A stretch of 64,000 nucleotides of DNA from Desulfovibrio sp. Fe33 (GCF_028532725.1 NZ_JAQKGU010000007.1:62001-126000); one strand, 5' to 3'; positions 1 through 64,000 are shown, counted from the first letter of the stretch. Notes: generated by a model not told the origin, from the letters alone. Numbers and translations are program-made.

Positions 1-42
1 CATTTCATGGTCACATGCCCGGCGAACGGAGGACGTATTTCA

Positions 43-615
43 ATGGCTAAAGCGCAATACGACAGGGACGATATCCTCGACAGAGCGGTCGACCTCTTCT
101 GGAGCAACGGCTTCAGCGGGTCGTCCATGCAGCAGGTCGTGGAGGCTACCGGGTTGAAACCCGGTTCCATCTATTTTTCTTTTGGCAACAAGGAAGCGCT
201 GTTCAGGGAGGCCGTGGAGAAATACGCCCGGGACGGCATGGTCCGGATACGGGAGACCCTGGACAACGCCCCGAGCGTGGGGGAAGGGCTCTGTCGGCAT
301 CTGGAGCGATTCATCCAGGATGCCTCCCGAGACGGCTACCGCAGTTGCTTTCTCGTCAAAACGCAATTGGAGACGGCAGGGCTGGCCGAGGGCCTTCACC
401 AATGCGCGGCCGCAAAGTTGCGGGAAATCGAGGCGCTTTTTCAGAGTTATCTCGAAAGAGAATACGACGAGGAATTGAGCCGCGACCGCGCCGCCAGCAT
501 CATGCTCCATATTTTCGGAATGCGTGTGTACGGGTATCGGCGAAACGCCGCGGAGCGTATGCGCAGGGCGTTGCGGGAAGGGCTGCCGTGGCTCCCGTGG
601 CCCGACAGGCCGTGA
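43..615 (+). CDS. TetR/AcrR-family transcriptional regulator
   Basis: A 190-residue DNA-binding repressor of TetR type. The N-terminal helix-turn-helix is clear: DILDRAVDLFWSNGF, then SSMQQVVEATG and the recognition region GSIYFSFGNKEALF (about residues 15-60). The rest is the helical ligand-binding domain, with the family's usual length. The ATG at 43 is chosen because GGAGG lies at 28-32; an in-frame ATG at 7 has no such site. No effector can be read from the sequence, and any divergent target gene would lie left of the window. TetR proteins usually repress neighbouring efflux or metabolic genes, but nothing adjacent on the right fits that. The family is certain, the regulon unknown. Confidence 0.9.
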   Translation: MAKAQYDRDDILDRAVDLFWSNGFSGSSMQQVVEATGLKPGSIYFSFGNKEALFREAVEKYARDGMVRIRETLDNAPSVGEGLCRHLERFIQDASRDGYRSCFLVKTQLETAGLAEGLHQCAAAKLREIEALFQSYLEREYDEELSRDRAASIMLHIFGMRVYGYRRNAAERMRRALREGLPWLPWPDRP

Positions 616-702
616 TGGCGCAGCCGCGCATTTTCAGGGACAGCCGTACTCGCCGGGGGCGGCCTCGGCGTCGCAATTGACGGGAACAGCGCGGTGAGAA
701 TG

Positions 703-735
703 AAAAAAGTCCCGCCCTCCGGCGGGGAGGGCGGG
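703..735 (-). terminator. Rho-independent terminator of the small gene at 764-1048
   Basis: On the minus strand a perfect 10-bp stem (726-735 pairing with 711-720) with a 5-nt loop is followed by six T residues (A run at 703-708). It lies just beyond the stop of the small minus-strand gene and probably also blocks read-through from the TetR gene. Confidence 0.8.
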
Positions 736-763
736 GTGCTTTCGAGGCGTTATCCCCGTTCCT

Positions 764-1048
764 TCAGATGGTGAAGTCGATGACCGCGCCCTTGGCGTAG
801 GGGCCGAGGACGTCGGTTTGGAAGTTGTAGCTTTGGGCCAGGCCAGCCTTGTCCTCCGACGAGGGGCCCGGATTGATGTAGTCCAGGGTCTTGGATACGA
901 GCGACGCCTCGGCGGTGGTCTTGTCCACCGGGGCGAAACTCGGGCCGCTGTCGTTCATGTAGTCCAGGGTCTCGGACACCACGGCCGCGCCGAACGTCTG
1001 CCGGTCGAAGGGCGAGTAGCTCCCGAGGCCGTCGATTGCCGTGGTCAT
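764..1048 (-). CDS. Small protein with a repeated TLDY motif, unknown function
   Basis: A 94-residue protein I do not recognise. It has an internal repeat: SETLDYMN near residue 27 and SKTLDYIN near residue 55, each preceded by an Ala/Val-rich stretch and followed by a Ser/Pro/Gly-rich linker. There is no signal peptide, membrane segment or cysteine. The start at 1048 follows AGGAGG (1060-1055) at a 6-nt spacing; an ATG two codons upstream is too close to that site. It is monocistronic with its own terminator. The strong ribosome site and terminator argue that it is a real, expressed gene. The duplicated motif could be a short binding peptide; that is inference only. Confidence 0.7.
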   Translation of the reverse strand: MTTAIDGLGSYSPFDRQTFGAAVVSETLDYMNDSGPSFAPVDKTTAEASLVSKTLDYINPGPSSEDKAGLAQSYNFQTDVLGPYAKGAVIDFTI

Positions 1049-1185
1049 AAGCATCCTCCTGCCGTCTGGACGGAAATAACGCCTATCTGCTCCATCGGTA
1101 TTTCCCTGCACATCTTTAGGGGAAGACCGGAAAAATATTGCCCAATGAATACAACTTTGTGTATGGTGATGATAGGAGGGGCCCC

Positions 1186-1374
1186 ATGCGCATCGAACCT
1201 GAATGGCTGATTGTCGCCGCCGTCATCAGCGGATTGGTCGGCGTGGTGCTGCACCGCTGGCAGCGGCCGCCGCTGGCGAAGCGCTACGTGTGGATCACCG
1301 TTTTCGGGACCCTGTTCGCCTTATATTACATTTTGAACGTATTGTTCGGGAGCGGCCGCACGGGCTGGCCCTGA
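1186..1374 (+). CDS. Small two-helix membrane protein, unknown function
   Basis: A 62-residue protein with two predicted membrane helices (about residues 7-23 and 35-55) joined by a basic loop HRWQRPPLAKR. The start at 1186 is preferred over an upstream ATG at 1138 because AGGAGGGG lies 5 nt before it (1173-1180). It is followed 18 nt later by another small two-helix reading frame with a similar plan: a helix, a basic loop, then a helix ending in an aromatic-rich stretch and VLFG or YVFG. The two may be tandem paralogues. No known family is recognised. Confidence 0.65.
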   Translation: MRIEPEWLIVAAVISGLVGVVLHRWQRPPLAKRYVWITVFGTLFALYYILNVLFGSGRTGWP

Positions 1375-1392
1375 GACGGATTCGGAGGAAGT

Positions 1393-1557
1393 ATGGACAG
1401 GACGTTGATGCTGGCCGCGGCCGTGGCGGCAGGCGTGGGCGTGGCCGCGGCGATCATCTGGAAGTTCAAGTCGCGCTGCCTGCCGTGAATGCTGATGTAT
1501 GCATCCATCGGCGCAGGCGTCGCCGTATTCTTTCTTCTGCAATATGTCTTCGGCTAG
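1393..1557 (+). CDS. Possible small two-helix membrane protein interrupted by an in-frame TGA
   Basis: An ATG at 1393 follows GGAGGAA (1384-1390) and opens 31 codons ending in TGA (1486-1488). The next codon is ATG, and the same frame stays open for 22 more codons to TAG (1555-1557). Read through, the 54-codon product has helix 1 (LMLAAAVAAGVGVAAAIIW), a basic loop KFKSRCLP, the TGA position, and helix 2 ending FFLLQYVFG. That matches the plan of the preceding gene at 1186-1374, where an Arg aligns with the TGA. Options are a CGA-to-TGA nonsense mutation, a selenocysteine in a C-x-x-U motif, or two coupled peptides of 31 and 22 residues. The second ATG has no ribosome site of its own. Its end overlaps the convergent mazG stop. 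Confidence 0.45.
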
Positions 1558-2360
1558 GATTCTTCCCAGTCCTTGACCTCGTCCCACAAGCCGTTCATCT
1601 CGTCGAGGCTCATGCAGGTCAGGTCGAGGCAGCGCATTTCCGCCAGCTCTTCCATCTTGGCGAACCGGGACAGGAATTTCTGGTTCGCGAAGTCGAGCGC
1701 CGCATTGGCCTTGATGCCCTTGCGCCGTCCCAGTTCCACCAGGGTGAAGAGGTAGTCGCCGAATTCCCGCTCCGAGTCTTCGGCATGGCCTGACGCCATG
1801 GCCTCCTGCCACTCGTCCCATTCCTGTCTGAGATGGTTCTCAACGTCCCGATCCGATTCCCAGGTGAACCTGTTGCGGGCGGCCTTGGAGTTGATGCGGT
1901 AGGCCTTGAGCAATGGCGGGAGGCCCGAAGGCAGGGAGTCGAAAACCCGTTTGCGGCCGGTGTCCTTGTTCTCCTCGCGTTTGGTCTTTTCCCAGTTGTC
2001 CCACAGCTCGCCGATGTTGTCGAAGTGCTTGTCGCCGAACACGTGCGGGTGGCGGCGAATCATCTTGGCCGCGCTGTAGTTGATGGAATCGGCCAGGGTA
2101 TGGGTTCCCGCGCGTTCATACAGGGTGGCCATGAACAGGAGAATGAACATGACGTCGCCCAGCTCCTCCATTGCTTCCCGGGGATTGCCGGACCTGATGC
2201 CCTCGATGAGTTCGAAGGTCTCTTCGGCCAGGTAGTCGCACAGGGTCAGCGGGGTCTGCTCCTTGTCCCACGGGCAGCCGTTGGGCGCTATGAGGGCGTC
2301 GATGACATCGAGCAGTTCGCGCAGGGCCTTGGCGGGGACGTCGTGTTTCGTTTCGCTCAT
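1554..2360 (-). CDS. mazG: Nucleoside triphosphate pyrophosphohydrolase MazG
   Basis: A 268-residue MazG, close to the usual full length of the two-domain enzyme. It hydrolyses NTPs and dNTPs to monophosphates plus pyrophosphate, acting as a housecleaning enzyme in the cytosol. The N-terminal domain carries the signature NGCPWDKEQT and the metal-binding acidic pattern in YLAEETFELIEGI and EELGDVMF. A second MazG-like half follows, with REFGDYLFTLVELGR near residue 200. The start at 2360 follows AAGGAG; an upstream ATG at 2426 lacks one and would run back towards cvpA. It lies 43 nt downstream of cvpA on the same strand, so co-transcription is likely. Confidence 0.93.
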   Translation of the reverse strand: MSETKHDVPAKALRELLDVIDALIAPNGCPWDKEQTPLTLCDYLAEETFELIEGIRSGNPREAMEELGDVMFILLFMATLYERAGTHTLADSINYSAAKMIRRHPHVFGDKHFDNIGELWDNWEKTKREENKDTGRKRVFDSLPSGLPPLLKAYRINSKAARNRFTWESDRDVENHLRQEWDEWQEAMASGHAEDSEREFGDYLFTLVELGRRKGIKANAALDFANQKFLSRFAKMEELAEMRCLDLTCMSLDEMNGLWDEVKDWEES

Positions 2361-2403
2361 AGCGAATCTCCTTGTGAAAACCGGAAACGGGTTGCGGGAA
2401 AGG

Positions 2404-2925
2404 CTACTCGGCGGCGTCGCCGTCAATGATGCCCAGCGCGGTCTTGGCGGAGTCCAGCGCCTGGGGTAGGTCGACGTATTCGCTCATTTTGCTGACGAGG
2501 TGCTGCGCCCTGGGTGCGATGGAAGACTCGTTGAGGATGTCGGAACCGGGGGCGAACGTTTGCAGGAACATCAGCCCGACCAGGCAGATAAGCGCACCTT
2601 CGAGCAGGCCAAAAACGCCGCCGAGGGTACGGTCGATCCAGCCGAGCAGGGATATCTCCAGCACGCTGCGGATCAGCTTGGTCAGCAGCCAGACCACCAC
2701 CAGCGTCCCAATGAAAATGAGAAAATAGGACAGGGCGCTGACGGTGATGTCGCTTTCAATGTAGAGCTTGAGATGCGGCGACAGGACGTCATCGAATCTG
2801 GAGGCCAAATAGATGGCCAGGACCACGGCGATCAGGGACAGGACTTCCTGAACCAGACCGCGGAAGAAACCGCGCAGGATGAAGAGTGCGATTATGCAGA
2901 TGAGAATGATATCCAGAAAATTCAT
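2404..2925 (-). CDS. cvpA: CvpA-family membrane protein
   Basis: A 173-residue inner-membrane protein of the CvpA (colicin V production) family. It has four hydrophobic helices (about residues 5-20, 27-42, 64-85 and 103-123) and the family pattern of an N-terminal FLDIILICIIALFILRGFFRG followed by GLVQEVLSLIAVVLAIYLA. The helix GWIDRTLGGVFGLLEGALI is also typical. The C-terminal 45 residues are soluble. In other bacteria CvpA supports envelope integrity and colicin V production; its molecular activity is not settled. It is the first gene of a probable cvpA-mazG operon. The ribosome site is weak. Confidence 0.88.
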   Translation of the reverse strand: MNFLDIILICIIALFILRGFFRGLVQEVLSLIAVVLAIYLASRFDDVLSPHLKLYIESDITVSALSYFLIFIGTLVVVWLLTKLIRSVLEISLLGWIDRTLGGVFGLLEGALICLVGLMFLQTFAPGSDILNESSIAPRAQHLVSKMSEYVDLPQALDSAKTALGIIDGDAAE

Positions 2926-3115
2926 GTGAATGCACCCGTGGTCGGCTGAAGTGATCTTCCTGAGAGAGAACTAGCAAACTGACGCCGAAATGTGAACAGC
3001 ATTCAGGGTATATTTTGTAATATGCCTCATGGGTAAATGAGGGGCGGGGTTGTATCCCTCGCGGAACTCGGCTACATGGACGGGCAGGTGCATATATTAT
3101 CGCAAGGAGACGTGA

Positions 3116-3685
3116 ATGGAGGTTTACAAGACGGAGTTGTCCGGGCTGCTTATCCTGATTCCCCGGGTGTTTCAGGATGAGCGGGGTTTTTTCCTCGAAA
3201 GCTATAATGCCGCGCATTTCCGGGAACTCGGGATAGATTGCGAATTCGTCCAGGACAACCACGCCTATTCGAGGGACGTCGGCGTTCTGCGTGGTTTTCA
3301 TTTTCAGACGCCGCCCATGGCCCAGGCCAAGCTGGTCTGGGTGACGCGCGGCGCGGTCGTGGACGTGGTGGTGGACTTGCGCAAGGGGTCGCCTACCTAC
3401 GGACGGAAGGAGCACGTGATTCTGAGTGCTGCAAATTTCAAGCGTATGTTCATCCCCAAGGGATTCGGACACGCTTACGCGACCATCATGCCGGACACGG
3501 AGTTCCAGTATAAGGTGGATGCGCCGTATTCCCCCGCCCACGAGGGCGGGCTGGCCTGGAACGATCCGGACATAGGCATGGACTGGGAACCCGCCCTGCA
3601 CGGCAGGGAGCCCATCCTTTCCGAAAAGGACCGACTGCTGCCGGAGTTGGCCGGATTCTCCTCCCCCTTTACTTTCGAGGACTGA
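3116..3685 (+). CDS. rfbC: dTDP-4-dehydrorhamnose 3,5-epimerase
   Basis: A 189-residue RmlC-type cupin that epimerises dTDP-4-dehydro-6-deoxyglucose at C3 and C5 in dTDP-L-rhamnose synthesis for cell-surface polysaccharide. Family markers are FQDERGFFLESYN near residue 19, VLRGFHFQ with the catalytic His62, Lys72, VVDVVVDLRKGSPT, IPKGFGHAY (His119) and the FQYKVDAPYSP segment. The start is preceded by AAGGAG. It lies 4 nt upstream of manC, so the two form a nucleotide-sugar operon. The other rhamnose genes (rfbA, rfbB, rfbD) are not in this window. Related 3-epimerases look alike, so the exact sugar is an inference. Confidence 0.88.
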   Translation: MEVYKTELSGLLILIPRVFQDERGFFLESYNAAHFRELGIDCEFVQDNHAYSRDVGVLRGFHFQTPPMAQAKLVWVTRGAVVDVVVDLRKGSPTYGRKEHVILSAANFKRMFIPKGFGHAYATIMPDTEFQYKVDAPYSPAHEGGLAWNDPDIGMDWEPALHGREPILSEKDRLLPELAGFSSPFTFED

Positions 3686-3689
3686 TTGA

Positions 3690-5120
3690 ATGAATCGTAA
3701 TGAACAGGTCGGGACGCCTTTGGCCGAGGATTGCCATGCCATCATTCTAGCGGGCGGGTCCGGTACCAGGCTTTGGCCGCTGTCCAGGAATTTGCTGCCC
3801 AAGCAGTTGCTCGTGCTGGGTGGGACTTCCACCTTGCTGCAACAGACCGTGGGGCGCGTGCTTGAAGTCTTTCCGCCCGATCACATATGGGTGGTGACCA
3901 ATGAGGAGCATGTCTTCGAGGTGCGCAAACAGGTGATGGTCCTGGACCAGGGGCTGGAAGGGCAGGTTCTGTCCGAGCCGCTGGGGCGCAATACCCTGCC
4001 CGCCATCATGCTGGGCCTGGACAAGGTGGTGGAGGCCAATCCCAAGGCTTTGGCCGCCGTGTTCCCGTCCGATCATCTCATCCGCAACGGCAAGGCGTGG
4101 ATCGGCGACCTCAAGCGCGCCTCCGAACTGGCCGCCCGGAAGCGGTTCGTGACCTTCGGCGTGCAGCCCGACAAGCCCGAGACCGGCTATGGGTATATCG
4201 CCCTCGGCGAGCCGTTGGGAGACAATGCCTTCGCCGTGGACGGCTTCGTGGAGAAACCCGATTTTCTTACCGCGGACCGATTCCTGCGCGAGGGCACCCA
4301 TCTGTGGAACAGCGGCATGTTTCTTTTCTCCGCCAAGCATTTTCTGACCCAGGTGGCCCGCTGCGAGCCGGTCCTCTGGAGTTGGTGGATGTCCCGCGAC
4401 GAGGTCCCGCTGGTGCAGGGATATCGCGATATACCGGATATTTCCGTGGATTACGGGGTGGTCGAGAAGATCGACAACATCACCGTGGTCAAGGCCGGGT
4501 TCGAATGGGACGACCTGGGCAGTTGGGAAGCCATGTACCGACTCGGCGACAAGGATGCGGACGGCAACGTGATCCAGGGCGACGTTCTGGCCATGAACTG
4601 CCGGAACTGCCTGCTCATCAGCGAAGGCGGCAAGTTGGCCGTATCCGGCCTTGAGGACATGATTATGGTTCAGACCAGGGATGCGACTCTGGCTTGTCCC
4701 ATGGATCGCGTGCAGAGCGTGCGAGACGTTGTGGCCGCCCTCAAGGCGCAGGGCAGCCGGTTGGTGGAAAGCCACCCCACGGTGTATCGTCCGTGGGGCA
4801 ACTATACCGTGCTGGAGGAGGGGCCGCAGTACAAGATCAAGCGTATTCAGGTCAGCCCCGGAGCGTGCCTGAGCTCCCAGATGCACCATCACCGCAGCGA
4901 ACACTGGGTGGTGGTCGACGGCACGGCCGAGGTGGAAGTGAACAACCAGGCGCTGATCCTCGTGGAGAACCAGTCCGTGGACATTCCCAAGGCTTCCCAG
5001 CACCGGCTGGCCAACCCCGGCAAGGTCCCTTTGAATATCATAGAAATCCAGAGCGGACCGTATCTTGAAGAGGATGATATCGTTCGGTTCGACGATGTCT
5101 ATGGCCGGGCGCAGAATTAG
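3690..5120 (+). CDS. manC: Mannose-1-phosphate guanylyltransferase / mannose-6-phosphate isomerase
   Basis: A 476-residue bifunctional type II enzyme (ManC/CpsB/AlgA family) making GDP-mannose. The N-terminal nucleotidyltransferase domain has the pyrophosphorylase signature AGGSGTRLWPLSR (residues 21-33), a conserved PKQLL and the FVEKP sugar-binding motif. The C-terminal cupin isomerase domain begins near YRPWGNYTVLEEG (about residue 369) and carries the metal-binding run HHHRSEHW (about 399-406), GTAEVEVN and IPKASQHRLANPG. Length and domain order are normal. It is translated just after rfbC. GDP-mannose would feed surface polysaccharide or glycan synthesis; no glycosyltransferase is adjacent. 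Confidence 0.94.
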   Translation: MNRNEQVGTPLAEDCHAIILAGGSGTRLWPLSRNLLPKQLLVLGGTSTLLQQTVGRVLEVFPPDHIWVVTNEEHVFEVRKQVMVLDQGLEGQVLSEPLGRNTLPAIMLGLDKVVEANPKALAAVFPSDHLIRNGKAWIGDLKRASELAARKRFVTFGVQPDKPETGYGYIALGEPLGDNAFAVDGFVEKPDFLTADRFLREGTHLWNSGMFLFSAKHFLTQVARCEPVLWSWWMSRDEVPLVQGYRDIPDISVDYGVVEKIDNITVVKAGFEWDDLGSWEAMYRLGDKDADGNVIQGDVLAMNCRNCLLISEGGKLAVSGLEDMIMVQTRDATLACPMDRVQSVRDVVAALKAQGSRLVESHPTVYRPWGNYTVLEEGPQYKIKRIQVSPGACLSSQMHHHRSEHWVVVDGTAEVEVNNQALILVENQSVDIPKASQHRLANPGKVPLNIIEIQSGPYLEEDDIVRFDDVYGRAQN

Positions 5121-5155
5121 GGGGCTGGATTAAAGAAAGCGTTAACATCTGAAAT

Positions 5156-5262
5156 AACTAAGTTTAACCCGTATGGGGAGATCGTGAAAATTTTCATATT
5201 CTCTTGACACCAAAACGATTGGTGCCGTATGGAAACTTAGTTTAATTGGTGTGATTTTCACA
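5156..5262 (+). promoter_or_regulatory. qrc promoter region with three palindromes and a direct repeat
   Basis: A sigma70-like promoter has TTGACA at 5204-5209, an 18-nt spacer and TATGGA at 5228-5233. Around it lie: palindrome TGAAAATTTTCA (5185-5196) just upstream of the -35; CACCAA-N5-TTGGTG (5208-5224) inside the spacer; TGTGA-TTT-TCACA (5250-5262) downstream of the start point; and the direct repeat AACTAAGTTTAA / AACTTAGTTTAA (5156-5167 and 5234-5245). The spacing places likely operators on every side of the promoter. Which regulators bind is unknown. The third site resembles a CRP/FNR half-site pair but with a 3-nt instead of 6-nt spacer. Confidence 0.5.
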
Positions 5263-5289
5263 TTAACTCTAGAGTGATGGGGCGAGGTT

Positions 5290-6039
5290 ATGGAGGAAAG
5301 AAAAGCATCGAAGCGGTGTGGAGGGGCTTTCCCCTTTGTCATCGGCTTCCTGGCTACCTGCGTCTTGGGCTGGGCCGTGATCCCCGGTCTGTTCTTCGTT
5401 GAAGAGGAACAGCCGATTTGGTTCAGCCACGCCGTGCACGTGGAAGGTCAGGGAATGGATTGCGAGAGCTGCCACTATTTCCGGGATGACGGCTCCTACG
5501 CCGGCTTCCCGACCAACGAAGTCTGCGCCGAATGTCACGCGGTCGATCCCGAAGAGGCCATGGAAGCCATCGCCGAGGAGGGCATCGACCCGAACGACTA
5601 CGACGCCATCATGAAGGCCGGCATCGGGGCAATCGAGGACAATCTGGCTTCCTCGGACGAAAAGATGATGCAGGCCGAGCGCGAGTACGTGGTCAAGTAT
5701 CTGATTCAGGGCAAGGAAGTGCCCTGGCTCAATTATCAGTACCAGCCGGACAACGTGTATTTCTCTCATGCTGCGCATATGAACCTCTCTATCGAGGAAC
5801 TGGCGAGCCTGAAGAAAGAGCTGTCCGACGTGGTTGATCCCTCGGTCTTCGAGGGCGAGGCCCCCGAGCAGAACTGCAATCTCTGCCACCTGAAGGACAT
5901 TCATCTGAATGATGAGCCGCCGGCATTCGAGCGCAACGTCCTGTCCGGTTACAGCAAGATGACCATGAAGATGTGGAAGTGCGAACGGTGTCATGCCCTG
6001 CAGGGCCAGCCCAACGCCTGCTACACCTGTCACAAGTAA
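5290..6039 (+). CDS. qrcA: Menaquinone reductase, multiheme cytochrome c subunit QrcA
   Basis: A 249-residue periplasm-facing multiheme cytochrome c anchored by one N-terminal helix (about residues 13-36, uncleaved). Five CxxCH motifs are visible at residues 58-62, 79-83, 196-200, 231-235 and 244-248, with further free His residues (FSHAVH, FSHAAH) that fit axial ligands. In the Qrc complex of sulfate reducers this subunit takes electrons from periplasmic type I cytochrome c3 and passes them towards menaquinone, linking periplasmic hydrogen and formate oxidation to sulfate respiration. It opens the qrcABCD operon, 13 nt before qrcB. From memory six hemes are reported for D. vulgaris Qrc; only five canonical motifs are seen here. 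Confidence 0.93.
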   Translation: MEERKASKRCGGAFPFVIGFLATCVLGWAVIPGLFFVEEEQPIWFSHAVHVEGQGMDCESCHYFRDDGSYAGFPTNEVCAECHAVDPEEAMEAIAEEGIDPNDYDAIMKAGIGAIEDNLASSDEKMMQAEREYVVKYLIQGKEVPWLNYQYQPDNVYFSHAAHMNLSIEELASLKKELSDVVDPSVFEGEAPEQNCNLCHLKDIHLNDEPPAFERNVLSGYSKMTMKMWKCERCHALQGQPNACYTCHK

Positions 6040-6052
6040 AGGGGTACTGAGA

Positions 6053-7999
6053 ATGAGCGTAGCACGCAGAGCTTTTATTCAGTTGGGTGCGGGCGCCACC
6101 GTCGGTATTCTTTTTACTCCGACGGTCTGGAAAGCCCTTGATGACGTGTCCATCTGGACACAGAACTGGCCCTGGATCCCCAAATTGAAATATGGGGCGA
6201 CCGAGGCCAAACCCACCGTTTCCAAAATGTGCGAGTCCGGCTGTGCCGTGAAGGTTCGCACGGTTGCCGGAGAAGCCTTCGGCACCATGGGCAACGAGGA
6301 CAACCCGCTTTCCGGCGGCGGCATCTGCCCCCTGTGCGCCAACGGCGTTCAGGTCAAGAACAGCCCGAACCGGATCAAGGCCCCCATGCTGGACGGCCAG
6401 GAAATCACCTGGGAAAAGGCGAAGGAAGTCGTGACGGAGAAGCTTGAGGCGGCCGGTTCCAAGGTTGCCTTCATCTCCGGCGATCAGACCGGCACGGTCA
6501 ACGAGGTCTTCTCCGCGCTGCTTGCCGAAAAGGGCAGCGACGCCTTCTACGTCATGCCCTGCGACATGCAGGCGGCGGACAAGGCGTGGACCGGCCTGAT
6601 GGGCGGCGAAGGCCAGATCGGTTACGATCTGGGCGGGGCCGACCTGATCCTGCTGGCCGGAGCCGACGCCCTGGAGTCCTGGGGCCCGACTGTAGCCAAC
6701 CTCAAGTCCTTCGCGTCCAACGAGTCCGGCAAGTTCATCTTCGCCGGGCCCATGCAGACCAAGACCGCTTCCGTGACCTCCAAATGGATTCCGGTTCCGG
6801 CTGAAGGCATGGCCGCCTTTACCCTCGGCATCGCCTATTATGTCCTGCAGGCCGGGAAGACCGTCGACACGGCCGACTTCGGTCAGTTCAAAGCGATGGT
6901 TATGAGCGATTACAGCCCGGCCAAGGTCGAGGCGGCTACCGGCGTCAAGGCCGACCGCATGGCGGCCCTGGCCAAGGACCTGCTGACCGCTTCCAATCCG
7001 GTGGTCGTTCCCGCGGGCCCCGTGGCCGCCCACGGCGCGGCGTTCGCCCTGAACCTGCTGCTCGGCGGTGCCATGAAGGCTCTGCCCGAGTTCGGCAAGG
7101 CCGTTTCGGGCGCCATGAGCCGCTCCGAAATGCTCAAGGCGGATATCTTGGAAGGTGTGAACACCGACCTGCTGTTCGTCTACGAGGCCAACCCTGCCTA
7201 CGCCCTGCCTGAGAAGGTCAAGGCGGGCTTTACCGTGGCCTTCGACTCCATCCACAATGAAACCACCGCCTCGGCCAACCTGGTTCTGCCGACCCTGCAT
7301 CCCTATGAGCGGTTCGACGACCTGGCCAGCCCCTACGGCGTGGCCGACGCCACCTACTCCATGGGCGCGCCGGTCTGCAAGCCGGCCGTCAACGCGGCCT
7401 GTGCCGCCACCTTCGTCCTCGGTCTGGCCGATCTCGGCTTCGAGACCTTCGAGGATGTGCTGGCAGCCAAGGCCGAAGCCGTGGGCGCGGACATGGATTC
7501 CCTGAGCGGCGGCGAAGCCTTTGTGGTCGACGGTGAAACCCCGAGAGCCTCCAGCCTGGCCGCCAATGTGCTCGGCAAAGCCGCGGCGCCCGTCAAGGGC
7601 ACCGGAGCCGTGGGATTGGTTCCCTACACTCTGCTCAACGTCGGAACGGCCAATCGGGCCACCACGCCCAATGCGCCGTGCACCATCAGCAACAACCAGT
7701 TGTTGGGCGACCACATGGTCGTCATGATGGGTTCCTCCACCGCCAAGCAGCTCGGCGTTTCCGTCGGGTCCAAGGTGAAGCTCTCCGGCGGCAAGGGTGA
7801 ATGCGAAGCCCTTGTGCAGATCTTCGAAGGCGTCATGCCCGGCGTCGTGGCCGCTCCCCTGGGGTTGGGCCATACCGTGGGCGACGAGTTCTCGAAGGGC
7901 AAGGGCGATAATGTCTACAAGATCCTCACGGTGAACTCCGAGGCCGCCACCGGCGCCTCCTCATGGGCCGGTTCCACTGTGAACGTCGCCAAAATCTAG
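6053..7999 (+). CDS. qrcB: Menaquinone reductase, molybdopterin-oxidoreductase-like subunit QrcB
   Basis: A 648-residue periplasmic subunit of the molybdopterin oxidoreductase family. A twin-arginine motif ARRAFIQLGAG at residues 4-14, with a following hydrophobic stretch, directs or anchors it to the periplasm. Four cysteines near the N-terminus (C60, C64, C92, C95) occupy the place where family members bind an Fe-S cluster. The body holds the large catalytic-like fold, and the C-terminal domain (about residues 530-640) looks like the dinucleotide-binding domain. In characterised Qrc this subunit has no molybdenum and serves a structural role; that is recalled knowledge, not visible here. 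The start at 6053 is chosen for the Tat signal and the upstream GGGG. Confidence 0.93.
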   Translation: MSVARRAFIQLGAGATVGILFTPTVWKALDDVSIWTQNWPWIPKLKYGATEAKPTVSKMCESGCAVKVRTVAGEAFGTMGNEDNPLSGGGICPLCANGVQVKNSPNRIKAPMLDGQEITWEKAKEVVTEKLEAAGSKVAFISGDQTGTVNEVFSALLAEKGSDAFYVMPCDMQAADKAWTGLMGGEGQIGYDLGGADLILLAGADALESWGPTVANLKSFASNESGKFIFAGPMQTKTASVTSKWIPVPAEGMAAFTLGIAYYVLQAGKTVDTADFGQFKAMVMSDYSPAKVEAATGVKADRMAALAKDLLTASNPVVVPAGPVAAHGAAFALNLLLGGAMKALPEFGKAVSGAMSRSEMLKADILEGVNTDLLFVYEANPAYALPEKVKAGFTVAFDSIHNETTASANLVLPTLHPYERFDDLASPYGVADATYSMGAPVCKPAVNAACAATFVLGLADLGFETFEDVLAAKAEAVGADMDSLSGGEAFVVDGETPRASSLAANVLGKAAAPVKGTGAVGLVPYTLLNVGTANRATTPNAPCTISNNQLLGDHMVVMMGSSTAKQLGVSVGSKVKLSGGKGECEALVQIFEGVMPGVVAAPLGLGHTVGDEFSKGKGDNVYKILTVNSEAATGASSWAGSTVNVAKI

Positions 8000-8010
8000 G
8001 GGGAACCGTC

Positions 8011-8823
8011 ATGCAAATGAAAGAATTCAAAATCAAGTGGGGCATGGTCATCGATATTGACAAATGCACCGGCTGCGGCGCCTGTATGGTCGGCTGCCAG
8101 GTGGAGAACAATATCGCTCCCATGACCAAAAGCGACCCCTATAACTATGTCCAGGCGCTGACCAAGCCGCGCGACGACGCGTCCAACAAGCTTCGGACCC
8201 TGACCTGGATGAACGTCTACGAGCTGTCCAACGGCAAGCCGTTCCCGGAACACGAGACCGCTTACCTGCCCAGACCCTGTATGCAGTGCGGCAACCCCGC
8301 CTGCGTGCCCGTCTGCCCGGTCGTGGCCACGGACAAGAACGAGGAGGGCGGCATCGTCTCCCAGATCTACCCCCGTTGCATCGGATGTAGATACTGCATG
8401 GCTGCCTGTCCTTACCATGCACGGTACTTTAACTGGTGGGATCCGCTTTGGCCCGAAGGCATGGACAAGGGCCTCAGCCCGTCCGTGTCCGTTCGTCCCC
8501 GCGGCGTGGTTGAAAAGTGCAACTTCTGCCATTCCCGCTACCTGGACGCCAAGAACAAGGCCCGTATTGACGGTGAGGATCCGATGAACCTGCCCGACGG
8601 CGCGTACAACACCGCCTGTGCAGAAATCTGTCCGACCAAGGCCATCACCTTTGGCGACCTGAATAATCCGGAACACAAGGTGCACGAGCTCGCCAAGAGC
8701 CCCAATGCGTTCCGGCTGCTCGAGAAGTTGGGCCTGCACCCGCAGGTTTACTACATGTCCGAGCGTGAATGGGTCCGCAAGCAGGGCGACAACTACAACG
8801 CCGATGGCGGCGGACACCACTAG
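8011..8823 (+). CDS. qrcC: Menaquinone reductase, iron-sulfur subunit QrcC
   Basis: A 270-residue ferredoxin-type subunit with sixteen cysteines in four cluster sets: C19/22/25/29, C90/93/98/102, C123/126/129/133, and C170/173 with C203/207. This is the DmsB/NrfC/PsrB pattern. It has no signal of its own and is presumably exported with Tat-bearing QrcB. It conducts electrons between QrcA and the quinone site on QrcD. The start at ATG 8011 follows GGGGGAACC, 11 nt after qrcB. The last set has a wider gap between its cysteine pairs, as usual in this family; recalled work assigns three [4Fe-4S] and one [3Fe-4S] cluster. Confidence 0.94.
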   Translation: MQMKEFKIKWGMVIDIDKCTGCGACMVGCQVENNIAPMTKSDPYNYVQALTKPRDDASNKLRTLTWMNVYELSNGKPFPEHETAYLPRPCMQCGNPACVPVCPVVATDKNEEGGIVSQIYPRCIGCRYCMAACPYHARYFNWWDPLWPEGMDKGLSPSVSVRPRGVVEKCNFCHSRYLDAKNKARIDGEDPMNLPDGAYNTACAEICPTKAITFGDLNNPEHKVHELAKSPNAFRLLEKLGLHPQVYYMSEREWVRKQGDNYNADGGGHH

Positions 8824-8834
8824 GAGGCTGAACA

Positions 8835-10064
8835 ATGGATAGCAAACTCTTCCCGGAAGGGGTGCAGCGGTGCTCTTTCGGCAAGTTCCTGATTTGGACA
8901 GCCGTGATCATGGCCTTTTTCCTTTGGGGCCTCTATGCCGCAGTACTCGTGCTTTACAACGGAATCGGCACCACCGGTCTGGACAACTACTTCGGATTCG
9001 GTGCCTGGATCACCTTCGACCTGGCCGTGATCGCCCTGGGAGCAGGCGCGTTCTTCACCGGGTTGCTCAAGTACATCCTCAAGATCAAACAGCTTGAGAA
9101 AATCATCAACCTGACTGTGGTCGTCGGTTTTATCTGCTACTCCGGCGCCATGCTGGTCCTGACGCTCGACATCGGGCAGCCCGGCCGCGCATGGTTCGGT
9201 TACTGGCATCCGAACGTCCACTCCATGCTGACGGAAGTTATCTTCTGCATCACCTGTTACTGCACCGTTCTGATCATCGAGTTCGTCCCGCTGGTCCTCG
9301 AGCAGAAACAGTTGAACAAGATTCCCTTCGTTCATGCCTTGGCGCACAACATGCATGTGAACATGGCGCTGTTCGCCGGTATCGGCGCGTTCCTGTCCAC
9401 TTTCCACCAGGGTTCCCTGGGCGGCATGTACGGCGTCCTGATCGGCCGTCCCTTCGCTTTCCGCGAGGGCTTCTTCATCTGGCCGTGGACCTTCTTCCTG
9501 TTCGTCCTCTCCGCCGTCGGTTCCGGCCCGGTCTTCACCGTCCTGGTCGCAACCTTCATGGAGAAGCTGACCGGCAAGAAGCTCGTGGACTTCAAGACCA
9601 AAGCCCTCATGGGCAAGATCGCCGGCACCATGCTGACGGTCTATATGTTCTTCAAGATCCTCGACACCTGGGCATGGGCCACCGGCTACCTGCCCTCCGT
9701 CGGTCTGACCTTCGACCAGATGTTCTACGGCGTAGCCTACGGCAAGTGGCTGCTCTTCACGGAAATCGTCCTGTGCGGCGTGGTCCCGGCGATCATGCTG
9801 ATTACCCCGTCCATCCGCAACAATCCGGCGCTGCTTTACACTGCGGCCATCCTGGACTGCGTGGGCGTTTCCCTGAACCGGTACATCTTCACCGTCCAGA
9901 CTATCGCCTTCCCGGCCATGCCCTTCGACAAGTGGTTCGTGTACTACCCCAACTGGGTGGAATACGCCTCCTCGATCATGATCGTGGCCTACGGCTTCCT
10001 GGTCCTGACCCTGGTGTACCGTTACCTGCCGCTGTTCCCGCAGGAGCGCGAGCTGAACAACTAG
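8835..10064 (+). CDS. qrcD: Menaquinone reductase, NrfD-like membrane subunit QrcD
   Basis: A 409-residue polytopic membrane protein of the NrfD/PsrC family with about ten helices. It is expected to hold the menaquinone-reducing site of the Qrc complex. Typical elements are the early helix FLIWTAVIMAFFLWGLYAAVL, the segment MLVLTLDIGQPGRAWFGYWHPN in the third helical pair, the histidine-containing stretch FVHALAHNMHVNMALFAGIGAFLSTFHQGSLGG, and a C-terminal helix ending in PLFPQERELNN. The gene starts 11 nt after qrcC behind TAGGAGG and ends the operon, which closes with a strong terminator. Confidence 0.94.
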   Translation: MDSKLFPEGVQRCSFGKFLIWTAVIMAFFLWGLYAAVLVLYNGIGTTGLDNYFGFGAWITFDLAVIALGAGAFFTGLLKYILKIKQLEKIINLTVVVGFICYSGAMLVLTLDIGQPGRAWFGYWHPNVHSMLTEVIFCITCYCTVLIIEFVPLVLEQKQLNKIPFVHALAHNMHVNMALFAGIGAFLSTFHQGSLGGMYGVLIGRPFAFREGFFIWPWTFFLFVLSAVGSGPVFTVLVATFMEKLTGKKLVDFKTKALMGKIAGTMLTVYMFFKILDTWAWATGYLPSVGLTFDQMFYGVAYGKWLLFTEIVLCGVVPAIMLITPSIRNNPALLYTAAILDCVGVSLNRYIFTVQTIAFPAMPFDKWFVYYPNWVEYASSIMIVAYGFLVLTLVYRYLPLFPQERELNN

Positions 10065-10089
10065 GCTGACCGTTCCCCATCATCAACAA

Positions 10090-10119
10090 GAGACCGCTCT
10101 CTGAGCGGTCTCTTTTTTT
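10090..10119 (+). terminator. Terminator of the qrc operon
   Basis: A perfect 10-bp stem GAGACCGCTC / GAGCGGTCTC with a 3-nt loop is followed by seven T residues, 25 nt after the qrcD stop. Confidence 0.95.
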
Positions 10120-10464
10120 GTTGGGCAACCCTGTGTTTTGGTTGTTTTCCAATTGTCTTCGCATGGAAAAATCATACTTATGCGGGCGGCAATGGGGTGG
10201 AATTCTGGTATGTTCCGCTGGGGATGGGGGAGATAGGCGAAGGCTTCGTCGGAGACTGTGTCACTGCCGCCATCCAGTGCGGGCATTCTGCGAACGTTTC
10301 CAGCCCCAGCCGGGCGGGGCGGCAGTCATGGAAACGCGAGACTTCGGGTATGGTGTATGTGTGGTTTGCTTCAATACGCAAAAAGGCGTATTTGTTTGTG
10401 TGGGCCATGCCTTGATTGCGTTGTGAGTCGTGGCGTGATGCATTCGGCAGCCCGAGGAGGGGAC
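10120..10464. other. Intergenic region before the TAXI lipoprotein gene
   Basis: These 345 bases hold no convincing gene. The only structure seen is a 7-bp hairpin AATACGC-N6-GCGTATT at 10373-10392, followed by a short T-rich stretch, which could be a weak terminator or part of an untranslated leader. I could not settle on a promoter. Confidence 0.4.
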
Positions 10465-11505
10465 ATGAGTTCTTGCGGAAAGTTCAGGATTTGGCTTGTG
10501 GGGTTTGTTGTATTGTTGCTTGCCGCTTGCGGCGGGGCTCCGTCTGAGGACAATGAGTCGCAAAAGTCGGCGTCGAGCGGATCGTGTGGGACGGAGGGGA
10601 ATCTCTCCCTTGTGACCATCGGCACCGGGGGCATATCCGGGGTGTATTATCCTGTGGGCAGGGCCATCGGCAACATGGTCAACCGAAACCGGGACCGTTA
10701 CGGCTTCCAGGTGGTGGTGGAGTCTACGGGCGGGTCCGTATTCAACATAAACGCCGTCGTTGCCGGGGACATTCAATTCGGTATCGCCCAGGCTGACCGC
10801 CAGTACCAGGCCGTGTGCGGCATCGCCGAGTGGCAGGGCCGTGGCGCGCGGAAGAACCTGCGGGCGGTTTTTTCCCTGCACCCGGAAACCCTCACACTTG
10901 TCGCGGCGGCGGATTCCGGCATCAGGGGTATTCGTGATCTCAAGGGGCGCAGGGTCAACATCGGAAACCCGGGGTCCGGCCAACGGCAGAATTCGTTGGA
11001 TGCCCTGAATGCTGTCGGATTGAAACCTTCAGACCTCGAAATCGTGGAGGCCAAGGCCATTGAGGCGATCGAATTGCTCAAGGAAGGGTCAATAGACGCC
11101 TTTTTCTATACCGTGGGGCACCCCTCGTCCGCCATAAGGGAAATAACCCAGGGGCCCCGCAAGGTGCGCATCGTACCCATCGACGATGTGGGGCATTTGT
11201 ACGTCCTGCGCCCGTTCTACGTTCCGGCCGGTATCGACATGGCGGACTATCCCGGCGCGGCCAACGAGGAAAAGCGGGTGGAGAGCTTTGGGGTCAAGGC
11301 CACGCTCGTCACTTCGTCCGATGTGCCGGACTCCGTGGTCTACGCACTGACCCGCGAGGTGTTCGAAAATTTCGATGATTTCAAGGCGCAACAGTCGGCT
11401 TTTTCGGAATTGACAAAAACCAGCATGTTGCAGGGACAATCCGCGCCCATCCATCCGGGCGCCATGCGGTATTACGAGGAAATCGGGTTGCTTCAGCCTG
11501 AATAG
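10465..11505 (+). CDS. TAXI-family TRAP transporter solute-binding lipoprotein
   Basis: A 346-residue exported lipoprotein: hydrophobic helix WLVGFVVLLLAACGG with a lipobox LAAC, then a Ser-rich linker. The mature part is a TAXI (TRAP-associated extracytoplasmic immunogenic) binding protein: VTIGTGGISGVYYPVGRAIG, VESTGGSVFNINAV, IQFGIAQADRQYQA and the LKGRRVNIGNPGSGQR segment are family hallmarks. These proteins bind small organic acids or amino acids for a TRAP permease. The start follows GAGGAGGGG. No DctQM permease gene is adjacent, so its partner must be encoded elsewhere or it acts as a sensor. The next genes form a separate ABC operon. Confidence 0.9.
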   Translation: MSSCGKFRIWLVGFVVLLLAACGGAPSEDNESQKSASSGSCGTEGNLSLVTIGTGGISGVYYPVGRAIGNMVNRNRDRYGFQVVVESTGGSVFNINAVVAGDIQFGIAQADRQYQAVCGIAEWQGRGARKNLRAVFSLHPETLTLVAAADSGIRGIRDLKGRRVNIGNPGSGQRQNSLDALNAVGLKPSDLEIVEAKAIEAIELLKEGSIDAFFYTVGHPSSAIREITQGPRKVRIVPIDDVGHLYVLRPFYVPAGIDMADYPGAANEEKRVESFGVKATLVTSSDVPDSVVYALTREVFENFDDFKAQQSAFSELTKTSMLQGQSAPIHPGAMRYYEEIGLLQPE

Positions 11506-11672
11506 CGGAAACTCAAGCCTCGCCAATTCGTATCTTGGCGGAATTGAAAGGGATCGTTTTCCGTGGCTTGGCAGGGAGAACGCCGCTCGGACGTACGGGC
11601 GTCCGGTTGGGGAATCGACTTGGAAATGCTTCGATTCAGGTGTTGACAAAGTTGTATTTTCCACTGGACGCC

Positions 11673-11700
11673 TTGACTTTATTCCCGTTTCGGACAATAT
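11673..11700 (+). promoter_or_regulatory. Candidate promoter of the amino-acid ABC operon
   Basis: TTGACT (11673-11678), a 16-nt gap and CAATAT (11695-11700) lie about 100 nt before the ATPase gene. A second TTGACA at 11643-11648 has no equally good partner. The remaining part of the 296-nt gap 11506-11801 shows nothing else. Confidence 0.4.
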
Positions 11701-11801
11701 TTTAGGTCTGTGACTTGAGCCCTGCCGGCCTGTCTGGGCACGCGGCGGGTTGGAGGGGCTTTATTTTAATCCTACATATCTAGGTCCGGAGACAACTGCA
11801 A

Positions 11802-12530
11802 ATGGCAATGATCGAAGTGCAGAAGCTGCACAAGTGGTATGGCGATTTTCATGTTCTGCAAGGTATCACGGAGTCCGTGAACAAGGGAGAGGTGCTCGTC
11901 ATCTGCGGCCCGTCGGGTTCCGGAAAGTCCACCTTCATTCGCTGTATCAACCGGCTCGAGGAATATCAGAAAGGGCAGATTCTGTTCGACGGGAAGAACA
12001 TCCTGGACAAGGATGTCAACATCAACGATCTGCGGGCCGAAATCGGTATCGTTTTCCAGCAGTTCAATCTTTATCCCCACCTGTCTGTTCTCCGCAACGT
12101 CACCCTCGCTCCCATAAAAGTTAAAAACATGCCCAAGGAGCAGGCCGAAGAGGTCGCCCTGAACCTGCTTGAGCGGGTGGGCATCCACGACCAGGCGCAC
12201 AAGTATCCCGCCGAGCTTTCCGGCGGTCAGCAGCAGCGCGTCGCCATCGCCCGTTCCCTGGCCATGAAGCCCAAGGTCATGCTTTTCGACGAGCCCACCT
12301 CGGCGCTTGATCCGGAGATGATCAACGAGGTCCTCAACGTCATGAAGGACCTGGCGCGGGAAGGCATGACCATGCTTTGCGTCACCCATGAAATGGGCTT
12401 CGCCCGCGAAGTTGCCGACCGTGTCCTGTTCATGGACGGCGGCGTGGTGGTTGAGCAGGCTCCGCCCGACGAATTCTTCCGCAATCCCCAGCATGAGCGC
12501 ACAAAGAACTTCCTGAAGGAAATTCTTTAA
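11802..12530 (+). CDS. Polar amino-acid ABC transporter, ATP-binding protein
   Basis: A 242-residue GlnQ/HisP-type ATPase. Walker A is GPSGSGKST (residues 36-44), the Q-loop lies in [12 protein letters not shown], the signature is LSGGQQQR, Walker B is [14 protein letters not shown] and the switch histidine is in CVTHEMGFA. It energises uptake of a polar amino acid. It heads a four-gene operon with a binding protein and two permeases. A close paralogue of exactly the same length is encoded on the other strand at 58158-58886. The substrate cannot be told from sequence. Confidence 0.95.
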
Positions 12531-12571
12531 TAGGCCATAACATTGGAATCTAACGAGAGAGAGGAGGATTC

Positions 12572-13378
12572 ATGAAACGATTGGTACTTATTCTGGCTCT
12601 GGTGCTGTCCTTCGCCTTTGCGGCCAACGCCGCCTTCGCGGGCAAGATCGAGGACGTGAAAGCCAAAGGCGTCCTGGTTTGCGGCGTCAAGGACTCCGTC
12701 AACCTGTTCGGTTTTGTCGATCCCGACAGCAAGGAACTGGTCGGCTTCGATGTGGATATCTGCAAGTACATCGCCGACAAGCTGGGCGTGAAGACCGAGT
12801 TCAAGGTCGTTACTTCCAAGAACCGCATCCCCATGCTGGCCCAGGGTTCCGTGGACATCCTCGCCGCCACCATGACTCACAAGTTCTCCCGTGACGAACA
12901 GATCGACTTTTCCATCACCTACTTCATGGACGGCCAGAAGCTTCTGGTGAAGAAGGACTCCGGCATCATGTCCACCGACGATCTGGCCAACAAGAAGGTC
13001 GGCACCGTCAAGGGTTCCACCTCCGAGAAGAACATCAAGGCCGCGCAGCCCAATGCGCAGGTCATCTCCTATGACGAGTACCCGCAGGCCTTCATGGCTT
13101 TGAAGCAGGGCAAGGTCAAGGCCGTGACCACCGACTCCGGCATCCTGGCCGGTCTCAAGGCTGGTGACGACAATCCCGAGATGTGGGAAATCGTCGGTTC
13201 CTTCTTCTCTTCCGAGCCTTACGGCCTCGGCGTTCCCCAGAACGATTCCGCCTTCCGCGATTTCGTCAACAAGAGCCTGAACGAGATGTGGCTGGACGGC
13301 ACCTACCACAAGCTCTTCAAGAAGTGGATGGGTTACGACCTGCCCGCGGGTTGGGAGCTGGAACTCTGGCCCATGTAA
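12572..13378 (+). CDS. Amino-acid ABC transporter substrate-binding protein
   Basis: A 268-residue periplasmic binding protein of the SBP_bac_3 (HisJ/GlnH) family with a cleavable Sec signal (about MKRLVLILALVL to ANAAFA). The mature part begins KIEDVKAKGVLVCGVKD. Family features are LVGFDVDICKYIADKLG and the ligand-pocket segment VDILAATMTHKFSRDEQIDFS. A strong GAGAGAGGAGG ribosome site and a terminator just after the gene suggest much higher expression than the permeases, as is usual. The protein at 57259-58083 is a paralogue sharing the TMTHK and FSITYF(M/F)DGQK stretches, so both systems probably take similar substrates. Confidence 0.94.
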   Translation: MKRLVLILALVLSFAFAANAAFAGKIEDVKAKGVLVCGVKDSVNLFGFVDPDSKELVGFDVDICKYIADKLGVKTEFKVVTSKNRIPMLAQGSVDILAATMTHKFSRDEQIDFSITYFMDGQKLLVKKDSGIMSTDDLANKKVGTVKGSTSEKNIKAAQPNAQVISYDEYPQAFMALKQGKVKAVTTDSGILAGLKAGDDNPEMWEIVGSFFSSEPYGLGVPQNDSAFRDFVNKSLNEMWLDGTYHKLFKKWMGYDLPAGWELELWPM

Positions 13379-13397
13379 GGATCATTTAGTCCGATAT

Positions 13398-13428
13398 ACC
13401 GGGAGCGCGTCAAGCGCTCCCGGTTTTT
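13398..13428 (+). terminator. Intra-operon terminator after the binding-protein gene
   Basis: An 11-bp stem (13398-13408 with 13414-13424), a 5-nt loop and a T run lie between the binding protein and the first permease. Partial read-through would give excess binding protein over permease. Confidence 0.88.
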
Positions 13429-13456
13429 GAGCCAACTTTAACCAGCGGATTATATT

Positions 13457-14224
13457 TTGGATTATACGTTTCATTGGGCCAAGATGTTTTCGGGCGAACC
13501 CGCCCAGTGGATGTGGGAGGGATTCTGCACCACGATGCAGATTTCGGTAATTTCCCTTATCTGCGCCATGATTTTGGGGATCGTCATCTGTATTCTGCGG
13601 ATGACCCCGTTCAAGCCGTTTCAGTGGTTCAGCCTCGCCTTCACCGAGTTCTTTCGCAATACGCCGCTGCTCGTACAAATCTTTTTCTGGTACAACGCAT
13701 CCTATTTCGTCATCCCCACGGTCATCAACGACTGGATGAACGACCTCTACTATTGGTTCCCCGGCCCGTTCTCCCTGTTCGGGCACGAGTTCGTGGGTGA
13801 ATGGATGCTTTTCAATGTCGAGCTTATCATGGGCATCATTGCCCTGACCGTGTACACCGCGGCCTTTATCGCCGAGGAAATCCGGGCGGGCATCTTCTCC
13901 ATTCCGAAGAACCAGCTTGAGGCGTCCCGCGCGGTGGGACTCTCCTTCCTGCAGGGGTATCGCTACGTGATTCTCCCGCAGGCGTTGCGCATAGTCATTC
14001 CGCCGCTTATTTCCCAGGCGCTCAACCTTATCAAGAACTCGTCCCTGGTTATGGTTCTGGGCGTCACCGACCTCATGTACCAGGCTAGTCAGATCGAGTC
14101 CTACCACGCCATGCCGTTCGAGGCATTCACCGTCGCTTTGTTGATCTATTTGGCGATCTCCCTGGTCGTCTCCCTGTGCATCAACTTGTACAACAAACAC
14201 TTCATGATTCAGGTCATGTACTAG
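13457..14224 (+). CDS. Amino-acid ABC transporter permease, first subunit
   Basis: A 255-residue HisM/GlnP-type inner-membrane permease with about five to six helices. The coupling-loop (EAA) motif is QLEASRAVGLSFLQGYRYVILPQA near residue 154. The N-terminal region is typical, with ICILRMTPFKPFQWFSLAFTEFFRNTPLLVQIFFW. The start at 13457 is a TTG, giving a DYTFHWAKMFSGEP N-terminus; no strong ribosome site precedes it, and an ATG at 13484 is the alternative. It lies 10 nt before the second permease. The two would form the heterodimeric channel of this importer. Confidence 0.9.
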   Translation: MDYTFHWAKMFSGEPAQWMWEGFCTTMQISVISLICAMILGIVICILRMTPFKPFQWFSLAFTEFFRNTPLLVQIFFWYNASYFVIPTVINDWMNDLYYWFPGPFSLFGHEFVGEWMLFNVELIMGIIALTVYTAAFIAEEIRAGIFSIPKNQLEASRAVGLSFLQGYRYVILPQALRIVIPPLISQALNLIKNSSLVMVLGVTDLMYQASQIESYHAMPFEAFTVALLIYLAISLVVSLCINLYNKHFMIQVMY

Positions 14225-14234
14225 GGGTGGACTG

Positions 14235-14951
14235 ATGCATTGGGATATCGTTTACAACAACTTCGATTATTTTCTGTACGGGAATACGACTCTCGACTGG
14301 CATTTCCCCTTCCTTCACAATCCCGAAGGGCTGGTTGCCAGCGTTATCCTGGCGATTTGCGGCATCTTCGGCGCGTTCTGGCTCGGCTTGGCCGCGGGGC
14401 TCATGCGGTTGTCCCGCAAGTGGTGGGTCAAGATTCCGTCTGTTTGCTACATTGAGATGATTCGCGGGATGCCGTTGCTGCTCCTGATTTTCTGGTTCTA
14501 CTATCTGGCTCCGGTGATTACCGGGCAGAACATGCCCGCCTTTTCCACGACCATGATATGTTTCGTGGTCTTTACCGGGGCCTACGTGGCCGAGATCGTT
14601 CGGGCGGGCGTCGTCGCCTTGCCCAAAGGCCAGATGGAGGCCGCCCGTTCCACCGGGTTGAGCCATGCGCAGGCAATGCAGTTGATTATCCTGCCGCAGG
14701 CGTTGCGCAACATGATTCCGTCTTTCGTCAATCAGTTCGTTTCCCTGACTAAGGATACTTCCCTGGCCGCCATCCTCGGCGTCATCGAGTTGACCCGGAC
14801 CGGCGTTCAGGTGGATAACCGCGAAATGGTCGCTTCCTTCGAGATATGGATTGCCATTGCGGGTCTCTATTTCCTGATTTGCTATATACTGACCTCCTAC
14901 AGCAGACGGCTGGAGGCCCAGTTGTCGCGCTATCAAGCCCGGAACCGCTAG
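14235..14951 (+). CDS. Amino-acid ABC transporter permease, second subunit
   Basis: A 238-residue HisQ/GlnP-type permease. The EAA loop is QMEAARSTGLSHAQAMQLIILPQA (about residues 133-156). RLSRKWWVKIPSVCYIEMIRGMPLLLLIFWFYY is the usual second-helix region. It ends the operon. Its sequence resembles the C-terminal half of the fused permease at 55421-57184 (MPLL/VPLI, LTRAAYAINNR against LTRTGVQVDNR), while the first permease resembles the N-terminal half, supporting duplication of the transport system. Confidence 0.93.
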   Translation: MHWDIVYNNFDYFLYGNTTLDWHFPFLHNPEGLVASVILAICGIFGAFWLGLAAGLMRLSRKWWVKIPSVCYIEMIRGMPLLLLIFWFYYLAPVITGQNMPAFSTTMICFVVFTGAYVAEIVRAGVVALPKGQMEAARSTGLSHAQAMQLIILPQALRNMIPSFVNQFVSLTKDTSLAAILGVIELTRTGVQVDNREMVASFEIWIAIAGLYFLICYILTSYSRRLEAQLSRYQARNR

Positions 14952-15097
14952 ACGGACCGGGGGCGGGCAGGCCCGCGAAAACAATTGCCATCAACCGAGA
15001 CGGTCCGGAAAACGAATGAAAAGCGTTCCGGATCGTTTCATTTTTGCGTAAAAAAGAATGAGAAAATGATGAAAATGTGTACCGGGAGGGTGCCGTT

Positions 15098-15736
15098 TTG
15101 ACGCAGATAACCTTTCAGAATTTTCAAAAACCCGAAGACATCGAGGCGGAATCCTTCCGGATCATCGATTCGGAGGTGCCGGAGCCCCGTCCTTTCGAGG
15201 GGGCGCAGTGGGAAATCGTCCGCCGCATGATCCACACAACGGCGGATTTCGAGATGCTTTCTCTGGTCCGTTTTCACGAGCGGGCCGTGGACAACGGTCT
15301 CAATGCCCTTGGTAACGGGGCTGTGATCGTCACCGACACGGAAATGGCTCGGCGCGGTATGCCCGTGCGCAGGCTCGATCCCCTGGGATGCAAGGTGCAT
15401 TGCCTGATGAACGATCCTCGTGTCGCGGAGCGGGCCAAGCGTGAGGGAATCACCCGGGCGAAGGCTGCCGTGGATGTGGCGGTGAGCGAATTGAGGCCGG
15501 ACATATGGGTAGTGGGAAACGCGCCTACAGCGCTTATCCGGTTGGTTGAGCACGTGGACAACGGCATCGCGAGTCCCGCGCTTGTTGTCGGGATGCCCGT
15601 GGGATTCGTGAACGCCGCCGAATCCAAGGCGCTGCTCATGAGCCGGGATATACCTTACATTTCCGTGGAAGGGCGCAAGGGAGGCAGTGCTCTGGCCGCT
15701 TCGGTGGTCAACGCCCTGGCCGTGCTCGCCGCCTGA
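15098..15736 (+). CDS. cbiC: Precorrin-8X methylmutase (CobH/CbiC)
   Basis: A 212-residue CobH/CbiC enzyme, which moves a methyl group from C11 to C12 to form hydrogenobyrinate or cobyrinate in corrin synthesis. The catalytic His46 lies in RRMIHTTADFEM. Conserved blocks are DTEMARRGM, RAKAAVDVAV, WVVGNAPTALIRLVE and VVGMPVGFVNAAESK, with VEGRKGGSALAASVVNALA at the end. The start is taken as TTG 15098, 8 nt after GGGAGG (15084-15089); a GTG at 15077 would place that site inside the gene. It stands alone here without other cobalamin genes, although it follows the ABC operon on the same strand. Confidence 0.92.
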   Translation: MTQITFQNFQKPEDIEAESFRIIDSEVPEPRPFEGAQWEIVRRMIHTTADFEMLSLVRFHERAVDNGLNALGNGAVIVTDTEMARRGMPVRRLDPLGCKVHCLMNDPRVAERAKREGITRAKAAVDVAVSELRPDIWVVGNAPTALIRLVEHVDNGIASPALVVGMPVGFVNAAESKALLMSRDIPYISVEGRKGGSALAASVVNALAVLAA

Positions 15737-15758
15737 TTTTCCGTTTTTTCCTTTTTAA

Positions 15759-15804
15759 AAATGCGCCTGAAGGGTTCTCCCCGAGGGCGCATTTCGCGTT
15801 TTTT
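15759..15804 (+). terminator. Terminator after cbiC
   Basis: A 9-bp stem AAATGCGCC / GGCGCATTT (15759-15767 with 15786-15794) with an 18-nt loop is followed a few bases later by six T residues. The distance to the T run makes it less canonical. Confidence 0.6.
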
Positions 15805-15971
15805 CGTCTGCGTTTTTTGCAAGGCAAAAAAGGAATTTCCGAAACCCTTGGACACGGCGAAATTTCCTGTTAGAAAATCAGCTGTGTACCGTACGCAACG
15901 GGTGCGAGACAGAGCGGTTTCAGCGGATTCAGGTTCGGCCTGAAGAATTCAAATCAGCCCTGGAAGGAGCC

Positions 15972-16259
15972 ATGTCCAGAAAGTACAAAGGTAAAAACAA
16001 GGTAACCGTTTACCCGGACTGGTGCAAAGGCTGCGGCATTTGCGTCGAATTTTGTCCGGGCAAGGTCCTCGACCTCAGCCCGGATGGGAAGGCCGTGGTA
16101 AAGCGTGAGGCGGACTGTATCCGGTGCGGCTTCTGCGAGCTGCATTGCCCGGATTTCGCCATCGTGGTCAGTCACAAGGAACCCATGGACAATGGTCTGT
16201 CCGAACAGGACGCCGAAATCCTGCCGCCGAAGAAGAAAACGGCCGGGAAGGGGGCTTAG
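15972..16259 (+). CDS. korD: 2-oxoacid:ferredoxin oxidoreductase, ferredoxin-like delta subunit
   Basis: A 95-residue protein with two [4Fe-4S] motifs: C18/21/24/28 (CKGCGICVEFC) and C49/52/55/59 (CIRCGFCELHC), each followed by Pro. The N-terminus YKGKNKVTVYPDWCKGCG and a Lys-rich tail are typical of KorD/VorD electron-transfer subunits. It starts behind GGAAGGAG and lies 5 nt before korA in the order D-A-B-C. It passes electrons from the TPP-dependent core to soluble ferredoxin. Confidence 0.92.
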   Translation: MSRKYKGKNKVTVYPDWCKGCGICVEFCPGKVLDLSPDGKAVVKREADCIRCGFCELHCPDFAIVVSHKEPMDNGLSEQDAEILPPKKKTAGKGA

Positions 16260-16264
16260 GCTAT

Positions 16265-17410
16265 ATGCCCAGACGAAAGAAACGCACGGAAATTTTCGCC
16301 CTCGGCAACGAGGCTGTCGTCCAGGGGGCGCTGCTGGCCGGATGCTCCTTCTATGGCGGGTATCCCATCACTCCCTCTTCCGAGATCATGGAAATCATGG
16401 CCGCCAGCCTGCCCAAGATCGAGGGCGGCGTGTTCATGCAGATGGAGGACGAGATCGCCAGTATGGGCGCGGTCATCGGCGCTTCCCTCTGCGGCCGCAA
16501 GGCCATGACCGCCACTTCCGGCCCCGGATTTTCCCTCATGCAGGAAAACCTGGGTTACGCCGTGATGGCCGAGACGCCGCTGGTCCTGGTCAACGTCATG
16601 CGCGGCGGGCCGTCCACCGGGCTGCCCACGTGCCCAGCCCAGAGCGATGTGCAGCAGGCCCGATGGGGCACGCACGGCGATCACCCGATCATTGTCCTGT
16701 CCGCCTCCGACGTTCAGGAATGTCTCGACATGACCATTACCGCCTTCAACATGGCTGAAAAGTACCGGACTCCGGTCATCCTGCTGCTGGACGAGGTCAC
16801 TGCCCACACCCGCGAAAAGATCGAGATTCCCAATGAAGGCGAGTTCGAGGTCTTTTCCCGCACGATTCCCTCAATGCCGCCCGAGTGGTACCGGCCCTAT
16901 GAAGAGACCGTGCGCGGCGTGCCGCCCATGCCGCCCATCGGTTCGGGCTACCGCTTCCATGTCACCGGCCTGACCCACGACCGCAACGGGTTCCCCACCC
17001 AGCGGCCCGAGGAGGTGGTCGAACTCATGGACCGCATTCACCGCAAGATCGATCAGTTCTTCTACGACATCCAACTGGTGGAGGAAATCATGACCGACGA
17101 CTGCGACGTCTGCGTCATCGCCTACGGTTCCGTGGCACGTTCGGCGGAACTGGCCGTGAAGCAGGCGCGCAGCCATGGCGTCAAGGCCGGGCTGCTCAAG
17201 CTCATGACCTTGTTCCCCTATCCCCGCAGGCATACGGAAAAGATTCTGGCCCACGCCAAGACCCTGGTGGTGCCCGAGATGAACATGGGGCAGATGTCCC
17301 GCGAGGTGAAGCGGGTCAACATGGGCCATGCCGCGGTCAGGACCATCAACCGCGTGGACGGCCAGATCGTCACTCCCTCGGAAATCTTCAAGGTCATCAT
17401 GCAGGGGTAG
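16265..17410 (+). CDS. korA: 2-oxoacid:ferredoxin oxidoreductase, alpha subunit (KorA type)
   Basis: A 381-residue alpha subunit. It has the pyrimidine-binding fold GNEAVVQGALLAGCSFYGGYPITPSSEIME, the MQMEDEIASMGAVIGAS and TSGPGFSLMQENLGYA blocks, and RGGPSTGLPT, all marks of 2-oxoglutarate or 2-oxoisovalerate ferredoxin oxidoreductases. The C-terminal domain VCVIAYGSVARSAELAVKQAR is the transketolase-like domain. In an anaerobe the complex can run reductively, making 2-oxoglutarate from succinyl-CoA for biosynthesis. Substrate specificity between 2-oxoglutarate and branched-chain oxoacids is inferred, not shown. Confidence 0.92.
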   Translation: MPRRKKRTEIFALGNEAVVQGALLAGCSFYGGYPITPSSEIMEIMAASLPKIEGGVFMQMEDEIASMGAVIGASLCGRKAMTATSGPGFSLMQENLGYAVMAETPLVLVNVMRGGPSTGLPTCPAQSDVQQARWGTHGDHPIIVLSASDVQECLDMTITAFNMAEKYRTPVILLLDEVTAHTREKIEIPNEGEFEVFSRTIPSMPPEWYRPYEETVRGVPPMPPIGSGYRFHVTGLTHDRNGFPTQRPEEVVELMDRIHRKIDQFFYDIQLVEEIMTDDCDVCVIAYGSVARSAELAVKQARSHGVKAGLLKLMTLFPYPRRHTEKILAHAKTLVVPEMNMGQMSREVKRVNMGHAAVRTINRVDGQIVTPSEIFKVIMQG

Positions 17411-17414
17411 CGCA

Positions 17415-18269
17415 ATGAGCAACAACATCACCGGAAACGAGATCATTCATCAGTACCTGAGGCACAACAAGAAATTCCCGCATGTGCTCTGCGCGGGATG
17501 CGGCCATGGTATCGTGCTGGGCACTTTGATCCGATCCATTCACTCCCTCGGCATTCCCAAGGACGATGTGGTAGTGGTGGCGGGAATCGGCTGTTCGGGG
17601 CGGCTCGCCGTGTATGTGGATTTCAACACCGTTCACACCACCCACGGGCGCGCCTTAAGCTTCGCTACGGGCATCAAGATGTCCAATCCCAAGCTCCACG
17701 TCATCGCGCTCATGGGCGACGGGGACGCCCTGTCCATCGGCGGCAACCACCTTATCCACGCCGCCCGGCGGAACATCGGCGTAACGGCCCTGATCCTCAA
17801 CAACAGCATCTACGGCATGACCGGCGGGCAGTCCTCACCGGCCACGCCCGAAGGGTCCACCACCATGACCAACCCCTACGGGCAGCTGGACCACAGCTTC
17901 GATACGGTGGAGCTGGCCAAGGGGGCCGGAGCCAATTACGTGGCGCGTGGCACGGTCTTTCACGTCAACAGGCTGGAAAAGATCATGATCGAGGCCCTGG
18001 AGCGTCCCGGGTTCAGTGTGGTCGAGGCCATTACTCCCTGTCACACCCAGTACGGCCGGAAAAACAAGTACAAGACTCCCGTGGATATGTACAAGTGGCT
18101 CAAGTCCACGGCCATCACCGTGGAGCGGTACAACGAACTGCCCGAGGAAAAGCGGGAGGGGCGTATGCCCATCGGCGTGTTCGTCGATCGCGGACAGCCC
18201 GGCTTCGAGGAGCGTTACTACGCCATGCAGGAAGGCTTCCTCGCGCGGCCCGCAAAGGGGGGCAAGTAG
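17415..18269 (+). CDS. korB: 2-oxoacid:ferredoxin oxidoreductase, TPP-binding beta subunit
   Basis: A 284-residue beta subunit that binds thiamine diphosphate. The motif runs from MGDGDALSIGGNH to ILNNSIYGMTGGQSSPATP (GDG...NN). CAGCGHG near residue 28 and GIGCSGR near 57 provide cysteines seen in this family. It ends with the YYAMQEGFLARPAKGG tail. It follows korA by 4 nt and abuts korC with no gap. Together with KorA it forms the decarboxylating core. Confidence 0.93.
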   Translation: MSNNITGNEIIHQYLRHNKKFPHVLCAGCGHGIVLGTLIRSIHSLGIPKDDVVVVAGIGCSGRLAVYVDFNTVHTTHGRALSFATGIKMSNPKLHVIALMGDGDALSIGGNHLIHAARRNIGVTALILNNSIYGMTGGQSSPATPEGSTTMTNPYGQLDHSFDTVELAKGAGANYVARGTVFHVNRLEKIMIEALERPGFSVVEAITPCHTQYGRKNKYKTPVDMYKWLKSTAITVERYNELPEEKREGRMPIGVFVDRGQPGFEERYYAMQEGFLARPAKGGK

Positions 18270-18872
18270 ATGAAGGCGCAACAGAAACTCGATCGGTTCG
18301 AAATCCGTTTCTCCGGACTTGGCGGGCAGGGCATCATCACGCTCGGCAAGATCATGGGGCAGGGGCTCGCCCTCGGGCACGGCTACAACGTCACGCAGAC
18401 CCAGAGCTACGGGCCGGAGGCGCGCGGCGGGTCGAGCAAGTGCGATCTGGTCATCAGCTCGGAGCGCATCAGCTACCCCAAGGCGGAAAGCCTGGACCTG
18501 CTCGTGGCATTGTCCCAGGAGGCGTGCAACGCCTATTTCCCGTATCTTAAGAAGGGCGGCATCCTGGTCCTTGAGTCCGATCTGGTCAAGCAGCCGCCCA
18601 CCAACCAGTATCTCGGGCTGCCGTTCACGGCTCTGGCCAAGGACAAGGTAGGCATTGTTCAGGCCATGAACACGGTTGTCCTGGGCGCGCTCTCCTTCCT
18701 TTTGCCGTTCGTAAACCAGGCCACCATGCGCAAAAGCCTGGAGTCCGTTCTTCCCGCCAAGATCAGGGCCGTCAACACCAAGGCCTTCAATCTCGGCCAT
18801 CGCCTCGCCAAAAAGCAATGGGGCGAGGACGCGGGCGCAATCTGGAGCGCGGACGACCAATCCGAAGAATGA
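18270..18872 (+). CDS. korC: 2-oxoacid:ferredoxin oxidoreductase, gamma subunit
   Basis: A 200-residue gamma subunit: IRFSGLGGQGIITLGKIMGQG (residues 12-32), the TQTQSYGPEARGGSSKCDLVIS block and the AMNTVVLGAL segment are diagnostic of the KorC/PorC family. It starts directly after the korB stop and ends the korDABC operon, which has a candidate terminator about 20 nt downstream. Confidence 0.93.
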   Translation: MKAQQKLDRFEIRFSGLGGQGIITLGKIMGQGLALGHGYNVTQTQSYGPEARGGSSKCDLVISSERISYPKAESLDLLVALSQEACNAYFPYLKKGGILVLESDLVKQPPTNQYLGLPFTALAKDKVGIVQAMNTVVLGALSFLLPFVNQATMRKSLESVLPAKIRAVNTKAFNLGHRLAKKQWGEDAGAIWSADDQSEE

Positions 18873-18892
18873 CGGATGGAGATATGAACAAC

Positions 18893-18925
18893 AAAGGGGC
18901 TTCGCTGACGCGGGGTCCCTTTTTT
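18893..18925 (+). terminator. Candidate terminator of korDABC
   Basis: AAAGGG (18893-18898) can pair with CCCTTT (18917-18922) around a GC-rich loop, and the T run continues to 18925. An overlapping alternative stem GGTCCC / GGGACC (to 18932) also exists. Confidence 0.55.
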
Positions 18926-18978
18926 GGGGGACCTGCATACTGAACTTCCCGCTTTCGAGGCAGAACGCCGCGGAACCT

Positions 18979-19088
18979 AAAAGCCCCGCGCCGAAGGCGC
19001 AATTGGGGATGCAAGGGTGCGAGCCCTTGCCCGCCGGAGGCGAAATCATCCGACTATCGCCGCAAAGCGGCTTTCAACGCCTGATTTG
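18979..19088 (+). repeat. Multi-hairpin intergenic repeat, copy 1
   Basis: About 110 nt shared with the copies at 55034 and 55223. It contains four consecutive hairpins: GCGCC-GAA-GGCGC (18988-19000), GCAAGGG-N6-CCCTTGC (19011-19030), CGCC-GGA-GGCG (19032-19042) and GCCGC-AAA-GCGGC (19059-19071). This copy differs mainly between hairpins 1 and 2 and in the last loop. It lies between the convergent korC and FlgO-like genes. The rest of the gap to 19224 shows nothing I can name. Confidence 0.85.
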
Positions 19089-19224
19089 AATTTTCAGGAA
19101 TTTAAAGGGGTAATCCCCTTTTCTCATGCCCCTGTCCCGCAAAGGGACACCGCACAGTTGAGGATTGGCGACGGCCTTTGCCGCATGAGTCCATGCCTCG
19201 AAAGGAAGGCCGCCGGAGACTCGC

Positions 19225-19896
19225 CTAGTTGTTGAAAGAGGTCTTGACCGAGGGGGTCAGGCCCCTGTCTTGCTCGGCCAACTGGGGGAGCATCTGGCGG
19301 ACGCTGTCGGTAACGGGCAGAGTCCAGTTGTGGGCCGAGATCACGGTGGAGTCCACCAGGCGAATGACGCGGGCGGTCATGTATATGTATTGGTCGGCGA
19401 CGACGTAGGAGCCCGCGAGCCTGGCGGTCCTGGGAGGCAGTTCCCTGGAGGAGCCGGCCAGCCCGGCTGCATGGTCGTAGTCTTTGGGCGTGACGCCCGA
19501 GGCGTAGGTAAAGTCCGTGGCGTTGGGTTCGCCTTCGGTGATGCGGACCCCGCGCTGCACGAGCCGGTCCGCGATCTGGTCCGCCATGGTCCTGCCGAAT
19601 ACGGACTTGTCGGCGGGGTCGTTGCGGTTGTCGAAGGGCGAGATGAACACGGCGGAGTTGGGGGAAAGTTCATTGCTCGACACGTTGGCGTAGAGGGTGT
19701 CGGCGGCCCGGGAGTTGAGCTCTATGATCGGCACGGATGCCGTGTCGTGGTAGGCTTGCGCCGTGGGTTGATTGTCGGTCACGTAGTTGAACGCGTCCGT
19801 GGTGCTCCCTTTGGTGTCTTCCCACATGCGGTTGCCGCATCCCTGCGTGATGAGCAGGGCCGCTGCCGCCAATATGCTCAAGGCCGTCTTGTTCAT
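19225..19896 (-). CDS. FlgO-family outer-membrane lipoprotein
   Basis: A 223-residue exported protein with a lipoprotein signal (MNKTALSILAAAALLITQGCGN, lipobox TQGC). The mature part contains a FlgO-like domain: SAVFISPFDNRNDPADKSVFGRTMADQIADRLVQRGVRI is the typical beta-strand and helix block, followed by ARLAGSYVVADQYIYMTARVI and DSTVISAHNWTLPVTDSVRQML. FlgO in Vibrio is an outer-membrane protein associated with the flagellum and motility. The motAB genes lie about 1.1 kb away on the other strand, which fits but does not prove such a role. The ribosome site is weak. Confidence 0.75.
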   Translation of the reverse strand: MNKTALSILAAAALLITQGCGNRMWEDTKGSTTDAFNYVTDNQPTAQAYHDTASVPIIELNSRAADTLYANVSSNELSPNSAVFISPFDNRNDPADKSVFGRTMADQIADRLVQRGVRITEGEPNATDFTYASGVTPKDYDHAAGLAGSSRELPPRTARLAGSYVVADQYIYMTARVIRLVDSTVISAHNWTLPVTDSVRQMLPQLAEQDRGLTPSVKTSFNN

Positions 19897-19958
19897 GTCG
19901 TTGTCGTCCCGGGTCGCGGTTGTGGCGATGTATGGTTTCGGGCCGGTTGCCCCGAATG

Positions 19959-20798
19959 CTATTCGGCTGTTTTCGGGATTTCCTTTAGGATGGCGCGCAG
20001 AAGCCTGACCATTGCCGCCGAGGATTTCTCCGCCTGGGCGATGACCCGTTCGAGGGGGGCCTCCTCCATGCAGTCGGGCAGGTTCTTGTTGGTCAGGCAG
20101 GAGATGCCGAGGATGCGGATGCCCATGTGATGCGCCGCGATGGCCTCCATGCAGGTGGACATGCCGATGGCGTCAGCCCCCATGATCCGGTACATGCGGG
20201 TTTCGGCGGGAGTCTCCATGTTCGGCCCCATGATCTGCATGAATACGCCCCGTTCCAGGCGGATGCCCAGTTCCAAGGCCTTTTCCACAGCCAGCCCGCG
20301 CAGGGCCGGATCGTATACCGCGCACATGTCCGGGAAACGGTCGCCCCATGCGTCGACGTTCGGGCCGCGCAGGGGGGTGAGGCCGGTCAGATTGATGTGG
20401 TCCTCGATGAGCATGGGGCAGCCCACTTCGAAGGACGGGTTGAGGGCTCCCACCGCATTGGTCAGGATCAGCGTCCGTATGCCTAGCTCGCCGAGCACGC
20501 GGATGTTGTGGGTGGCTTCCTGCGGGGTGAATCCCTCGTAGAGGTGGAACCGGCCATCCAGGGCGAGCACAGGGACACCCTCAATGGACCCCGAAATGAG
20601 ACGGCCCGCATGGCTTTTTACCGAGGAAACAGGAAAGTGGGGAATGTCGCCGTAGGGGATGATTTCAGGGGCTTCGATGGCCGAGGTCAGGGGGCCGAGG
20701 CCCGTGCCCGTGACGAAGGCGACGGTACCTGCTTGAATTTTGCCTAGCTTTTCATGTATGTATGCGGCAGAATGTCGTATCTTTTTCCGGTATTCCAT
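19959..20798 (-). CDS. Purine-nucleoside phosphorylase (trimeric type)
   Basis: A 279-residue PNP/MTAP-family phosphorylase that splits purine nucleosides with phosphate for salvage. Conserved blocks are FVTGTGLGPL, the phosphate-site GRFHLYEG, TNAVGALNPSFEVG, MGPNMETPAETRM (Glu of the base pocket), GADAIGMSTCMEAIAAHHMG and GISCLTNKN. The common GPxYETPAE tyrosine is Met here, and MSTVPE reads MSTCME, so specificity may be shifted, for example towards guanosine/inosine or methylthio nucleosides. The start follows AAAGGAG. It is divergent from motA with 90 nt between them. Confidence 0.88.
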   Translation of the reverse strand: MEYRKKIRHSAAYIHEKLGKIQAGTVAFVTGTGLGPLTSAIEAPEIIPYGDIPHFPVSSVKSHAGRLISGSIEGVPVLALDGRFHLYEGFTPQEATHNIRVLGELGIRTLILTNAVGALNPSFEVGCPMLIEDHINLTGLTPLRGPNVDAWGDRFPDMCAVYDPALRGLAVEKALELGIRLERGVFMQIMGPNMETPAETRMYRIMGADAIGMSTCMEAIAAHHMGIRILGISCLTNKNLPDCMEEAPLERVIAQAEKSSAAMVRLLRAILKEIPKTAE

Positions 20799-20888
20799 TT
20801 GGGCTCCTTTGGCTTGGACGCGCCGTCGGGTGGGGGAGAGGGTTTTCGCAAAACGGACCGATCAGACTGTGAAGGATAGGCACGCTTT

Positions 20889-21644
20889 ATGGATATCGTG
20901 ACGCTACTGGGTCTCGCCGTCGGCTTGTCGCTCATCATCGGGGCCATCATCATCGGCGGGGCTGTCGATGTTTTCATCAACATTCCCGGCATGATGATAG
21001 TTGTCGGCGGAACGCTTGCCTCCATTCTGGTGGCTTTCCCGTTCGAGGAGATCATACAGTCCTTCAAGGCCGCGTTCAAGATGTTCGTCGGACGCAAGAA
21101 CCGGGTTCGGGACGTGGTCAACATCATGGTCAAGGTGGCCGAGATCAGCCGTCGGGAGGGGCTCGTCGCCCTGGAGAACGTCCAGACCGAGAACATGGTC
21201 CTCAAGAAGTCCTGCCAACTCATCGCCGACAACGCCGATCCCGCGCTCATCCGCACGACCCTGGCCATCGAGATCAATTCCATGCGCCGCCGCCATCAGG
21301 TGGCGCAGGACGTCTTCAAGAGGCTGGCGGCTCTGGCTCCCGCCTTCGGGATGATGGGCACGCTCATCGGCCTGGTTCAGATGCTCTCCCAGCTCAACGA
21401 TCCCAAGTCCATCGGCCCGGCCATGGCCGTGGCCCTGCTGACCACCTTCTACGGTTCCGCCATGTCCACGCTCTTCTTCATCCCCATGGCGGCCAAGCTC
21501 AGGGCGCGCACCTTACAGGAGCAATTGCACCTCGAGGTCATTTTCGAGGGGGCGAAGTCCATACTTGAGAACAACAACCCCCGTCTGGTCTACGAGAAGC
21601 TGTCCTCCTTCCTGGCCCCGGCGGAACGTGAGATGCATCGATGA
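20889..21644 (+). CDS. motA: Flagellar motor stator protein MotA
   Basis: A 251-residue inner-membrane stator subunit with four helices, in two pairs at about residues 3-50 and 147-200. The family blocks VFINIPGMMIVVGGTLASILVAFP, REGLVALE and the cytoplasmic loop with RRRHQVAQDVF are present, as is APAFGMMGTLIGLVQML with the conserved proline of helix 3. It forms the ion channel of the flagellar motor with MotB, encoded next with a 4-nt ATGA overlap. I cannot tell from this alone whether it conducts protons or sodium. Confidence 0.95.
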   Translation: MDIVTLLGLAVGLSLIIGAIIIGGAVDVFINIPGMMIVVGGTLASILVAFPFEEIIQSFKAAFKMFVGRKNRVRDVVNIMVKVAEISRREGLVALENVQTENMVLKKSCQLIADNADPALIRTTLAIEINSMRRRHQVAQDVFKRLAALAPAFGMMGTLIGLVQMLSQLNDPKSIGPAMAVALLTTFYGSAMSTLFFIPMAAKLRARTLQEQLHLEVIFEGAKSILENNNPRLVYEKLSSFLAPAEREMHR

Positions 21645-22387
21645 GCCGCGACGAAGAAGACGATCTGCTCCTCGATTTCAGCGACGATGAAGAGGAGAAC
21701 ACCGAGTGGTTGACGACTTTCGCCGACCTCTCCATGCTGTTGCTGGTCTTTTTCGTGCTGCTCTATTCCATGTCCACTCTGGACAACGAGAAGTTTTCCA
21801 AGACATTTTCTTCGGTGACGCAGGCCCTGCAAGGCAAGATGAACAAGGTTTCGACCAGCAGGATAAGCAGGGAGGAAGCCGGTGTGCTCATCGATCAGGC
21901 CCTGATGCGGCGTCAGATCATCGAGTCCCAGCGGAAGGTCTTCGCCGAGGTCAAGACGCTTCAGACCAAGAAGGGCGTGGAAGGGCTGGTCAGCGCGAAT
22001 TTCGAGGACGGAGTCATTACCCTCCGCGTGCCGGGCGACGTCATGTTCGAGTCCGGCCAGGTGGAGCTCACGCCCCGGGGCGTGGAATTGGTCAACGACC
22101 TCAAGGATTTTTTCATCAAGCACAAGGACCAGAACATCAAGATCATCGGCTATACGGACAACGTCCGCCCCAGCGGCCGGTCCCGGTTCAAGGACAATTG
22201 GGAGATATCGGCCATGCGCGCGGTCAACGTCCTGCGCGAGCTGCTTGACATGGGGCTGGAGTCCACCCGGTTGACGGCCACGGGGCTGGCCTATCTGAAC
22301 CCGCTTTTCCCGAACACTTCGCCGGAATATCGGGCCAAGAACCGTCGGGTCGAATTCGTGCTTGAAAAGCGCGTGTCCGGTAAGTAG
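21641..22387 (+). CDS. motB: Flagellar motor stator protein MotB
   Basis: A 248-residue stator subunit with an acidic N-terminus, one membrane helix (TTFADLSMLLLVFFVLLYSMS) carrying the ion-binding Asp29, and a periplasmic OmpA-like peptidoglycan-binding domain: MFESGQVELTPRGVELVNDL, IIGYTDNVRP and the NWEISAMRAVNVLRELLDMG stretch. It overlaps motA by 4 nt. The N-terminal Asp/Glu cluster (DEEDDLLLDFSDDEEEN) is longer than usual. Confidence 0.95.
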   Translation: MSRDEEDDLLLDFSDDEEENTEWLTTFADLSMLLLVFFVLLYSMSTLDNEKFSKTFSSVTQALQGKMNKVSTSRISREEAGVLIDQALMRRQIIESQRKVFAEVKTLQTKKGVEGLVSANFEDGVITLRVPGDVMFESGQVELTPRGVELVNDLKDFFIKHKDQNIKIIGYTDNVRPSGRSRFKDNWEISAMRAVNVLRELLDMGLESTRLTATGLAYLNPLFPNTSPEYRAKNRRVEFVLEKRVSGK

Positions 22388-22424
22388 ACGGCCTCTGACA
22401 TTAATTTTTTCAGAGAGGATACTA

Positions 22425-22805
22425 ATGGATTTCAGCATTCGGTTGCCTGAAGAAGAAGAGCGGCTGCGCAAGGCCTTCCGTACCAACGTGCCCGGCCTGA
22501 CCGCCCGGTTCCCCGGCCTCGATCAGGTCTACGACGTGCTGGACCTCAGCGCCACGGGAGTTGCCGTGCGCGAGGAGGGCGGCCGGTTTGTCGAGAAGGA
22601 AATGTATGACGTGGAGTTGAGGATTCGGAACAGGCTGTTCATCGGCGGAGCCCTGGCCATGTGCATGAGGCTGCATGACGGCGGCGTCGTGGGGTTCAAT
22701 TTCGTTGACCTGGATCGGCAGAAGCAGATCAAGCTCGACAAATTGGTTCTTGAGGTGCAAAAAAGACGTATAGCCCTGCAAAAGAAAAAACGCGAGCAAG
22801 GTTGA
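22425..22805 (+). CDS. PilZ-like domain protein
   Basis: A 126-residue cytoplasmic protein resembling PilZ domains, which bind cyclic di-GMP. The arginines in ERLRKAFRTNVPGL and the downstream DLSATGVAVRE match the RxxxR ... DxSxxG pattern loosely; the region to GFNFVDLDRQKQIKLDKLVLEVQ continues the PilZ barrel and C-terminal helix. It sits 37 nt after motB, which suggests a role in motor control by c-di-GMP. The next gene, a biotin carboxylase, begins at its stop. The match is by pattern only. Confidence 0.75.
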   Translation: MDFSIRLPEEEERLRKAFRTNVPGLTARFPGLDQVYDVLDLSATGVAVREEGGRFVEKEMYDVELRIRNRLFIGGALAMCMRLHDGGVVGFNFVDLDRQKQIKLDKLVLEVQKRRIALQKKKREQG

Positions 22806-22807
22806 CG

Positions 22808-24235
22808 GTGCAACGCAAGGACATCGACCGCCACAAGGTCCTCATAGCCAACCGAGGCGAAATAGCCATGCGGGTCATGAGCGCGTGCCGCCGCCTGGGA
22901 ATCGATTTCGTTTGCCTGTGCACGGCCGAGGACCGGGCGTCAGGCCATGTGCGGCTTGCCCGGGAGCTGGCCGGCGACGACGCCGTTTACTCCATTTCTT
23001 CTTATCTGGACGCCAACGAGATTTTTTCCGTTGCCGACGCGAGCGGCGCCACGGCCGTACATCCCGGCTATGGTTTCTTTGCCGAGGACTTCCGGTTCGC
23101 CCGTCGCGTATTGCGGCGGGATCGCCCCATGGAGTTCATCGGGCCTTCCTGGTGGGTCATTCGCGATCTGGGCGACAAAATCAACACCAAGCGCATCGCC
23201 CGTTCCCTGAACGTGCCGACCGTGCCCGGCTCCGACCGTCCCGTGTACAGCGAGATAGAGGCCGACGAGATCGCCTCCAGCCTGTTCGAGTTCCAGGCGA
23301 GCCAGGGCATCGTGGACGGTGTCATCATGGTCAAGGCCTCGGCTGGCGGCGGCGGTATGGGTATCGAGGAAGTCGGCGACCTCAACGAGTTCCGCTCGGT
23401 GTTCCGGCGCATACGCAATTACGCCAAGCGCAATTTCGGCGACGAGGGCGTGCTCATCGAGCAGCGCATTTTCGATTTCAACCACCTGGAGGTGCAGGTG
23501 GTTTCCGAGCGGGGCGGCAGGAACCACGTGCATTTCGGCACGCGAAACTGTTCGGTCCAGTCCACCGGCAAACAGAAGCGCATCGAGGTCGCCCCCGGGT
23601 TCGCGCCGGGCGTGGTTCCCTATACCTTCGACGCCGCAAAAGTGCTGTCGGAGATCACCGAGCATTCCCTGGCCATGGCCCGCGAGACCCGCTACGACAA
23701 CGTGGGCACCTGGGAGTGGATCATCACCCCGCGCGGCGAGCCGTTCCTGATGGAGGTCAATACGCGCATTCAGGTCGAGAACGGCGTGTCGGCCGTTATC
23801 TCGAGGGTCAACGGACAGCCTGTGGACATCATCACCGAGCAGATCCGCCTGGCCCTGGGCGAACCGTTGCGCTACTCTCAGGAGGACATTTCCTTCGAGG
23901 GCGTCGGCATCGAGTATCGGTTGGTGGCCGAGAACACGGCCAATAGGTTCACCCCGTGCGCCGGGACCATTTCGCGTCTGGCGTGGAGCGATCGCGACTG
24001 GCTTCAGGTTCATACCCACGTGCCCACGGACCGCGAGTACGAGATTCCCATGGAATACGATCCGAACCTGGCCCTGGCCATTGTTTGGGGCAATGATCTG
24101 GCCGAGGCCAAGGCGCGCGGCCTCCAGTTCCTGGACGAGTTGGCTCTGGAAGGGAAGTGCGGCAGCACCTCAGATGAATTTTATAGCAATATCGAATATC
24201 TGAAGGCCAAAACCGGCGGGCTTCTGGAGTTCTGA
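22808..24235 (+). CDS. Biotin carboxylase subunit (acetyl-CoA/propionyl-CoA carboxylase type)
   Basis: A 475-residue ATP-grasp biotin carboxylase. Signatures are HKVLIANRGEIAMRVMSACRRLGI, AVHPGYGFFAEDF, the glycine-rich VKASAGGGGMGIEEV, RNCSVQSTGKQKRIEVAPG, and FLMEVNTRIQVENGVSAVISRVNGQPVDI. It carboxylates the biotin of the carrier protein using ATP and bicarbonate. GTG 22808 is chosen because AAGG (22797-22800) is correctly spaced; a TTG at 22802 is possible. In EHxVTE-type motifs the usual glutamates are replaced (ENGVSA), so activity should be checked. It heads an operon with a fused carboxyltransferase and a carrier. Confidence 0.88.
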   Translation: MQRKDIDRHKVLIANRGEIAMRVMSACRRLGIDFVCLCTAEDRASGHVRLARELAGDDAVYSISSYLDANEIFSVADASGATAVHPGYGFFAEDFRFARRVLRRDRPMEFIGPSWWVIRDLGDKINTKRIARSLNVPTVPGSDRPVYSEIEADEIASSLFEFQASQGIVDGVIMVKASAGGGGMGIEEVGDLNEFRSVFRRIRNYAKRNFGDEGVLIEQRIFDFNHLEVQVVSERGGRNHVHFGTRNCSVQSTGKQKRIEVAPGFAPGVVPYTFDAAKVLSEITEHSLAMARETRYDNVGTWEWIITPRGEPFLMEVNTRIQVENGVSAVISRVNGQPVDIITEQIRLALGEPLRYSQEDISFEGVGIEYRLVAENTANRFTPCAGTISRLAWSDRDWLQVHTHVPTDREYEIPMEYDPNLALAIVWGNDLAEAKARGLQFLDELALEGKCGSTSDEFYSNIEYLKAKTGGLLEF

Positions 24236-24237
24236 GT

Positions 24238-26505
24238 ATGGACAGGGAACGGAGAATCCAGGGCCTGAGGGATCGGCTGCATTACATACAGGACATCTTC
24301 GCCAACCGCGACGATGAGTCCATACGGCTGTTGGCCGCCAAGTTCGGCGAACTCATGGAACGCCACGAGACCATTCCGGGCGGGGCCAAGCGCGAGGAGC
24401 TCGTGCGCATCGAGGATCTGTTCGATTTTTCCGAGCGCAAACTCGACACCACCCTGACCCCCATGGATCGGGTGCGCATCGTCCGTCATCCCCAGCGAAT
24501 CTGCCTCAAGGACATTCTGGAGAACGTCTACGACAACTACACGGAGATCGGCGGCCGGGGCGAGTACAACATCGACCCGAGTATGCTCATCGCCCGCGCC
24601 GTGTTTTCGCGCAGGGTGGGGGACAAGGTCATCAATCAGATGGTCATGGTCATCGGCCAGGAAAAGGGGCACGGCGAGGCCTTTCGCAACGGCGGTTCGG
24701 TCAAGCCTTGGGGCAACGCGAAGGCCTTGCATTACATGAAGGTGGCCGAGACCGAGAACATCCCGGTGCACGCCTTCGTGTTCACGCCGGGTGCGTACCC
24801 CGTGGAGGACTGGCCCGGAGCGGCCCAGCAGATCGCCCGCAACCTCTACGAATTGGCCGGGCTGCGCGTGCCTGTCATTTCCGTCTTTTCCGAGGGCGGT
24901 TCGGGCGGAGCCGAGGCCATAGGCCTGGCCGATCGCAGGATCATGCTCTCCCATGGCTATTATTCCGTGATCTCGCCCGAGGGCGCGGCGGCCATTGAGG
25001 CCGGGCTGCGCAGCGGCGACCGGACCACTCCCGAGCTCATCGAAAAATGCGCCCGGCAGTTGTGCATCACCGCCGAGGACAATCTGCGGAACGGTTATGT
25101 GGACCGCGTGCTTCAGGAACCGCCGCTGGGCGCGCGCCCGTATCATTACGACTTTTTCCATGAACTGAGGCGCGAGCTTATCCAGACCACCAACGAGGTG
25201 GTCAGCTCGGTCAAGTCCATGAAGCTCTATCGCGCCATGGCTGTGCGCACCTCCAAGACCGACGATGCCGAATCCATCTATATGCGTTGGACACTGTCTT
25301 CGTCCGCGCTCGACAGGCTGGTGGACTTGCGCCAGCGGAAGTTCCGGGCCATGAGCCGCCACGCCCGTCTGGACGGCACCGGGGTTGTCAGCCGTGCCGT
25401 GGCCGCCACCAAGGGGACGGTTTGGGCCGCCCATTCCTTCCTGCGTTACGACCTGCTCGGGCGTCAGAAAAAACGGCTCAACGCCATGTTCGAGGACCTC
25501 GGGGCCGAGGCGCACCTTGTCCGTCACAAGGTGTTCATGCCGCTGAAGAAGACTCTGGATCGCGTCCTCCCCGGCAATAACGGGGAACAGCCCAAGGTGG
25601 GGGTGGCCGTGGTGGACAGGCTGACCCGGCTTTCCTGCCCCGAGGACGGCGCATGTCTGGTGGGCAGCGAATGGGCGTGGACCAGCCCGCGCAGCCAGGA
25701 GGACCGCACCATCTCCTGTCCCAACGTCCGCACTCATCATTGTCCGGACCTGTGGGTTCCGGACCTCTTCGGCGATTTCGCTGGGGTCTGCCCCTCCTGC
25801 GGCCATCATTTTCCCATGGAGTACCGCTGGTATCTCGAGAACGTCTTCGGCTACAGCGAGGCCAAGGAGTTCAACCGGCAATTGGAGTCCGTGAATCCCC
25901 TTGGTTACGAGAAATTCGACACCAAGCTGGACAAGGCCAAGGAGCGGACCGGCCTCAAGTCCGCCTGCATCACCTTCGAGACCTCCATTGAGGAGGTGGA
26001 TACCGTGGTGGCCGTGCTTTGCGCGCCCTTCAGAGGCGGTTCCGTGGGGGCGGCCGAGGGCGAAAAGTTCATCCGCGCGGCGGAACGCGCCACCCGCAAG
26101 CGGCAGCCGTTCATCGCCTATGTGCACGGCACGGCGGGCATTCGGATTCAGGAGGGCGTCAACGGCGTCATCCAGATGCCGCGCTGCACCATCGCCGTGC
26201 GGAGGTACATCGACGCGGGCGGCCTGTACCTGGTGCTCTACGACACCAACTCCTACGCCGGCCCCGTGGCCAGCTTCCTCGGCTGTTCGCCGTACCAGTT
26301 CGCGGTGCAATCCTCGAACATCGGTTTCGCCGGACCGGGCGTCATCAGCGAAACCACGGGCACTGCGGTGCCTCCCAACTACCATCAGGCCTACCACGCA
26401 CTGTCGCGGGGCCACATCCACGGCATATGGGATCGCCGCGAGGTCAAGAAAAACCTCCATCAGTCGCTCCTGACCATGGGCGGGCGCAACCTTTACTATC
26501 GCTGA
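24238..26505 (+). CDS. Fused carboxyltransferase, AccA-like then AccD-like
   Basis: A 755-residue protein joining both carboxyltransferase halves. The N-terminal half resembles AccA: VIGQEKGHGEAFRNGGSVKPWGNAKALHYM, FTPGAYPVEDWPGAAQQIARNLYELAG and SEGGSGGAEAIGLADRRIMLSHGYYSVISPEGAAAI. The C-terminal half resembles AccD: a zinc-finger-like cluster (C...C around CPNVRTHHCPDLW and VCPSCGHHFPMEYRWYLENVF, about residues 492-540), then YVHGTAGIRIQEGVNGVIQMPR and FAGPGVISETTG. It would transfer CO2 from carboxybiotin to acetyl-CoA for fatty acid synthesis. In E. coli these are separate subunits. It starts 2 nt after the carboxylase gene. Confidence 0.88.
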   Translation: MDRERRIQGLRDRLHYIQDIFANRDDESIRLLAAKFGELMERHETIPGGAKREELVRIEDLFDFSERKLDTTLTPMDRVRIVRHPQRICLKDILENVYDNYTEIGGRGEYNIDPSMLIARAVFSRRVGDKVINQMVMVIGQEKGHGEAFRNGGSVKPWGNAKALHYMKVAETENIPVHAFVFTPGAYPVEDWPGAAQQIARNLYELAGLRVPVISVFSEGGSGGAEAIGLADRRIMLSHGYYSVISPEGAAAIEAGLRSGDRTTPELIEKCARQLCITAEDNLRNGYVDRVLQEPPLGARPYHYDFFHELRRELIQTTNEVVSSVKSMKLYRAMAVRTSKTDDAESIYMRWTLSSSALDRLVDLRQRKFRAMSRHARLDGTGVVSRAVAATKGTVWAAHSFLRYDLLGRQKKRLNAMFEDLGAEAHLVRHKVFMPLKKTLDRVLPGNNGEQPKVGVAVVDRLTRLSCPEDGACLVGSEWAWTSPRSQEDRTISCPNVRTHHCPDLWVPDLFGDFAGVCPSCGHHFPMEYRWYLENVFGYSEAKEFNRQLESVNPLGYEKFDTKLDKAKERTGLKSACITFETSIEEVDTVVAVLCAPFRGGSVGAAEGEKFIRAAERATRKRQPFIAYVHGTAGIRIQEGVNGVIQMPRCTIAVRRYIDAGGLYLVLYDTNSYAGPVASFLGCSPYQFAVQSSNIGFAGPGVISETTGTAVPPNYHQAYHALSRGHIHGIWDRREVKKNLHQSLLTMGGRNLYYR

Positions 26506-26578
26506 TTTTTATGAGACACCCCCCATCGTGTCCCGTGTTTGAAACAGACACGAATCAGATCGCAATAGAGGAAAAATA

Positions 26579-27229
26579 GTGCTTAATATTAAAGAGTTAC
26601 TTGATAAGGTGAAGGCTTCGCCCTACCGCGAGATCGTGGTTCGGGCCCCTCACACCGGCGTGGTCTCCTTCGCGTCCGTAAAGCCCGGTGAAAAAGTCCA
26701 TGGCCCCAGAGGCGAGTTCATGGAGAAACCCGGCACCCTGCTGGCGCAACTGACCCGCGAGAAGAACGAAAAGCCCATCCTCGCTCCCGAGAAGGGCGTC
26801 ATCGAGGCCGTGCACACGAGGTTTGAAGGGCAGTTCGTCGAGGCGGGCGAGCCGCTTGTGACAATCAAACATTACATGACCCGCAAAGAGGTTATCGAAC
26901 TCATCCTGCAGGAGGCCCTGTATCTGTTCCGGGCTCCCGAGCGGGCCAAATATTATTTCGTTCCGGAAGTGGACCAGAAACTCAAGGTTTCGGGCAAGCG
27001 TTCCGTCAAGGTCCACGACGGCATGGAATTCCTCATTGTGTCCCGCATGAAGCGGGAAACCCCGCTGGCCTATTCCGGGCCGGAGGGCATCATCTACTCC
27101 GTCTATTTCGGCCGGGGCGAAAACGTGGACGAGGGCGAGCCCCTTATCGGCGTCTGTCCCGAAGACCAGCTCTCTGTCATTCAGGATGTGGTGGCCCGCA
27201 TTCAGAGCGAGTGGGAAGAAGAGGTGTAG
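26579..27229 (+). CDS. Biotin carrier-like protein with two biotinyl-like domains
   Basis: A 216-residue protein starting at GTG. Its C-terminal domain is a biotinyl fold: EFLIVSRMKRETPLAYSGPEGIIYSVYFGRGENVDEGEPLIGV. The usual AMKM around the biotinylated lysine is RMKR, with Lys158 the expected attachment site. The N-terminal domain, IVVRAPHTGVVSFASVKPGEKV through ILAPEKGVIEAVHTRFEGQFVEAGEPLVTI, looks like a second barrel-sandwich half without an MK motif. A helical linker joins them. As third gene of the operon it is the natural carrier for the carboxylase and fused transferase. Biotinylation in so altered a motif is inference. Confidence 0.75.
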   Translation: MLNIKELLDKVKASPYREIVVRAPHTGVVSFASVKPGEKVHGPRGEFMEKPGTLLAQLTREKNEKPILAPEKGVIEAVHTRFEGQFVEAGEPLVTIKHYMTRKEVIELILQEALYLFRAPERAKYYFVPEVDQKLKVSGKRSVKVHDGMEFLIVSRMKRETPLAYSGPEGIIYSVYFGRGENVDEGEPLIGVCPEDQLSVIQDVVARIQSEWEEEV

Positions 27230-27256
27230 GCAAAACACAAGACCGGGAGGTTCGGC

Positions 27257-27598
27257 ATGGGCAGATTGCTGCAGATTCGGGTGTCGGCATGGACGTACAG
27301 CGAGGACGAGGTACGCAAGACCTGGCCCTCTTTGTGGAATCTGGCTTGGGAGGACAGTTCCGCCATCCCCAAAAAGGGCGTTATGGAACTGGCCGATGCG
27401 ATCTTCGATGCCGTGCGCGCCGGGCTCATTCCCGGCGATAAGGCCGACGTCCTCAGGGAAAACGCCGAAAAGGCGGACAAACTGCGTTTGTCCATAGAAA
27501 AAGCCCTGGGTGATTGGCGTCCCGGTGATGCGGACAAGCTCACCTATGAACTGGAAGACACCTTGGACGCACTTGAAGACAGTGCGGCCAAATTTTGA
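27257..27598 (+). CDS. Small protein of unknown function
   Basis: A 113-residue, mostly helical, acidic soluble protein that I do not recognise. It starts MGRLLQIRVSAWTYSEDEVRKTWPSLW, is rich in Trp near the N-terminus (three in the first 30 residues) and ends with an amphipathic helix TYELEDTLDALEDSAAKF. There is no signal or cysteine. A GGGAGG ribosome site lies 10 nt upstream. It sits between the carboxylase operon and ssb on the same strand, so it may be co-transcribed with either. Confidence 0.75.
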   Translation: MGRLLQIRVSAWTYSEDEVRKTWPSLWNLAWEDSSAIPKKGVMELADAIFDAVRAGLIPGDKADVLRENAEKADKLRLSIEKALGDWRPGDADKLTYELEDTLDALEDSAAKF

Positions 27599-27642
27599 TA
27601 TTGAATTTTCAAAGATGAACTTTTGTTAGGTAAGGAGTTGAA

Positions 27643-28179
27643 ATGGCTGGCAGCTTGAATAAAGTGATCCTCATCGGCAGGCTCGGGCGTGATCCCGAGT
27701 TGTCCTATACGCCCAACGGCCAGGCCCGTTGCAGGTTCTCCATCGCCACAGACGAGGGGTATCGGGACCGGCAGACCGGCCAGCGGGTGGAAAAGACCGA
27801 ATGGCACAACATCGTGGCCTGGCGTCAGCAGGCCGAGTTCTGCGGCAATTACCTGGCCAAAGGCCGGTTGGTTCTGATTGAAGGCAAACTCCAGACCCGC
27901 AAGTGGCAGGATCAGGGCTCCGGCCAGGATCGCTACATGACCGAGGTCGTGGCCGACAATATTCAGGGCCTCGACCGCGCTCCCGACGGCCAGCAGGCCG
28001 GGTACCAGCAGCAGGGCGGCTATCAGCAGCAGGGCGGTTACCAGCAGAATCGTCCCCAGCAGAATCGTCCCCCGCAGCAGAACGGCTACCAGCAGAACCC
28101 GCCCCGGCAGGACGAAGACGAGGATTTGGGTCCCGCTTTCCCGTCCGAGGCCAGCGGCATGGACGACGTGCCGTTCTAG
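27643..28179 (+). CDS. ssb: Single-stranded DNA-binding protein
   Basis: A 178-residue SSB. The N-terminal OB fold (residues 1-110) has the family pattern SLNKVILIGRLGRDPE, YTPNGQARCRFSIAT, EKTEWHNIVAW and GRLVLIEGKLQTRKWQDQ. A long disordered linker follows with repeated QQQGGYQQ and QNRPQQ units. The acidic tail GMDDVPF is the standard partner-binding tip. It protects ssDNA in replication and repair. The start follows AAGGAG. A terminator lies 22 nt after the stop. Confidence 0.97.
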   Translation: MAGSLNKVILIGRLGRDPELSYTPNGQARCRFSIATDEGYRDRQTGQRVEKTEWHNIVAWRQQAEFCGNYLAKGRLVLIEGKLQTRKWQDQGSGQDRYMTEVVADNIQGLDRAPDGQQAGYQQQGGYQQQGGYQQNRPQQNRPPQQNGYQQNPPRQDEDEDLGPAFPSEASGMDDVPF

Positions 28180-28201
28180 CCTGGGCGCAAATGTGTTTTG
28201 A

Positions 28202-28234
28202 AAAGGCCGGTCCGCAATGGGCCGGTCTTTTTTT
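28202..28234 (+). terminator. Terminator after ssb
   Basis: A 12-bp stem with two G-T pairs (28202-28213 with 28219-28230), a 5-nt loop and a run of seven T residues (28228-28234). Confidence 0.9.
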
Positions 28235-28417
28235 GCGCCCTTTTGATTTCGCCTTCATCTCTGTCCGGCCCACATCGTTGGCTGGTGTCAGGCTCTGCTT
28301 CCCAGTCTTCCTGTCCAGGGGGAGAGGTCGGGTGTGGTCGTGGCTTCACGGCGTATATCCACGGGGCGAGCGGAAATCATTCATTCGGACGGAGAGCCCG
28401 CCTATGGAAGTCCCGCG

Positions 28418-28954
28418 CTAGGTGTAGCAGATGGTATTATGGAATACCGCGCTGTCCGTTACAGCCTTGTACTGATGGGCCACATCGGCGTGAAATTTGT
28501 GGACGTCCCCCGGCTCCAGCCTGTGGAGCCGACCTTCGTGGATCAGATCGACCACGCCGCGGAGGACCACAACATGCTCCACCACGCCGAATCGGTGGGC
28601 GGCGGAAACCAGGCGGTGCCCGTTGCGAAGGGTGACTTCGAACAGCTCCATGCGCGTGGCCGGGTCATAGGGAAAGAGTTCCCGGACGAGCATGTCCGGA
28701 TCGCAGGGGATGCCCACCTGACGAAAATCCGAGCCCGTCTTGCTGGAGAAAAACGAGGCCAAGGAAATGTTCAGCCCTGCGGCGATCTTTAATAAGGTAG
28801 TGATGGTCGGGGCGGATTCCAGTCGCTCGATCTGGCCGAGCATGGCTTTGGAAACGCCTGTGAGCAGGGCGGCCTTATCGAGGCTTATCTCTTTGTCATT
28901 TCGACATTTTTTTATTATACCGGCAATGGCGGATCGGATGTCGGTCGGTGGCAC
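28418..28954 (-). CDS. XRE-family regulator with C-terminal cupin domain
   Basis: A 178-residue HTH-cupin regulator. The N-terminal Cro/CI-type helix-turn-helix is ISLDKAALLTGVSKAMLGQIERLESAPTITTLLKIAAGL (about residues 23-62). A small-molecule-binding cupin barrel follows, with VVEHVVVLRGVVDLIHEGRLHRLEPGDVHKFHADVAHQY. The start is a GTG 5 nt after AAGGAG. Such proteins often control amino-acid or polyamine uptake. It diverges from the molybdopterin/aldehyde oxidoreductase island across a 520-nt gap and could control it, but no site proves this. Confidence 0.9.
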   Translation of the reverse strand: MPPTDIRSAIAGIIKKCRNDKEISLDKAALLTGVSKAMLGQIERLESAPTITTLLKIAAGLNISLASFFSSKTGSDFRQVGIPCDPDMLVRELFPYDPATRMELFEVTLRNGHRLVSAAHRFGVVEHVVVLRGVVDLIHEGRLHRLEPGDVHKFHADVAHQYKAVTDSAVFHNTICYT

Positions 28955-29264
28955 TTGGGCTCCTTGCGCGTTGCCCTGCGCAGTTGGCGGTTGGAGTGGA
29001 CGTTATAACGCACAAACCCCCTCGTAGCAGGCGGATATGACGCAGGCAAGGGAATCCTGGGCCATCCGGAGTGGTTGAGGCCCCTTGGCGGGCTGCGTAC
29101 GGGTTCCCCATTCCCGAATTCGCATTTCCATGGTGGTTTTAGCTGGAGCAAAATTGTTTTTTATCCCGTTTTTACCCCGGTATAAGGTCGGGATTCGTTC
29201 GGTCGGTGTTCGAAAAATGGACATATAACACAATGAAAAATATAGTTTAAATTTCAAAGAGCGG
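28955..29264. other. Divergent intergenic region, left part
   Basis: This stretch between the XRE-cupin gene and the island promoter becomes AT-rich after about 29140. I see no gene. A GTTATAAC palindrome at about 29002-29009 may belong to the XRE gene's own promoter on the minus strand. Confidence 0.35.
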
Positions 29265-29293
29265 TTGACCTAAAATTCTCATGGGAATATATT
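29265..29293 (+). promoter_or_regulatory. Promoter of the aldehyde oxidoreductase island
   Basis: TTGACC (29265-29270), a 17-nt spacer and TATATT (29288-29293). This would give a leader of about 175 nt before the first gene. A second possible start uses an extended -10 TGTGATAAT at 29394-29402. Confidence 0.6.
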
Positions 29294-29371
29294 GAGTTCA
29301 ACCCGGCATAATTGTTCGACAGCCGGATTCCGGGTGCAAAAGGGTGCCCAGGGATGGCTATATCCTTGTGT

Positions 29372-29389
29372 TATGTCTAATTAGGCATA
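29372..29389 (+). promoter_or_regulatory. Candidate operator palindrome in the island leader
   Basis: TATGtCTAATTAGgCATA is an 18-bp palindrome with a single mismatched pair around a perfect CTAATTAG core. It lies just upstream of the possible extended -10 at 29394-29402. The binding protein is unknown; the XRE-cupin regulator or a molybdate/tungstate-responsive regulator are candidates. Confidence 0.45.
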
Positions 29390-29408
29390 TAAGTGTGATA
29401 ATACGTGT

Positions 29409-29456
29409 CCGAATGGCGGCGTTTCCCGTCCGGGGGAACATGGTCGCCCTGTTCGG
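29409..29456 (+). promoter_or_regulatory. Nested leader hairpin before the molybdopterin-binding gene
   Basis: Three nested helices can form: CCGAA/TTCGG (29409-29413 with 29452-29456), GGCG/CGCC (29415-29418 with 29445-29448) and TTCCC/GGGAA (29423-29427 with 29434-29438). The structure ends 4 nt before the ribosome site GGAG (29461-29464). It could control translation, possibly as a cofactor-sensing RNA; I could not match it to the Moco riboswitch consensus. Confidence 0.4.
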
Positions 29457-29474
29457 AGTTGGAGTGCAGAGACA

Positions 29475-30491
29475 ATGAAGACCGTTCCAGTTCAGGAAGC
29501 CGTGGGCATGGTGCTGTGTCACGACATGACCAAGATAGTCCCCGGCGAATGCAAGGGGCCGGTGTTCCGCAAGGGACACATCATCGCTGAGGAGGATATT
29601 CAGACCCTTCTGCAAATCGGCAAGGAGCACATTTACGTGCTGGACATGGAGAAGGACTGTATTCACGAGGACGAGGCCGCCCGCCGCATCGCCGCGGCCG
29701 CCGTCGGTCCGCACGTCGCGCTGTCAGACGTTTCCGAAGGGCGCATCAACTTCATCGCGGAGCCCGGTCTGCTCGACGTCAATGTTGAAGCCCTGAACCG
29801 CATCAATTCCATCGAAGAAGTGGTGCTGGCCACTTTGCACACCGGCCAGCAGGTTACTGAGACCCGGCCCGTTGCCGGAACCCGTGTGGTCCCGCTGGTC
29901 ATCAAGGAAGAAAAGATACGACAGGTGGAGGCCATCTGCGCCGAGTACGACTACGTGGTCGGCATCCGTCCGTTCCGGCGGTTCAACGTCGGGCTGGTGA
30001 CAACCGGCAGCGAAGTCTACCACGGCCGTATTCAGGACAAGTTCGGGCCGGTCATCCGCAAGAAGTTTTCCCGGCTTGGTTCCGAGGTCATGGGGCAGAC
30101 GCTGACCTCGGACGACCCTGCCATGACCCGTGACGCCATCCTGTCCTTCATTGCCGGGGGTGCGGAGATGGTCGTGGTCACGGGGGGGATGTCCGTGGAC
30201 CCGGACGACCAGACGCCCACGGCCATCCGCTCCACCGGGGCCGAGGTGATTACCTATGGTTCCCCGACGTTTCCCGGCGTCATGTTCATGGTCGCGGAGC
30301 TGAACGGCGTGCCCATCCTCGGGCTGCCGGGCTGCGTCATGTACTACCGGGCTTCGGTTTTCGACCTTATCGTGCCGCGCATTCTGGCCGGGGAGAAGAT
30401 TGCCCGCGAGGACATCGTGTCCCTGGGGCATGGCGGCTTTTGCGCTACCTGCGAGGTGTGTCGTTATCCCATCTGCCCCTTTGGCAAATAG
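29475..30491 (+). CDS. Molybdopterin-binding (MoeA/MogA-like) protein
   Basis: A 338-residue protein with an N-terminal MoeA-like region (residues 1-170, EAVGMVLCHDMTKIVPGECKGPVFRKGHIIAEEDI) and a MoCF_biosynth molybdopterin-binding fold (about 172-315): VGLVTTGSEVYHGRI, the AMTRDAILSFIAGGAEMVVVTGGMSVDPDDQTP block and GVPILGLPGCVMY. It ends with a cysteine cluster CATCEVCRYPICPFGK not found in standard MoeA, possibly a metal site. It is likely a molybdenum-insertion or cofactor-handling factor for the aldehyde oxidoreductase encoded next. It is about 60 residues shorter than MoeA and has no full catalytic domain set, so a direct MoeA call would be too strong. Confidence 0.85.
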   Translation: MKTVPVQEAVGMVLCHDMTKIVPGECKGPVFRKGHIIAEEDIQTLLQIGKEHIYVLDMEKDCIHEDEAARRIAAAAVGPHVALSDVSEGRINFIAEPGLLDVNVEALNRINSIEEVVLATLHTGQQVTETRPVAGTRVVPLVIKEEKIRQVEAICAEYDYVVGIRPFRRFNVGLVTTGSEVYHGRIQDKFGPVIRKKFSRLGSEVMGQTLTSDDPAMTRDAILSFIAGGAEMVVVTGGMSVDPDDQTPTAIRSTGAEVITYGSPTFPGVMFMVAELNGVPILGLPGCVMYYRASVFDLIVPRILAGEKIAREDIVSLGHGGFCATCEVCRYPICPFGK

Positions 30492-30558
30492 TTCACGGTT
30501 CCCCCGGGGACCCAACGTATCTGCGAGACAGTGAGAACAAATTAGGAGGAAAACTGCC

Positions 30559-33276
30559 ATGATTAAACGGACGCTCCAAGTAAACGGAGTCCCCAGGATC
30601 GTCGTGTGCGAGCCTGAAGAGTCCCTGGCCAATGTATTGCGCCAGAACCTGGGACTGACCAGCGTCAAGATCGGCTGCGGCTCGGGTCAGTGCGGCAGCT
30701 GCACCATCCTGCGGGATGACAAGCTGGTTCGGTCTTGCACCGTCAAGATGAAGCGGGTCAAAAACGAAACCAAAATTATGACCCTGGAAGGTCTCGGCAC
30801 GCCCGACAACCTCCATCCCATCCAGATGGCCTGGATCGCCTTTGGCGGCGCCCAGTGCGGCTTCTGTTCCCCCGGTTTCCTGGTGTCGACCTACGCGTTG
30901 CTGACCGAGAACCCGAGCCCGACCCGCGACGAAGTCCGCGATTGGTTCCAGAAGCATAAGAACGTCTGCCGCTGCACCGGCTACAAACCTTTGGTCGACG
31001 CCGTCATGGCAGCCGCGGAAGTTATGCGCGGCGACAAGACCATGGACGACCTGACCTTCAAGATTCCCGAAGACGGCCGCATCTGGGGCACCAAGTACCC
31101 GCGTCCGTCCGCCGTGGCCAAAGTCACCGGCACCTGGGACTTCGGCGCGGACATGGGCCTGCGTCTGCCCCCCGGAAGCCTTTACTGCGAACTGGTTCAG
31201 GCGGAGGTGTCCCACGCCAACATCCTGTCCATCGACGTGACCGAGGCCGAGACCGTTCCCGGCGTCTTCAAGGTCGTGACCCACAAGGACGTCAAGGGCA
31301 AGAACCGCATCACCGGCCTGATTACCTTCCCGACCAACCTCGGCGACGGCTGGGATCGTCCCATCCTGTGCGACGAAAAGATCTTCCAGTTCGGTGACGC
31401 CATAGCCATCGTCTGCGCCGATTCTCCGCAGGCGGCCAAGGAAGGCGCGGCCAAGGTCAAGGTGGAGCTCGAGCAACTGCCCGAGTACATGAGCGCTCCT
31501 GCGGCCATGGCCGAGGACGCCATCGAAATCCATCCCGGCACCCCCAACGTCTACTACGTGCAGAAAGAGGCGAAGGGCCCGGACACCAAACCCATCTTCG
31601 AGAACGCGGACGTGGTCGTGGAGGGTGATTACTACACCCAGCGCCAGCCGCATATGCCCATCGAGCCGGACGTAGGGTTCGCCTACATCGGCGAAGAGGG
31701 CAAGCTGGTGATCCACTCCAAGTCCATCGGCATCCATCTGCATCTGCTGATGATCGCCCCCGGTCTGGGCGTGGAGCCCGAGAACATGGTCCTGGTCCAG
31801 AACCCCACCGGAGGCACCTTCGGCTACAAGTTCTCCCCGACTATGGAAGCGCTGGTCGGCGCGGCTGCTTTGGCGACCGGACGTCCCGTGTTCCTGAACT
31901 ACACCTGGAAACAGCAGCAGCAGTACACCGGCAAGCGCTCTCCGCAGTTCACCACCGTGCGCCTGGCCGCCTCCAAGGACGGCAAGCTGCTCGGCATGGA
32001 GACCGATTGGACCGTGGATCACGGCCCGTACTCCGAGTTTGGCGACCTGCTGACCCTGCGCGGCGCGCAGTACATCGGCGCGGGCTACGACATCCCGGCC
32101 ATCCGAGGCGAGGGCCGCACCGTGTGCACCAACCACTGCTGGGGCGCGGCCTTCCGCGGCTACGGCGCTCCCGAGTCGGAGTTCCCCTCCGAGGTGTGCA
32201 TGGACGAACTGGCCGAGAAGCTGGGCATGGACCCGTTGGAGCTGCGTTACAAGAACGTCTACCGCAAGGGTTCCACCACGCCTACCGGCCAGGACCCCGA
32301 GGTTTACTCTCTGCCTGAGATGCTCGACAAAATCCGTCCCAAGTATGAAGAGGCGAAGAAGTTCGCGGCCGAGAACTCCACCGACGCCAAAAAGCTCGGT
32401 GTGGGCGTCTCCGTCGGCGTGTACGGCTCCGGCCTGGACGGCCCGGACACCGCCGAGGTGGACATCGCCCTGAACGAGGACAACACCGTCACCGTCTTCA
32501 GCGCTTGGGGCGACCACGGCCAGGGCGCGGACATGGGCACCCTGGGCACCGCTCACGAGGCCCTTCGTCCCCTGAACCTGTCCCCGGAACAGATCCACCT
32601 GGTCATGGCTGACACCAGCCTGGCGCCGGCGGCGGGTCCTGCGGGCGGCAGCCGTTCTCAGGTCGTCGTAGGCCAGGCCATCAAGAACGCCTGCGAACAG
32701 CTCGTCGCAGCCATGAGGAAGCCCGACGGTTCCTTCCGCACCTATGAGGACATGACTGCCGACGGGCTGGAGCTGCGCTACCACGGCAAGTGGTCCGCTC
32801 CGGCCAGTGATTGCGATGCGAACGGCCAGGGCAATCCGTTCTGCTGCTACATGTACGGCGTGTTCCTGTCCCTGGTTTCCGTGGACGTCGCCACCGGCAA
32901 GACCACCGTCGAGAAGATGGTCACCGTGGCCGATATCGGCGTGGTCAACAACTACCTCCTGGTGGACGGCCAGATTCACGGCGGCGTCGCCCAGGGCATC
33001 GGCCTCGCGCTGTCCGAGGATTACGAGGATATCAAGAAGCACGCCAACATGGCGGGCGCCGGTATCCCGTACATCAAGGATATCCCGGACAACATGGAGA
33101 TCATCTACGTTGAGACCCCGCGTCCCGACGGTCCCTTCGGCGCTTCCGGCGTCGGCGAGATGCCATTGACCGCTCCGCACGCGGCGATCATCAACGCCAT
33201 CTACAACGCTTGCGGCGCGCGCATTCGCGAACTGCCGGCCTACCCTGAGAAAGTGCTTGCCGCCCTCAAGGGCTAA
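30559..33276 (+). CDS. mop: Molybdenum-containing aldehyde oxidoreductase (Mop)
   Basis: A 905-residue enzyme of the xanthine oxidase family, very like D. gigas aldehyde oxidoreductase. It oxidises aldehydes to carboxylic acids. The first [2Fe-2S] cluster uses C40/45/48/60 and the second C100/103/137/139, the positions known from the D. gigas protein. The molybdopterin cytosine dinucleotide domain follows (KYPRPSAVAKVTGTWDFGAD, TGGTFGYKFSPTMEAL, GAAFRGYGAPESEF) and the catalytic Glu is E867 in SGVGEMPLT. There is no FAD domain, as in the D. gigas enzyme. The start follows AGGAGGAAA. A terminator directly downstream suggests the enzyme is made in excess of its accessory proteins. Confidence 0.96.
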   Translation: MIKRTLQVNGVPRIVVCEPEESLANVLRQNLGLTSVKIGCGSGQCGSCTILRDDKLVRSCTVKMKRVKNETKIMTLEGLGTPDNLHPIQMAWIAFGGAQCGFCSPGFLVSTYALLTENPSPTRDEVRDWFQKHKNVCRCTGYKPLVDAVMAAAEVMRGDKTMDDLTFKIPEDGRIWGTKYPRPSAVAKVTGTWDFGADMGLRLPPGSLYCELVQAEVSHANILSIDVTEAETVPGVFKVVTHKDVKGKNRITGLITFPTNLGDGWDRPILCDEKIFQFGDAIAIVCADSPQAAKEGAAKVKVELEQLPEYMSAPAAMAEDAIEIHPGTPNVYYVQKEAKGPDTKPIFENADVVVEGDYYTQRQPHMPIEPDVGFAYIGEEGKLVIHSKSIGIHLHLLMIAPGLGVEPENMVLVQNPTGGTFGYKFSPTMEALVGAAALATGRPVFLNYTWKQQQQYTGKRSPQFTTVRLAASKDGKLLGMETDWTVDHGPYSEFGDLLTLRGAQYIGAGYDIPAIRGEGRTVCTNHCWGAAFRGYGAPESEFPSEVCMDELAEKLGMDPLELRYKNVYRKGSTTPTGQDPEVYSLPEMLDKIRPKYEEAKKFAAENSTDAKKLGVGVSVGVYGSGLDGPDTAEVDIALNEDNTVTVFSAWGDHGQGADMGTLGTAHEALRPLNLSPEQIHLVMADTSLAPAAGPAGGSRSQVVVGQAIKNACEQLVAAMRKPDGSFRTYEDMTADGLELRYHGKWSAPASDCDANGQGNPFCCYMYGVFLSLVSVDVATGKTTVEKMVTVADIGVVNNYLLVDGQIHGGVAQGIGLALSEDYEDIKKHANMAGAGIPYIKDIPDNMEIIYVETPRPDGPFGASGVGEMPLTAPHAAIINAIYNACGARIRELPAYPEKVLAALKG

Positions 33277-33296
33277 CGGCACCAAACCGTAATAAC

Positions 33297-33329
33297 GGCG
33301 GTCCGTGCCTTGGCATGGGCCGCCTTTTT
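33297..33329 (+). terminator. Terminator or attenuator between mop and the accessory genes
   Basis: An 8-bp stem GGCGGTCC / GGGCCGCC with one G-T pair (33297-33304 with 33317-33324), a 12-nt loop and five T residues. Read-through or another promoter must serve the genes beyond, which start 17 nt later. Confidence 0.8.
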
Positions 33330-33345
33330 CCGTAAGTGGTGACCT

Positions 33346-35592
33346 ATGGAACAAGCGGAACTGAGACAATGGGAACATCGGTGCATCCAGGAGGAGTCTC
33401 CGCAGTGCGCGGCGGCCTGTCCCCTGCATGTTGACGCCCGGGAATGCTGCTCTTTGCTGGCCGCGCGCCGCATTGACAAGGCGTGGGCCGTACTGGCCAA
33501 AACCATGCCGCTGCCGGGGGTTCTGGCCCGAATTTGCGACGGGCCGTGCAAGACGGCCTGCCTGCGCAAGGACGTAGGCGGGGCCATTGAGATGGAATCA
33601 CTGGAACGGTTTCTGGCGACCTCGGCCAAACCGTCCAAGCCGCCCAGGCCCCTACCTCGCAACGGCAAGTCCGTGGCCGTTATCGGCGGCGGCATGACCG
33701 GGTTGTGCGCGGCCTGGGAGATCGCCCGCAAGGGATTCGCCGTGACCGTGTATTGCGTTGCGCCGGATGTCGGCGCGGCGTTGCCGGAAGGCGCGCTCGA
33801 AGGGGAGCTTGAAGCCATGGACCGCATGGGCGTCACTTTGGAGCGGGGCGTCGAGTCCTCGCCCGAATTGGTGGAGGCCCAATTGGAAGAGATGGATGCG
33901 GTTTTCGTGGACAGCGATGCCGTGGCCGCTTCGGTCCTCAATTTCGGCGAGCCGGACGAAGTGACCCTCGGCACCAATCGGCTGGGGCTTTTCGCCAGCC
34001 GTTCCGGGGAAAAATCGCCTGTCTTCCAGGCTGCGGCCGGACGCCGCGCCGCCAATTCCATCATGCGTTTCTGCCAGGGCGTGTCCATGGTCAAGAGCCG
34101 CGAGCTGGAAGGGCCTTACGATACGCGTCTGTATACCAACCTGACCGGGGTGGATGCCGTGGCCCCTGTGCCCGTCGGCGGCGGGTATGACGAGTCCCGC
34201 GCCGTGGAGGAGGCGGCCCGCTGCCTGAAGTGCGAATGCATGGAATGCGTCAAGGGGTGCGTCTATCTGAAGCATTACAAGCAGTACCCCAAGGTCTACG
34301 TCAGACAGGTCTACAACAACGAGGCCATTGTCCGGGGAACGCGCCAGGCCAACAGGATGATAAACTCCTGTATGCTCTGCGGGCTGTGCGAAACGGTCTG
34401 TCCCGAGGATTTCGCCATGGGCGAGGTTTGCCTGGAGGCGCGGCGCAACATGATCGGCAAGGGCACCATGCCTCCTTCGGCCCATGAGTTTGCCCTGCGC
34501 GACATGGCCTTCGCCGACGGCGGCAAATGCGCCCTGGCCCGACATGCACCGGGCGCGGATTCGAGCGAATATGTCTTTTTCCCCGGCTGTCAGTTGACCG
34601 CCACCGATCCCGGCGGGGCGGAGCGGGCTTATGCCGATCTCCGCAACCGGCTGGGAAGGGTGGGGCTCATTCTTCGCTGTTGCGGAGCTCCCGCCCGCTG
34701 GTCGGGCCGCGAATCCCTGTTCGGGGAATCTCTTGCCGAGCTCAAGGCGGCTTGGGAGGGGCTCGGTTTCCCACGCATCATTGCGGCCTGTCCCTCCTGT
34801 ATCAAAACGCTGCGCGAGGCCATGCCCGAGGCGGAGATCGTTTCCCATTGGTCCGTTCTGAGCGCTCTCGGCCTGCCGGAGAACGCCCGTCGGGATGGAG
34901 GAACCCTGGCCGTGAACGATCCGTGCGCGGCCCGAGAGGACGGGGCGATGCGCAGTGACGTGCGCGGCCTGCTGGACTCCCTGGGGGTCTCCGTGGTCGA
35001 GCCGTATTACACGGGCGAATTGACCCAGTGCTGCGGCTACGGCGGTTTGCTCAACGCGGTGGACCCCGCCCTTGGCGCGACCGCGGCGAAAGCGCGTGCC
35101 GATGCCGTGAACGAGGATTACGTCACCTATTGCGCCATGTGCCGCGAAATGATCGCCCGGACAGGCAAGCGGGCCATGCATCTTTACGACCTGCTGTATC
35201 CCGGCGGTGCGGAGCCTTGTGCGCGGCCCACGCTGGGGCATTCCGAGCGGCGTGAAAACCGTGTCCGCCTGCGCGAGAAGCTGCTTCGGGAGCTGTGGAG
35301 CGAAGCGGACGGCGTTACGGCCGAGGATTTCGAAAAGGTCCGCGTGTCGTGCACCGAAGAGGGCGCTGCGGCCATGGAGTCGAGGCGCATCCTGAAAAGC
35401 GACGTGCAGAAGGTCCTGCTTCAGGCGGAGCGGTCCGGCAAACATCTGGTTCACGGCGGGACCGGCCGCTTCCTGGCCTCGTTCCGACCGGCCGTGGTGA
35501 CGTATTGGGTTGAATACGAATCCGATGGCGACGGGTATCTGGTGCACAACGCCTGGTGTCACCGAATGCATATCGAGGGAGCGCAGCCATGA
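33346..35592 (+). CDS. Multidomain Fe-S oxidoreductase (GltD-like N-terminus, ferredoxin, HdrD-like CCG domains)
   Basis: A 748-residue electron-transfer protein. Residues 1-95 carry GltD-like N-terminal cysteines (C13, C21, C25, C64, C68, C72). A dinucleotide-binding GGGMTG lies at 114-119, but the flavin domain that follows is short and looks reduced. Two ferredoxin-type sets come next (CLKCECMECVKGC near 287, CMLCGLCETVC near 343). Two HdrD-type cysteine-rich domains follow, with CCG at about 445 and 562. The last 110 residues are an extra small domain. This plan suggests linking a dinucleotide or ferredoxin pool to a thiol or disulfide-like partner, possibly the physiological acceptor chain of the aldehyde oxidoreductase. 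The gene overlaps the next by 4 nt. Confidence 0.8.
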   Translation: MEQAELRQWEHRCIQEESPQCAAACPLHVDARECCSLLAARRIDKAWAVLAKTMPLPGVLARICDGPCKTACLRKDVGGAIEMESLERFLATSAKPSKPPRPLPRNGKSVAVIGGGMTGLCAAWEIARKGFAVTVYCVAPDVGAALPEGALEGELEAMDRMGVTLERGVESSPELVEAQLEEMDAVFVDSDAVAASVLNFGEPDEVTLGTNRLGLFASRSGEKSPVFQAAAGRRAANSIMRFCQGVSMVKSRELEGPYDTRLYTNLTGVDAVAPVPVGGGYDESRAVEEAARCLKCECMECVKGCVYLKHYKQYPKVYVRQVYNNEAIVRGTRQANRMINSCMLCGLCETVCPEDFAMGEVCLEARRNMIGKGTMPPSAHEFALRDMAFADGGKCALARHAPGADSSEYVFFPGCQLTATDPGGAERAYADLRNRLGRVGLILRCCGAPARWSGRESLFGESLAELKAAWEGLGFPRIIAACPSCIKTLREAMPEAEIVSHWSVLSALGLPENARRDGGTLAVNDPCAAREDGAMRSDVRGLLDSLGVSVVEPYYTGELTQCCGYGGLLNAVDPALGATAAKARADAVNEDYVTYCAMCREMIARTGKRAMHLYDLLYPGGAEPCARPTLGHSERRENRVRLREKLLRELWSEADGVTAEDFEKVRVSCTEEGAAAMESRRILKSDVQKVLLQAERSGKHLVHGGTGRFLASFRPAVVTYWVEYESDGDGYLVHNAWCHRMHIEGAQP

Positions 35593-35804
35593 GCGTGATA
35601 AAGGTGCCTGGAGCCGGGGCCGACGGCTGGAAATGCGGCCATTGCGACAGGGAAATGGTCATGAAGCCGGTTGAGCTGACGTACCTTAACTCCTTGTTCA
35701 ACGTGGAGTTGCCCGTATGTCCCGAGTGCGGCTATGTGCTCATACCGGAGGCGCTGGCGCTGGGGAAGATGCATCAGGTGGAGCAATTGCTGGAGGATAA
35801 GTAG
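35589..35804 (+). CDS. Small two-CxxC redox protein (DVU_1557-like)
   Basis: A 71-residue protein with two CxxC motifs, KCGHCDRE near residue 17 and VCPECGYV near residue 45. They could form a rubredoxin-like or zinc-ribbon metal site. The segment between them (VMKPVELTYLNSLFNVELP) is hydrophobic and conserved-looking. I recall NCBI naming this family DVU_1557 redox protein, always beside the aldehyde oxidoreductase accessory genes. Its ATG overlaps the stop of the previous gene (ATGA), and the next gene starts 2 nt after its stop, so it is firmly part of the operon. Its partner is unknown. Confidence 0.82.
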   Translation: MSVIKVPGAGADGWKCGHCDREMVMKPVELTYLNSLFNVELPVCPECGYVLIPEALALGKMHQVEQLLEDK

Positions 35805-35806
35805 CC

Positions 35807-36457
35807 GTGTCCCTTGCGCCGCGCCCGCTTTGGGAACGCGAGGAATTGCGCGCCGTGGCCGGTGAGACCCTTCGGCCCGGCGGCTTTGAACTGACCGATC
35901 GGGCTGTGGAACGCATCGGCGCGGTCCCGGGATGGCGGGTTCTGGACGTCGGGGCGGGGCTCGGGGCCACCGTGTCCCGGCTGCGTTCGCGATACGGCGT
36001 CAAGGCGTGGGGCGTGGAGCCGTCGTCGGCCCAACTGGGCCAGGCCCGCGCCGTGCCGGGGCTTGTCCGGGCGAGTGGCGACCGGCTGCCCTTTGCGCGG
36101 GAGCGGTTCGACGCCCTGTTCTGCGAGTGCGTCTTTTCCCTGTTTGACGACAGGCCTGCCGGTCTGGCTGAGTTCCACAGGGTTCTCAAGCCTGGCGGGT
36201 TCCTGGTTCTGTCCGACCTCTGCTCGTCCCGTCCCGCATCGGAAGGCGGGGCGTCCTGCGCGGACCGTGCCGAGCCTTTGGCGGAAACCGTCCGGCTTGT
36301 TCGCGCCCGCGGTTTCGCCGTGGAGTTGCTTGAGGACCACTCCGACCGGCTGCGGGACCTGGCCGCCCGTCTTGCCTGGATTGACGGAGGCGGCTCCTGC
36401 GGCTGCGGACGGGACTTGGGCTATTATCTTATGATCGCGAAAAAACAAGGAGTGTAA
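35807..36457 (+). CDS. Class I SAM-dependent methyltransferase (DVU_1556/TrsM-like)
   Basis: A 216-residue Rossmann methyltransferase starting at GTG behind TGGAGGA. Motif I is VLDVGAGLGATVSRL (about residues 45-59), the acidic end of strand 2 is VEPSSAQL, motif II-like SGDRLPFARERFDALFCECVF, and post-motif HRVLKPGGFLVLSD. The C-terminus has GGGSCGCGRDLGYYLMIAKK. The fold resembles small-molecule C-methyltransferases. I recall the family name DVU_1556 (TrsM) for proteins in this setting. It lies between the small redox protein and the C-GCAxxG-C-C protein. Its substrate is unknown; a cofactor or an activated acid is possible. Confidence 0.85.
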   Translation: MSLAPRPLWEREELRAVAGETLRPGGFELTDRAVERIGAVPGWRVLDVGAGLGATVSRLRSRYGVKAWGVEPSSAQLGQARAVPGLVRASGDRLPFARERFDALFCECVFSLFDDRPAGLAEFHRVLKPGGFLVLSDLCSSRPASEGGASCADRAEPLAETVRLVRARGFAVELLEDHSDRLRDLAARLAWIDGGGSCGCGRDLGYYLMIAKKQGV

Positions 36458-36459
36458 CG

Positions 36460-36912
36460 ATGCTTGACGACGCAGGACTCCGGGTCATGGAATTGGCGGG
36501 AAAGGGGTATTGTTGCAGCCAGATGCTGGTCGTCATGGCTTTGGACGAGATGGACCGAGAGGACCCGGACCTGGTTCGGGCCGCAGGCGGGCTGTGCAAC
36601 GGGTTGGGGGACTGCTCCGGGCCATGCGGCGTGCTCACCGGCGCGGTTCTCGCGCTCGGCCTGTATGCGGGCAAGGGGACGGACATGGAAGAGCCGGTCG
36701 ACGTGCTGCCGGTGATGCTTGAAACCCTGCGCGACTGGTTTATCGAGCGGACGCGCGAATACGGCGGAATCACCTGCGGGGCGATTCTTGAGGGCGGCTG
36801 CGGCAGCCCTCATCCGACTCGCTGCGGCGGTTTGGTGGCCGAGGCCAACGCAAAAGTGCGCGAGATTCTTGTCGAGAACGGGCTGGACCCGGCCGAGGGG
36901 CGCGAGCTGTAG
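36460..36912 (+). CDS. C-GCAxxG-C-C family protein (DVU_1555-like)
   Basis: A 150-residue protein with the spaced cysteines of the C_GCAxxG_C_C family: C18/C19, C46, C52, C56 (LCNGLGDCSGPCGVLTGA), C106, C114 and C122. The family is thought to bind a metal or Fe-S cluster through these cysteines and often sits near redox enzymes. It starts 2 nt after the methyltransferase stop, and its stop shares a base with the GTG of the radical SAM gene. Within this island it may be a redox or cluster-carrier partner of the radical SAM enzyme; that is inference. Confidence 0.87.
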   Translation: MLDDAGLRVMELAGKGYCCSQMLVVMALDEMDREDPDLVRAAGGLCNGLGDCSGPCGVLTGAVLALGLYAGKGTDMEEPVDVLPVMLETLRDWFIERTREYGGITCGAILEGGCGSPHPTRCGGLVAEANAKVREILVENGLDPAEGREL

Positions 36913-38285
36913 TGAGCCGAAGCCCGAGAAGCGTTTGCCCGGTTTGCCTGCGGCCCATCCCGGCCGTGCATGAGACCGTCGGCGACGAGACGTTCCTGGT
37001 CAAGTCCTGCCCCGAACACGGGGAGTTCCGCGTGGTGGTCTGGCGCGGCGAGCCTTCCTTTTCCGGGTGGGCGCGGCCCAAGGTCCCGTCGAGCCCCCGG
37101 ACGCCCTTTACCTCCGTGGAGCGAGGCTGTCCGTTGGACTGCGGGCTGTGTGACGCTCATCGTCAGCATACCTGCACCGCGCTTTTGGAAGTCACCTGGC
37201 GGTGCGATCTGGGCTGCCCGGTCTGTTTCGCTTCATCCGGCAGGCAGGCCCCGTCCGATCCGTCCCTGGCCGAGCTTGGCCGCCTGTTTGATCGGGTCGA
37301 GTTGGCCTCGGGGCATTGCAATATCCAGCTTTCCGGCGGCGAGCCGACTGTGCGCGAGGACTTGACCGACATTATCCGGTTGGGCAAGGAGAAGGGGTTT
37401 CCGTTCATCCAACTGAATACCAACGGTCTCAGGCTCGCGCACGAACCGGGCTTTGCCGACCGCCTCGCCGAGGCCGGGCTGGATTCGGTTTTTCTGCAAT
37501 TCGACGGCACGCGGGATGACATTTACGAGACCCTGCGGGGCCGCTCCTTGTTCAACACCAAGCTCAAGGCCCTGGACGCGCTGGCCGCTGCGGGGGTGGG
37601 CGTTATCCTGGTGCCCACGTTGGTGCCGGGAGTCAACGATGACGACTTGGGCGACATTTTGCGTCTGGCCGTGGAGCGTTCCCCGGCCGTGCGCGGGGTG
37701 CATTTCCAGCCGGTCAGCTATTTCGGCCGCTACCCCAAGCGGCCGGACGATGCGGAGCGCATCACACTGCCGGAGATCATGCGCGGCCTCGAAATACAGA
37801 CCGGCGGGATGCTCAAGGCGGCTGACTTCAGCCCGCCCGGTTGCGAACATGCCTTCTGTTCCTTCCACGCCAACTATGTGGTCACTGAGGAGGGCGGCCT
37901 GACTCGCCTTTCTTCGGGCGGGTCGTGCGGCTGCACCCCGCGTCCGGCTTCCGAAGGGGCGGATGCGGCCAAGGCGTTCGTCAAGCGGCAGTGGGCCGCG
38001 CCGGACAAGCGGCTCCCCATGGCTTTCGACGGGGCGCAGGCCGGGACAACGTCCGGGGACGGCGAGCCTGCGGACGCCCTGGACGCCTTTATACGGCGGG
38101 CGGCCACCCATACGCTGGCCGTGTCGGCCATGGCTTTCCAGGACTGTTGGACCTTGGACCTCGAACGGCTCAAGGGATGCTGTATTCACGAAGTGTCGCC
38201 GGATGGGCGGCTTATCCCGTTCTGCGCCTACAATCTGACGTCCATGGACGGCGAGACGCTTTACAGGGGGAAGTGCCATGGATAG
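36912..38285 (+). CDS. Radical SAM enzyme of the Tes/MJ0619 type (TrsS-like)
   Basis: A 457-residue radical SAM protein. The cluster motif CDLGCPVC is at C98/C102/C105. An upstream cysteine-rich region is characteristic: C9/C12 with CPEHGEF (C33), then C73/C77/C80/C88 in RGCPLDCGLCDAHRQHTC. This arrangement is that of tetraether synthase and MJ0619-type enzymes, which bind extra clusters and act on unactivated carbons. SAM-binding elements are QLSGGEPTVREDL and FLQFDGTRDDIYETLRG. The C-terminus has more cysteines (CEHAFC, CGC, GCC). I recall NCBI calling this family radical SAM (seleno)protein TrsS; here the relevant positions read Cys. It overlaps the CoA-ligase gene by 8 nt. The reaction is unknown. 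Confidence 0.87.
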   Translation: MSRSPRSVCPVCLRPIPAVHETVGDETFLVKSCPEHGEFRVVVWRGEPSFSGWARPKVPSSPRTPFTSVERGCPLDCGLCDAHRQHTCTALLEVTWRCDLGCPVCFASSGRQAPSDPSLAELGRLFDRVELASGHCNIQLSGGEPTVREDLTDIIRLGKEKGFPFIQLNTNGLRLAHEPGFADRLAEAGLDSVFLQFDGTRDDIYETLRGRSLFNTKLKALDALAAAGVGVILVPTLVPGVNDDDLGDILRLAVERSPAVRGVHFQPVSYFGRYPKRPDDAERITLPEIMRGLEIQTGGMLKAADFSPPGCEHAFCSFHANYVVTEEGGLTRLSSGGSCGCTPRPASEGADAAKAFVKRQWAAPDKRLPMAFDGAQAGTTSGDGEPADALDAFIRRAATHTLAVSAMAFQDCWTLDLERLKGCCIHEVSPDGRLIPFCAYNLTSMDGETLYRGKCHG

Positions 38286-39567
38286 CGCCAATCTTGATCG
38301 CTGGCTGGCTGGCCGCATGGGGCGGGACACGATTCCGTCGGTACGCGAGTTGCGCGATTGGCAGTTGCGGCGGCTTCGGGATTTGGTGGATCACGCCAAA
38401 ATCGGCAGTCCGTTTTACGCCCGTCATCTGAACGGAATTCGCGGCGCGGACCTGGATTCCCTTGAAGCTTTTTCCCGGCTGCCCGAGATAGGCCCGAAGG
38501 AGTTGCGTTCCGATCCCGATGCGTTGTTGAGCGTATCCCGCGACGACATAGAGAGGGTCGTCACTCTGTCCAGTTCCGGCACGACGGGGGAGCCCAAGCG
38601 GATTTTTCATACCGCCGACGATCTTGAGGCCACCACGGATTTCTTCGGTTGGGGCATGTCCAACATGGTCGGGCCTGGAGAAGCCGCGCTTATCCTTTTG
38701 CCCGGCGCGCGGCCCGGCGGAGTCGGGCGGTTGCTCGACGAGGCGTTGTCCCGCCACGGTTCGCGGGCCGTATCCCATGGCGAAATGACGGACGCTGATG
38801 CGGCCGTGAGCCAGTGCCTTGCCGAGAAGGCCTCTTGTATTGTCGGATCTCCGGCCCATGTGAACCTGTTCGCCCACGCCTGGACGGCGCGCGGTCTTCC
38901 GCGCGGGGTGATCCGGTCCGCACTGCTCTGTTGGGATGTGATTCCCGAGGCGGTTTGCTTGAACGTGGCCGAGCGGTTGGGTTGCGGAGTCTTTCGCCAT
39001 TGGGGCATGATCGAGACCGGTCTGGGGGGCGCCGTGGAGTGCTCGCCCGGCTCGGGAATGCATCTGCGCGAAACCGACGTCTTCCTCGAGATTGTGGACC
39101 CGTATACGGGGCGGCTGCTTCCGGACGGCGAATTCGGCGATATGGTCGTGACCACGCCTCTGAAAATGGGGATGCCGCTCATTCGTTACCGCACCGGCGA
39201 CGTGGGGCGCATTCTGCCCGGAGACTGCGGCTGCGGCAGTCCGCTGCGCAGATTGGACCCTCTGGTCCGGCGCAGGCGCGGGGGCGTGGTGTCCGCGTCC
39301 GGTATTTTGTCCCTTTGGGAACTGAATGAGGTTGTGTACGGCACACCGGGCGTGGCGGATTTTGCGGCCTGGTTGGATGGCGGCACCTTGCGGCTCGTGG
39401 TGTGCGGCAACGCCTCCTGCGAGGCCGTATCGCAGGCGCTCGGAACCCTGCCTGCCGTGGCCAATGGACTTGCGGCCGGGACGCTTCGGGTGGATATTGA
39501 AAACAAAAATGGCGTCGCGCCCGCCGTTCCAGGGCTAGACAAGCGGCGCATAGCGATAGGGAGCTGA
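38278..39567 (+). CDS. AMP-forming CoA-ligase-like enzyme (PaaK/DVU_1553-like)
   Basis: A 429-residue adenylate-forming enzyme of the size of phenylacetate-CoA ligase. The phosphate-binding loop is LSSSGTTGEPKRI (about residues 98-110). Downstream come FRHWGMIETGLGG (adenine region) and the RYRTGDVGRI motif, followed by CGCGSPLRRLD. The N-terminal stretch VRELRDWQLRRLRDLVDHAKIGSPFYARHL is PaaK-like. It should activate a carboxylic acid as an acyl-AMP and perhaps a CoA thioester. In this island the acid could be the product of the aldehyde oxidoreductase or a precursor of a cofactor. It starts 4 nt ahead of the last codons of the radical SAM gene. Confidence 0.87.
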   Translation: MDSANLDRWLAGRMGRDTIPSVRELRDWQLRRLRDLVDHAKIGSPFYARHLNGIRGADLDSLEAFSRLPEIGPKELRSDPDALLSVSRDDIERVVTLSSSGTTGEPKRIFHTADDLEATTDFFGWGMSNMVGPGEAALILLPGARPGGVGRLLDEALSRHGSRAVSHGEMTDADAAVSQCLAEKASCIVGSPAHVNLFAHAWTARGLPRGVIRSALLCWDVIPEAVCLNVAERLGCGVFRHWGMIETGLGGAVECSPGSGMHLRETDVFLEIVDPYTGRLLPDGEFGDMVVTTPLKMGMPLIRYRTGDVGRILPGDCGCGSPLRRLDPLVRRRRGGVVSASGILSLWELNEVVYGTPGVADFAAWLDGGTLRLVVCGNASCEAVSQALGTLPAVANGLAAGTLRVDIENKNGVAPAVPGLDKRRIAIGS

Positions 39568-39570
39568 GCA

Positions 39571-40563
39571 ATGAAAGCGTTTGTGCGAGAAGTGGCCGGA
39601 TTGGCGCGGGCCGGAGAGCCCTTTGTCCTGGCCACGGTGGTCGAGAGTTCCGGGTCCACGCCGAGGTCTTCCGGAGCGAAGATGGCCGTGCGCCGTGACG
39701 GGTCCATCATAGGCACCGTGGGCGGCGGCCTGGCCGAGGCCCGCGCTTGCCGGTCGGCCAGGGAGATGCTGGCCGGAAGGGTTTTAGACGGCCGGGCGCG
39801 GCTGATGTTCGTGGACATGACCCAGGAGCTGGCCGCCGACTCGGATATGATCTGCGGCGGCGGTCTGTCAATGTTTCTCGAAATGGCGTCGCCTGGCGGG
39901 GAGTGCGCCCGCGTGTATGCCGAGTTGGACGATATGTTGCGCAAGGGCGATGCCGCGACGCTCGAGACCCGTTTCCAGGGCGGCGAAACACCGCTCGTCA
40001 TCGGGCATGACATCGTTTCCGGCAGGCCGGAAGGCGAGACGCCTGTCTTCAACCGGGACGGCGATCCCATGGTCCTGGCCGAGCCGTTCATTCCGCCCGC
40101 GCCGCTCTATATCTTCGGGGCGGGGCATGTTTCCCGATTCACCGCACGCGTGGCGGCCATGGTGGGCTTTCGCACCGTTGTGCTGGACGATCGTGAGGAT
40201 TTCGCCAACCGGGAACGATTCCCCGAGGCCGACGAGGTGGTTGTATTGCGGTCCTTTGCCGGATGTTGCGACGTGTTCAGGGAAGACCCCGAGGCGTTCG
40301 TGGTCATAGTCACCCGGGGACACCTGCATGACCGCAATGTCCTGGCCGAGGCCCTGCGGACCCAGGCTCGCTATGTGGGGATGATCGGCAGCTCCACCAA
40401 GCGTAACAAGATTTACGCGTCCCTGTTGTCGGACGGTTTCGACCAGGCGGATATCGATCGTTGCCACAGTCCCATCGGGCTTCCCATCGGCGGGCAGACG
40501 CCGGAGGAAATCGCGGTCAGCATCGTGGGCGAGCTCATCAAGGTCCGGGCGGGAAAGGCATGA
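39571..40563 (+). CDS. XdhC-family molybdoenzyme maturation factor
   Basis: A 330-residue XdhC-like protein, a chaperone that binds sulfurated molybdenum cofactor and delivers it to xanthine-oxidase-family enzymes. The N-terminal domain has VVESSGSTPRSSGAKMAVRRDG and GTVGGGLAEA. The C-terminal Rossmann domain has PLYIFGAGHVSRFTARVAAMVGF and the signature ARYVGMIGSSTKRNKI, with CHSPIGLPIGGQTPEEIAVSIVGEL near the end. Its natural client is the aldehyde oxidoreductase upstream. The start follows GGGAGC; its stop overlaps the next gene's ATG. Confidence 0.93.
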   Translation: MKAFVREVAGLARAGEPFVLATVVESSGSTPRSSGAKMAVRRDGSIIGTVGGGLAEARACRSAREMLAGRVLDGRARLMFVDMTQELAADSDMICGGGLSMFLEMASPGGECARVYAELDDMLRKGDAATLETRFQGGETPLVIGHDIVSGRPEGETPVFNRDGDPMVLAEPFIPPAPLYIFGAGHVSRFTARVAAMVGFRTVVLDDREDFANRERFPEADEVVVLRSFAGCCDVFREDPEAFVVIVTRGHLHDRNVLAEALRTQARYVGMIGSSTKRNKIYASLLSDGFDQADIDRCHSPIGLPIGGQTPEEIAVSIVGELIKVRAGKA

Positions 40564-41687
40564 TGGGCGGTCTCGCTGCAATCATTCCCGCTGCGGGGCT
40601 GTCCTCTCGCATGGGCCGTTTCAAGCCGCTCCTTCCCCTTGCCAACGGGACCGTTCTTTCGCGCTGCGTGACGCTTTTCAGGAAATGTGGCGTGGAACGA
40701 ATCGTGACGGTCACGGGCAAGCGGGCCGACGAGGTGGCGGCCTGCGCCGCGGAAGCCGGGGCCGAGGCGGTTTTCAATCCGTCTTATGAACGGGGCATGT
40801 ATTCCTCTGTTCTGACCGGCGTGCGTGCTCTGGGAACTGACGTGAGCGCCTTTTTCATGCTCCCGGCGGATATCCCCCTGGTCAGGCCCGAGACCGTGAA
40901 ACGGCTCATCGACGACTTCGAGCGGTTGCGGCCGTCGGTGTTGTATCCCCGGTTTGCCGGGGAGCGGGGGCATCCTCCTCTCATTTCCGCTGATATCATT
41001 CCGGCCATTCTGGCTCATGACGGTTCCGGCGGACTCCGGGCGGTTCTCGACGGCGTCGAAGCGGACGCCCGTCATGTTGATGTGCCGGATTTCGGCGTGG
41101 TTCATGATCTGGACCGTCCCGAGGATTACGCGTTGGCCTTGGGCGTGGCGGGAATCGGATATCCCCTTGAGGACGAATGCCGCGAGTTGTTTCGGCTCCA
41201 TGGGGTCTCCGATCATATCGCCGGGCACTGCCGGGCCGTGTCCAAGGTGGCCGTGGCTCTGTGCTGTCGGCTGAACGATCGGCAGGGGACTCCCCGGCTA
41301 GATCCGGGCCTTGTCCTGGGAGCGGCTCTGACTCATGATATCGGCAAGGGGACCAAGCGGCATGAGGCCGCCGGCGCGGAATTGCTGCGCGCCCATGGGT
41401 TTCCGGACGCCGCCGAGATCGTGGCCGCTCATTTCGACCTGACCCTCGCCTGGGACGCGCCTGTTAGCGAGAAGGAAGTCGTTTTCCTGGCCGACAAGCT
41501 GGTCCGGTGTCACGGACCGGTCCCTCTAGATCAGCGGTACCTGGAGAAGGTGGAAATGTACCGTCACGAAGCGGGCGCGGAAGAGGCCATATTGGGGCGT
41601 CTTGAACGCGCCCGGGCGGTCATGGCCCGTCTCGACAGGGAGTTGAATGACTCCTCTGAGCGCATAGCCCTGGAGGCCCTGTCGTGA
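40560..41687 (+). CDS. MobA-like nucleotidyltransferase fused to an HD domain (DVU_1551-like)
   Basis: A 375-residue fusion. Residues 1-195 are a MobA/MocA-like NTP transferase: IIPAAGLSSRMGRFKPLLPL at the start, PSYERGMYSSVLTGVRAL and MLPADIPLVRPETVK. This is the type that makes molybdopterin cytosine dinucleotide, the cofactor form in Mop enzymes. Residues from about 215 form an HD phosphohydrolase-like domain: SDHIAGHCRAVSKVAV, LTHDIGKGTKRHEAAGAELL and AAHFDLTL. HD domains hydrolyse phosphoesters. A transferase and hydrolase in one chain suggests proofreading or recycling of the nucleotide cofactor. It overlaps XdhC by ATGA and the phosphatase gene by 4 nt. Confidence 0.87.
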   Translation: MMGGLAAIIPAAGLSSRMGRFKPLLPLANGTVLSRCVTLFRKCGVERIVTVTGKRADEVAACAAEAGAEAVFNPSYERGMYSSVLTGVRALGTDVSAFFMLPADIPLVRPETVKRLIDDFERLRPSVLYPRFAGERGHPPLISADIIPAILAHDGSGGLRAVLDGVEADARHVDVPDFGVVHDLDRPEDYALALGVAGIGYPLEDECRELFRLHGVSDHIAGHCRAVSKVAVALCCRLNDRQGTPRLDPGLVLGAALTHDIGKGTKRHEAAGAELLRAHGFPDAAEIVAAHFDLTLAWDAPVSEKEVVFLADKLVRCHGPVPLDQRYLEKVEMYRHEAGAEEAILGRLERARAVMARLDRELNDSSERIALEALS

Positions 41688-42286
41688 TCGTGCTCCTGCG
41701 TCACGGCCGAACGGCGGGCGGCGATGGGGTATGTGTCGGCAGGACACCTCTGCGACTTTCCGCTGAAGGCGAGGCGCAGGCGCGTGCGCTGGCCGAGGAG
41801 CTGGGCGCGGTTCCGTTCGCGCGGCTGTATTCCAGCCCCGCTGTTCGGGCGCGGGACACCCTCGGGCCGCTGGCGGAGAGGCTCGGGCTGCCCGTGGAGA
41901 TATTGCCCGAGATGGACGAGATCGACATGGGCGCGTGGGACGGTTTGGCCTTCGATGATATCCGGAGACGTTTTCCGGAGGAATACGCGGTGCGGGGTAG
42001 CCGATTCGGCAGTTTTCGCGCGCCCGGCGGGGAGAGCTTCGAAGACGTGGCCCGTCGGGCCATGAACGTCTTGGAGGGATTGGCCGACGGGAAGCATCCC
42101 GTGCTGGTGGCGACTCACGCGGGCGTGATCCGGACTGTGCTTTGCCGCGTGACGGATCATCCTTTGGACGACCTGTTCCGGTTCAAACCTGGACACGCCC
42201 GGTGCACGGTGCTGCGCCGGGAAGGAAACGGTTTTGGCCTTGCGGCGGCCGATCTGGAAGCCGGGGCTATACGTGCTTTTTTTTGA
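41684..42286 (+). CDS. Histidine phosphatase (phosphoglycerate mutase-like) family protein
   Basis: A 200-residue phosphatase starting at GTG, overlapping the preceding stop. The phosphohistidine motif is VLLRHGRTAGG (His7), the second Arg motif is YSSPAVRARDT, the acid is in EMDEIDMGAWDG, and the second His is in VATHAGVIRTVLC. Small members of this family include alpha-ribazole phosphatase (CobC) and sugar phosphatases. As last gene of the aldehyde oxidoreductase island it may remove a phosphate from a pathway intermediate. A CobC role is possible, but no cobalamin genes are nearby. Confidence 0.88.
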   Translation: MIVLLRHGRTAGGDGVCVGRTPLRLSAEGEAQARALAEELGAVPFARLYSSPAVRARDTLGPLAERLGLPVEILPEMDEIDMGAWDGLAFDDIRRRFPEEYAVRGSRFGSFRAPGGESFEDVARRAMNVLEGLADGKHPVLVATHAGVIRTVLCRVTDHPLDDLFRFKPGHARCTVLRREGNGFGLAAADLEAGAIRAFF

Positions 42287-42306
42287 GCGGCCTTTCGGGC
42301 CGTGGC

Positions 42307-43191
42307 CTATGTCCGTTTCTGGACGAATTTCGACGTGCTGGAATAGAAGATATTATAGACCAGGGTCAACAGGCAGGCGAAGACCGCCGAGCCGATGCCT
42401 ATGGCCACGTTGTAGAAGGGGGGCGCGGTCAGCGCGAGCCGGATCAGCAGGGTGGCCAGCGCGAAACCGGAGTTGCGGAAGATAGCGCGGAATTCGGGCA
42501 GAAAACGTTGGGCGATGAGCACCAGCATGATGTCGCTGAAGATCAGCACCGTGTAGAAATTCTTGAAGAAGTGGAAGGGATGCTCGCCATTCAGCACGCG
42601 CAGGCCGTTCTGGATGCCCATACCCACGAAAATACCCAGCATGACCAGGGCCACCAGTTTCTTGGCGGCCACGAATTTGAACAGCGGTTCCCCTTTCTTG
42701 AGGGTTTCGTCCAGGTTGCCGCGCAGGAGCGAGTAAACTCCGAGCAGGCAGAAGATGACCACGGCTCCGCCGCCGTCCGAGATGATGATCCAAAGTTCCT
42801 GTTCATGCCCGGTGACCGTGATGGGTTCCGGGAAGTCTGCCAGCGCCTTGAAGGCGCTCCGCATCAGGATCAGCGCGAGGATTTCGAATTGTTTGCCCAC
42901 GGCCTTGGAAATGGAGCAGGGCAGGGTGAATATGAGGCTGACGACTTCCAGGATCAGGACCAGGGTGAAGGCCAGGTTGATGGCCATGTAGTGGCTGGTG
43001 GGAATGATCTCCCCGAAATGACCGGGAATCCATCCCTGCCGCTTCATCTCTATGACGCCCAGGGCGAGAATGAAGACCACCACCAGAAATCCGGCTACGG
43101 CCCTCTGGGTGGAGTCCTTCTCCCAGTAATGGTGCAGGGGATCGAAGGCGAAGGTCGCCAAGTCGTATATCTTGTGCATGGGATGCTGCAT
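42307..43191 (-). CDS. Multi-helix membrane protein of unknown function
   Basis: A 294-residue inner-membrane protein with about seven helices (roughly residues 30-47, 68-88, 100-115, 135-155, 175-195, 210-228, 240-285). The loops include GWIPGHFGEIIPTSHYMAINLAF, where a His and acidic residues lie near the membrane, and a charged N-terminal segment with DPLHHYWEKDSTQR. The start follows GGAGG at 5 nt. No family is recognised. It is convergent with the island's phosphatase gene, 20 nt apart, and lies downstream of the helicase gene on the same strand, about 100 nt away. It is probably an independent transcript. Confidence 0.75.
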   Translation of the reverse strand: MQHPMHKIYDLATFAFDPLHHYWEKDSTQRAVAGFLVVVFILALGVIEMKRQGWIPGHFGEIIPTSHYMAINLAFTLVLILEVVSLIFTLPCSISKAVGKQFEILALILMRSAFKALADFPEPITVTGHEQELWIIISDGGGAVVIFCLLGVYSLLRGNLDETLKKGEPLFKFVAAKKLVALVMLGIFVGMGIQNGLRVLNGEHPFHFFKNFYTVLIFSDIMLVLIAQRFLPEFRAIFRNSGFALATLLIRLALTAPPFYNVAIGIGSAVFACLLTLVYNIFYSSTSKFVQKRT

Positions 43192-43294
43192 GTCGCCTCC
43201 GCGGATGAACCCGTCAGTCGTGCGCCGTCAGGGACGCGGGTGCTGAATTATCAGGAGCGGCAGCCGATGTAAACAGGATGCATTCCTATTTAAC

Positions 43295-46200
43295 TTAAAT
43301 TTCAAAAAGCATCTCAAGATCATCGCGGGTCAGGCTCTTCAGGGCCGACTGGCCGGGAATAATGGCTTCCGCAACGTCCTTTTTCTGCTCCTGCAATTTG
43401 AGGATGCGCTCTTCCACGGTGTTCTGGCAGATCATCTTGTAGGCGAAGACCTGACGCTTCTGGCCGATACGGTGCGTGCGGTCCGTGGCCTGGTTTTCCA
43501 CGGCCGGGTTCCACCACGGGTCGTAGTGGATGACGTAGTCCGCGGAGGTCAGGTTCAGGCCGGTGCCGCCCGCCTTCAGCGAAATGAGGAAGATGGGGAT
43601 GTCCGGGTCCTCGTTGAAGCGGTCCACCTGTTCGAAGCGGTCCTTGGAGGAGCCGTCCAGGTAGGCGAAGGGAATTTCCCTGATTTGCAACCAGTTGCGG
43701 ATGACATGGAGCATCTGCACGAACTGGGAGAAGACCAGCACCTTGTGGCCGCCTTCGATTATGTCCACCACCAGGTCCTTGAAGGCGTCGAACTTGCCGG
43801 AAGGCAGGTTGGTGGACACGCCGGGCATGTCGAGCTTGAGCAGGCGCGGGTGGCAGCATATCTGGCGGAGCTTGAGCAGGGCGTCCAGAATGGACATCTG
43901 GCTCTTGGCCATGCCCTTTTCGTCCACGTCCTTGAGCACCTGATCCTTGAGCTTTTTCGCCAGGGCGTTGTAGAGCTCGCGCTGTTCCTCCACCAATTCG
44001 CAATAGTGGGTGGTCTCGATCTTGGGCGGCAGGTCCTTGGCCACCTCCGCCTTGGTGCGGCGGAGGATGAACGGTTTGACCCTGGTGCGCAGGTATTCCA
44101 GCGTTTCCTCGTCGCCGTCCTTGATGGGCTTGACGATGCCGCGCTGGAAGGAGTGCTGGGAGCCGAGGAAACCGGGCATGAGAAATTCGAACAGGGACCA
44201 GAGCTCGAACAGGTTGTTTTCGATGGGCGTGCCCGACAGGCAGACGCGCAGGCCCGCGTCGAGCTTACGCACGGAACGGGCGGTGATGGTGTTCGGGTTC
44301 TTGATGTTCTGGGCTTCGTCCAGAATGACGCTGGCGTATTCGTATTTCAGCAACTCGTCCAGGTCCCGCCTAAGCAGGGCGTAGGTGGTGATGACCAGGT
44401 TGGAATCCTTGATGTGCTGGAAGAGGCCTTCGCGCTTGGCGCCGTAAATGGTCAGCCGTTTCAGGCCGGGCACGAACTTTTGCGCTTCGCGCTCCCAGTT
44501 GGGCAAAACCGAGGTGGGAACGATGATGAGGTTCGGCCCATCCACGCCGTTGTCCACCAGGGACTGGATGTAGGACAGGGTCTGGATGGTTTTGCCCAGT
44601 CCCATTTCATCGGCCAGGATGCCGCCGAAGCCGTATTCGCGCAGGAAGTTCAGATAGCTGAGACCCTGGACCTGATAGGGACGCAGGGTGGCCTGCAATT
44701 CCTTGGGCTGCGGGATTATTCTTATTTGTTCAAAATTATTGATCTTTTCACGCAGCTTTACGAAAAATTCGTCGGTCTGGGCCTGGGGCAGGTCTTCCAG
44801 GATCTTTTCGAGCACCGGGGCCTCGAACTGGTTGAACTGCTGTTTGGGGGCCTTCTCGGGGTCATAGCCCAGCGCCTTGAGCTTGTGGGCGAGTTTCTTC
44901 AGCCAAGACTCGGGCAGGCTGGTGTAGGAGCCGTCCTTGAGCTGGACGTACCGCTTGCCCTTGGTCCACGCCTCCCAAATAACCTCGATGGGAACGCGCT
45001 GTTCATCGTACTGCACGGCGAGTTCGAGGTTGAACCACTTGTCTTCCTCGTCGCTCTCCACTTCGGCCACGACCTGCGGTTGCGTGGTGCGGACCTTGTA
45101 GCGGGTCAGGTTCTGTTCGCCGTAAACCCGGTAGGCCTCCACAAGCTGGGGATAGTGGTCGAGCAGGAAGTTAATGGCTTCCTCCTGTTCCATGAACCAG
45201 ATGTGGTTGTTCCTGGGTTGGAAATTCATGTCCTGCAACTCGCTCAAGAGACGGGCTTCCTCGTCCTGGGCACGGCGGATGAGATAGGACTTGCCTCCCT
45301 CGTGGTAGGAGCCGGTTTGCAGGTCCGGGTTGGGGCCGGGCATGATGAATTCGCCGTGCTCGTTGGAGTAGATGTTCTGAATCTTGAGCACGAGCAGGGA
45401 GCCTTCCTCGTCCAGGTAAAGCTTGGGATCGTAGTCGGCGTCCTGGAAGATGGGGCCGACGCGTTCGAGGAAGTCCTCCTGGCCGTAGAGGTCGCTGACG
45501 GGAATCTGGGTCCAGACGCGGTCGAGGAATTCGGACACGTCTGCATGGGGCACGATGGGCTTTTGCTCCACCATGGCCTGGACCAGCTTGGGCTCCAGCC
45601 CGGTCTGCACCGGATAGAAGGAATTCTTGTAGTAGACCCAGAGCGGCAGGCGGCCGTAAAAATATATTTCTTCCTCATCGGTGATGGGGAAGGGCATCTT
45701 GTCCTCGCGGGCGAGCAGAATCTCGAAGTTCAGGCCGTCCTCGCTCAGGGTGGGGGAGAGCTTGAGCTGCATGGTCTTGGATTCGATGGTAACCGGCTGA
45801 TCGGTTTCGCGCAGATAGAGATAATACTCGTTCTTGATCGCCCTGAAGAACCAGGAGTGCAGACCCGCCGGAATTTCCACCTTGTGCCCCCAATAGTCGA
45901 GGTAGTGGCCGATTTGTTCGGCCACGCCGGGGAGGGCGGGAGAAGTGTCGCACCAGTCGGAGTTCTCTACGATCTGGGCCAGAGTGACTTCGTTTTGCAC
46001 CTGGGAGATGCCGGATTTGTTCTGGCGGGCGCGGAAGAAGGCAACCTGGAGGCGGCCGAGTTCCGGATAGATGCGGTATATAAGGTAATGACGCCCGGCT
46101 TCGGGTTCGAGCTCGGTGGCGAAAAAGGGACGGAAGGTCTGTCGCCAGTCCGTGCGCGGCGTGGGCATCTCTCCGCCGGATTCGGTGTCCAGGGATTTGA

Positions 46201-46504
46201 GCAATTTGACCGCCGTGGCCGCCACGTGACGGCAGACCCCGGAAAAGGAGTCGGGACAATTGCAATAGAAATTGATGGTCCTGTCGGAGAGGTTCAAGCC
46301 GATTTCAGACGTATAGTTCTGGAAATCGTCCCCGTGCACCTGACCATCAATGTCCCAGTACTGTTCCCGTTTTTTGAGGTCCAGTTTGGCGACGCCGTTA
46401 TCGGCCACGATTCCATGGGCGCTCTCCAAAATATAATCGGGTACGCTGTCGCCAATGAAATCCTGCAATATGGATTTGACTATCTGTTCTTCACCGCTGC
46501 TCAT
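43295..46504 (-). CDS. SWIM zinc-finger SNF2-family DEAD/DEAH helicase
   Basis: A 1069-residue Swi2/Snf2 ATPase. A SWIM zinc finger near residues 80-95 reads CNCPDSFSGVCRH (CxC...CxH). A long middle region (100-590) is typical of bacterial HepA-like SNF2 proteins. The helicase core has motif I ILADEMGLGKTIQ (about 630), motif II DEAQNIKN, LSGTPIENNLFELWSLFEFL (III), LVFSQFVQML, SLKAGGTGLNLTSADYVIHYDPWWNPAVE (V) and DRTHRIGQKRQVF (VI). Such proteins move on duplex DNA and remodel bound proteins such as RNA polymerase. It is complete and monocistronic. Its GC content matches the surroundings, so it is probably a core gene. Confidence 0.93.
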   Translation of the reverse strand: MSSGEEQIVKSILQDFIGDSVPDYILESAHGIVADNGVAKLDLKKREQYWDIDGQVHGDDFQNYTSEIGLNLSDRTINFYCNCPDSFSGVCRHVAATAVKLLKSLDTESGGEMPTPRTDWRQTFRPFFATELEPEAGRHYLIYRIYPELGRLQVAFFRARQNKSGISQVQNEVTLAQIVENSDWCDTSPALPGVAEQIGHYLDYWGHKVEIPAGLHSWFFRAIKNEYYLYLRETDQPVTIESKTMQLKLSPTLSEDGLNFEILLAREDKMPFPITDEEEIYFYGRLPLWVYYKNSFYPVQTGLEPKLVQAMVEQKPIVPHADVSEFLDRVWTQIPVSDLYGQEDFLERVGPIFQDADYDPKLYLDEEGSLLVLKIQNIYSNEHGEFIMPGPNPDLQTGSYHEGGKSYLIRRAQDEEARLLSELQDMNFQPRNNHIWFMEQEEAINFLLDHYPQLVEAYRVYGEQNLTRYKVRTTQPQVVAEVESDEEDKWFNLELAVQYDEQRVPIEVIWEAWTKGKRYVQLKDGSYTSLPESWLKKLAHKLKALGYDPEKAPKQQFNQFEAPVLEKILEDLPQAQTDEFFVKLREKINNFEQIRIIPQPKELQATLRPYQVQGLSYLNFLREYGFGGILADEMGLGKTIQTLSYIQSLVDNGVDGPNLIIVPTSVLPNWEREAQKFVPGLKRLTIYGAKREGLFQHIKDSNLVITTYALLRRDLDELLKYEYASVILDEAQNIKNPNTITARSVRKLDAGLRVCLSGTPIENNLFELWSLFEFLMPGFLGSQHSFQRGIVKPIKDGDEETLEYLRTRVKPFILRRTKAEVAKDLPPKIETTHYCELVEEQRELYNALAKKLKDQVLKDVDEKGMAKSQMSILDALLKLRQICCHPRLLKLDMPGVSTNLPSGKFDAFKDLVVDIIEGGHKVLVFSQFVQMLHVIRNWLQIREIPFAYLDGSSKDRFEQVDRFNEDPDIPIFLISLKAGGTGLNLTSADYVIHYDPWWNPAVENQATDRTHRIGQKRQVFAYKMICQNTVEERILKLQEQKKDVAEAIIPGQSALKSLTRDDLEMLFEI

Positions 46505-46702
46505 CGAAAATCTCGTGGAATCATCATCTGAATAAATTTGAACAGGACTTCTTACATATAACCCTGCTAATGGGCAAGCTGGATTTGTTCCCCCCTATGT
46601 CCATGTGGACTCTTGGCTTTTTGAACACGTTGGTCCATACTGGAAACATCAGCCACGCTCGCATAATTGTATGGGCCAACCAAAGTGCTTTTGCAAGGGA
46701 AA

Positions 46703-48337
46703 ATGAGACTCGCGAAACTGATTGCCGCCCTTCTTTGTTTGTTATTCGCCGTCGGGTGTTCCGACGGAGGCCCTGCCACGCCCGTTCCTCCCGTGAATCC
46801 CACAGAGATTCCTTCCGTGCCCGAGGGCGGCGGCACGTTGGTGGAACCCATGCTCGGCGAGCCGAGCAACCTGATATCCATTCTGGCCACGGACTCCGCC
46901 TCGCACACAATCGCGGGGCAGGTGTATGTCAGCCTGCTTAAATACGACAAGGACATCAATCTGGTGCCCTATGCGGCCGAGTCTTATGAGGTTCTTGACG
47001 GCGGCAGGCGTCTCCGCTTCAAGCTGCGCGAGGACATTTACTGGACCGATGGGGTCCAACTGACCGCCGACGACGTGGAGTTCACCTACCGCTTGACCAT
47101 CGATCCCAAGACGCCTACGGCCTATGCGGGCAATTTCAAGTTGGTCAAGGAGTTCCGCAAGACAGGGAAGTTCTCCTTCGAGGCGACCTACGAGCAACCT
47201 TTCGCCAAGGCGTTGGTCTCGTGGGCCACGGATATCCTGCCGAAGCATGTCCTCGAAGGGGAGAACCTGCTGGACACGAAGTACAGCCGCCAACCCGTCG
47301 GGGCGGGGCCGTATATGCTCAAGGAGTGGACCGCGGGCAGCCAGATCGTGCTTGAGGCCAACCCGACCTTCTTCGAAGGCAAGCCGTACATCGATTATCT
47401 CGTCTATCGCGTCATCCCGGACATGGGCACGCAGTTCCTGGAACTCAAGGCGGGCAATCTCGACACCATGGGGCTGGATTCTCTCCAATATCTCTATCAA
47501 ACATCGGGGCCTGGCTGGGACGGCAGCTTCCGCAAGTTCAGCTTCCTTTCCTTCGGCTACACGTTCCTCGGCTTCAATTTCAAGCACCCGTTTTTCCAGG
47601 ATGTGCGTGTGCGGCGGGCCATCGACTACGCCATTGACCGGCGGGAGCTCATCAAGGGAGTGCTCTACGGCATGGGCGAGGCGGCCAACGGGCCGTACAA
47701 GCCCGGCACCTGGCAGTACGACGATAACGTCAGGCCTCGTCCTTTCGACCCGGACAAGGCCAGGGCCCTGCTGGCCGAGGCAGGTTGGACGGATTCCGAC
47801 GGCGACGGCTGGCTGGACAAGGACGGCAAGCGGTTCGCCTTTTCCATCATCACCAACCAGGGCAATTCCCTGCGGATCAAGACCGGGGTCATTCTCCAGC
47901 AGCGGCTCAAGGACGTCGGCATCCAGGTTTCCCTGCGCACGGTGGAGTGGGCGGCGTTCATCAAGGAGTTCGTTGACAAGGGCCGTTTCGACGCTATTAT
48001 TTTGGGATGGAATATTCTACAGGACCCCGACATCTATAACGTGTGGCATTCCTCGATGGCCGTGGACGGGGGGCTCAATTTCACGCGCTACATCAATCCG
48101 GAGCTGGACGAGCTTCTCGAGCGCGGACGGCATCTGGTGCGGCAGGAGGAGCGCAAGCCCATCTACGACCGGGTGCAGGAAATCCTGCACGACGACGTTC
48201 CCTATTGTTTCCTCTACGTTCCCATGTCCCTGCCCATAGTCCAGGCCAGGATACAGAATATCGAGGCGGCCCCGGCCGGTATATCCTATAATTCCGAGAA
48301 GTGGTGGATACCACGCAGTCTGCAACACCAGCCGTAA
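46703..48337 (+). CDS. Family 5 extracellular solute-binding lipoprotein (oligopeptide-type ABC)
   Basis: A 544-residue exported lipoprotein: signal MRLAKLIAALLCLLFAVGCSDGG with lipobox AVGC. The mature part is SBP_bac_5: GGTLVEPMLGEPSNLISILATDSASH, YEVLDGGRRLRFKLREDIYWTDGVQLTADDVEFTYRLT and VRRAIDYAIDRRELIKGVLYGMG. Ligands of this family are peptides, nickel or other small molecules. The start follows AAGGGAAA; an in-frame ATG at 46667 would delay the signal. The permease and ATPase genes are not adjacent; the rel gene follows after 15 nt. Confidence 0.92.
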   Translation: MRLAKLIAALLCLLFAVGCSDGGPATPVPPVNPTEIPSVPEGGGTLVEPMLGEPSNLISILATDSASHTIAGQVYVSLLKYDKDINLVPYAAESYEVLDGGRRLRFKLREDIYWTDGVQLTADDVEFTYRLTIDPKTPTAYAGNFKLVKEFRKTGKFSFEATYEQPFAKALVSWATDILPKHVLEGENLLDTKYSRQPVGAGPYMLKEWTAGSQIVLEANPTFFEGKPYIDYLVYRVIPDMGTQFLELKAGNLDTMGLDSLQYLYQTSGPGWDGSFRKFSFLSFGYTFLGFNFKHPFFQDVRVRRAIDYAIDRRELIKGVLYGMGEAANGPYKPGTWQYDDNVRPRPFDPDKARALLAEAGWTDSDGDGWLDKDGKRFAFSIITNQGNSLRIKTGVILQQRLKDVGIQVSLRTVEWAAFIKEFVDKGRFDAIILGWNILQDPDIYNVWHSSMAVDGGLNFTRYINPELDELLERGRHLVRQEERKPIYDRVQEILHDDVPYCFLYVPMSLPIVQARIQNIEAAPAGISYNSEKWWIPRSLQHQP

Positions 48338-48352
48338 GGCGGACGTACATAC

Positions 48353-50554
48353 ATGATTCGCATTAACGAAATCACCGACAAGGTGGCCTCATATATCAAG
48401 GACCCCGATCTGGATTTGATCCAGCGGGCCTACGTTTTTTCCGCACAAGCGCATGACGGCGTGGTGCGGCGATCCGGCGAGCCGTATATCTCCCATCCCA
48501 TGAATGTCGCCTATCTTCTGGCCGACATGCAGCTCGATGAGGCTTCCGTGGCCGCCGGTCTCCTGCACGACACAGTGGAGGACACGGACACCACGGTCGA
48601 TGAGATCGAGGAACTTTTCGGCTCGGATGTGGCCGACATCGTGGACGGCGTGACCAAGATCAGCCGCATGGAATTCGAGTCCAAGGCCGTGCAGCAGGCC
48701 GAGAACATCCGCAAGCTCATTCTGGCCATGGCCGAGGATATCCGCGTGCTCATGGTCAAGCTGGCCGACAGGCTGCACAACATGCGTACCCTGGAGTTCA
48801 TGAAGCCGGTCAAGCAGCGGCTCATCGCCCGGGAGACCCAGGACATCTATGCGCCGCTGGCCAACCGGCTGGGCCTGCACAGGGTCAAGACCGAGCTTGA
48901 GGACCTTTGTCTGCGCTATCTGCGCCCCGACGTCTACGCCCAGCTTTCCGATGCCGTGCACGAGCACCGGGCCGCGGGCGAGCCGTATATCGACAAGGTT
49001 ATCGACCTTATCAACGACATGCTCCGGAAGAACAAGATTCAGGGGCGGGTCTTCGGCCGGACCAAGCACCTGCATTCCATCCAGATCAAGATGGAGCAGC
49101 AGGGGCTGACCTTCGACGAAATTTACGACCTTATCGCCTTCCGGGTTATCGTTACCTCTTTGAAGGACTGCTACGCCGTGCTGGGCCTGATCCACGCGGC
49201 CTGGCGGCCCGTGCCGGGACGGTTCAAGGACTATATCTCCATCCCGAAGGCGAACATGTACCAGTCTCTCCACTCCACGGTCATGGGGCCGGACGGGGAG
49301 CGTATCGAGATTCAGATCCGCACCGAGGAGATGCATAAGATCGCCGAATACGGCGTGGCCGCCCACTGGCAGTATAAGGAAGTGGGCAAAGGGGTCAAAA
49401 AGGGCAAGACCACCGGTCGGCGCGACGCCGAGCGGTACACCTGGCTCAAGCAGATCATGGATTGGCAGCGCGAGCTTTCCGATCCCCGCGAATTCATGTC
49501 CTCGTTGCGGCTGGAGATGTTCCAGGACGAGGTCTACGTGTTTACGCCCAACGGCGACATCAAGGAACTGCCCGATGGGGCCACGCCCGTCGACTTCGCC
49601 TATTTCATTCACTCCGAAGTGGGTGACAAGTGTGCCGGAGCCAAGGTCAACGGCCGCATCGTGCCCTTGCAGTACCGTTTGCAGAACGGTGATTCGGTGG
49701 AGATCATCACCGACAAGAACCGCGTGCCCAGCCGCGACTGGCTGAAATTCGTCAAGACCGCCAAGGCGCGGACCCGGATCAAGCATTACATCCGTACCGT
49801 CGAGAAGGAACGCGCCATCAACCTGGCCAAGGAGATGCTTGAGAAGGAAGGGCGTCGGGTCGGCATCAATATTCAGAAGGCCATCAAGGACGGCGAGCTC
49901 ATCAAGCTGGCCGGGGAGTTCAACTGCGGCAGCGTGGACGAGTTGCTGACCCAGGTGGGCTTCTCGCGTTTTACCCCGCGCAAGGTCATCAAACGACTAT
50001 ATGCGGCCCTGCATGGCGAGACCCTGGACGAGCGCAAGCTCAAGGAAAAGGTTGCCCCGGAACCCGAGGAAGAGCCGGTCGTCGCTTCCGGCGTGGAAAT
50101 CGGCAAGAAGCCCAAGGCCGACGGATTGCAGATTTCCGGTGTGGACAATGTCCTCGTGCGCTTCGCCAGTTGCTGCAACCCCCTGCCTGGCGAGCCCATC
50201 ATCGGCTACATCACCCGGGGCCGTGGCGTGACGGTGCACCGCATCGACTGTCCGAACGTCGGCAATTTCGAGGACGAGCGTCTGCTTCAGGTCAGTTGGG
50301 AGGGCGTGGAGGAGAAGCCGTATCCGGCAAAGGTCAAGATCAAGTGCCTGAACAAGCCCGGTATGCTTGGCCGCATCTGCACCATGCTCGCGGATATGGA
50401 CGTCAACATCGATTCCGGCAATTTCGAATCCAAGGTGGACGGCACCTCGATGCTCAACTTCACCGTCGAGGTCAAGAGCCTGGACCAGCTCTATGCGGCC
50501 CTGGCCGAAGTCAAGAAACTCAAGGCCGTCAAGGAAGCCATCCGCGTTTCCTGA
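48353..50554 (+). CDS. rel: Bifunctional (p)ppGpp synthetase/hydrolase (RelA/SpoT)
   Basis: A 733-residue Rel/SpoT homologue, the stringent-response enzyme. The N-terminal HD hydrolase domain is intact (VAAGLLHDTVEDTDTT, then LMVKLADRLHNMRTLEFM), so hydrolysis is expected. The synthetase domain follows (HLHSIQIKMEQQGLTFDEIYDLIAFRVI, KDYISIPKANMYQSLHSTVMGP, EIQIRTEEMHKIAEYGVAAHW). Then TGS (DEVYVFTPNGDIKELPDGATPVDFAYFIHSEVG), a zinc-finger-like region with SCCNPLPG, and a C-terminal ACT domain. Length and order are standard. A strong terminator follows. Confidence 0.96.
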   Translation: MIRINEITDKVASYIKDPDLDLIQRAYVFSAQAHDGVVRRSGEPYISHPMNVAYLLADMQLDEASVAAGLLHDTVEDTDTTVDEIEELFGSDVADIVDGVTKISRMEFESKAVQQAENIRKLILAMAEDIRVLMVKLADRLHNMRTLEFMKPVKQRLIARETQDIYAPLANRLGLHRVKTELEDLCLRYLRPDVYAQLSDAVHEHRAAGEPYIDKVIDLINDMLRKNKIQGRVFGRTKHLHSIQIKMEQQGLTFDEIYDLIAFRVIVTSLKDCYAVLGLIHAAWRPVPGRFKDYISIPKANMYQSLHSTVMGPDGERIEIQIRTEEMHKIAEYGVAAHWQYKEVGKGVKKGKTTGRRDAERYTWLKQIMDWQRELSDPREFMSSLRLEMFQDEVYVFTPNGDIKELPDGATPVDFAYFIHSEVGDKCAGAKVNGRIVPLQYRLQNGDSVEIITDKNRVPSRDWLKFVKTAKARTRIKHYIRTVEKERAINLAKEMLEKEGRRVGINIQKAIKDGELIKLAGEFNCGSVDELLTQVGFSRFTPRKVIKRLYAALHGETLDERKLKEKVAPEPEEEPVVASGVEIGKKPKADGLQISGVDNVLVRFASCCNPLPGEPIIGYITRGRGVTVHRIDCPNVGNFEDERLLQVSWEGVEEKPYPAKVKIKCLNKPGMLGRICTMLADMDVNIDSGNFESKVDGTSMLNFTVEVKSLDQLYAALAEVKKLKAVKEAIRVS

Positions 50555-50581
50555 CGCCCGCGCTGCAACGACCGCAAAGAA

Positions 50582-50608
50582 AAGGCCCGCCTGAAAGCGG
50601 GCCTTTTT
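50582..50608 (+). terminator. Terminator after rel
   Basis: A perfect 9-bp stem AAGGCCCGC / GCGGGCCTT with a 6-nt loop, followed by T residues to 50608. Confidence 0.93.
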
Positions 50609-50646
50609 CATTTAAGGGCGCTGTTATCCGGCACAAGCTCGTGCTC

Positions 50647-51015
50647 ATGCAACGTGAGCTGCGCCAAGATCCTTACTACGTAGGCGCTGAACGTGACCTG
50701 CTCTTGATGCATATCTGCGAGTTGCTCATCGACCGTCACTTCGCCGAAGGCTATGGCGAGCGTTGTTTCAAGCGCCACGAGAAGAAGTGGGGCAAGATGC
50801 GCGATTTCTGGGAACCGTTCTACTGCTACGAACCCGGCGACGTTGAGTCGGATCGCGGCCGTTGGGGCACGGATTGGCCAAAAGCTACCAGCCTGAAGCT
50901 GGAAGAAAAGGCTCGGGAAGAGATGCGTGCTTGCTTCGCCCATAAGCGTATGCTCACGGATCAGGACATCCAATACTTGTTCAAGCTGCTGAGCAAGCAC
51001 TACCGGCGCTGGTAG
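50647..51015 (+). CDS. Small protein of unknown function in an AT-richer insert
   Basis: A 122-residue soluble, strongly charged protein that I do not recognise. It is rich in aromatic and basic residues (FKRHEKKWGKMRDFWEPFYCYEPGDVESDRGRW), with a helical C-terminus TDQDIQYLFKLLSKHYRRW. Start assignment is uncertain: the ATG at 50647 and a GTG at 50641 lack a ribosome site, while AAGGG at 50614-50618 is best spaced for an ATC codon at 50626 in the same frame. The gene is tightly boxed between the rel terminator and a large hairpin at 51021. Its codon use is less GC-rich than rel, suggesting acquisition with the neighbouring PHP-ATPase gene. Confidence 0.65.
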   Translation: MQRELRQDPYYVGAERDLLLMHICELLIDRHFAEGYGERCFKRHEKKWGKMRDFWEPFYCYEPGDVESDRGRWGTDWPKATSLKLEEKAREEMRACFAHKRMLTDQDIQYLFKLLSKHYRRW

Positions 51016-51020
51016 ACAAA

Positions 51021-51055
51021 GAGAAAGGGACGGTCTTTTGGGCCGTCCCTTTCTC
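51021..51055. terminator. Bidirectional hairpin between convergent genes
   Basis: A perfect 13-bp stem GAGAAAGGGACGG / CCGTCCCTTTCTC with a 9-nt loop lies between the stops of the convergent genes. Neither strand has a long T run, so it may act as a weak terminator for both or as an RNA 3'-end stabiliser. Confidence 0.6.
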
Positions 51056-51066
51056 GGTTGACTATC

Positions 51067-53694
51067 CTATTTTTCTGGACTCCAGATTTCGTAGATGCGT
51101 TTTCGTTGATTGAATGCTTCTTCGCCACCCTCCATAATATCCACGACATCCTGCTGCTGGGTCGGGCAATCGATACTACCAGAAGACAGGGAAATTTTGT
51201 TGTCTGAATATTTGCAGGCTATTATTTGCTCAGCATCGCCTAATACCGGGAAATTCGCATTATGTGTCGCGAAAATGAATTGAGTGCTCGGCTTCAGTTT
51301 TCTTATCAGCTTGATGACATCTTCATATATGGTCTGGTTATCCAGGTCGTCTTCTGGCTGATCAATAATTATCACATCATTCTCTTGCTGGCTCAACACG
51401 AACAGAATGAGCGCAGACGCCCTTTGTCCAAGAGAGTGATGACGTAATTCCTTATCCCGATATTTTATCCTAAAGAGGTTCGGCACCTGCCAGACGAGCA
51501 TTTCCTTGTAGTGTAGGGCGAAGTATTCCTCAAAGGTTTGGGCAGATGTGCCTTGCTTGGCAAGAACATCAGCCAAGTTTCTCCGCATAGCCCCAAAATC
51601 AGGGTATTCCTGCACCAGGGCTTCAAGGGTTGTTTTCCTAATTTTACTCCCTTTGAAAAATCCAACCATGGCCTCCAGGTAAGCCTTTTTGTCTTCCTTG
51701 AATTCCGAGTCAATCTGAAGGGCGGTATGATTTTGGTTAACCTTTTCAAGCTCGCTTTGAATAATCACGAATTCTTCACGCCAAAGCTCGTTCAGGTCTG
51801 CTAGAGATTGATGTAACTCATCCTCAAGCTGCTCTTTTTTCTTCGCCTTCTTCCCGATCTCAGCCAGGGCTTTGTCGGCTTCTGTGACGGTAGTGGTTAG
51901 CGTCAAGAACTCATCTGGGCTGATGGCTACCGCTCCATCCTGCTTCAATTCTTCAGCCAGAGACCGCTCAATTTTTGCGAACTCTTCCTTGAGGGATTCT
52001 TTTGTCCGGTCAAACTCTGAGATTTTTGTTTTAAGCTCCTCCAAGACCTCCTTGCCGGTAGCAAGTTCCTTCTTGATTTGGGCAAAGGATGTGAGCAATT
52101 TAGAATAACTACTTAGGATATTTTCGAAAAGTTGTTTGTTCTCCTGAGACTCATATCCCAACTTTTCCTTGAGCTCGTCGTCGAACACATCAATGAAATT
52201 CTCCAACTCATCAAGATAGTGTTTCGCAATCCTCTGGAGATCTGCGCAAGCGGTAGAGTCTTTGTCAAACTCGGTCTGCTTACTCATCTTGGCTTCAACG
52301 CCGTGTTTTTTATAAAATTTCAGCTTGAAAATCGCATTTTGCTTTTTGGCCTCTATAGTCTCCCTATCATCTGCTCCCTGCGAAAGGCGGTGTAGGTTGT
52401 CAAGAGCTGCCCCAACCACCATTTCCTGTCGTTTGATATTTGCCCTGACATCAACCAGCTTTTCGCCAACAAGCTTCTCAACCAGATCCTTCTCAAAGCC
52501 TTCACCGGCACTGGAAAGATCTTTTTGTCCAAAGTATATTGGCTTGTTTAAAACCGTCTCTCGAATAGAGATGCCCCGCTGTACGTTACCGTCAACGTAA
52601 ACATCTGGAGCCCCTTTGAGAATTCGGACTACTTGGTAGAGCTGCCCACGTTGGTCTTTGGCCGTAATGACGACTCTCCCTCCGCTACCCAAAATGTGTT
52701 CGACAAGCTTTTCGCGGTATGGCCTATCTATCGCATCAGGCCCGAGAGGGATATCAAGAGTGTATCGAATTGCTTCAATGATGGACGACTTACCGCTGCC
52801 ACGAATTCCAATAAGGGTGTTCAGCTCTGGGGAGAAGTAAACAGTCTTTCCGTCAAGAGCCCCACCTTCGAATCCTACACTAATGATGTGAGAACATTCG
52901 TGTCCAACTGGTTCGGTGGCCAGTCTATGTTCATGGTCCAAGAGCGCGTATTTCACCGCTTCAAATGTGAAATCACCGACCTTAAGGTAACTCTTTTTCC
53001 CATTCCCAACACCATCCAACCCTTTACAGTCAGATCCTTCAACCTCAGCCGGATATGCTTCGCCAAGCCAGTCTTGTGCCTTGGTACGGCACTTCTTGTC
53101 AGTGACATTATGAGTTCTGACTTTCTGAAACCCCAAGGCCCTTCGCCTGAAGGCTTCGTGCTTTCCAAGTTCCTGAAGACGGCCACCGTCAAGTTCATTC
53201 CAAAGTCCACTCTTTTGCTCTACATGAGCGAATATTATGAAAAAATCTCGATTATATTCTTCAAGTTTCTGGATGGTCTGAAGGAGACTTTGGGAGCTTC
53301 TGCCATTCTCGCGTTGATATTCTTCCTTAGCCTTCCCCGAGAAGGTCGCAGCAAGAAAATTGTTGATATAGTCGTTTCCATTTTCAAGCCATTTGTCGCT
53401 GAACACCACCAAAGTGTGGATACCGTTGGCTCCATCATTTACGGAGAGTTCAACGCCAGGAAGAAGGAAGACACCTTCACGCTTTGCCTTCTGGCGAAGT
53501 GTCTTGAATTCCTCGTGTTCGAATTTGTTATGATTAGTTATGACGCCGATAGATATACCTGCGTCCTTAAGAGCCTGGACGTAATCGTGAAAGAAGTGCT
53601 GCGGCTCGTTTGGATACGTGAACTCTTTGTCGGCATTAGTGTGAAGGTGGAAATCCGCTCTCAGCCAAACGCTGCCGTTGTCAAAAATGCCCAT
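51067..53694 (-). CDS. PHP-domain protein with SMC-like ATPase (TrlF type)
   Basis: An 875-residue protein. Residues 1-220 form a PHP metal-dependent phosphoesterase domain: LRADFHLHTNAD, IGVITNHNKFEHEEF, LLPGVELSVND and FFIIFAHVEQKSG supply metal ligands. An SMC/RecF-like ATPase follows: Walker A GIRGSGKSSIIEAI near residue 300, a long coiled coil (about 400-680), the ABC-signature-like HHSLGQRAS, and Walker B DVIIIDQPEDDLDNQ near 780. The FATHNANFPVLGDAEQIIA stretch is the switch region. I recall NCBI naming this plan TrlF. Nuclease-plus-SMC ATPases are common in anti-phage systems. The gene is clearly AT-richer than its surroundings, so it was probably acquired. The start follows AAGGATC. 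Confidence 0.87.
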   Translation of the reverse strand: MGIFDNGSVWLRADFHLHTNADKEFTYPNEPQHFFHDYVQALKDAGISIGVITNHNKFEHEEFKTLRQKAKREGVFLLPGVELSVNDGANGIHTLVVFSDKWLENGNDYINNFLAATFSGKAKEEYQRENGRSSQSLLQTIQKLEEYNRDFFIIFAHVEQKSGLWNELDGGRLQELGKHEAFRRRALGFQKVRTHNVTDKKCRTKAQDWLGEAYPAEVEGSDCKGLDGVGNGKKSYLKVGDFTFEAVKYALLDHEHRLATEPVGHECSHIISVGFEGGALDGKTVYFSPELNTLIGIRGSGKSSIIEAIRYTLDIPLGPDAIDRPYREKLVEHILGSGGRVVITAKDQRGQLYQVVRILKGAPDVYVDGNVQRGISIRETVLNKPIYFGQKDLSSAGEGFEKDLVEKLVGEKLVDVRANIKRQEMVVGAALDNLHRLSQGADDRETIEAKKQNAIFKLKFYKKHGVEAKMSKQTEFDKDSTACADLQRIAKHYLDELENFIDVFDDELKEKLGYESQENKQLFENILSSYSKLLTSFAQIKKELATGKEVLEELKTKISEFDRTKESLKEEFAKIERSLAEELKQDGAVAISPDEFLTLTTTVTEADKALAEIGKKAKKKEQLEDELHQSLADLNELWREEFVIIQSELEKVNQNHTALQIDSEFKEDKKAYLEAMVGFFKGSKIRKTTLEALVQEYPDFGAMRRNLADVLAKQGTSAQTFEEYFALHYKEMLVWQVPNLFRIKYRDKELRHHSLGQRASALILFVLSQQENDVIIIDQPEDDLDNQTIYEDVIKLIRKLKPSTQFIFATHNANFPVLGDAEQIIACKYSDNKISLSSGSIDCPTQQQDVVDIMEGGEEAFNQRKRIYEIWSPEK

Positions 53695-53717
53695 TGCAAG
53701 ATCCTTGGTAGAGAATG

Positions 53718-53746
53718 AATAAAATTAATGTCTTCCGAACTATCAA
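53718..53746 (-). promoter_or_regulatory. Candidate promoter of the PHP-ATPase gene
   Basis: On the minus strand TTGATA (53746-53741), a 17-nt spacer and TTTATT (53723-53718) lie 24 nt before the gene start. The -10 is a 4/6 match. Confidence 0.35.
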
Positions 53747-53810
53747 GGGTTAAGCAATCATGCAACGTGTATTACATTATAGATACGATAATTTCTCATA
53801 TCCAATGAGA

Positions 53811-53855
53811 AAAGCCAGCAACTGATGCCGATAAGGGGATGCAATTGCTGGCTTT
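53811..53855. terminator. Large inverted repeat beyond the His-rich gene
   Basis: A perfect 11-bp inverted repeat AAAGCCAGCAA / TTGCTGGCTTT with a 23-nt loop, followed by AT-rich DNA. It may be a terminator for the minus-strand gene at 53894-54274, or mark an edge of the AT-richer insert. A smaller repeat TCTCAT-N5-ATGAGA (53794-53810) lies next to it. Confidence 0.5.
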
Positions 53856-53893
53856 GTGCATTTCCTACATAATGCCGTTTAAGGGGGGACTGC

Positions 53894-54274
53894 TTATCTG
53901 ATGGTTTGAATTATGAATGAAAACCGCTGGATCGGGGTAATGCGCTTGGTCTCGCAGCGGTCGTTCCGGTGAAAGCCGTGACCGTAGTTGTGGCGGTGCG
54001 TCTTGTGGGGACGGAAGTGCGGATACTTCCGGTGTTCGGGCCGGTTGCTCATGGCGTGCAAGGGGGGATTGCCCGGCCGGGGGGCGTGACGGAATTCCTG
54101 ATGTCCCCGCCGCTCCTGGGAGTACGCGCGTCCCTGCTTGTGTTGCATGGCTTGGTGTCCCTGTTGCCGGGAGTATTGGGGTCCGGAGTTGCGGTGGCTG
54201 CCGGGATCGGCCGAAGCCGAAGTGGCTAAGACGAGGGAACAAAGGGCCAAGGTGATGAGGATCAATCGTCGCAT
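53894..54274 (-). CDS. Small secreted His-rich protein, unknown function
   Basis: A 126-residue protein with a Sec signal (MRRLILITLALCSLVLATSASA, cleavage after ASA). The mature part is basic and rich in His, Arg, Gln and Pro, with runs such as HKTHRHNYGHGFHRND and about fifteen histidines. It contains only one cysteine. It may bind metal ions or be a disordered periplasmic protein. A second start-codon frame over the same bases encodes a less plausible protein without a signal, so this frame is chosen. It lies 220 nt downstream of the cytochrome c3 gene on the same strand, and the two share the MRRI/MRRL signal start. Confidence 0.62.
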   Translation of the reverse strand: MRRLILITLALCSLVLATSASADPGSHRNSGPQYSRQQGHQAMQHKQGRAYSQERRGHQEFRHAPRPGNPPLHAMSNRPEHRKYPHFRPHKTHRHNYGHGFHRNDRCETKRITPIQRFSFIIQTIR

Positions 54275-54451
54275 AATGTCTCCAGTGTTGGGGTTGTGAT
54301 GACCAAGTTATGGCAAAGGATGTGCCACATATAATTCATTGAATTCAAAGGATATAATTACGTACGCTTTCGCCAGATGCGCAGTCTTTGCGCACGATTG
54401 CGCCCTGTTGGGACGCTTCCGGCGCGGTTGTTTTCCCGTTTGGGCATGAGA

Positions 54452-54474
54452 AAGGCCCGCACGGGGCGGGCCTT
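54452..54474 (-). terminator. Terminator of the cytochrome c3 gene
   Basis: On the minus strand a 9-bp stem AAGGCCCGC / GCGGGCCTT with a 5-nt loop, followed by a short T run, 24 nt after the stop. Confidence 0.75.
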
Positions 54475-54497
54475 CGGGGGAGGGGATGGCGGCTTAA

Positions 54498-54890
54498 CTA
54501 GTCGGCGTGGCACTGCTTACAGGATATCGGCACCGGCTTTCCGTCGCGCTTCTTCACGATCTTGTGGCAGCCCAGGCAACTCTTGTCGGTATTCTTGGCG
54601 TGGAAAGCCGAGTAAAAGGCGGTCGCTTCCTTCTTGCCGGGCTGGTCGTGGCAACCAGATGCGCTGCATCCCTTGATTTCCGACTTGCCGTCCCACGTGT
54701 GATGGCAGGTGGCGCATTCCATATCCGCCTTCACATGGCGGCCGTGGGGAAAGTCCACCAGACTCTTGGTGGCTTCCATGCCTGTGGGCGGACCGAGCTT
54801 GATATCGCCGGGAGCCGACGGAGCGGCCCAGGCCGAGACGGCCAGGCCAAAGGTGAAAAGGGCCATAAGGGTGATGACGATGCGTCGCAT
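54498..54890 (-). CDS. Periplasmic tetraheme cytochrome c3
   Basis: A 130-residue class III cytochrome with a Sec signal (MRRIVITLMALFTFGLAVSAWA). Four heme c sites are visible: CATCH (C59-H63), CSASGCH (C75-H81, the CxxxxCH variant typical of heme 2), CLGCH (C105-H109) and CKQCH (C124-H128). Other histidines (H49 region FPHGRH, H97) fit the bis-His axial ligands. This is the type I cytochrome c3 that accepts electrons from periplasmic hydrogenases and formate dehydrogenases and donates to Qrc, encoded at 5.3-10.1 kb. It is monocistronic, with its own terminator. Confidence 0.95.
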   Translation of the reverse strand: MRRIVITLMALFTFGLAVSAWAAPSAPGDIKLGPPTGMEATKSLVDFPHGRHVKADMECATCHHTWDGKSEIKGCSASGCHDQPGKKEATAFYSAFHAKNTDKSCLGCHKIVKKRDGKPVPISCKQCHAD

Positions 54891-55033
54891 GATGCCTCCA
54901 GGGTTTTATTGGTTGTCGATTAAGACATGGCAAGGCGTGTGCCAGAAATAGTCGATTGAAATATAAGGAAAATAAATTTCGATCGGCGAGACCGAGCGCA
55001 TAAGTTGCGCACGTACGGTGTACGGGATGCAAT

Positions 55034-55140
55034 AAAGCCCGCGCCGAAGGCGCATAAAAGGGATGCAAGGGTGCGAGCCCTTGCCCGCCGGAGGCGAAAT
55101 CATCCGACGATTGCCGCGGAGCGGCTTTCAAACCTGATTT
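55034..55140 (+). repeat. Multi-hairpin intergenic repeat, copy 2
   Basis: About 107 nt matching the copies at 18979 and 55223. Hairpins: GCGCC-GAA-GGCGC, GCAAGGG-N6-CCCTTGC, CGCC-GGA-GGCG and GCCGC-GGA-GCGGC. The last loop differs from the other copies (GGA against AAA and GAA) while the stem is kept. It lies in the 530-nt gap between the cytochrome c3 gene and the second ABC operon. Confidence 0.88.
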
Positions 55141-55222
55141 TGTCCTTCGAGTTAATGAGACAGGCCCAATAAAAAAGGACCAGTAAAATTAACTTCCGCA
55201 TTGCGGCAGAACGTAACGGAGC

Positions 55223-55325
55223 AAAAGCCCGCGCCGAAGGCGCATAAAAGGGATGCAAGGGTGTGAGCCCTTGCCCGCCGGAGGCGAAATCATCCGATCA
55301 TTGCCGCGAAGCGGCTTTCAAACCT
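55223..55325 (+). repeat. Multi-hairpin intergenic repeat, copy 3
   Basis: The third copy lies 83 nt beyond copy 2 in the same orientation. The hairpin order is the same; the loop of hairpin 2 reads TGTGAG instead of TGCGAG and the last loop is GAA. The DNA between copies 2 and 3 is AT-richer and carries no gene. Confidence 0.88.
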
Positions 55326-55363
55326 GCCTTTCCTCTTCAAAGAGTCAAGCAGACTCCCCCCCC

Positions 55364-55398
55364 AAAAAAAAGAAGGGGGAACGTCGCCGTTCCCCCTT
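55364..55398 (-). terminator. Terminator of the second amino-acid ABC operon
   Basis: On the minus strand an 11-bp stem (55388-55398 with 55373-55383) with a TCGC-type tetraloop is followed by a run of eight T residues, about 20 nt after the permease stop. Confidence 0.93.
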
Positions 55399-55420
55399 CA
55401 TGCCTTTCGATGCAGTTCGT

Positions 55421-57184
55421 CTACATTTCGATGCGAATGGTTTCGGGGCTTAGTTTACGTTCCAGCCGCTTGGCGTAAAGACTCATGAAGTAGCTGAAGA
55501 CGAAGTAGAGCACGGCCACCGTGGTGTAGATTTCGAAGGGATAGATCATGATTCGGTTGTTGATGGCGTAGGCCGCGCGGGTCAGCTCCATGACGCCGAT
55601 GATATAGGCCAGGGACGTGTCCTTGAAAGCGGCGATGAACATGCCGACCAGGGCGGGGAGCATTTGCTTGAGCGCCTGGGGCAGGATGATCTTGCGCATG
55701 GTCTGGAAGTACGTCAGGCCGGATGCCTTGGCCGCTTCCACCTGCCCGGGCGGGATATTCTCGATGCCGCCGCGCACGGTCTCGGCGATGTACGCTCCGA
55801 AGAAGAAGGTCATGGCGATGGTGGCGGCCCAGAACGCCTGGACGTCTACCTTGAAGACGAATTCGAGAATCGCCTGGTAGAACCAGAGGATGACCAGGAT
55901 GAGCGGCACGCCCCGGATAAGCTCGATGTACAGTATGCAGGGGATGCGGAAGACGCGGTTCTTGGCCGTGCGCCCCATGCCGACCGCGAGCCCTATGATG
56001 AAGCTGCCCGCGATGGAGATGGCGGCCATGAGCAGGGAGCTGGCCAGCCCGCCCAGTCCGAAGCAGAACTCGGTCTCGTCGCCTTCGGGAAAACGCCAGA
56101 TGAGCAGGGTCTTGAAGTTGGCTCCGATGATTTCCCAGTTGAAGTGGATAAGGGCCATGACGACCATGTAGAGGACGTAGGCGAGGGCGGCCACGAAGAA
56201 AATTTTGAGGGCCTTTATCAGATTTCTGCCCAGTCTGTTCAACGCCTGCTTGAGCGGGGAGACGGTGCGCTGGTCCGGGCTCTTGCGGAAATACCAGAAG
56301 ATGTATTCGAGTTTGCGTCCCAGGAAGTCGAACGGCCAGAAGAGAACATCGGCCACCCTGCGCAGGGGGGTGATCCTGTCGCGGGGCATGATCTTGAGGC
56401 GTTCGTTGACGATGTAGAGGATGCCCGCGATGGACAGGGACAGGCCGAGATAGACCAGCGTGGCCACGGAAAAGGCCTCGAAGGTCCGGTAGGTCAGGGA
56501 GTACACCTCGGTCATGGACCAGCACAGTTCGGACACGCCGATGGTCATGGCCAGGGAGGTGTTCTTCATGTTGTTGAGGAACTCGCTGCCCAGCGGCGGG
56601 ATGATCTCGCGGAAGGCGAGCGGCAGGATGACCTTGCGCAGGGTCTGAGGGAAGGTCAGTCCCGACGAATAGGAGGCTTCGAGCAGTCCCTTGGGGATGG
56701 ACTGGATGCCCGCTCGGATGATCTCCGCCATGAACGCGCCGGTGAATATGCCGCAACCCACCGTGGCGCACCAGAACTCGAAGTTCATGTCGAACAGCTT
56801 GAAGCGGATTTCCTCCGGGAAGGCGTAGGGCAGGGCGAAGTTCCAGAAAAAGAGCTGGATGAGCAGGGGGGTGTTGCGGAAAAGCTCAACGTAGCTGGTG
56901 GCGAACCAGTAGACCGGCTTGAAGGAGGACAGCCGCGCCAGACCGAAGATGGTGCCCATGGCCAGGGCGATGGCCGCCGAGTAAAGCGTGATGGTCAGGG
57001 TGGTGTTGATGCCGTTGACCATGAGGTGGCCCATGTGGCCGTACTGGCCTTCTACGGCAAACACGGCCCAGTCGAAATCGTATTTGAATTCGAAGACGAA
57101 GGCGAAATAGTAGACCACCAGGCCGGTCAGGGCCAGGAGGGCCAGGTTTTGGACCCAGATTTTTTCGAAATACCGTTTAAACAT
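55421..57184 (-). CDS. Fused amino-acid ABC transporter permease (two domains)
   Basis: A 587-residue permease with two complete HisM/HisQ-type domains in one chain. The first EAA loop is LLEASYSSGLTFPQTLRKVILPLA (about residue 167), the second QVEAAKASGLTYFQTMRKIILPQA (about 482). A linker of roughly 100 residues with an extra amphipathic helix (RKLEYIFWYFRKSP) joins them. Each half has a typical PLL or VPLI second helix (FRNTPLLIQLFFW, IRGVPLILVILWF). It would form the whole channel by itself, replacing the heterodimer of the paralogous operon at 13457-14951. It is the last gene of its operon. Confidence 0.93.
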   Translation of the reverse strand: MFKRYFEKIWVQNLALLALTGLVVYYFAFVFEFKYDFDWAVFAVEGQYGHMGHLMVNGINTTLTITLYSAAIALAMGTIFGLARLSSFKPVYWFATSYVELFRNTPLLIQLFFWNFALPYAFPEEIRFKLFDMNFEFWCATVGCGIFTGAFMAEIIRAGIQSIPKGLLEASYSSGLTFPQTLRKVILPLAFREIIPPLGSEFLNNMKNTSLAMTIGVSELCWSMTEVYSLTYRTFEAFSVATLVYLGLSLSIAGILYIVNERLKIMPRDRITPLRRVADVLFWPFDFLGRKLEYIFWYFRKSPDQRTVSPLKQALNRLGRNLIKALKIFFVAALAYVLYMVVMALIHFNWEIIGANFKTLLIWRFPEGDETEFCFGLGGLASSLLMAAISIAGSFIIGLAVGMGRTAKNRVFRIPCILYIELIRGVPLILVILWFYQAILEFVFKVDVQAFWAATIAMTFFFGAYIAETVRGGIENIPPGQVEAAKASGLTYFQTMRKIILPQALKQMLPALVGMFIAAFKDTSLAYIIGVMELTRAAYAINNRIMIYPFEIYTTVAVLYFVFSYFMSLYAKRLERKLSPETIRIEM

Positions 57185-57204
57185 CGTGCTCTTTTGAGGA
57201 AAGA

Positions 57205-57233
57205 GGGTCCCGGAGCGGAAGGCTCCGGGACCC
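57205..57233 (-). terminator. Intra-operon hairpin between binding protein and permease
   Basis: A perfect 12-bp stem GGGTCCCGGAGC / GCTCCGGGACCC with a 5-nt loop and a weak T-rich tail. It probably protects or attenuates the transcript so that more binding protein than permease is made. Confidence 0.7.
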
Positions 57234-57258
57234 GATTGTCATGCTTCGGGAAAAGGGC

Positions 57259-58083
57259 CTACGGCCACATTTCGATCTTGGAAGTCAGCGGGAACGGATA
57301 CTGGGAGTTCGGGCCGAACCACTTGTCGTAGATCTTCAGGTAGGTGCCGTCCATCCAGATGTCCTGAATGGTGAAGTTGATGGTGTCGCGCCAGGCGGAG
57401 TCGTCCTGGGGCAGGCCGACGCCGTAGGGCTCGTCGGAGATGAAGTCGCCGACCAGCTCGAACTGGCCGGGAACCTTGGCGGCGTAACCGAGCAGGATGG
57501 TGGAGTCGGTGGTGATGGCCTGGACGCGGCCGGAGCGCAGAGCTTCGAACATGGCGACTTCGCCGTCATAACCGGTGACCTGCGGGTTGGGGTTGCCCAG
57601 TTCCTTCAGGTAGGCGGTGGCGTTGACGATGGAGGTGGTGCCCTGCATGGAGCCGACCTTCATGTTGGCCAGGTCCTTGGCGTCCTTGACGGTGCCCTTC
57701 TTGGCCAGGAACTTCTGTCCGTCGAAGAAGTAGGTGATGGAGAAGTCGATCTTTTCGTCGCGCACGCGCTTGTGGGTCATGTTGGACAGGACCATGTCGA
57801 CCTTGGGCGGGTTGGTCTGGACGAAGGAGATGCGGGTGTTGTTGTTGACCACGACCTTTTCGAGCTTGCAGCCGAGGCGTTTGGCGATCTCGGTGGCCAT
57901 GTCGACATCGAAGCCGACCCACTCGTTCTTGTCGTTGATGAAGCCGAAGGGAATGCCCTGGTTGGACAGACCGGCCTTGAGGACCTTGGTGGACATGACG
58001 CGGTCATAGGTGGGACCGGCGAAAGCGACGGATGCAGCCATAACCAGCAGGGCGGCCATGACAGCGATTTTGAGAACTCTCAT
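57259..58083 (-). CDS. Amino-acid ABC transporter substrate-binding protein
   Basis: A 274-residue SBP_bac_3 protein with a Sec signal (MRVLKIAVMAALLVMAASVAFA). The mature domain has VGFDVDMATEIAKRLGCKLEKV, the pocket segment PPKVDMVLSNMTHKRVRDEKIDFSITYFFDGQKFL and MKVGSMQGTTS. It resembles the binding protein at 12572-13378, with the same MTHK and DGQK landmarks. The start follows AGGAGAGG. It probably binds a polar amino acid. Confidence 0.94.
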   Translation of the reverse strand: MRVLKIAVMAALLVMAASVAFAGPTYDRVMSTKVLKAGLSNQGIPFGFINDKNEWVGFDVDMATEIAKRLGCKLEKVVVNNNTRISFVQTNPPKVDMVLSNMTHKRVRDEKIDFSITYFFDGQKFLAKKGTVKDAKDLANMKVGSMQGTTSIVNATAYLKELGNPNPQVTGYDGEVAMFEALRSGRVQAITTDSTILLGYAAKVPGQFELVGDFISDEPYGVGLPQDDSAWRDTINFTIQDIWMDGTYLKIYDKWFGPNSQYPFPLTSKIEMWP

Positions 58084-58111
58084 TTACCTCTCCTATTGTC
58101 GAGTTCGTATG

Positions 58112-58148
58112 AAAAAAGCCCTTGCCGGGCACAATGTCCGGCAAGGGC
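58112..58148 (-). terminator. Intra-operon terminator between the ATPase and binding-protein genes
   Basis: On the minus strand an 11-bp stem GCCCTTGCCGG / CCGGCAAGGGC with a 9-nt loop, followed by six T residues (A run at 58112-58117). It sits just before the binding-protein ribosome site. Confidence 0.88.
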
Positions 58149-58157
58149 GAAAATCCG

Positions 58158-58886
58158 CTAGTGGCTGAGAATCTTGCTGAGAAAATCCTTGGTCCGGTCG
58201 GACTGCGGGTTGTGGAAGAATTCCTCGGGCGTGTTTTCTTCGATGAGATACCCGTCGTCCATGAATATGACCCGGTCCGCAACTTCCCGCGCAAACCCCA
58301 TTTCGTGGGTGACGCAGACCATTGTCATGCCTTCGCGGGCCAGGGACTTCATGACGTCCAGGACCTCGTTGATCATTTCCGGGTCCAGGGCCGACGTGGG
58401 TTCGTCGAAGAGCATGATCTTCGGTTGCATGGCCAGGCCCCGCGCGATGGCCACTCGCTGTTGCTGGCCGCCCGAGAGCTGCGACGGATAGGAGCCCGCC
58501 TTGTCCGGGATGCCGACTTTCTTGAGCAGGTCCATGCCTATGGCGGTGGCGTCGCCCCGGTTCATGCCCCGGACGAGCGTCGGCGCCAGGGTGATGTTCT
58601 CCATGACCGTCATGTGCGGGTAGAGATTGAACTGCTGGAAGACGAAACCTACTTCGGCGCGGAGCAGGGTCATGTTGGTGCGGGGGTCGGAAACGTTCAT
58701 GCCGTCCACCAGGATGTCGCCTTCCTGGATGGGCTCCAGCCGATTGATGCACCGGATCATGGTGGACTTGCCGGAACCGGAAGGCCCGCAGACCACCACG
58801 ACTTCCCCCTTGGTCACATTGAGGTTGATATTTTTGAGGACCTGGAAGTCCCCATACCATTTATTGACGCCTCTGAAAGAAATCAC
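58158..58886 (-). CDS. Amino-acid ABC transporter ATP-binding protein
   Basis: A 242-residue GlnQ-type ATPase, the same length as the paralogue at 11802-12530. Walker A is GPSGSGKST, the Q-loop [12 protein letters not shown], the signature LSGGQQQR and Walker [15 protein letters not shown]. The start at GTG 58886 follows CCGGAG at a good distance; a longer reading from an ATG at 59024 adds 46 residues without homology and is rejected. It heads the operon of ATPase, binding protein and fused permease. Confidence 0.93.
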
Positions 58887-59055
58887 TGTGAACTCCGGGA
58901 AAGAAATTGGGCAAAAGTCAAGAGGAATTTTTAGCAGAAAAACGGCCGTATAGCAATATAAATTCTGCCCCGGAGGGGTGTCGTGAACAATGTTCAGCGG
59001 ATTTTTCCGGGAAGAATTCCTCATGAGCGGAGAGAGACGAGCGGACGACGGATCG

Positions 59056-60417
59056 TCAGCATTCTGTGAAGCTTAGAGCCAGCCCCGCCTCGGAGGTCTC
59101 CTTGTACTTCGCGGACATGTCCCGGCCGGTCTGGGCCATGGCCCGGATGGCCTTGTCCAGGTCCACTTTCTGATAGCTTTCATCCAGGGTGGAGGCAATG
59201 AGGTAGGCGTTGAACGCCTTGACCGCGCCCATGGCGTTGCGCTCAATGCATGGAATCTGGACGTAGCCTCCCACCGGGTCGCAGGTCAGCCCAAGATGGT
59301 GCTCCAAGGCGATTTCGGCGGCGTTTTCCGTGACCTGGAACCGGTAGCCCCTGGCGTAGGCGATCATGGCCGCAGCCATGGTCGAGGCCACGCCCACCTC
59401 GCCTTGGCAGCCCACTTCTGCCCCGGAGATGGAGGCGTTGTGCTTGCACAGGAACCCGATGGCGCAGGCGGCCAGCAGCCCCTCGCGCAGTTCCGTCTGC
59501 AAGGCTCCCGTGTGGCGCTTGAGCATGAAGATGATGGCCGGGATGACGCCCGCCGCTCCGCAGGTGGGAGCCGTGACCACGCAGTGGCCCGCCGCGTTTT
59601 CTTCGGAGGCGGCCAGGGCGTAGGCGTTGAGCGCTTTGATGAAACCGGGACCCTGAAAATATTCCTGCCTTGCCCGGTCGTACATGGCCGCCGCCTTGCG
59701 TTGCAGCCCGATGGGGCCGGGCAGCACGCCCGAGGTCTGGATGCCGTTTTCCACGGCCTGCTCCATGACCGCGATGATGTGGTCCAGGCCCATGTATATC
59801 TCGTCCTCCGTGGCTCCGGTGATGGACATTTCGTTGGCCAGGATTAGCTCGTGCAGGCGGATGGATTTGGCCCTCAGGTGGGCTTTCAGCTCGGCCATGG
59901 TCGAGTATGGATAGACCGGCTCGCCCCGTGAAGGCTCTTTCCATCCATCCCAGCGCAGGAATCCGCCGCCCACGGAATAGTAGGTTCGTTCCAGCAGGAT
60001 TTTTTCCCCCGCCTTGAGCCGGAAGATAAGGGTGTTCGGGTGGGCGTGGTCATGGTGGATGGCGTCCAGGATGATCCGGGAAGGGGAAAAGGATAGGAGC
60101 TTGACGCCCAGATCGAGATCGAAGGGCTTGTTCCCGTCCGCGAACCGCTCAAGGGCGTCGGCCCCGCAGGTGTCGGGCTGGGAGCCGAGCAGGCCGGACA
60201 TGACGGCCTTCGGCGTGCCGTGCCCTTCGCCCGTGGCGGACAGGGAGCCGAACAACCTGATTTCGAGGTCGTCGGCGGCCAGTCTGTCCTTTTCCGGCAG
60301 TTCGCGGATCAGACGCATAAAATCGTATCCGGCCTTCATGGGGCCGATAGTGTGCGAGCTGGAAGGGCCGGGGCCTATCTTGAGCAGCTCGAAAATGGAC
60401 GTGGTCACGGGCTCCAT
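59056..60417 (-). CDS. sdaA: L-serine ammonia-lyase (iron-sulfur serine dehydratase)
   Basis: A 453-residue single-chain L-serine dehydratase, turning serine into pyruvate and ammonia with a [4Fe-4S] cluster. The N-terminal domain has [22 protein letters not shown]. The catalytic domain has [44 protein letters not shown] and [26 protein letters not shown], supplying the cluster cysteines. It ends FTEC. The start follows AGGAG. It lies 5 nt after the malate synthase gene, so they form one transcript. Together they could use C2/C3 compounds: serine to pyruvate, and glyoxylate plus acetyl-CoA to malate. Confidence 0.95.
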
Positions 60418-60422
60418 GCTCG

Positions 60423-62621
60423 TTACTCCTGGTTTGTTGTTGCGTCGGCCGCTTTGACCATGCGGCGCATGGTGTGGAGAATCGGTTCCGTGTAACCGTT
60501 GGGCTGGGCCGCGCCTTCGAAGATGAGGGCTCGGGCGGCCCGGAAGGCGAAGCTCCTGTCGAAATGCGGGGCCATGGGGCGATAGGCTGGGTCGCCCTGG
60601 TTCTGACGGTCCACCACTTTGGCCATGGCCTTGAGGGTTTCGAGGACGGCCTCTTCCGTGCAGATTCCGTGGCGCAGCCAGTTGGCGAGGTGTTGGCTCG
60701 ATATGCGCAGGGTCGCCCGGTCCTCCATGAGGCCCACGCCGTTGATGTCCGGGACCTTGGAGCAGCCCACTCCCAGGTCCACCCAGCGGACCACGTAGCC
60801 GAGAATGGACTGCGCGTTGTTGGCCAATTCACGGGCGATTTCGTCCTCCGTGGGACGCTCGCCCCGCATGAGGGGCAAGGTTGTCAGGGCATCCAGCGTG
60901 GCGCGGGATTTCCCGGCCAGCGCACGCTGCCGTTCGAAAACGTCCACTTGATGGTAGTGCAGGGCGTGCAGGGTCGCCGCCGTGGGCGAGGGAACCCAGG
61001 CGCAGTTGGCCCCGGCCATGGGGTGCGCCCCTTTGGTCTCGACCATCTCGCGCATCAAGTCCGGCTTGGGCCACATCCCCTTGCCGATCTGGGCCTTGCC
61101 GGAAAAACCGCAGGCCAGGCCCACGTCCACGTTCCAGTCCTCGTAGGCCGCGATCCACGGTTCGTCCTTGATCGCCGCCTTGCGGACCATGGGGCCGGCC
61201 TCCATGTCCGTGTGAATCTCGTCTCCCGTGCGGTCGAGGAAGCCCGTGTTGATGAATATGACCCGGTCCCTTGCGGCCCGGATGCATTCCTTGAGATTTA
61301 GTGTGGTCCGACGTTCCTCGTCCATGATGCCAACCTTGAGGGTCCGCGCGGGCATGTCGAGCGCCTTTTCCACGGCCGCGAACAGCTCGCAGGTGAAGGC
61401 GACCTCCAGGGGGCCGTGCAGCTTGGGCTTGACGATATACACGCTGCCGCTCCTGCTGTTCCGCCAACGGCCGCGGCCGTTGAGGTCGTGCAGGAAGACG
61501 AGCCCTGCGAGCAGGGTGTCCAGGATGCCTTCGGGAACTTCTTCGTTCTTGCCGAAGCCGTTCATGAGCACTGCGTCGGTGGTCATGAGGTGGCCCACCG
61601 TGCGGACCAGCATCATGCTTCGTCCGGGCAGCGTCAGGACGGAACCGTCGGGCGCGGTGTATGTCCTGTCGTCGGCGAGCGTGCGGGTAACGGTCCCGCC
61701 GCCTTTTTTGAAGCTCGCCTCAAGGTCGCCCATGACCAAGCCGAACAGGTTCAGGAAGGCCTGCGCCTTGTCCGCGCCGTCCACCACGGCAACGGAGTCT
61801 TCGCAGTCGAAGATGGTCGATACGGCGGATTCCAGGATAACATCCTTGATGCCCGCCGGATGGTCGCGGCCCACCTGATGCTCGGGATCGAATTGCAGTT
61901 CGATATGCAGGCCGTTCTTTTCGAAAAGCAGGGACTTGAGGTCCTCATCGACCACGTAGCCAGCGAATTGGGCCGGGTCGCGCAGGGGAGTGGTGCCGCC
62001 GTTGAGCAGGGTTGCGACGACGTTTCTGCCCGAGGGGCCGTCCACCAGTTCGAACCCGATTACGTCCCGATGGGACCCGTTTGCCAGGGGCACGGCGACG
62101 TCCAGGTGCGCGGCGGCCCAGGCCATGACCTGTTGCCCGCGCGCCGGGTCGTATCCCTTGGCCGGGAGGCCGTCCCTTGCAATTACGTCGGAGCCGTACA
62201 GGGCGTCGTAGAGGCTGCCCCATCGGGCGTTGGCCGCGTTCAGGGCGAACCGGGCGTTGGTGACGGGAACCACGAGTTGCGGACCGGCTATTCGGGCGAT
62301 TTCCGGGTCAACGTTTTCGGTGGCAATGGCGAAATCACCGCCTTCCGGCGTCAGGTAGCCTATTTCGCGCAGGAAGGCGTGGTATGTCTTTTTGTCTCCA
62401 GGCTGGCCGGGGTGCGCCCGGTGCCATTCGTCCATGGCGGCCTGGATGCGGTCCCGTTCGGCCAGCAGCTCCCGGTTGCGCGGAGCGAAGTCCCTGAATA
62501 TGGATTCGGCTCCGCTCCAGAAGGTGGCTTCATCGAGGCCGGTTCCTTTCAAAATGGTCCTGACGGCCTCGGCGAGTTCCGCGTGGATCGACAGGGCGCC
62601 TGCGAGATATCTTTGCGTCAT
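60423..62621 (-). CDS. glcB: Malate synthase G
   Basis: A 732-residue malate synthase of the G type (monomeric, long form), joining glyoxylate and acetyl-CoA to malate. Blocks include [51 protein letters not shown]-like [38 protein letters not shown], the catalytic region [62 protein letters not shown] and [25 protein letters not shown]. Length matches the family. The start follows AGGAGC. No isocitrate lyase is nearby, so glyoxylate probably comes from glycolate or glycine metabolism. Confidence 0.95.
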
Positions 62622-62862
62622 GCCTGCTCCTGATAGGGCTGATTATTGGCGCGGTTTTCATGGGAATCATCATCGTAGAATGCCCTGACTCGGGGAGCAA
62701 TGCAACCACAACCGATTCTTATGACACCAAGTTTTCCATGGCTGTCGGTTTGTTCCTCGAATACGCGGGGCATTTATGCTGGAACGGAACTTGTATGCAG
62801 TTGTGGAATCAGGTCCGACTTTTGACGTTGCGTCGAACAAAGGTCCTGGGCAAAGGATCTAT
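62622..62862. other. Divergent intergenic region
   Basis: This 241-nt stretch separates malate synthase from the glycosyltransferase. It must hold promoters for both directions, but I could not assign them with confidence. No gene, strong repeat or hairpin is seen. Confidence 0.4.
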
Positions 62863-64000
62863 ATGCAACTAAGCGTCATCATACCTGTTTTTAATAAATT
62901 CTCCCTGACGCGGGACTGTCTGTTTTCCTTGCGCGACCACGCGCCGGAAGTGAGCATGGAAGTGCTCGTGGTGGACAACGGCTCTTTGGACGAGACGCGA
63001 TCGGAACTTGATCCTCTGGGCAGGAATCTGTTCGGGGACGCCTTCCGGGTTCTTCGCCTGCCGGAAAACCGCAACTTTGGTCCGGCTTGCAACTTGGGTG
63101 CCGCTGAAGCTGTCGGCGAGTTCCTGCTTTTCCTCAACAACGACACGTTGTTGACGCCGCAGTGGTACCCGCCCCTGCTGGAGGCTCATACAGGCAATTG
63201 CGCCGTGACCGGTCCGCTGTTGATGTATCCGGCAGGCGGAGTCTTGCCCGTCGACAAGGTCCAACATCTAGGTGTGGCCTGCCAGCCGCAATTGCATTTT
63301 TGCCATTTGTATGAATTCTTTCCAGCCTCTCACCCTGTGACCCGCAGATCGCGCACCCCGCAATTCCTGACCGGCGCCGCGCTGCATCTGCCTAAGGCGG
63401 TGTTCATGGAGGCGGGCATGTTCCATGAAGGATACATCAACGGGGCTGAGGACCTTGAGCTGTGCGTGCGTGTCCGTAAGCTCGGATTTGCCTTGCGTTG
63501 TGTGCCGCAAAGCCGGATCTACCACCTTCAAAGCCAGACTCCGGGGCGGCACGATTATGAGCGGCATAACGCCAACCTCTTCAAGGAGCGGAATCTGTGG
63601 GAAATATTCCCCGACCTTCATTTGCATCTTCGGCAGGATGGTTATGAATTGGGGCTTAACGAGCATCTGGTTCCGTTTGCCAGGCTTCCGCAGAGGCGGA
63701 AGACGATATTGGATCGGGCTTTTCCCCGCGAACATGGCGATCTGGGGCGTGATGAGTGTTTATCCATGATGGAGCGGGAACCGCTGTACGCTCCGGCTTA
63801 CGAACGTCTGGCAGAGCTGTGTCGAGAGGAGGGAGACCTTTCCCTGCTCGCCGAGATTCGTTTTCTTCAGACCCGGTTTTTCCCCAGTCGGGAAGCTGCC
63901 GGGCGGCTGTGTGTGGCCGCAAGAAAAGCGGGGAACGGCCGCTTGCGCCGGGAGGGTGAACGTCTCATCAAGTTCTATTTGAATCTAACCGTGAATTCGG
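62863..64000 (+). CDS. Family 2 glycosyltransferase, 3' end beyond the window
   Basis: The frame from ATG 62863 stays open to the window end, giving at least 379 residues. AAAGGA lies 7 nt upstream. The N-terminal GT-A domain has LSVIIPVFNKFSLTRDCLFSL, the nucleotide-sugar site VLVVDNGSLDETR, LPENRNFGPACNLGAAEAVGEFLLFLNND with the DxD-like NND, and the acceptor region GAEDLELCVRVRKLGF. This matches rhamnosyl- and related GT2 enzymes acting on surface polysaccharides or flagellin. The part after about residue 250 is helical with paired short motifs (EREPLYAPAYERLAELCREEGDLSLLAEI), perhaps a TPR-like tail. The end and exact sugar are unknown. Confidence 0.9.
   Translation, partial: MQLSVIIPVFNKFSLTRDCLFSLRDHAPEVSMEVLVVDNGSLDETRSELDPLGRNLFGDAFRVLRLPENRNFGPACNLGAAEAVGEFLLFLNNDTLLTPQWYPPLLEAHTGNCAVTGPLLMYPAGGVLPVDKVQHLGVACQPQLHFCHLYEFFPASHPVTRRSRTPQFLTGAALHLPKAVFMEAGMFHEGYINGAEDLELCVRVRKLGFALRCVPQSRIYHLQSQTPGRHDYERHNANLFKERNLWEIFPDLHLHLRQDGYELGLNEHLVPFARLPQRRKTILDRAFPREHGDLGRDECLSMMEREPLYAPAYERLAELCREEGDLSLLAEIRFLQTRFFPSREAAGRLCVAARKAGNGRLRREGERLIKFYLNLTVNS

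Follow-up and report, generated by a model that had tools for sequence, protein, structure and literature searches.

A gene core beside the aldehyde oxidoreductase Mop of anaerobic bacteria that is separable from the MCD-maturation block

The aldehyde oxidoreductase of Desulfovibrio gigas (DgAOR) is a long-standing structural model of the xanthine oxidase (XO) family. In the window analysed here, a stretch of 64,000 nt from Desulfovibrio sp. Fe33, the gene for Mop, which matches the aldehyde oxidoreductase (AOR) structures 1dgj and 1sij/1vlb over its full length, stands in line with genes for a radical SAM protein, an AMP-forming ligase and a methyltransferase, and the question is what these genes do beside Mop. 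Our literature search yielded neither a functional study of this cassette nor an assigned function for the gene neighbourhood of DgAOR. A preliminary description of the locus had suggested that the extra genes tailor the molybdenum cofactor of Mop, its ligand, or Mop itself, with a modified peptide or a route for processing the acid product as alternatives. The best explanation of the data given below is that the island comprises two systems in one operon, namely Mop together with a block for the maturation of its cofactor (MCD), and a separable core.

Gene order and the MCD-maturation block

The island at positions 29475-42286 consists of eleven genes on the plus strand (Table 1). Genes, coordinates and strand were all as given in the preliminary description; only its wording that eleven genes follow Mop has to be corrected, since this number includes Mop and the MoeA-like gene in front of it, so that nine genes lie downstream. 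The MoeA-like gene and Mop are 67 nt apart, Mop and Dic 69 nt, and all other junctions range from an overlap of 8 nt to a gap of 3 nt. Ten of the genes were scanned against NCBIfam and Pfam, with the last one, for a PGAM/CobC-like phosphatase, left out. Nine of the ten passed the cut-off of a dedicated NCBIfam family (NF045645, NF045646 and NF045663-NF045669, the DVU_1551-DVU_1557/TrsS/diclust models). Thus, at the level of its single genes the cassette is already known to the NCBI curators, and the model names (DVU_1551, 1553, 1555, 1556 and 1557 families, TrsS, diclust_near_Sec, XdhC_rel_AOR) imply that they had already seen the set; the names are general ones, and with respect to function the models go no further. 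The MoeA-like gene has no dedicated NCBIfam match; the models it does hit are general molybdopterin-binding ones, and it scores under their cut-offs.

Table 1. Genes of the Mop island in the window, with model scores (NCBIfam cut-offs in brackets).
Gene product	Position	Strand	Evidence
MoeA-like / molybdopterin-binding protein, Cys-rich C-terminal tail (CPFGK)	29475..30491	+	Pfam MoCF_biosynth 84 bits
Mop, molybdopterin-dependent aldehyde oxidoreductase, 905 aa	30559..33276	+	NF045668 1672 bits (1100), residues 2-904
Dic, Fe-S flavoprotein	33346..35592	+	NF045663 985 bits (530); Pfam Fer4_20, Fer4_17, CCG
DVU_1557-family small protein, two CxxC, C-terminal LEDK	35589..35804	+	NF045645 100 bits (60)
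SAM-dependent methyltransferase, DVU_1556 family	35807..36457	+	NF045667 206 bits (155)
C-GCAxxG-C-C protein, DVU_1555 family	36460..36912	+	NF045669 169 bits (103)
TrsS, Tes-like radical SAM protein, Cys form, uninterrupted frame	36912..38285	+	NF045646 690 bits (490), full length
AMP-forming ligase, PaaK fold	38278..39567	+	NF045666 421 bits (300)
XdhC-family AOR maturation factor	39571..40563	+	NF045664 403 bits (350)
MocA-like NTP transferase-HD fusion (NTP-HD)	40560..41687	+	NF045665 433 bits (315)
Histidine phosphatase, PGAM/CobC-like	41684..42286	+	read from sequence

The XdhC and cytidylyltransferase families both score over their cut-offs beside Mop, as in an MCD-maturation block, and the NTP-HD fusion is the probable MCD cytidylyltransferase. 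Together with the MoeA-like protein and the phosphatase, they are best explained as an ordinary MCD block that belongs to Mop. In locus L111 a fusion contains a part homologous to the phosphatase, which matches alpha-ribazole phosphatase models. The maturation sets of selenium-dependent molybdenum hydroxylases (XdhC, YgfJ/MocA) likewise place XdhC and MocA-like families beside an enzyme of the XO family; they are not known to contain a Tes-like radical SAM protein, a PaaK-type ligase or a DVU_1557 protein. The ligase, the radical SAM protein and the methyltransferase are additional to XdhC and a cytidylyltransferase, in line with what had been noted at the outset.

Co-inheritance with Mop and a Mop-free class

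Genome contigs were scanned with a TrsS alignment, 80 loci (numbered L; genomes are numbered G) were kept, and their gene order was read with profiles from the window genes. The order Mop, Dic, DVU_1557, methyltransferase, C-GCAxxG-C-C protein, TrsS and ligase, often followed by XdhC, NTP-HD and phosphatase, recurs in five phylum-level groups (Desulfobacterota, Clostridia, Chloroflexi, Acidobacteria and Alphaproteobacteria); the neighbourhood of Mop has hardly changed between anaerobes that are only distantly related. Among the 64 loci that have both Mop and TrsS, Dic was found in 64, the C-GCAxxG-C-C protein in 62, DVU_1557 and the methyltransferase in 60 each and the ligase in 58, counts that are lower bounds as some loci are incomplete. 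Two tandem sets of Clostridium ljungdahlii each have Mop, a flavin/CCG Fe-S protein, a four-Cys protein and a C_GCAxxG_C_C protein; the section of the paper concerned treats no others and considers the four as a possible membrane-linked system of electron transport (PMC5640608).

A first pass over 247 genomes of the family to which the window belongs detected Mop in 167 and TrsS in 164 of them. After the discordant genomes had been re-checked, both were present in 165 and neither in 72, whereas six had Mop only (G224, G247, G315, G327, G372, G380) and four TrsS only (G198, G366, G415, G434), which gives an agreement of 237/247 (Fisher p ~1e-49, ignoring kinship). Among the six, only G315 exceeds 90% completeness, and its assembly is split into ~820 contigs; G366 and G415 each have Dic at the start of a contig, so that Mop may fall in the gap. 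In a phylum draw of 198 genomes, Mop was found in 14 (in G104 as a fragment), all of which have TrsS; in five further genomes TrsS passes the cut-off and such a Mop is lacking. The agreement of Mop and TrsS and the order shared by five groups are more than chance, and the accessory genes are a real set, strongly co-inherited with Mop.

The earlier tie of these genes to an XO-family enzyme holds only in part, as a shared core occurs without Mop in 14 TrsS loci (class II: L148, L071, L076, L249, L250, L251, L155, L223, L073, L075, L070, L252, L069, L137). Searches with the Mop model gave no match in the genomes of L069, L070, L071, L076 and L223 at E values up to 1e-20, in those of L137 and L148 up to 1e-30, and in that of L252 up to 1e-60; the genomes of L073 and L075 contain other XO-family enzymes, none over the Mop cut-off. 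In the TrsS tree, 13 of the Mop-free sequences form one clade (support 0.944) with L148 adjoining, and the Mop-associated side comprises 99 sequences (support 0.834). The same class split appears without exception in the trees of the ligase (support 1.0), the methyltransferase (1.0) and DVU_1557 (0.985). Class II retains Dic parts, DVU_1557 and the methyltransferase in 12/14 loci each and the ligase in 13/14, and the unnamed C-terminal region of Dic is a separate small ORF there. By the same window-gene profiles, XdhC, NTP-HD, the phosphatase and the MoeA-like gene occur in 31/64, 39/64, 34/64 and 29/64 of the Mop+TrsS loci, respectively (again lower bounds), and each in 0/14 of the class II loci. 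The MCD block and the core are separable. Neither the Mop-free class, nor its lack of XdhC, NTP-HD and MoeA-like genes, nor the DVU_1557 tail treated below was found described in the literature searched.

Several further loci were considered for class II and set aside: L246 and L247 have an OYE gene nearby and no local Mop, but the tree groups their TrsS with the Mop-associated sequences, and a full Mop is present on other contigs of both genomes; L225, L226 and L228 contain a piece of Mop; and in L227 and L229, Dic lies at a contig end (assembly gap).

Other enzyme genes adjoin the core in class II, namely HGD-D with BcrAD in L070, L252 and L137, HGD-D in L223, RACo in L073, L075, L249, L250 and L251, a MaoC-like protein in L069 and L137, and OYE in L076. 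HGD-D, BcrAD, RACo, OYE and MaoC were found in 0 of the 62 Mop+TrsS loci examined.

Predicted properties of the core proteins

Tes binds its metal sites through C9, C12, C33 and H36 and through C73, C77, C80 plus a histidine (PMC9433317). TrsS has the counterparts C9/C12/C33/H36 and C73/C77/C80/H83 in the same numbering, as well as a CX3CX2C motif (C98/C102/C105) and M407, which corresponds to the labile Met439 in Tes; the Rd-like C-x2-C-x20-C-x2-H site, the N-terminal cluster ligands, CX3CX2C and the Met are thus common to Tes (MJ0619, 7tol, GDGT-MAS) and TrsS, and they are invariant in 10/10 aligned TrsS sequences. TrsS matches the Tes structure 7tol with 277 bits and the curated Tes model with 339 bits, under the cut-off of 450. 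By contrast, Tyr459 of Tes, conserved in archaeal enzymes and non-essential in assays, corresponds to E427 in the TrsS of the window and to variable residues in other TrsS, and residues 309-399 of TrsS have no Tes alignment. Since TrsS stays under the Tes cut-off, has no Tyr459 and leaves this region unaligned, no lipid substrate is implied. In L124 TrsS is split; a selenocysteine was discarded as an explanation, as the frame changes at a run of N in the assembly rather than at an in-frame TGA.

The AlphaFold model of the ligase (pLDDT 93.1) has PaaK1 and its relatives as nearest solved folds over the full length (TM-score to PaaK1 ~0.8), and K422 is nearly invariant, as expected for the C-terminal catalytic Lys of a PaaK-type two-domain fold. 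The nearest folds include PaaK-family members other than phenylacetate-CoA ligase, namely NatL2, ClxA and AjiA1. Dic carries two CCG-type motifs (CC445/CPSC482 and CC562/CAMC596), conserved positions of the methyltransferase include D47, G51, G53 and C108, and C19, C56, C106 and C122 are conserved in the C-GCAxxG-C-C protein.

New here is the conserved EDK tail of the small two-CxxC protein. DVU_1557 ends with EDK in 82/92 distinct orthologues and has a final Lys in 95%; in class II loci L070, L252, L069 and L137 the Lys is third from the end instead. Other cassette families have no comparable conserved tail besides the partial one of the MoeA-like proteins, which end with FGK in 14/33. An origin of the tail as a by-product of the Shine-Dalgarno sequence of the next gene was rejected: as 29/82 tails have no SD-like 4-mer and both synonymous codons are used for E, D and K, the tail is selected at the protein level. 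In the structure model (mean pLDDT 69.6; residues 62-71 below 50) the tail is predicted to be disordered and is probably flexible. The core of the protein weakly resembles the zinc-binding N-terminal domain of MqsA (E 0.027), and a MasE-like similarity (E 0.004), ahead of which zinc fingers rank, was too weak to be used. A small protein with conserved C-terminal residues thus lies beside a radical SAM gene. Mycofactocin and PQQ cassettes likewise combine a radical SAM gene with dedicated oxidoreductases and a small protein whose tail is conserved; unlike those, the ten genes scanned here with NCBIfam and Pfam include no peptidase family, and a folded core with the two CxxC motifs is predicted for the small protein.

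Possible roles of the core

As five companion genes of Mop also occur without it, they more likely produce or serve a redox carrier of their own than modify the cofactor of Mop. The computations establish that the two systems are separable, that TrsS has the ligands of a Tes-type enzyme, that the ligase has the complete PaaK fold and its lysine, and that the tail is conserved; the chemistry, the product and the direction of electron flow given next are inferred. The PaaK-type ligase would adenylate a carboxylate, on which TrsS would carry out Tes-type radical chemistry with the radical parked on its C-terminal cluster, and which the methyltransferase would tailor. The product might then work with DVU_1557, the flexible tail of which ends with a conserved Lys, in an electron path between a client enzyme and Dic. 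In the Mop version the core also includes the C-GCAxxG-C-C protein. We propose with somewhat less than even confidence that the core (Dic, DVU_1557, methyltransferase, TrsS and ligase) makes or services such a redox group apart from the molybdenum cofactor of Mop. Some loci argue against a separate group. L155 and L223 have TrsS and the ligase, and DVU_1557 and Dic were not detected at these loci. In L121 and L135 one open frame holds the NTP-HD and TrsS domains; these fusions are the strongest evidence against a separate group and, for class I, support a connection with the maturation of Mop. The order C-GCAxxG-C-C protein, NTP-HD, TrsS in several class I loci also links TrsS to MCD maturation.

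The same fusions and gene order, as well as the near-perfect co-occurrence of Mop and TrsS, favour the original proposal that the extra genes tailor the Mop cofactor, its ligand or Mop itself. It is not supported by the crystallised AORs, whose source genomes carry the cassette: genome G212 matches the D. gigas AOR fragment and G427 that of D. desulfuricans ATCC 27774, each at 100%. The D. gigas locus (L192/L193) comprises MoeA-like, Mop, Dic, DVU_1557, methyltransferase, C-GCAxxG-C-C, TrsS, ligase, XdhC and phosphatase genes, with NTP-HD not found beside the cassette; that of ATCC 27774 (L222) differs from it in having NTP-HD and lacking XdhC. The native enzyme, isolated from D. gigas cells, contains plain pyranopterin cytidine dinucleotide and has an oxo ligand where a sulfido would stand (PMC3877041). 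For the purified enzyme, these structures exclude a modification that is stable and stoichiometric, but not a transient one. The core also occurs without Mop, XdhC, NTP-HD and MoeA-like genes in 14 loci, with several genomes lacking a Mop-model match, and we regard a tailoring of Mop as quite improbable. It could also be that Dic, DVU_1557 and the C-GCAxxG-C-C protein keep the dithiolene or pterin of Mop reduced and active, while the remaining core genes supply a component of the reductase. DgAOR was indeed isolated in active and inactive forms, of which the latter has its dithiolene in another oxidation state and regains activity with strong reductants (PMC3877041), and the gene set is rich in Cys and Fe-S; but Dic parts and DVU_1557 are found without Mop as well, and a reductase has no obvious need for the ligase and TrsS, which makes this role very doubtful. 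Dic need not be the partner of DgAOR, because DgAOR hands its electrons to flavodoxin in vitro (PMC10223205), which counts against the separate redox group proposed above.

The full PaaK fold of the ligase would also suit an acid-processing route, in which Mop oxidises an aldehyde to the acid, the ligase forms the CoA thioester, and the thioester passes to TrsS and the methyltransferase for further processing, with other CoA-thioester enzymes replacing Mop in class II. The class II neighbours HGD-D/BcrAD and MaoC-like belong to families known for acyl-CoA chemistry. However, the Tes-like use of two SAM for each C-C bond (PMC9433317) would be costly for a catabolic step, the scanned cassette genes (NCBIfam, Pfam) include no transporter or beta-oxidation gene, and the carrier-like tail of DVU_1557 is left unexplained; we consider this route unlikely. 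In a more specific form of the separate redox group, which we hold to be clearly unlikely as a whole, DVU_1557 would be a carrier and not a redox protein, and its flexible (L)EDK tail would be the site of attachment or modification for a group that the ligase activates and that TrsS and the methyltransferase build, giving a protein-tethered redox cofactor for Mop and, in other anaerobes, for unrelated low-potential enzymes.

The separable core turns a question of cofactor decoration into the search for a redox carrier or a modified protein, for which candidate clients exist in several phyla and the C-terminus of the ~71-residue DVU_1557 is the place to look. In a DvH transposon study, chlorate toxicity was tied to DVU1179, a different aor. 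Finally, NuoEF-like proteins lie beside the core in L137 and a NarI-like and a CCG protein in L071, neighbours that are consistent with an electron-supply role for the core.

Loci with Mop

At the locus of D. desulfuricans ATCC 27774 (L222) and at L072, L074 and L078 from related genomes, XdhC was not found beside the aldehyde oxidoreductase Mop, although the fused NTP transferase-HD protein (NTP-HD) and the phosphatase are retained there. A second Mop of the window's genome (1412 bits) and a MoeA-like gene of its own are located at ~7.0-11.1 kb of L062 (G000:C2:225000-244500); no further cassette families were found in this stretch. By eye, an L062 ORF (867-2744, minus strand) looks like a tungsten aldehyde:ferredoxin oxidoreductase.

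TrsS in tandem and in fusions

L155 (60-4614) and L223 (6141-10757) each carry a tandem pair of genes for the radical SAM protein TrsS, together with the ligase and a DUF5714 protein, which in L155 weakly matches C_GCAxxG_C_C (E 0.0038). Mop, Dic and DVU_1557 were not detected in either region. At L121 (3882-6392) and L135 (8342-11335), the NTP-HD and TrsS domains are held in a single open frame, and at L111 (5624-7387) an alpha-ribazole-phosphatase-like domain is fused to NTP-HD, with the fusion directly following TrsS.

C-terminal regions and the upstream ORF

The Pfam scan yielded no match for the C-terminal region of the Fe-S flavoprotein Dic. In class II loci, i.e., TrsS loci without Mop, this region is encoded by a small ORF of its own (L070, L252, L148, L249-L251, and others). 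The MoeA-like orthologues end in FGK in 14 of 33 cases.

Protein regions in the window
Feature	Position	Strand	Basis
C-terminal region of Dic	~35320-35592	+	Pfam scan, class II homologues
Cys-rich C-terminal tail of MoeA-like protein, CEVCRYPICPFGK	30440-30491	+	sequence

Upstream of the cassette, a divergent ORF (window 28418-28954, minus strand) resembles an XRE/cupin regulator by eye.
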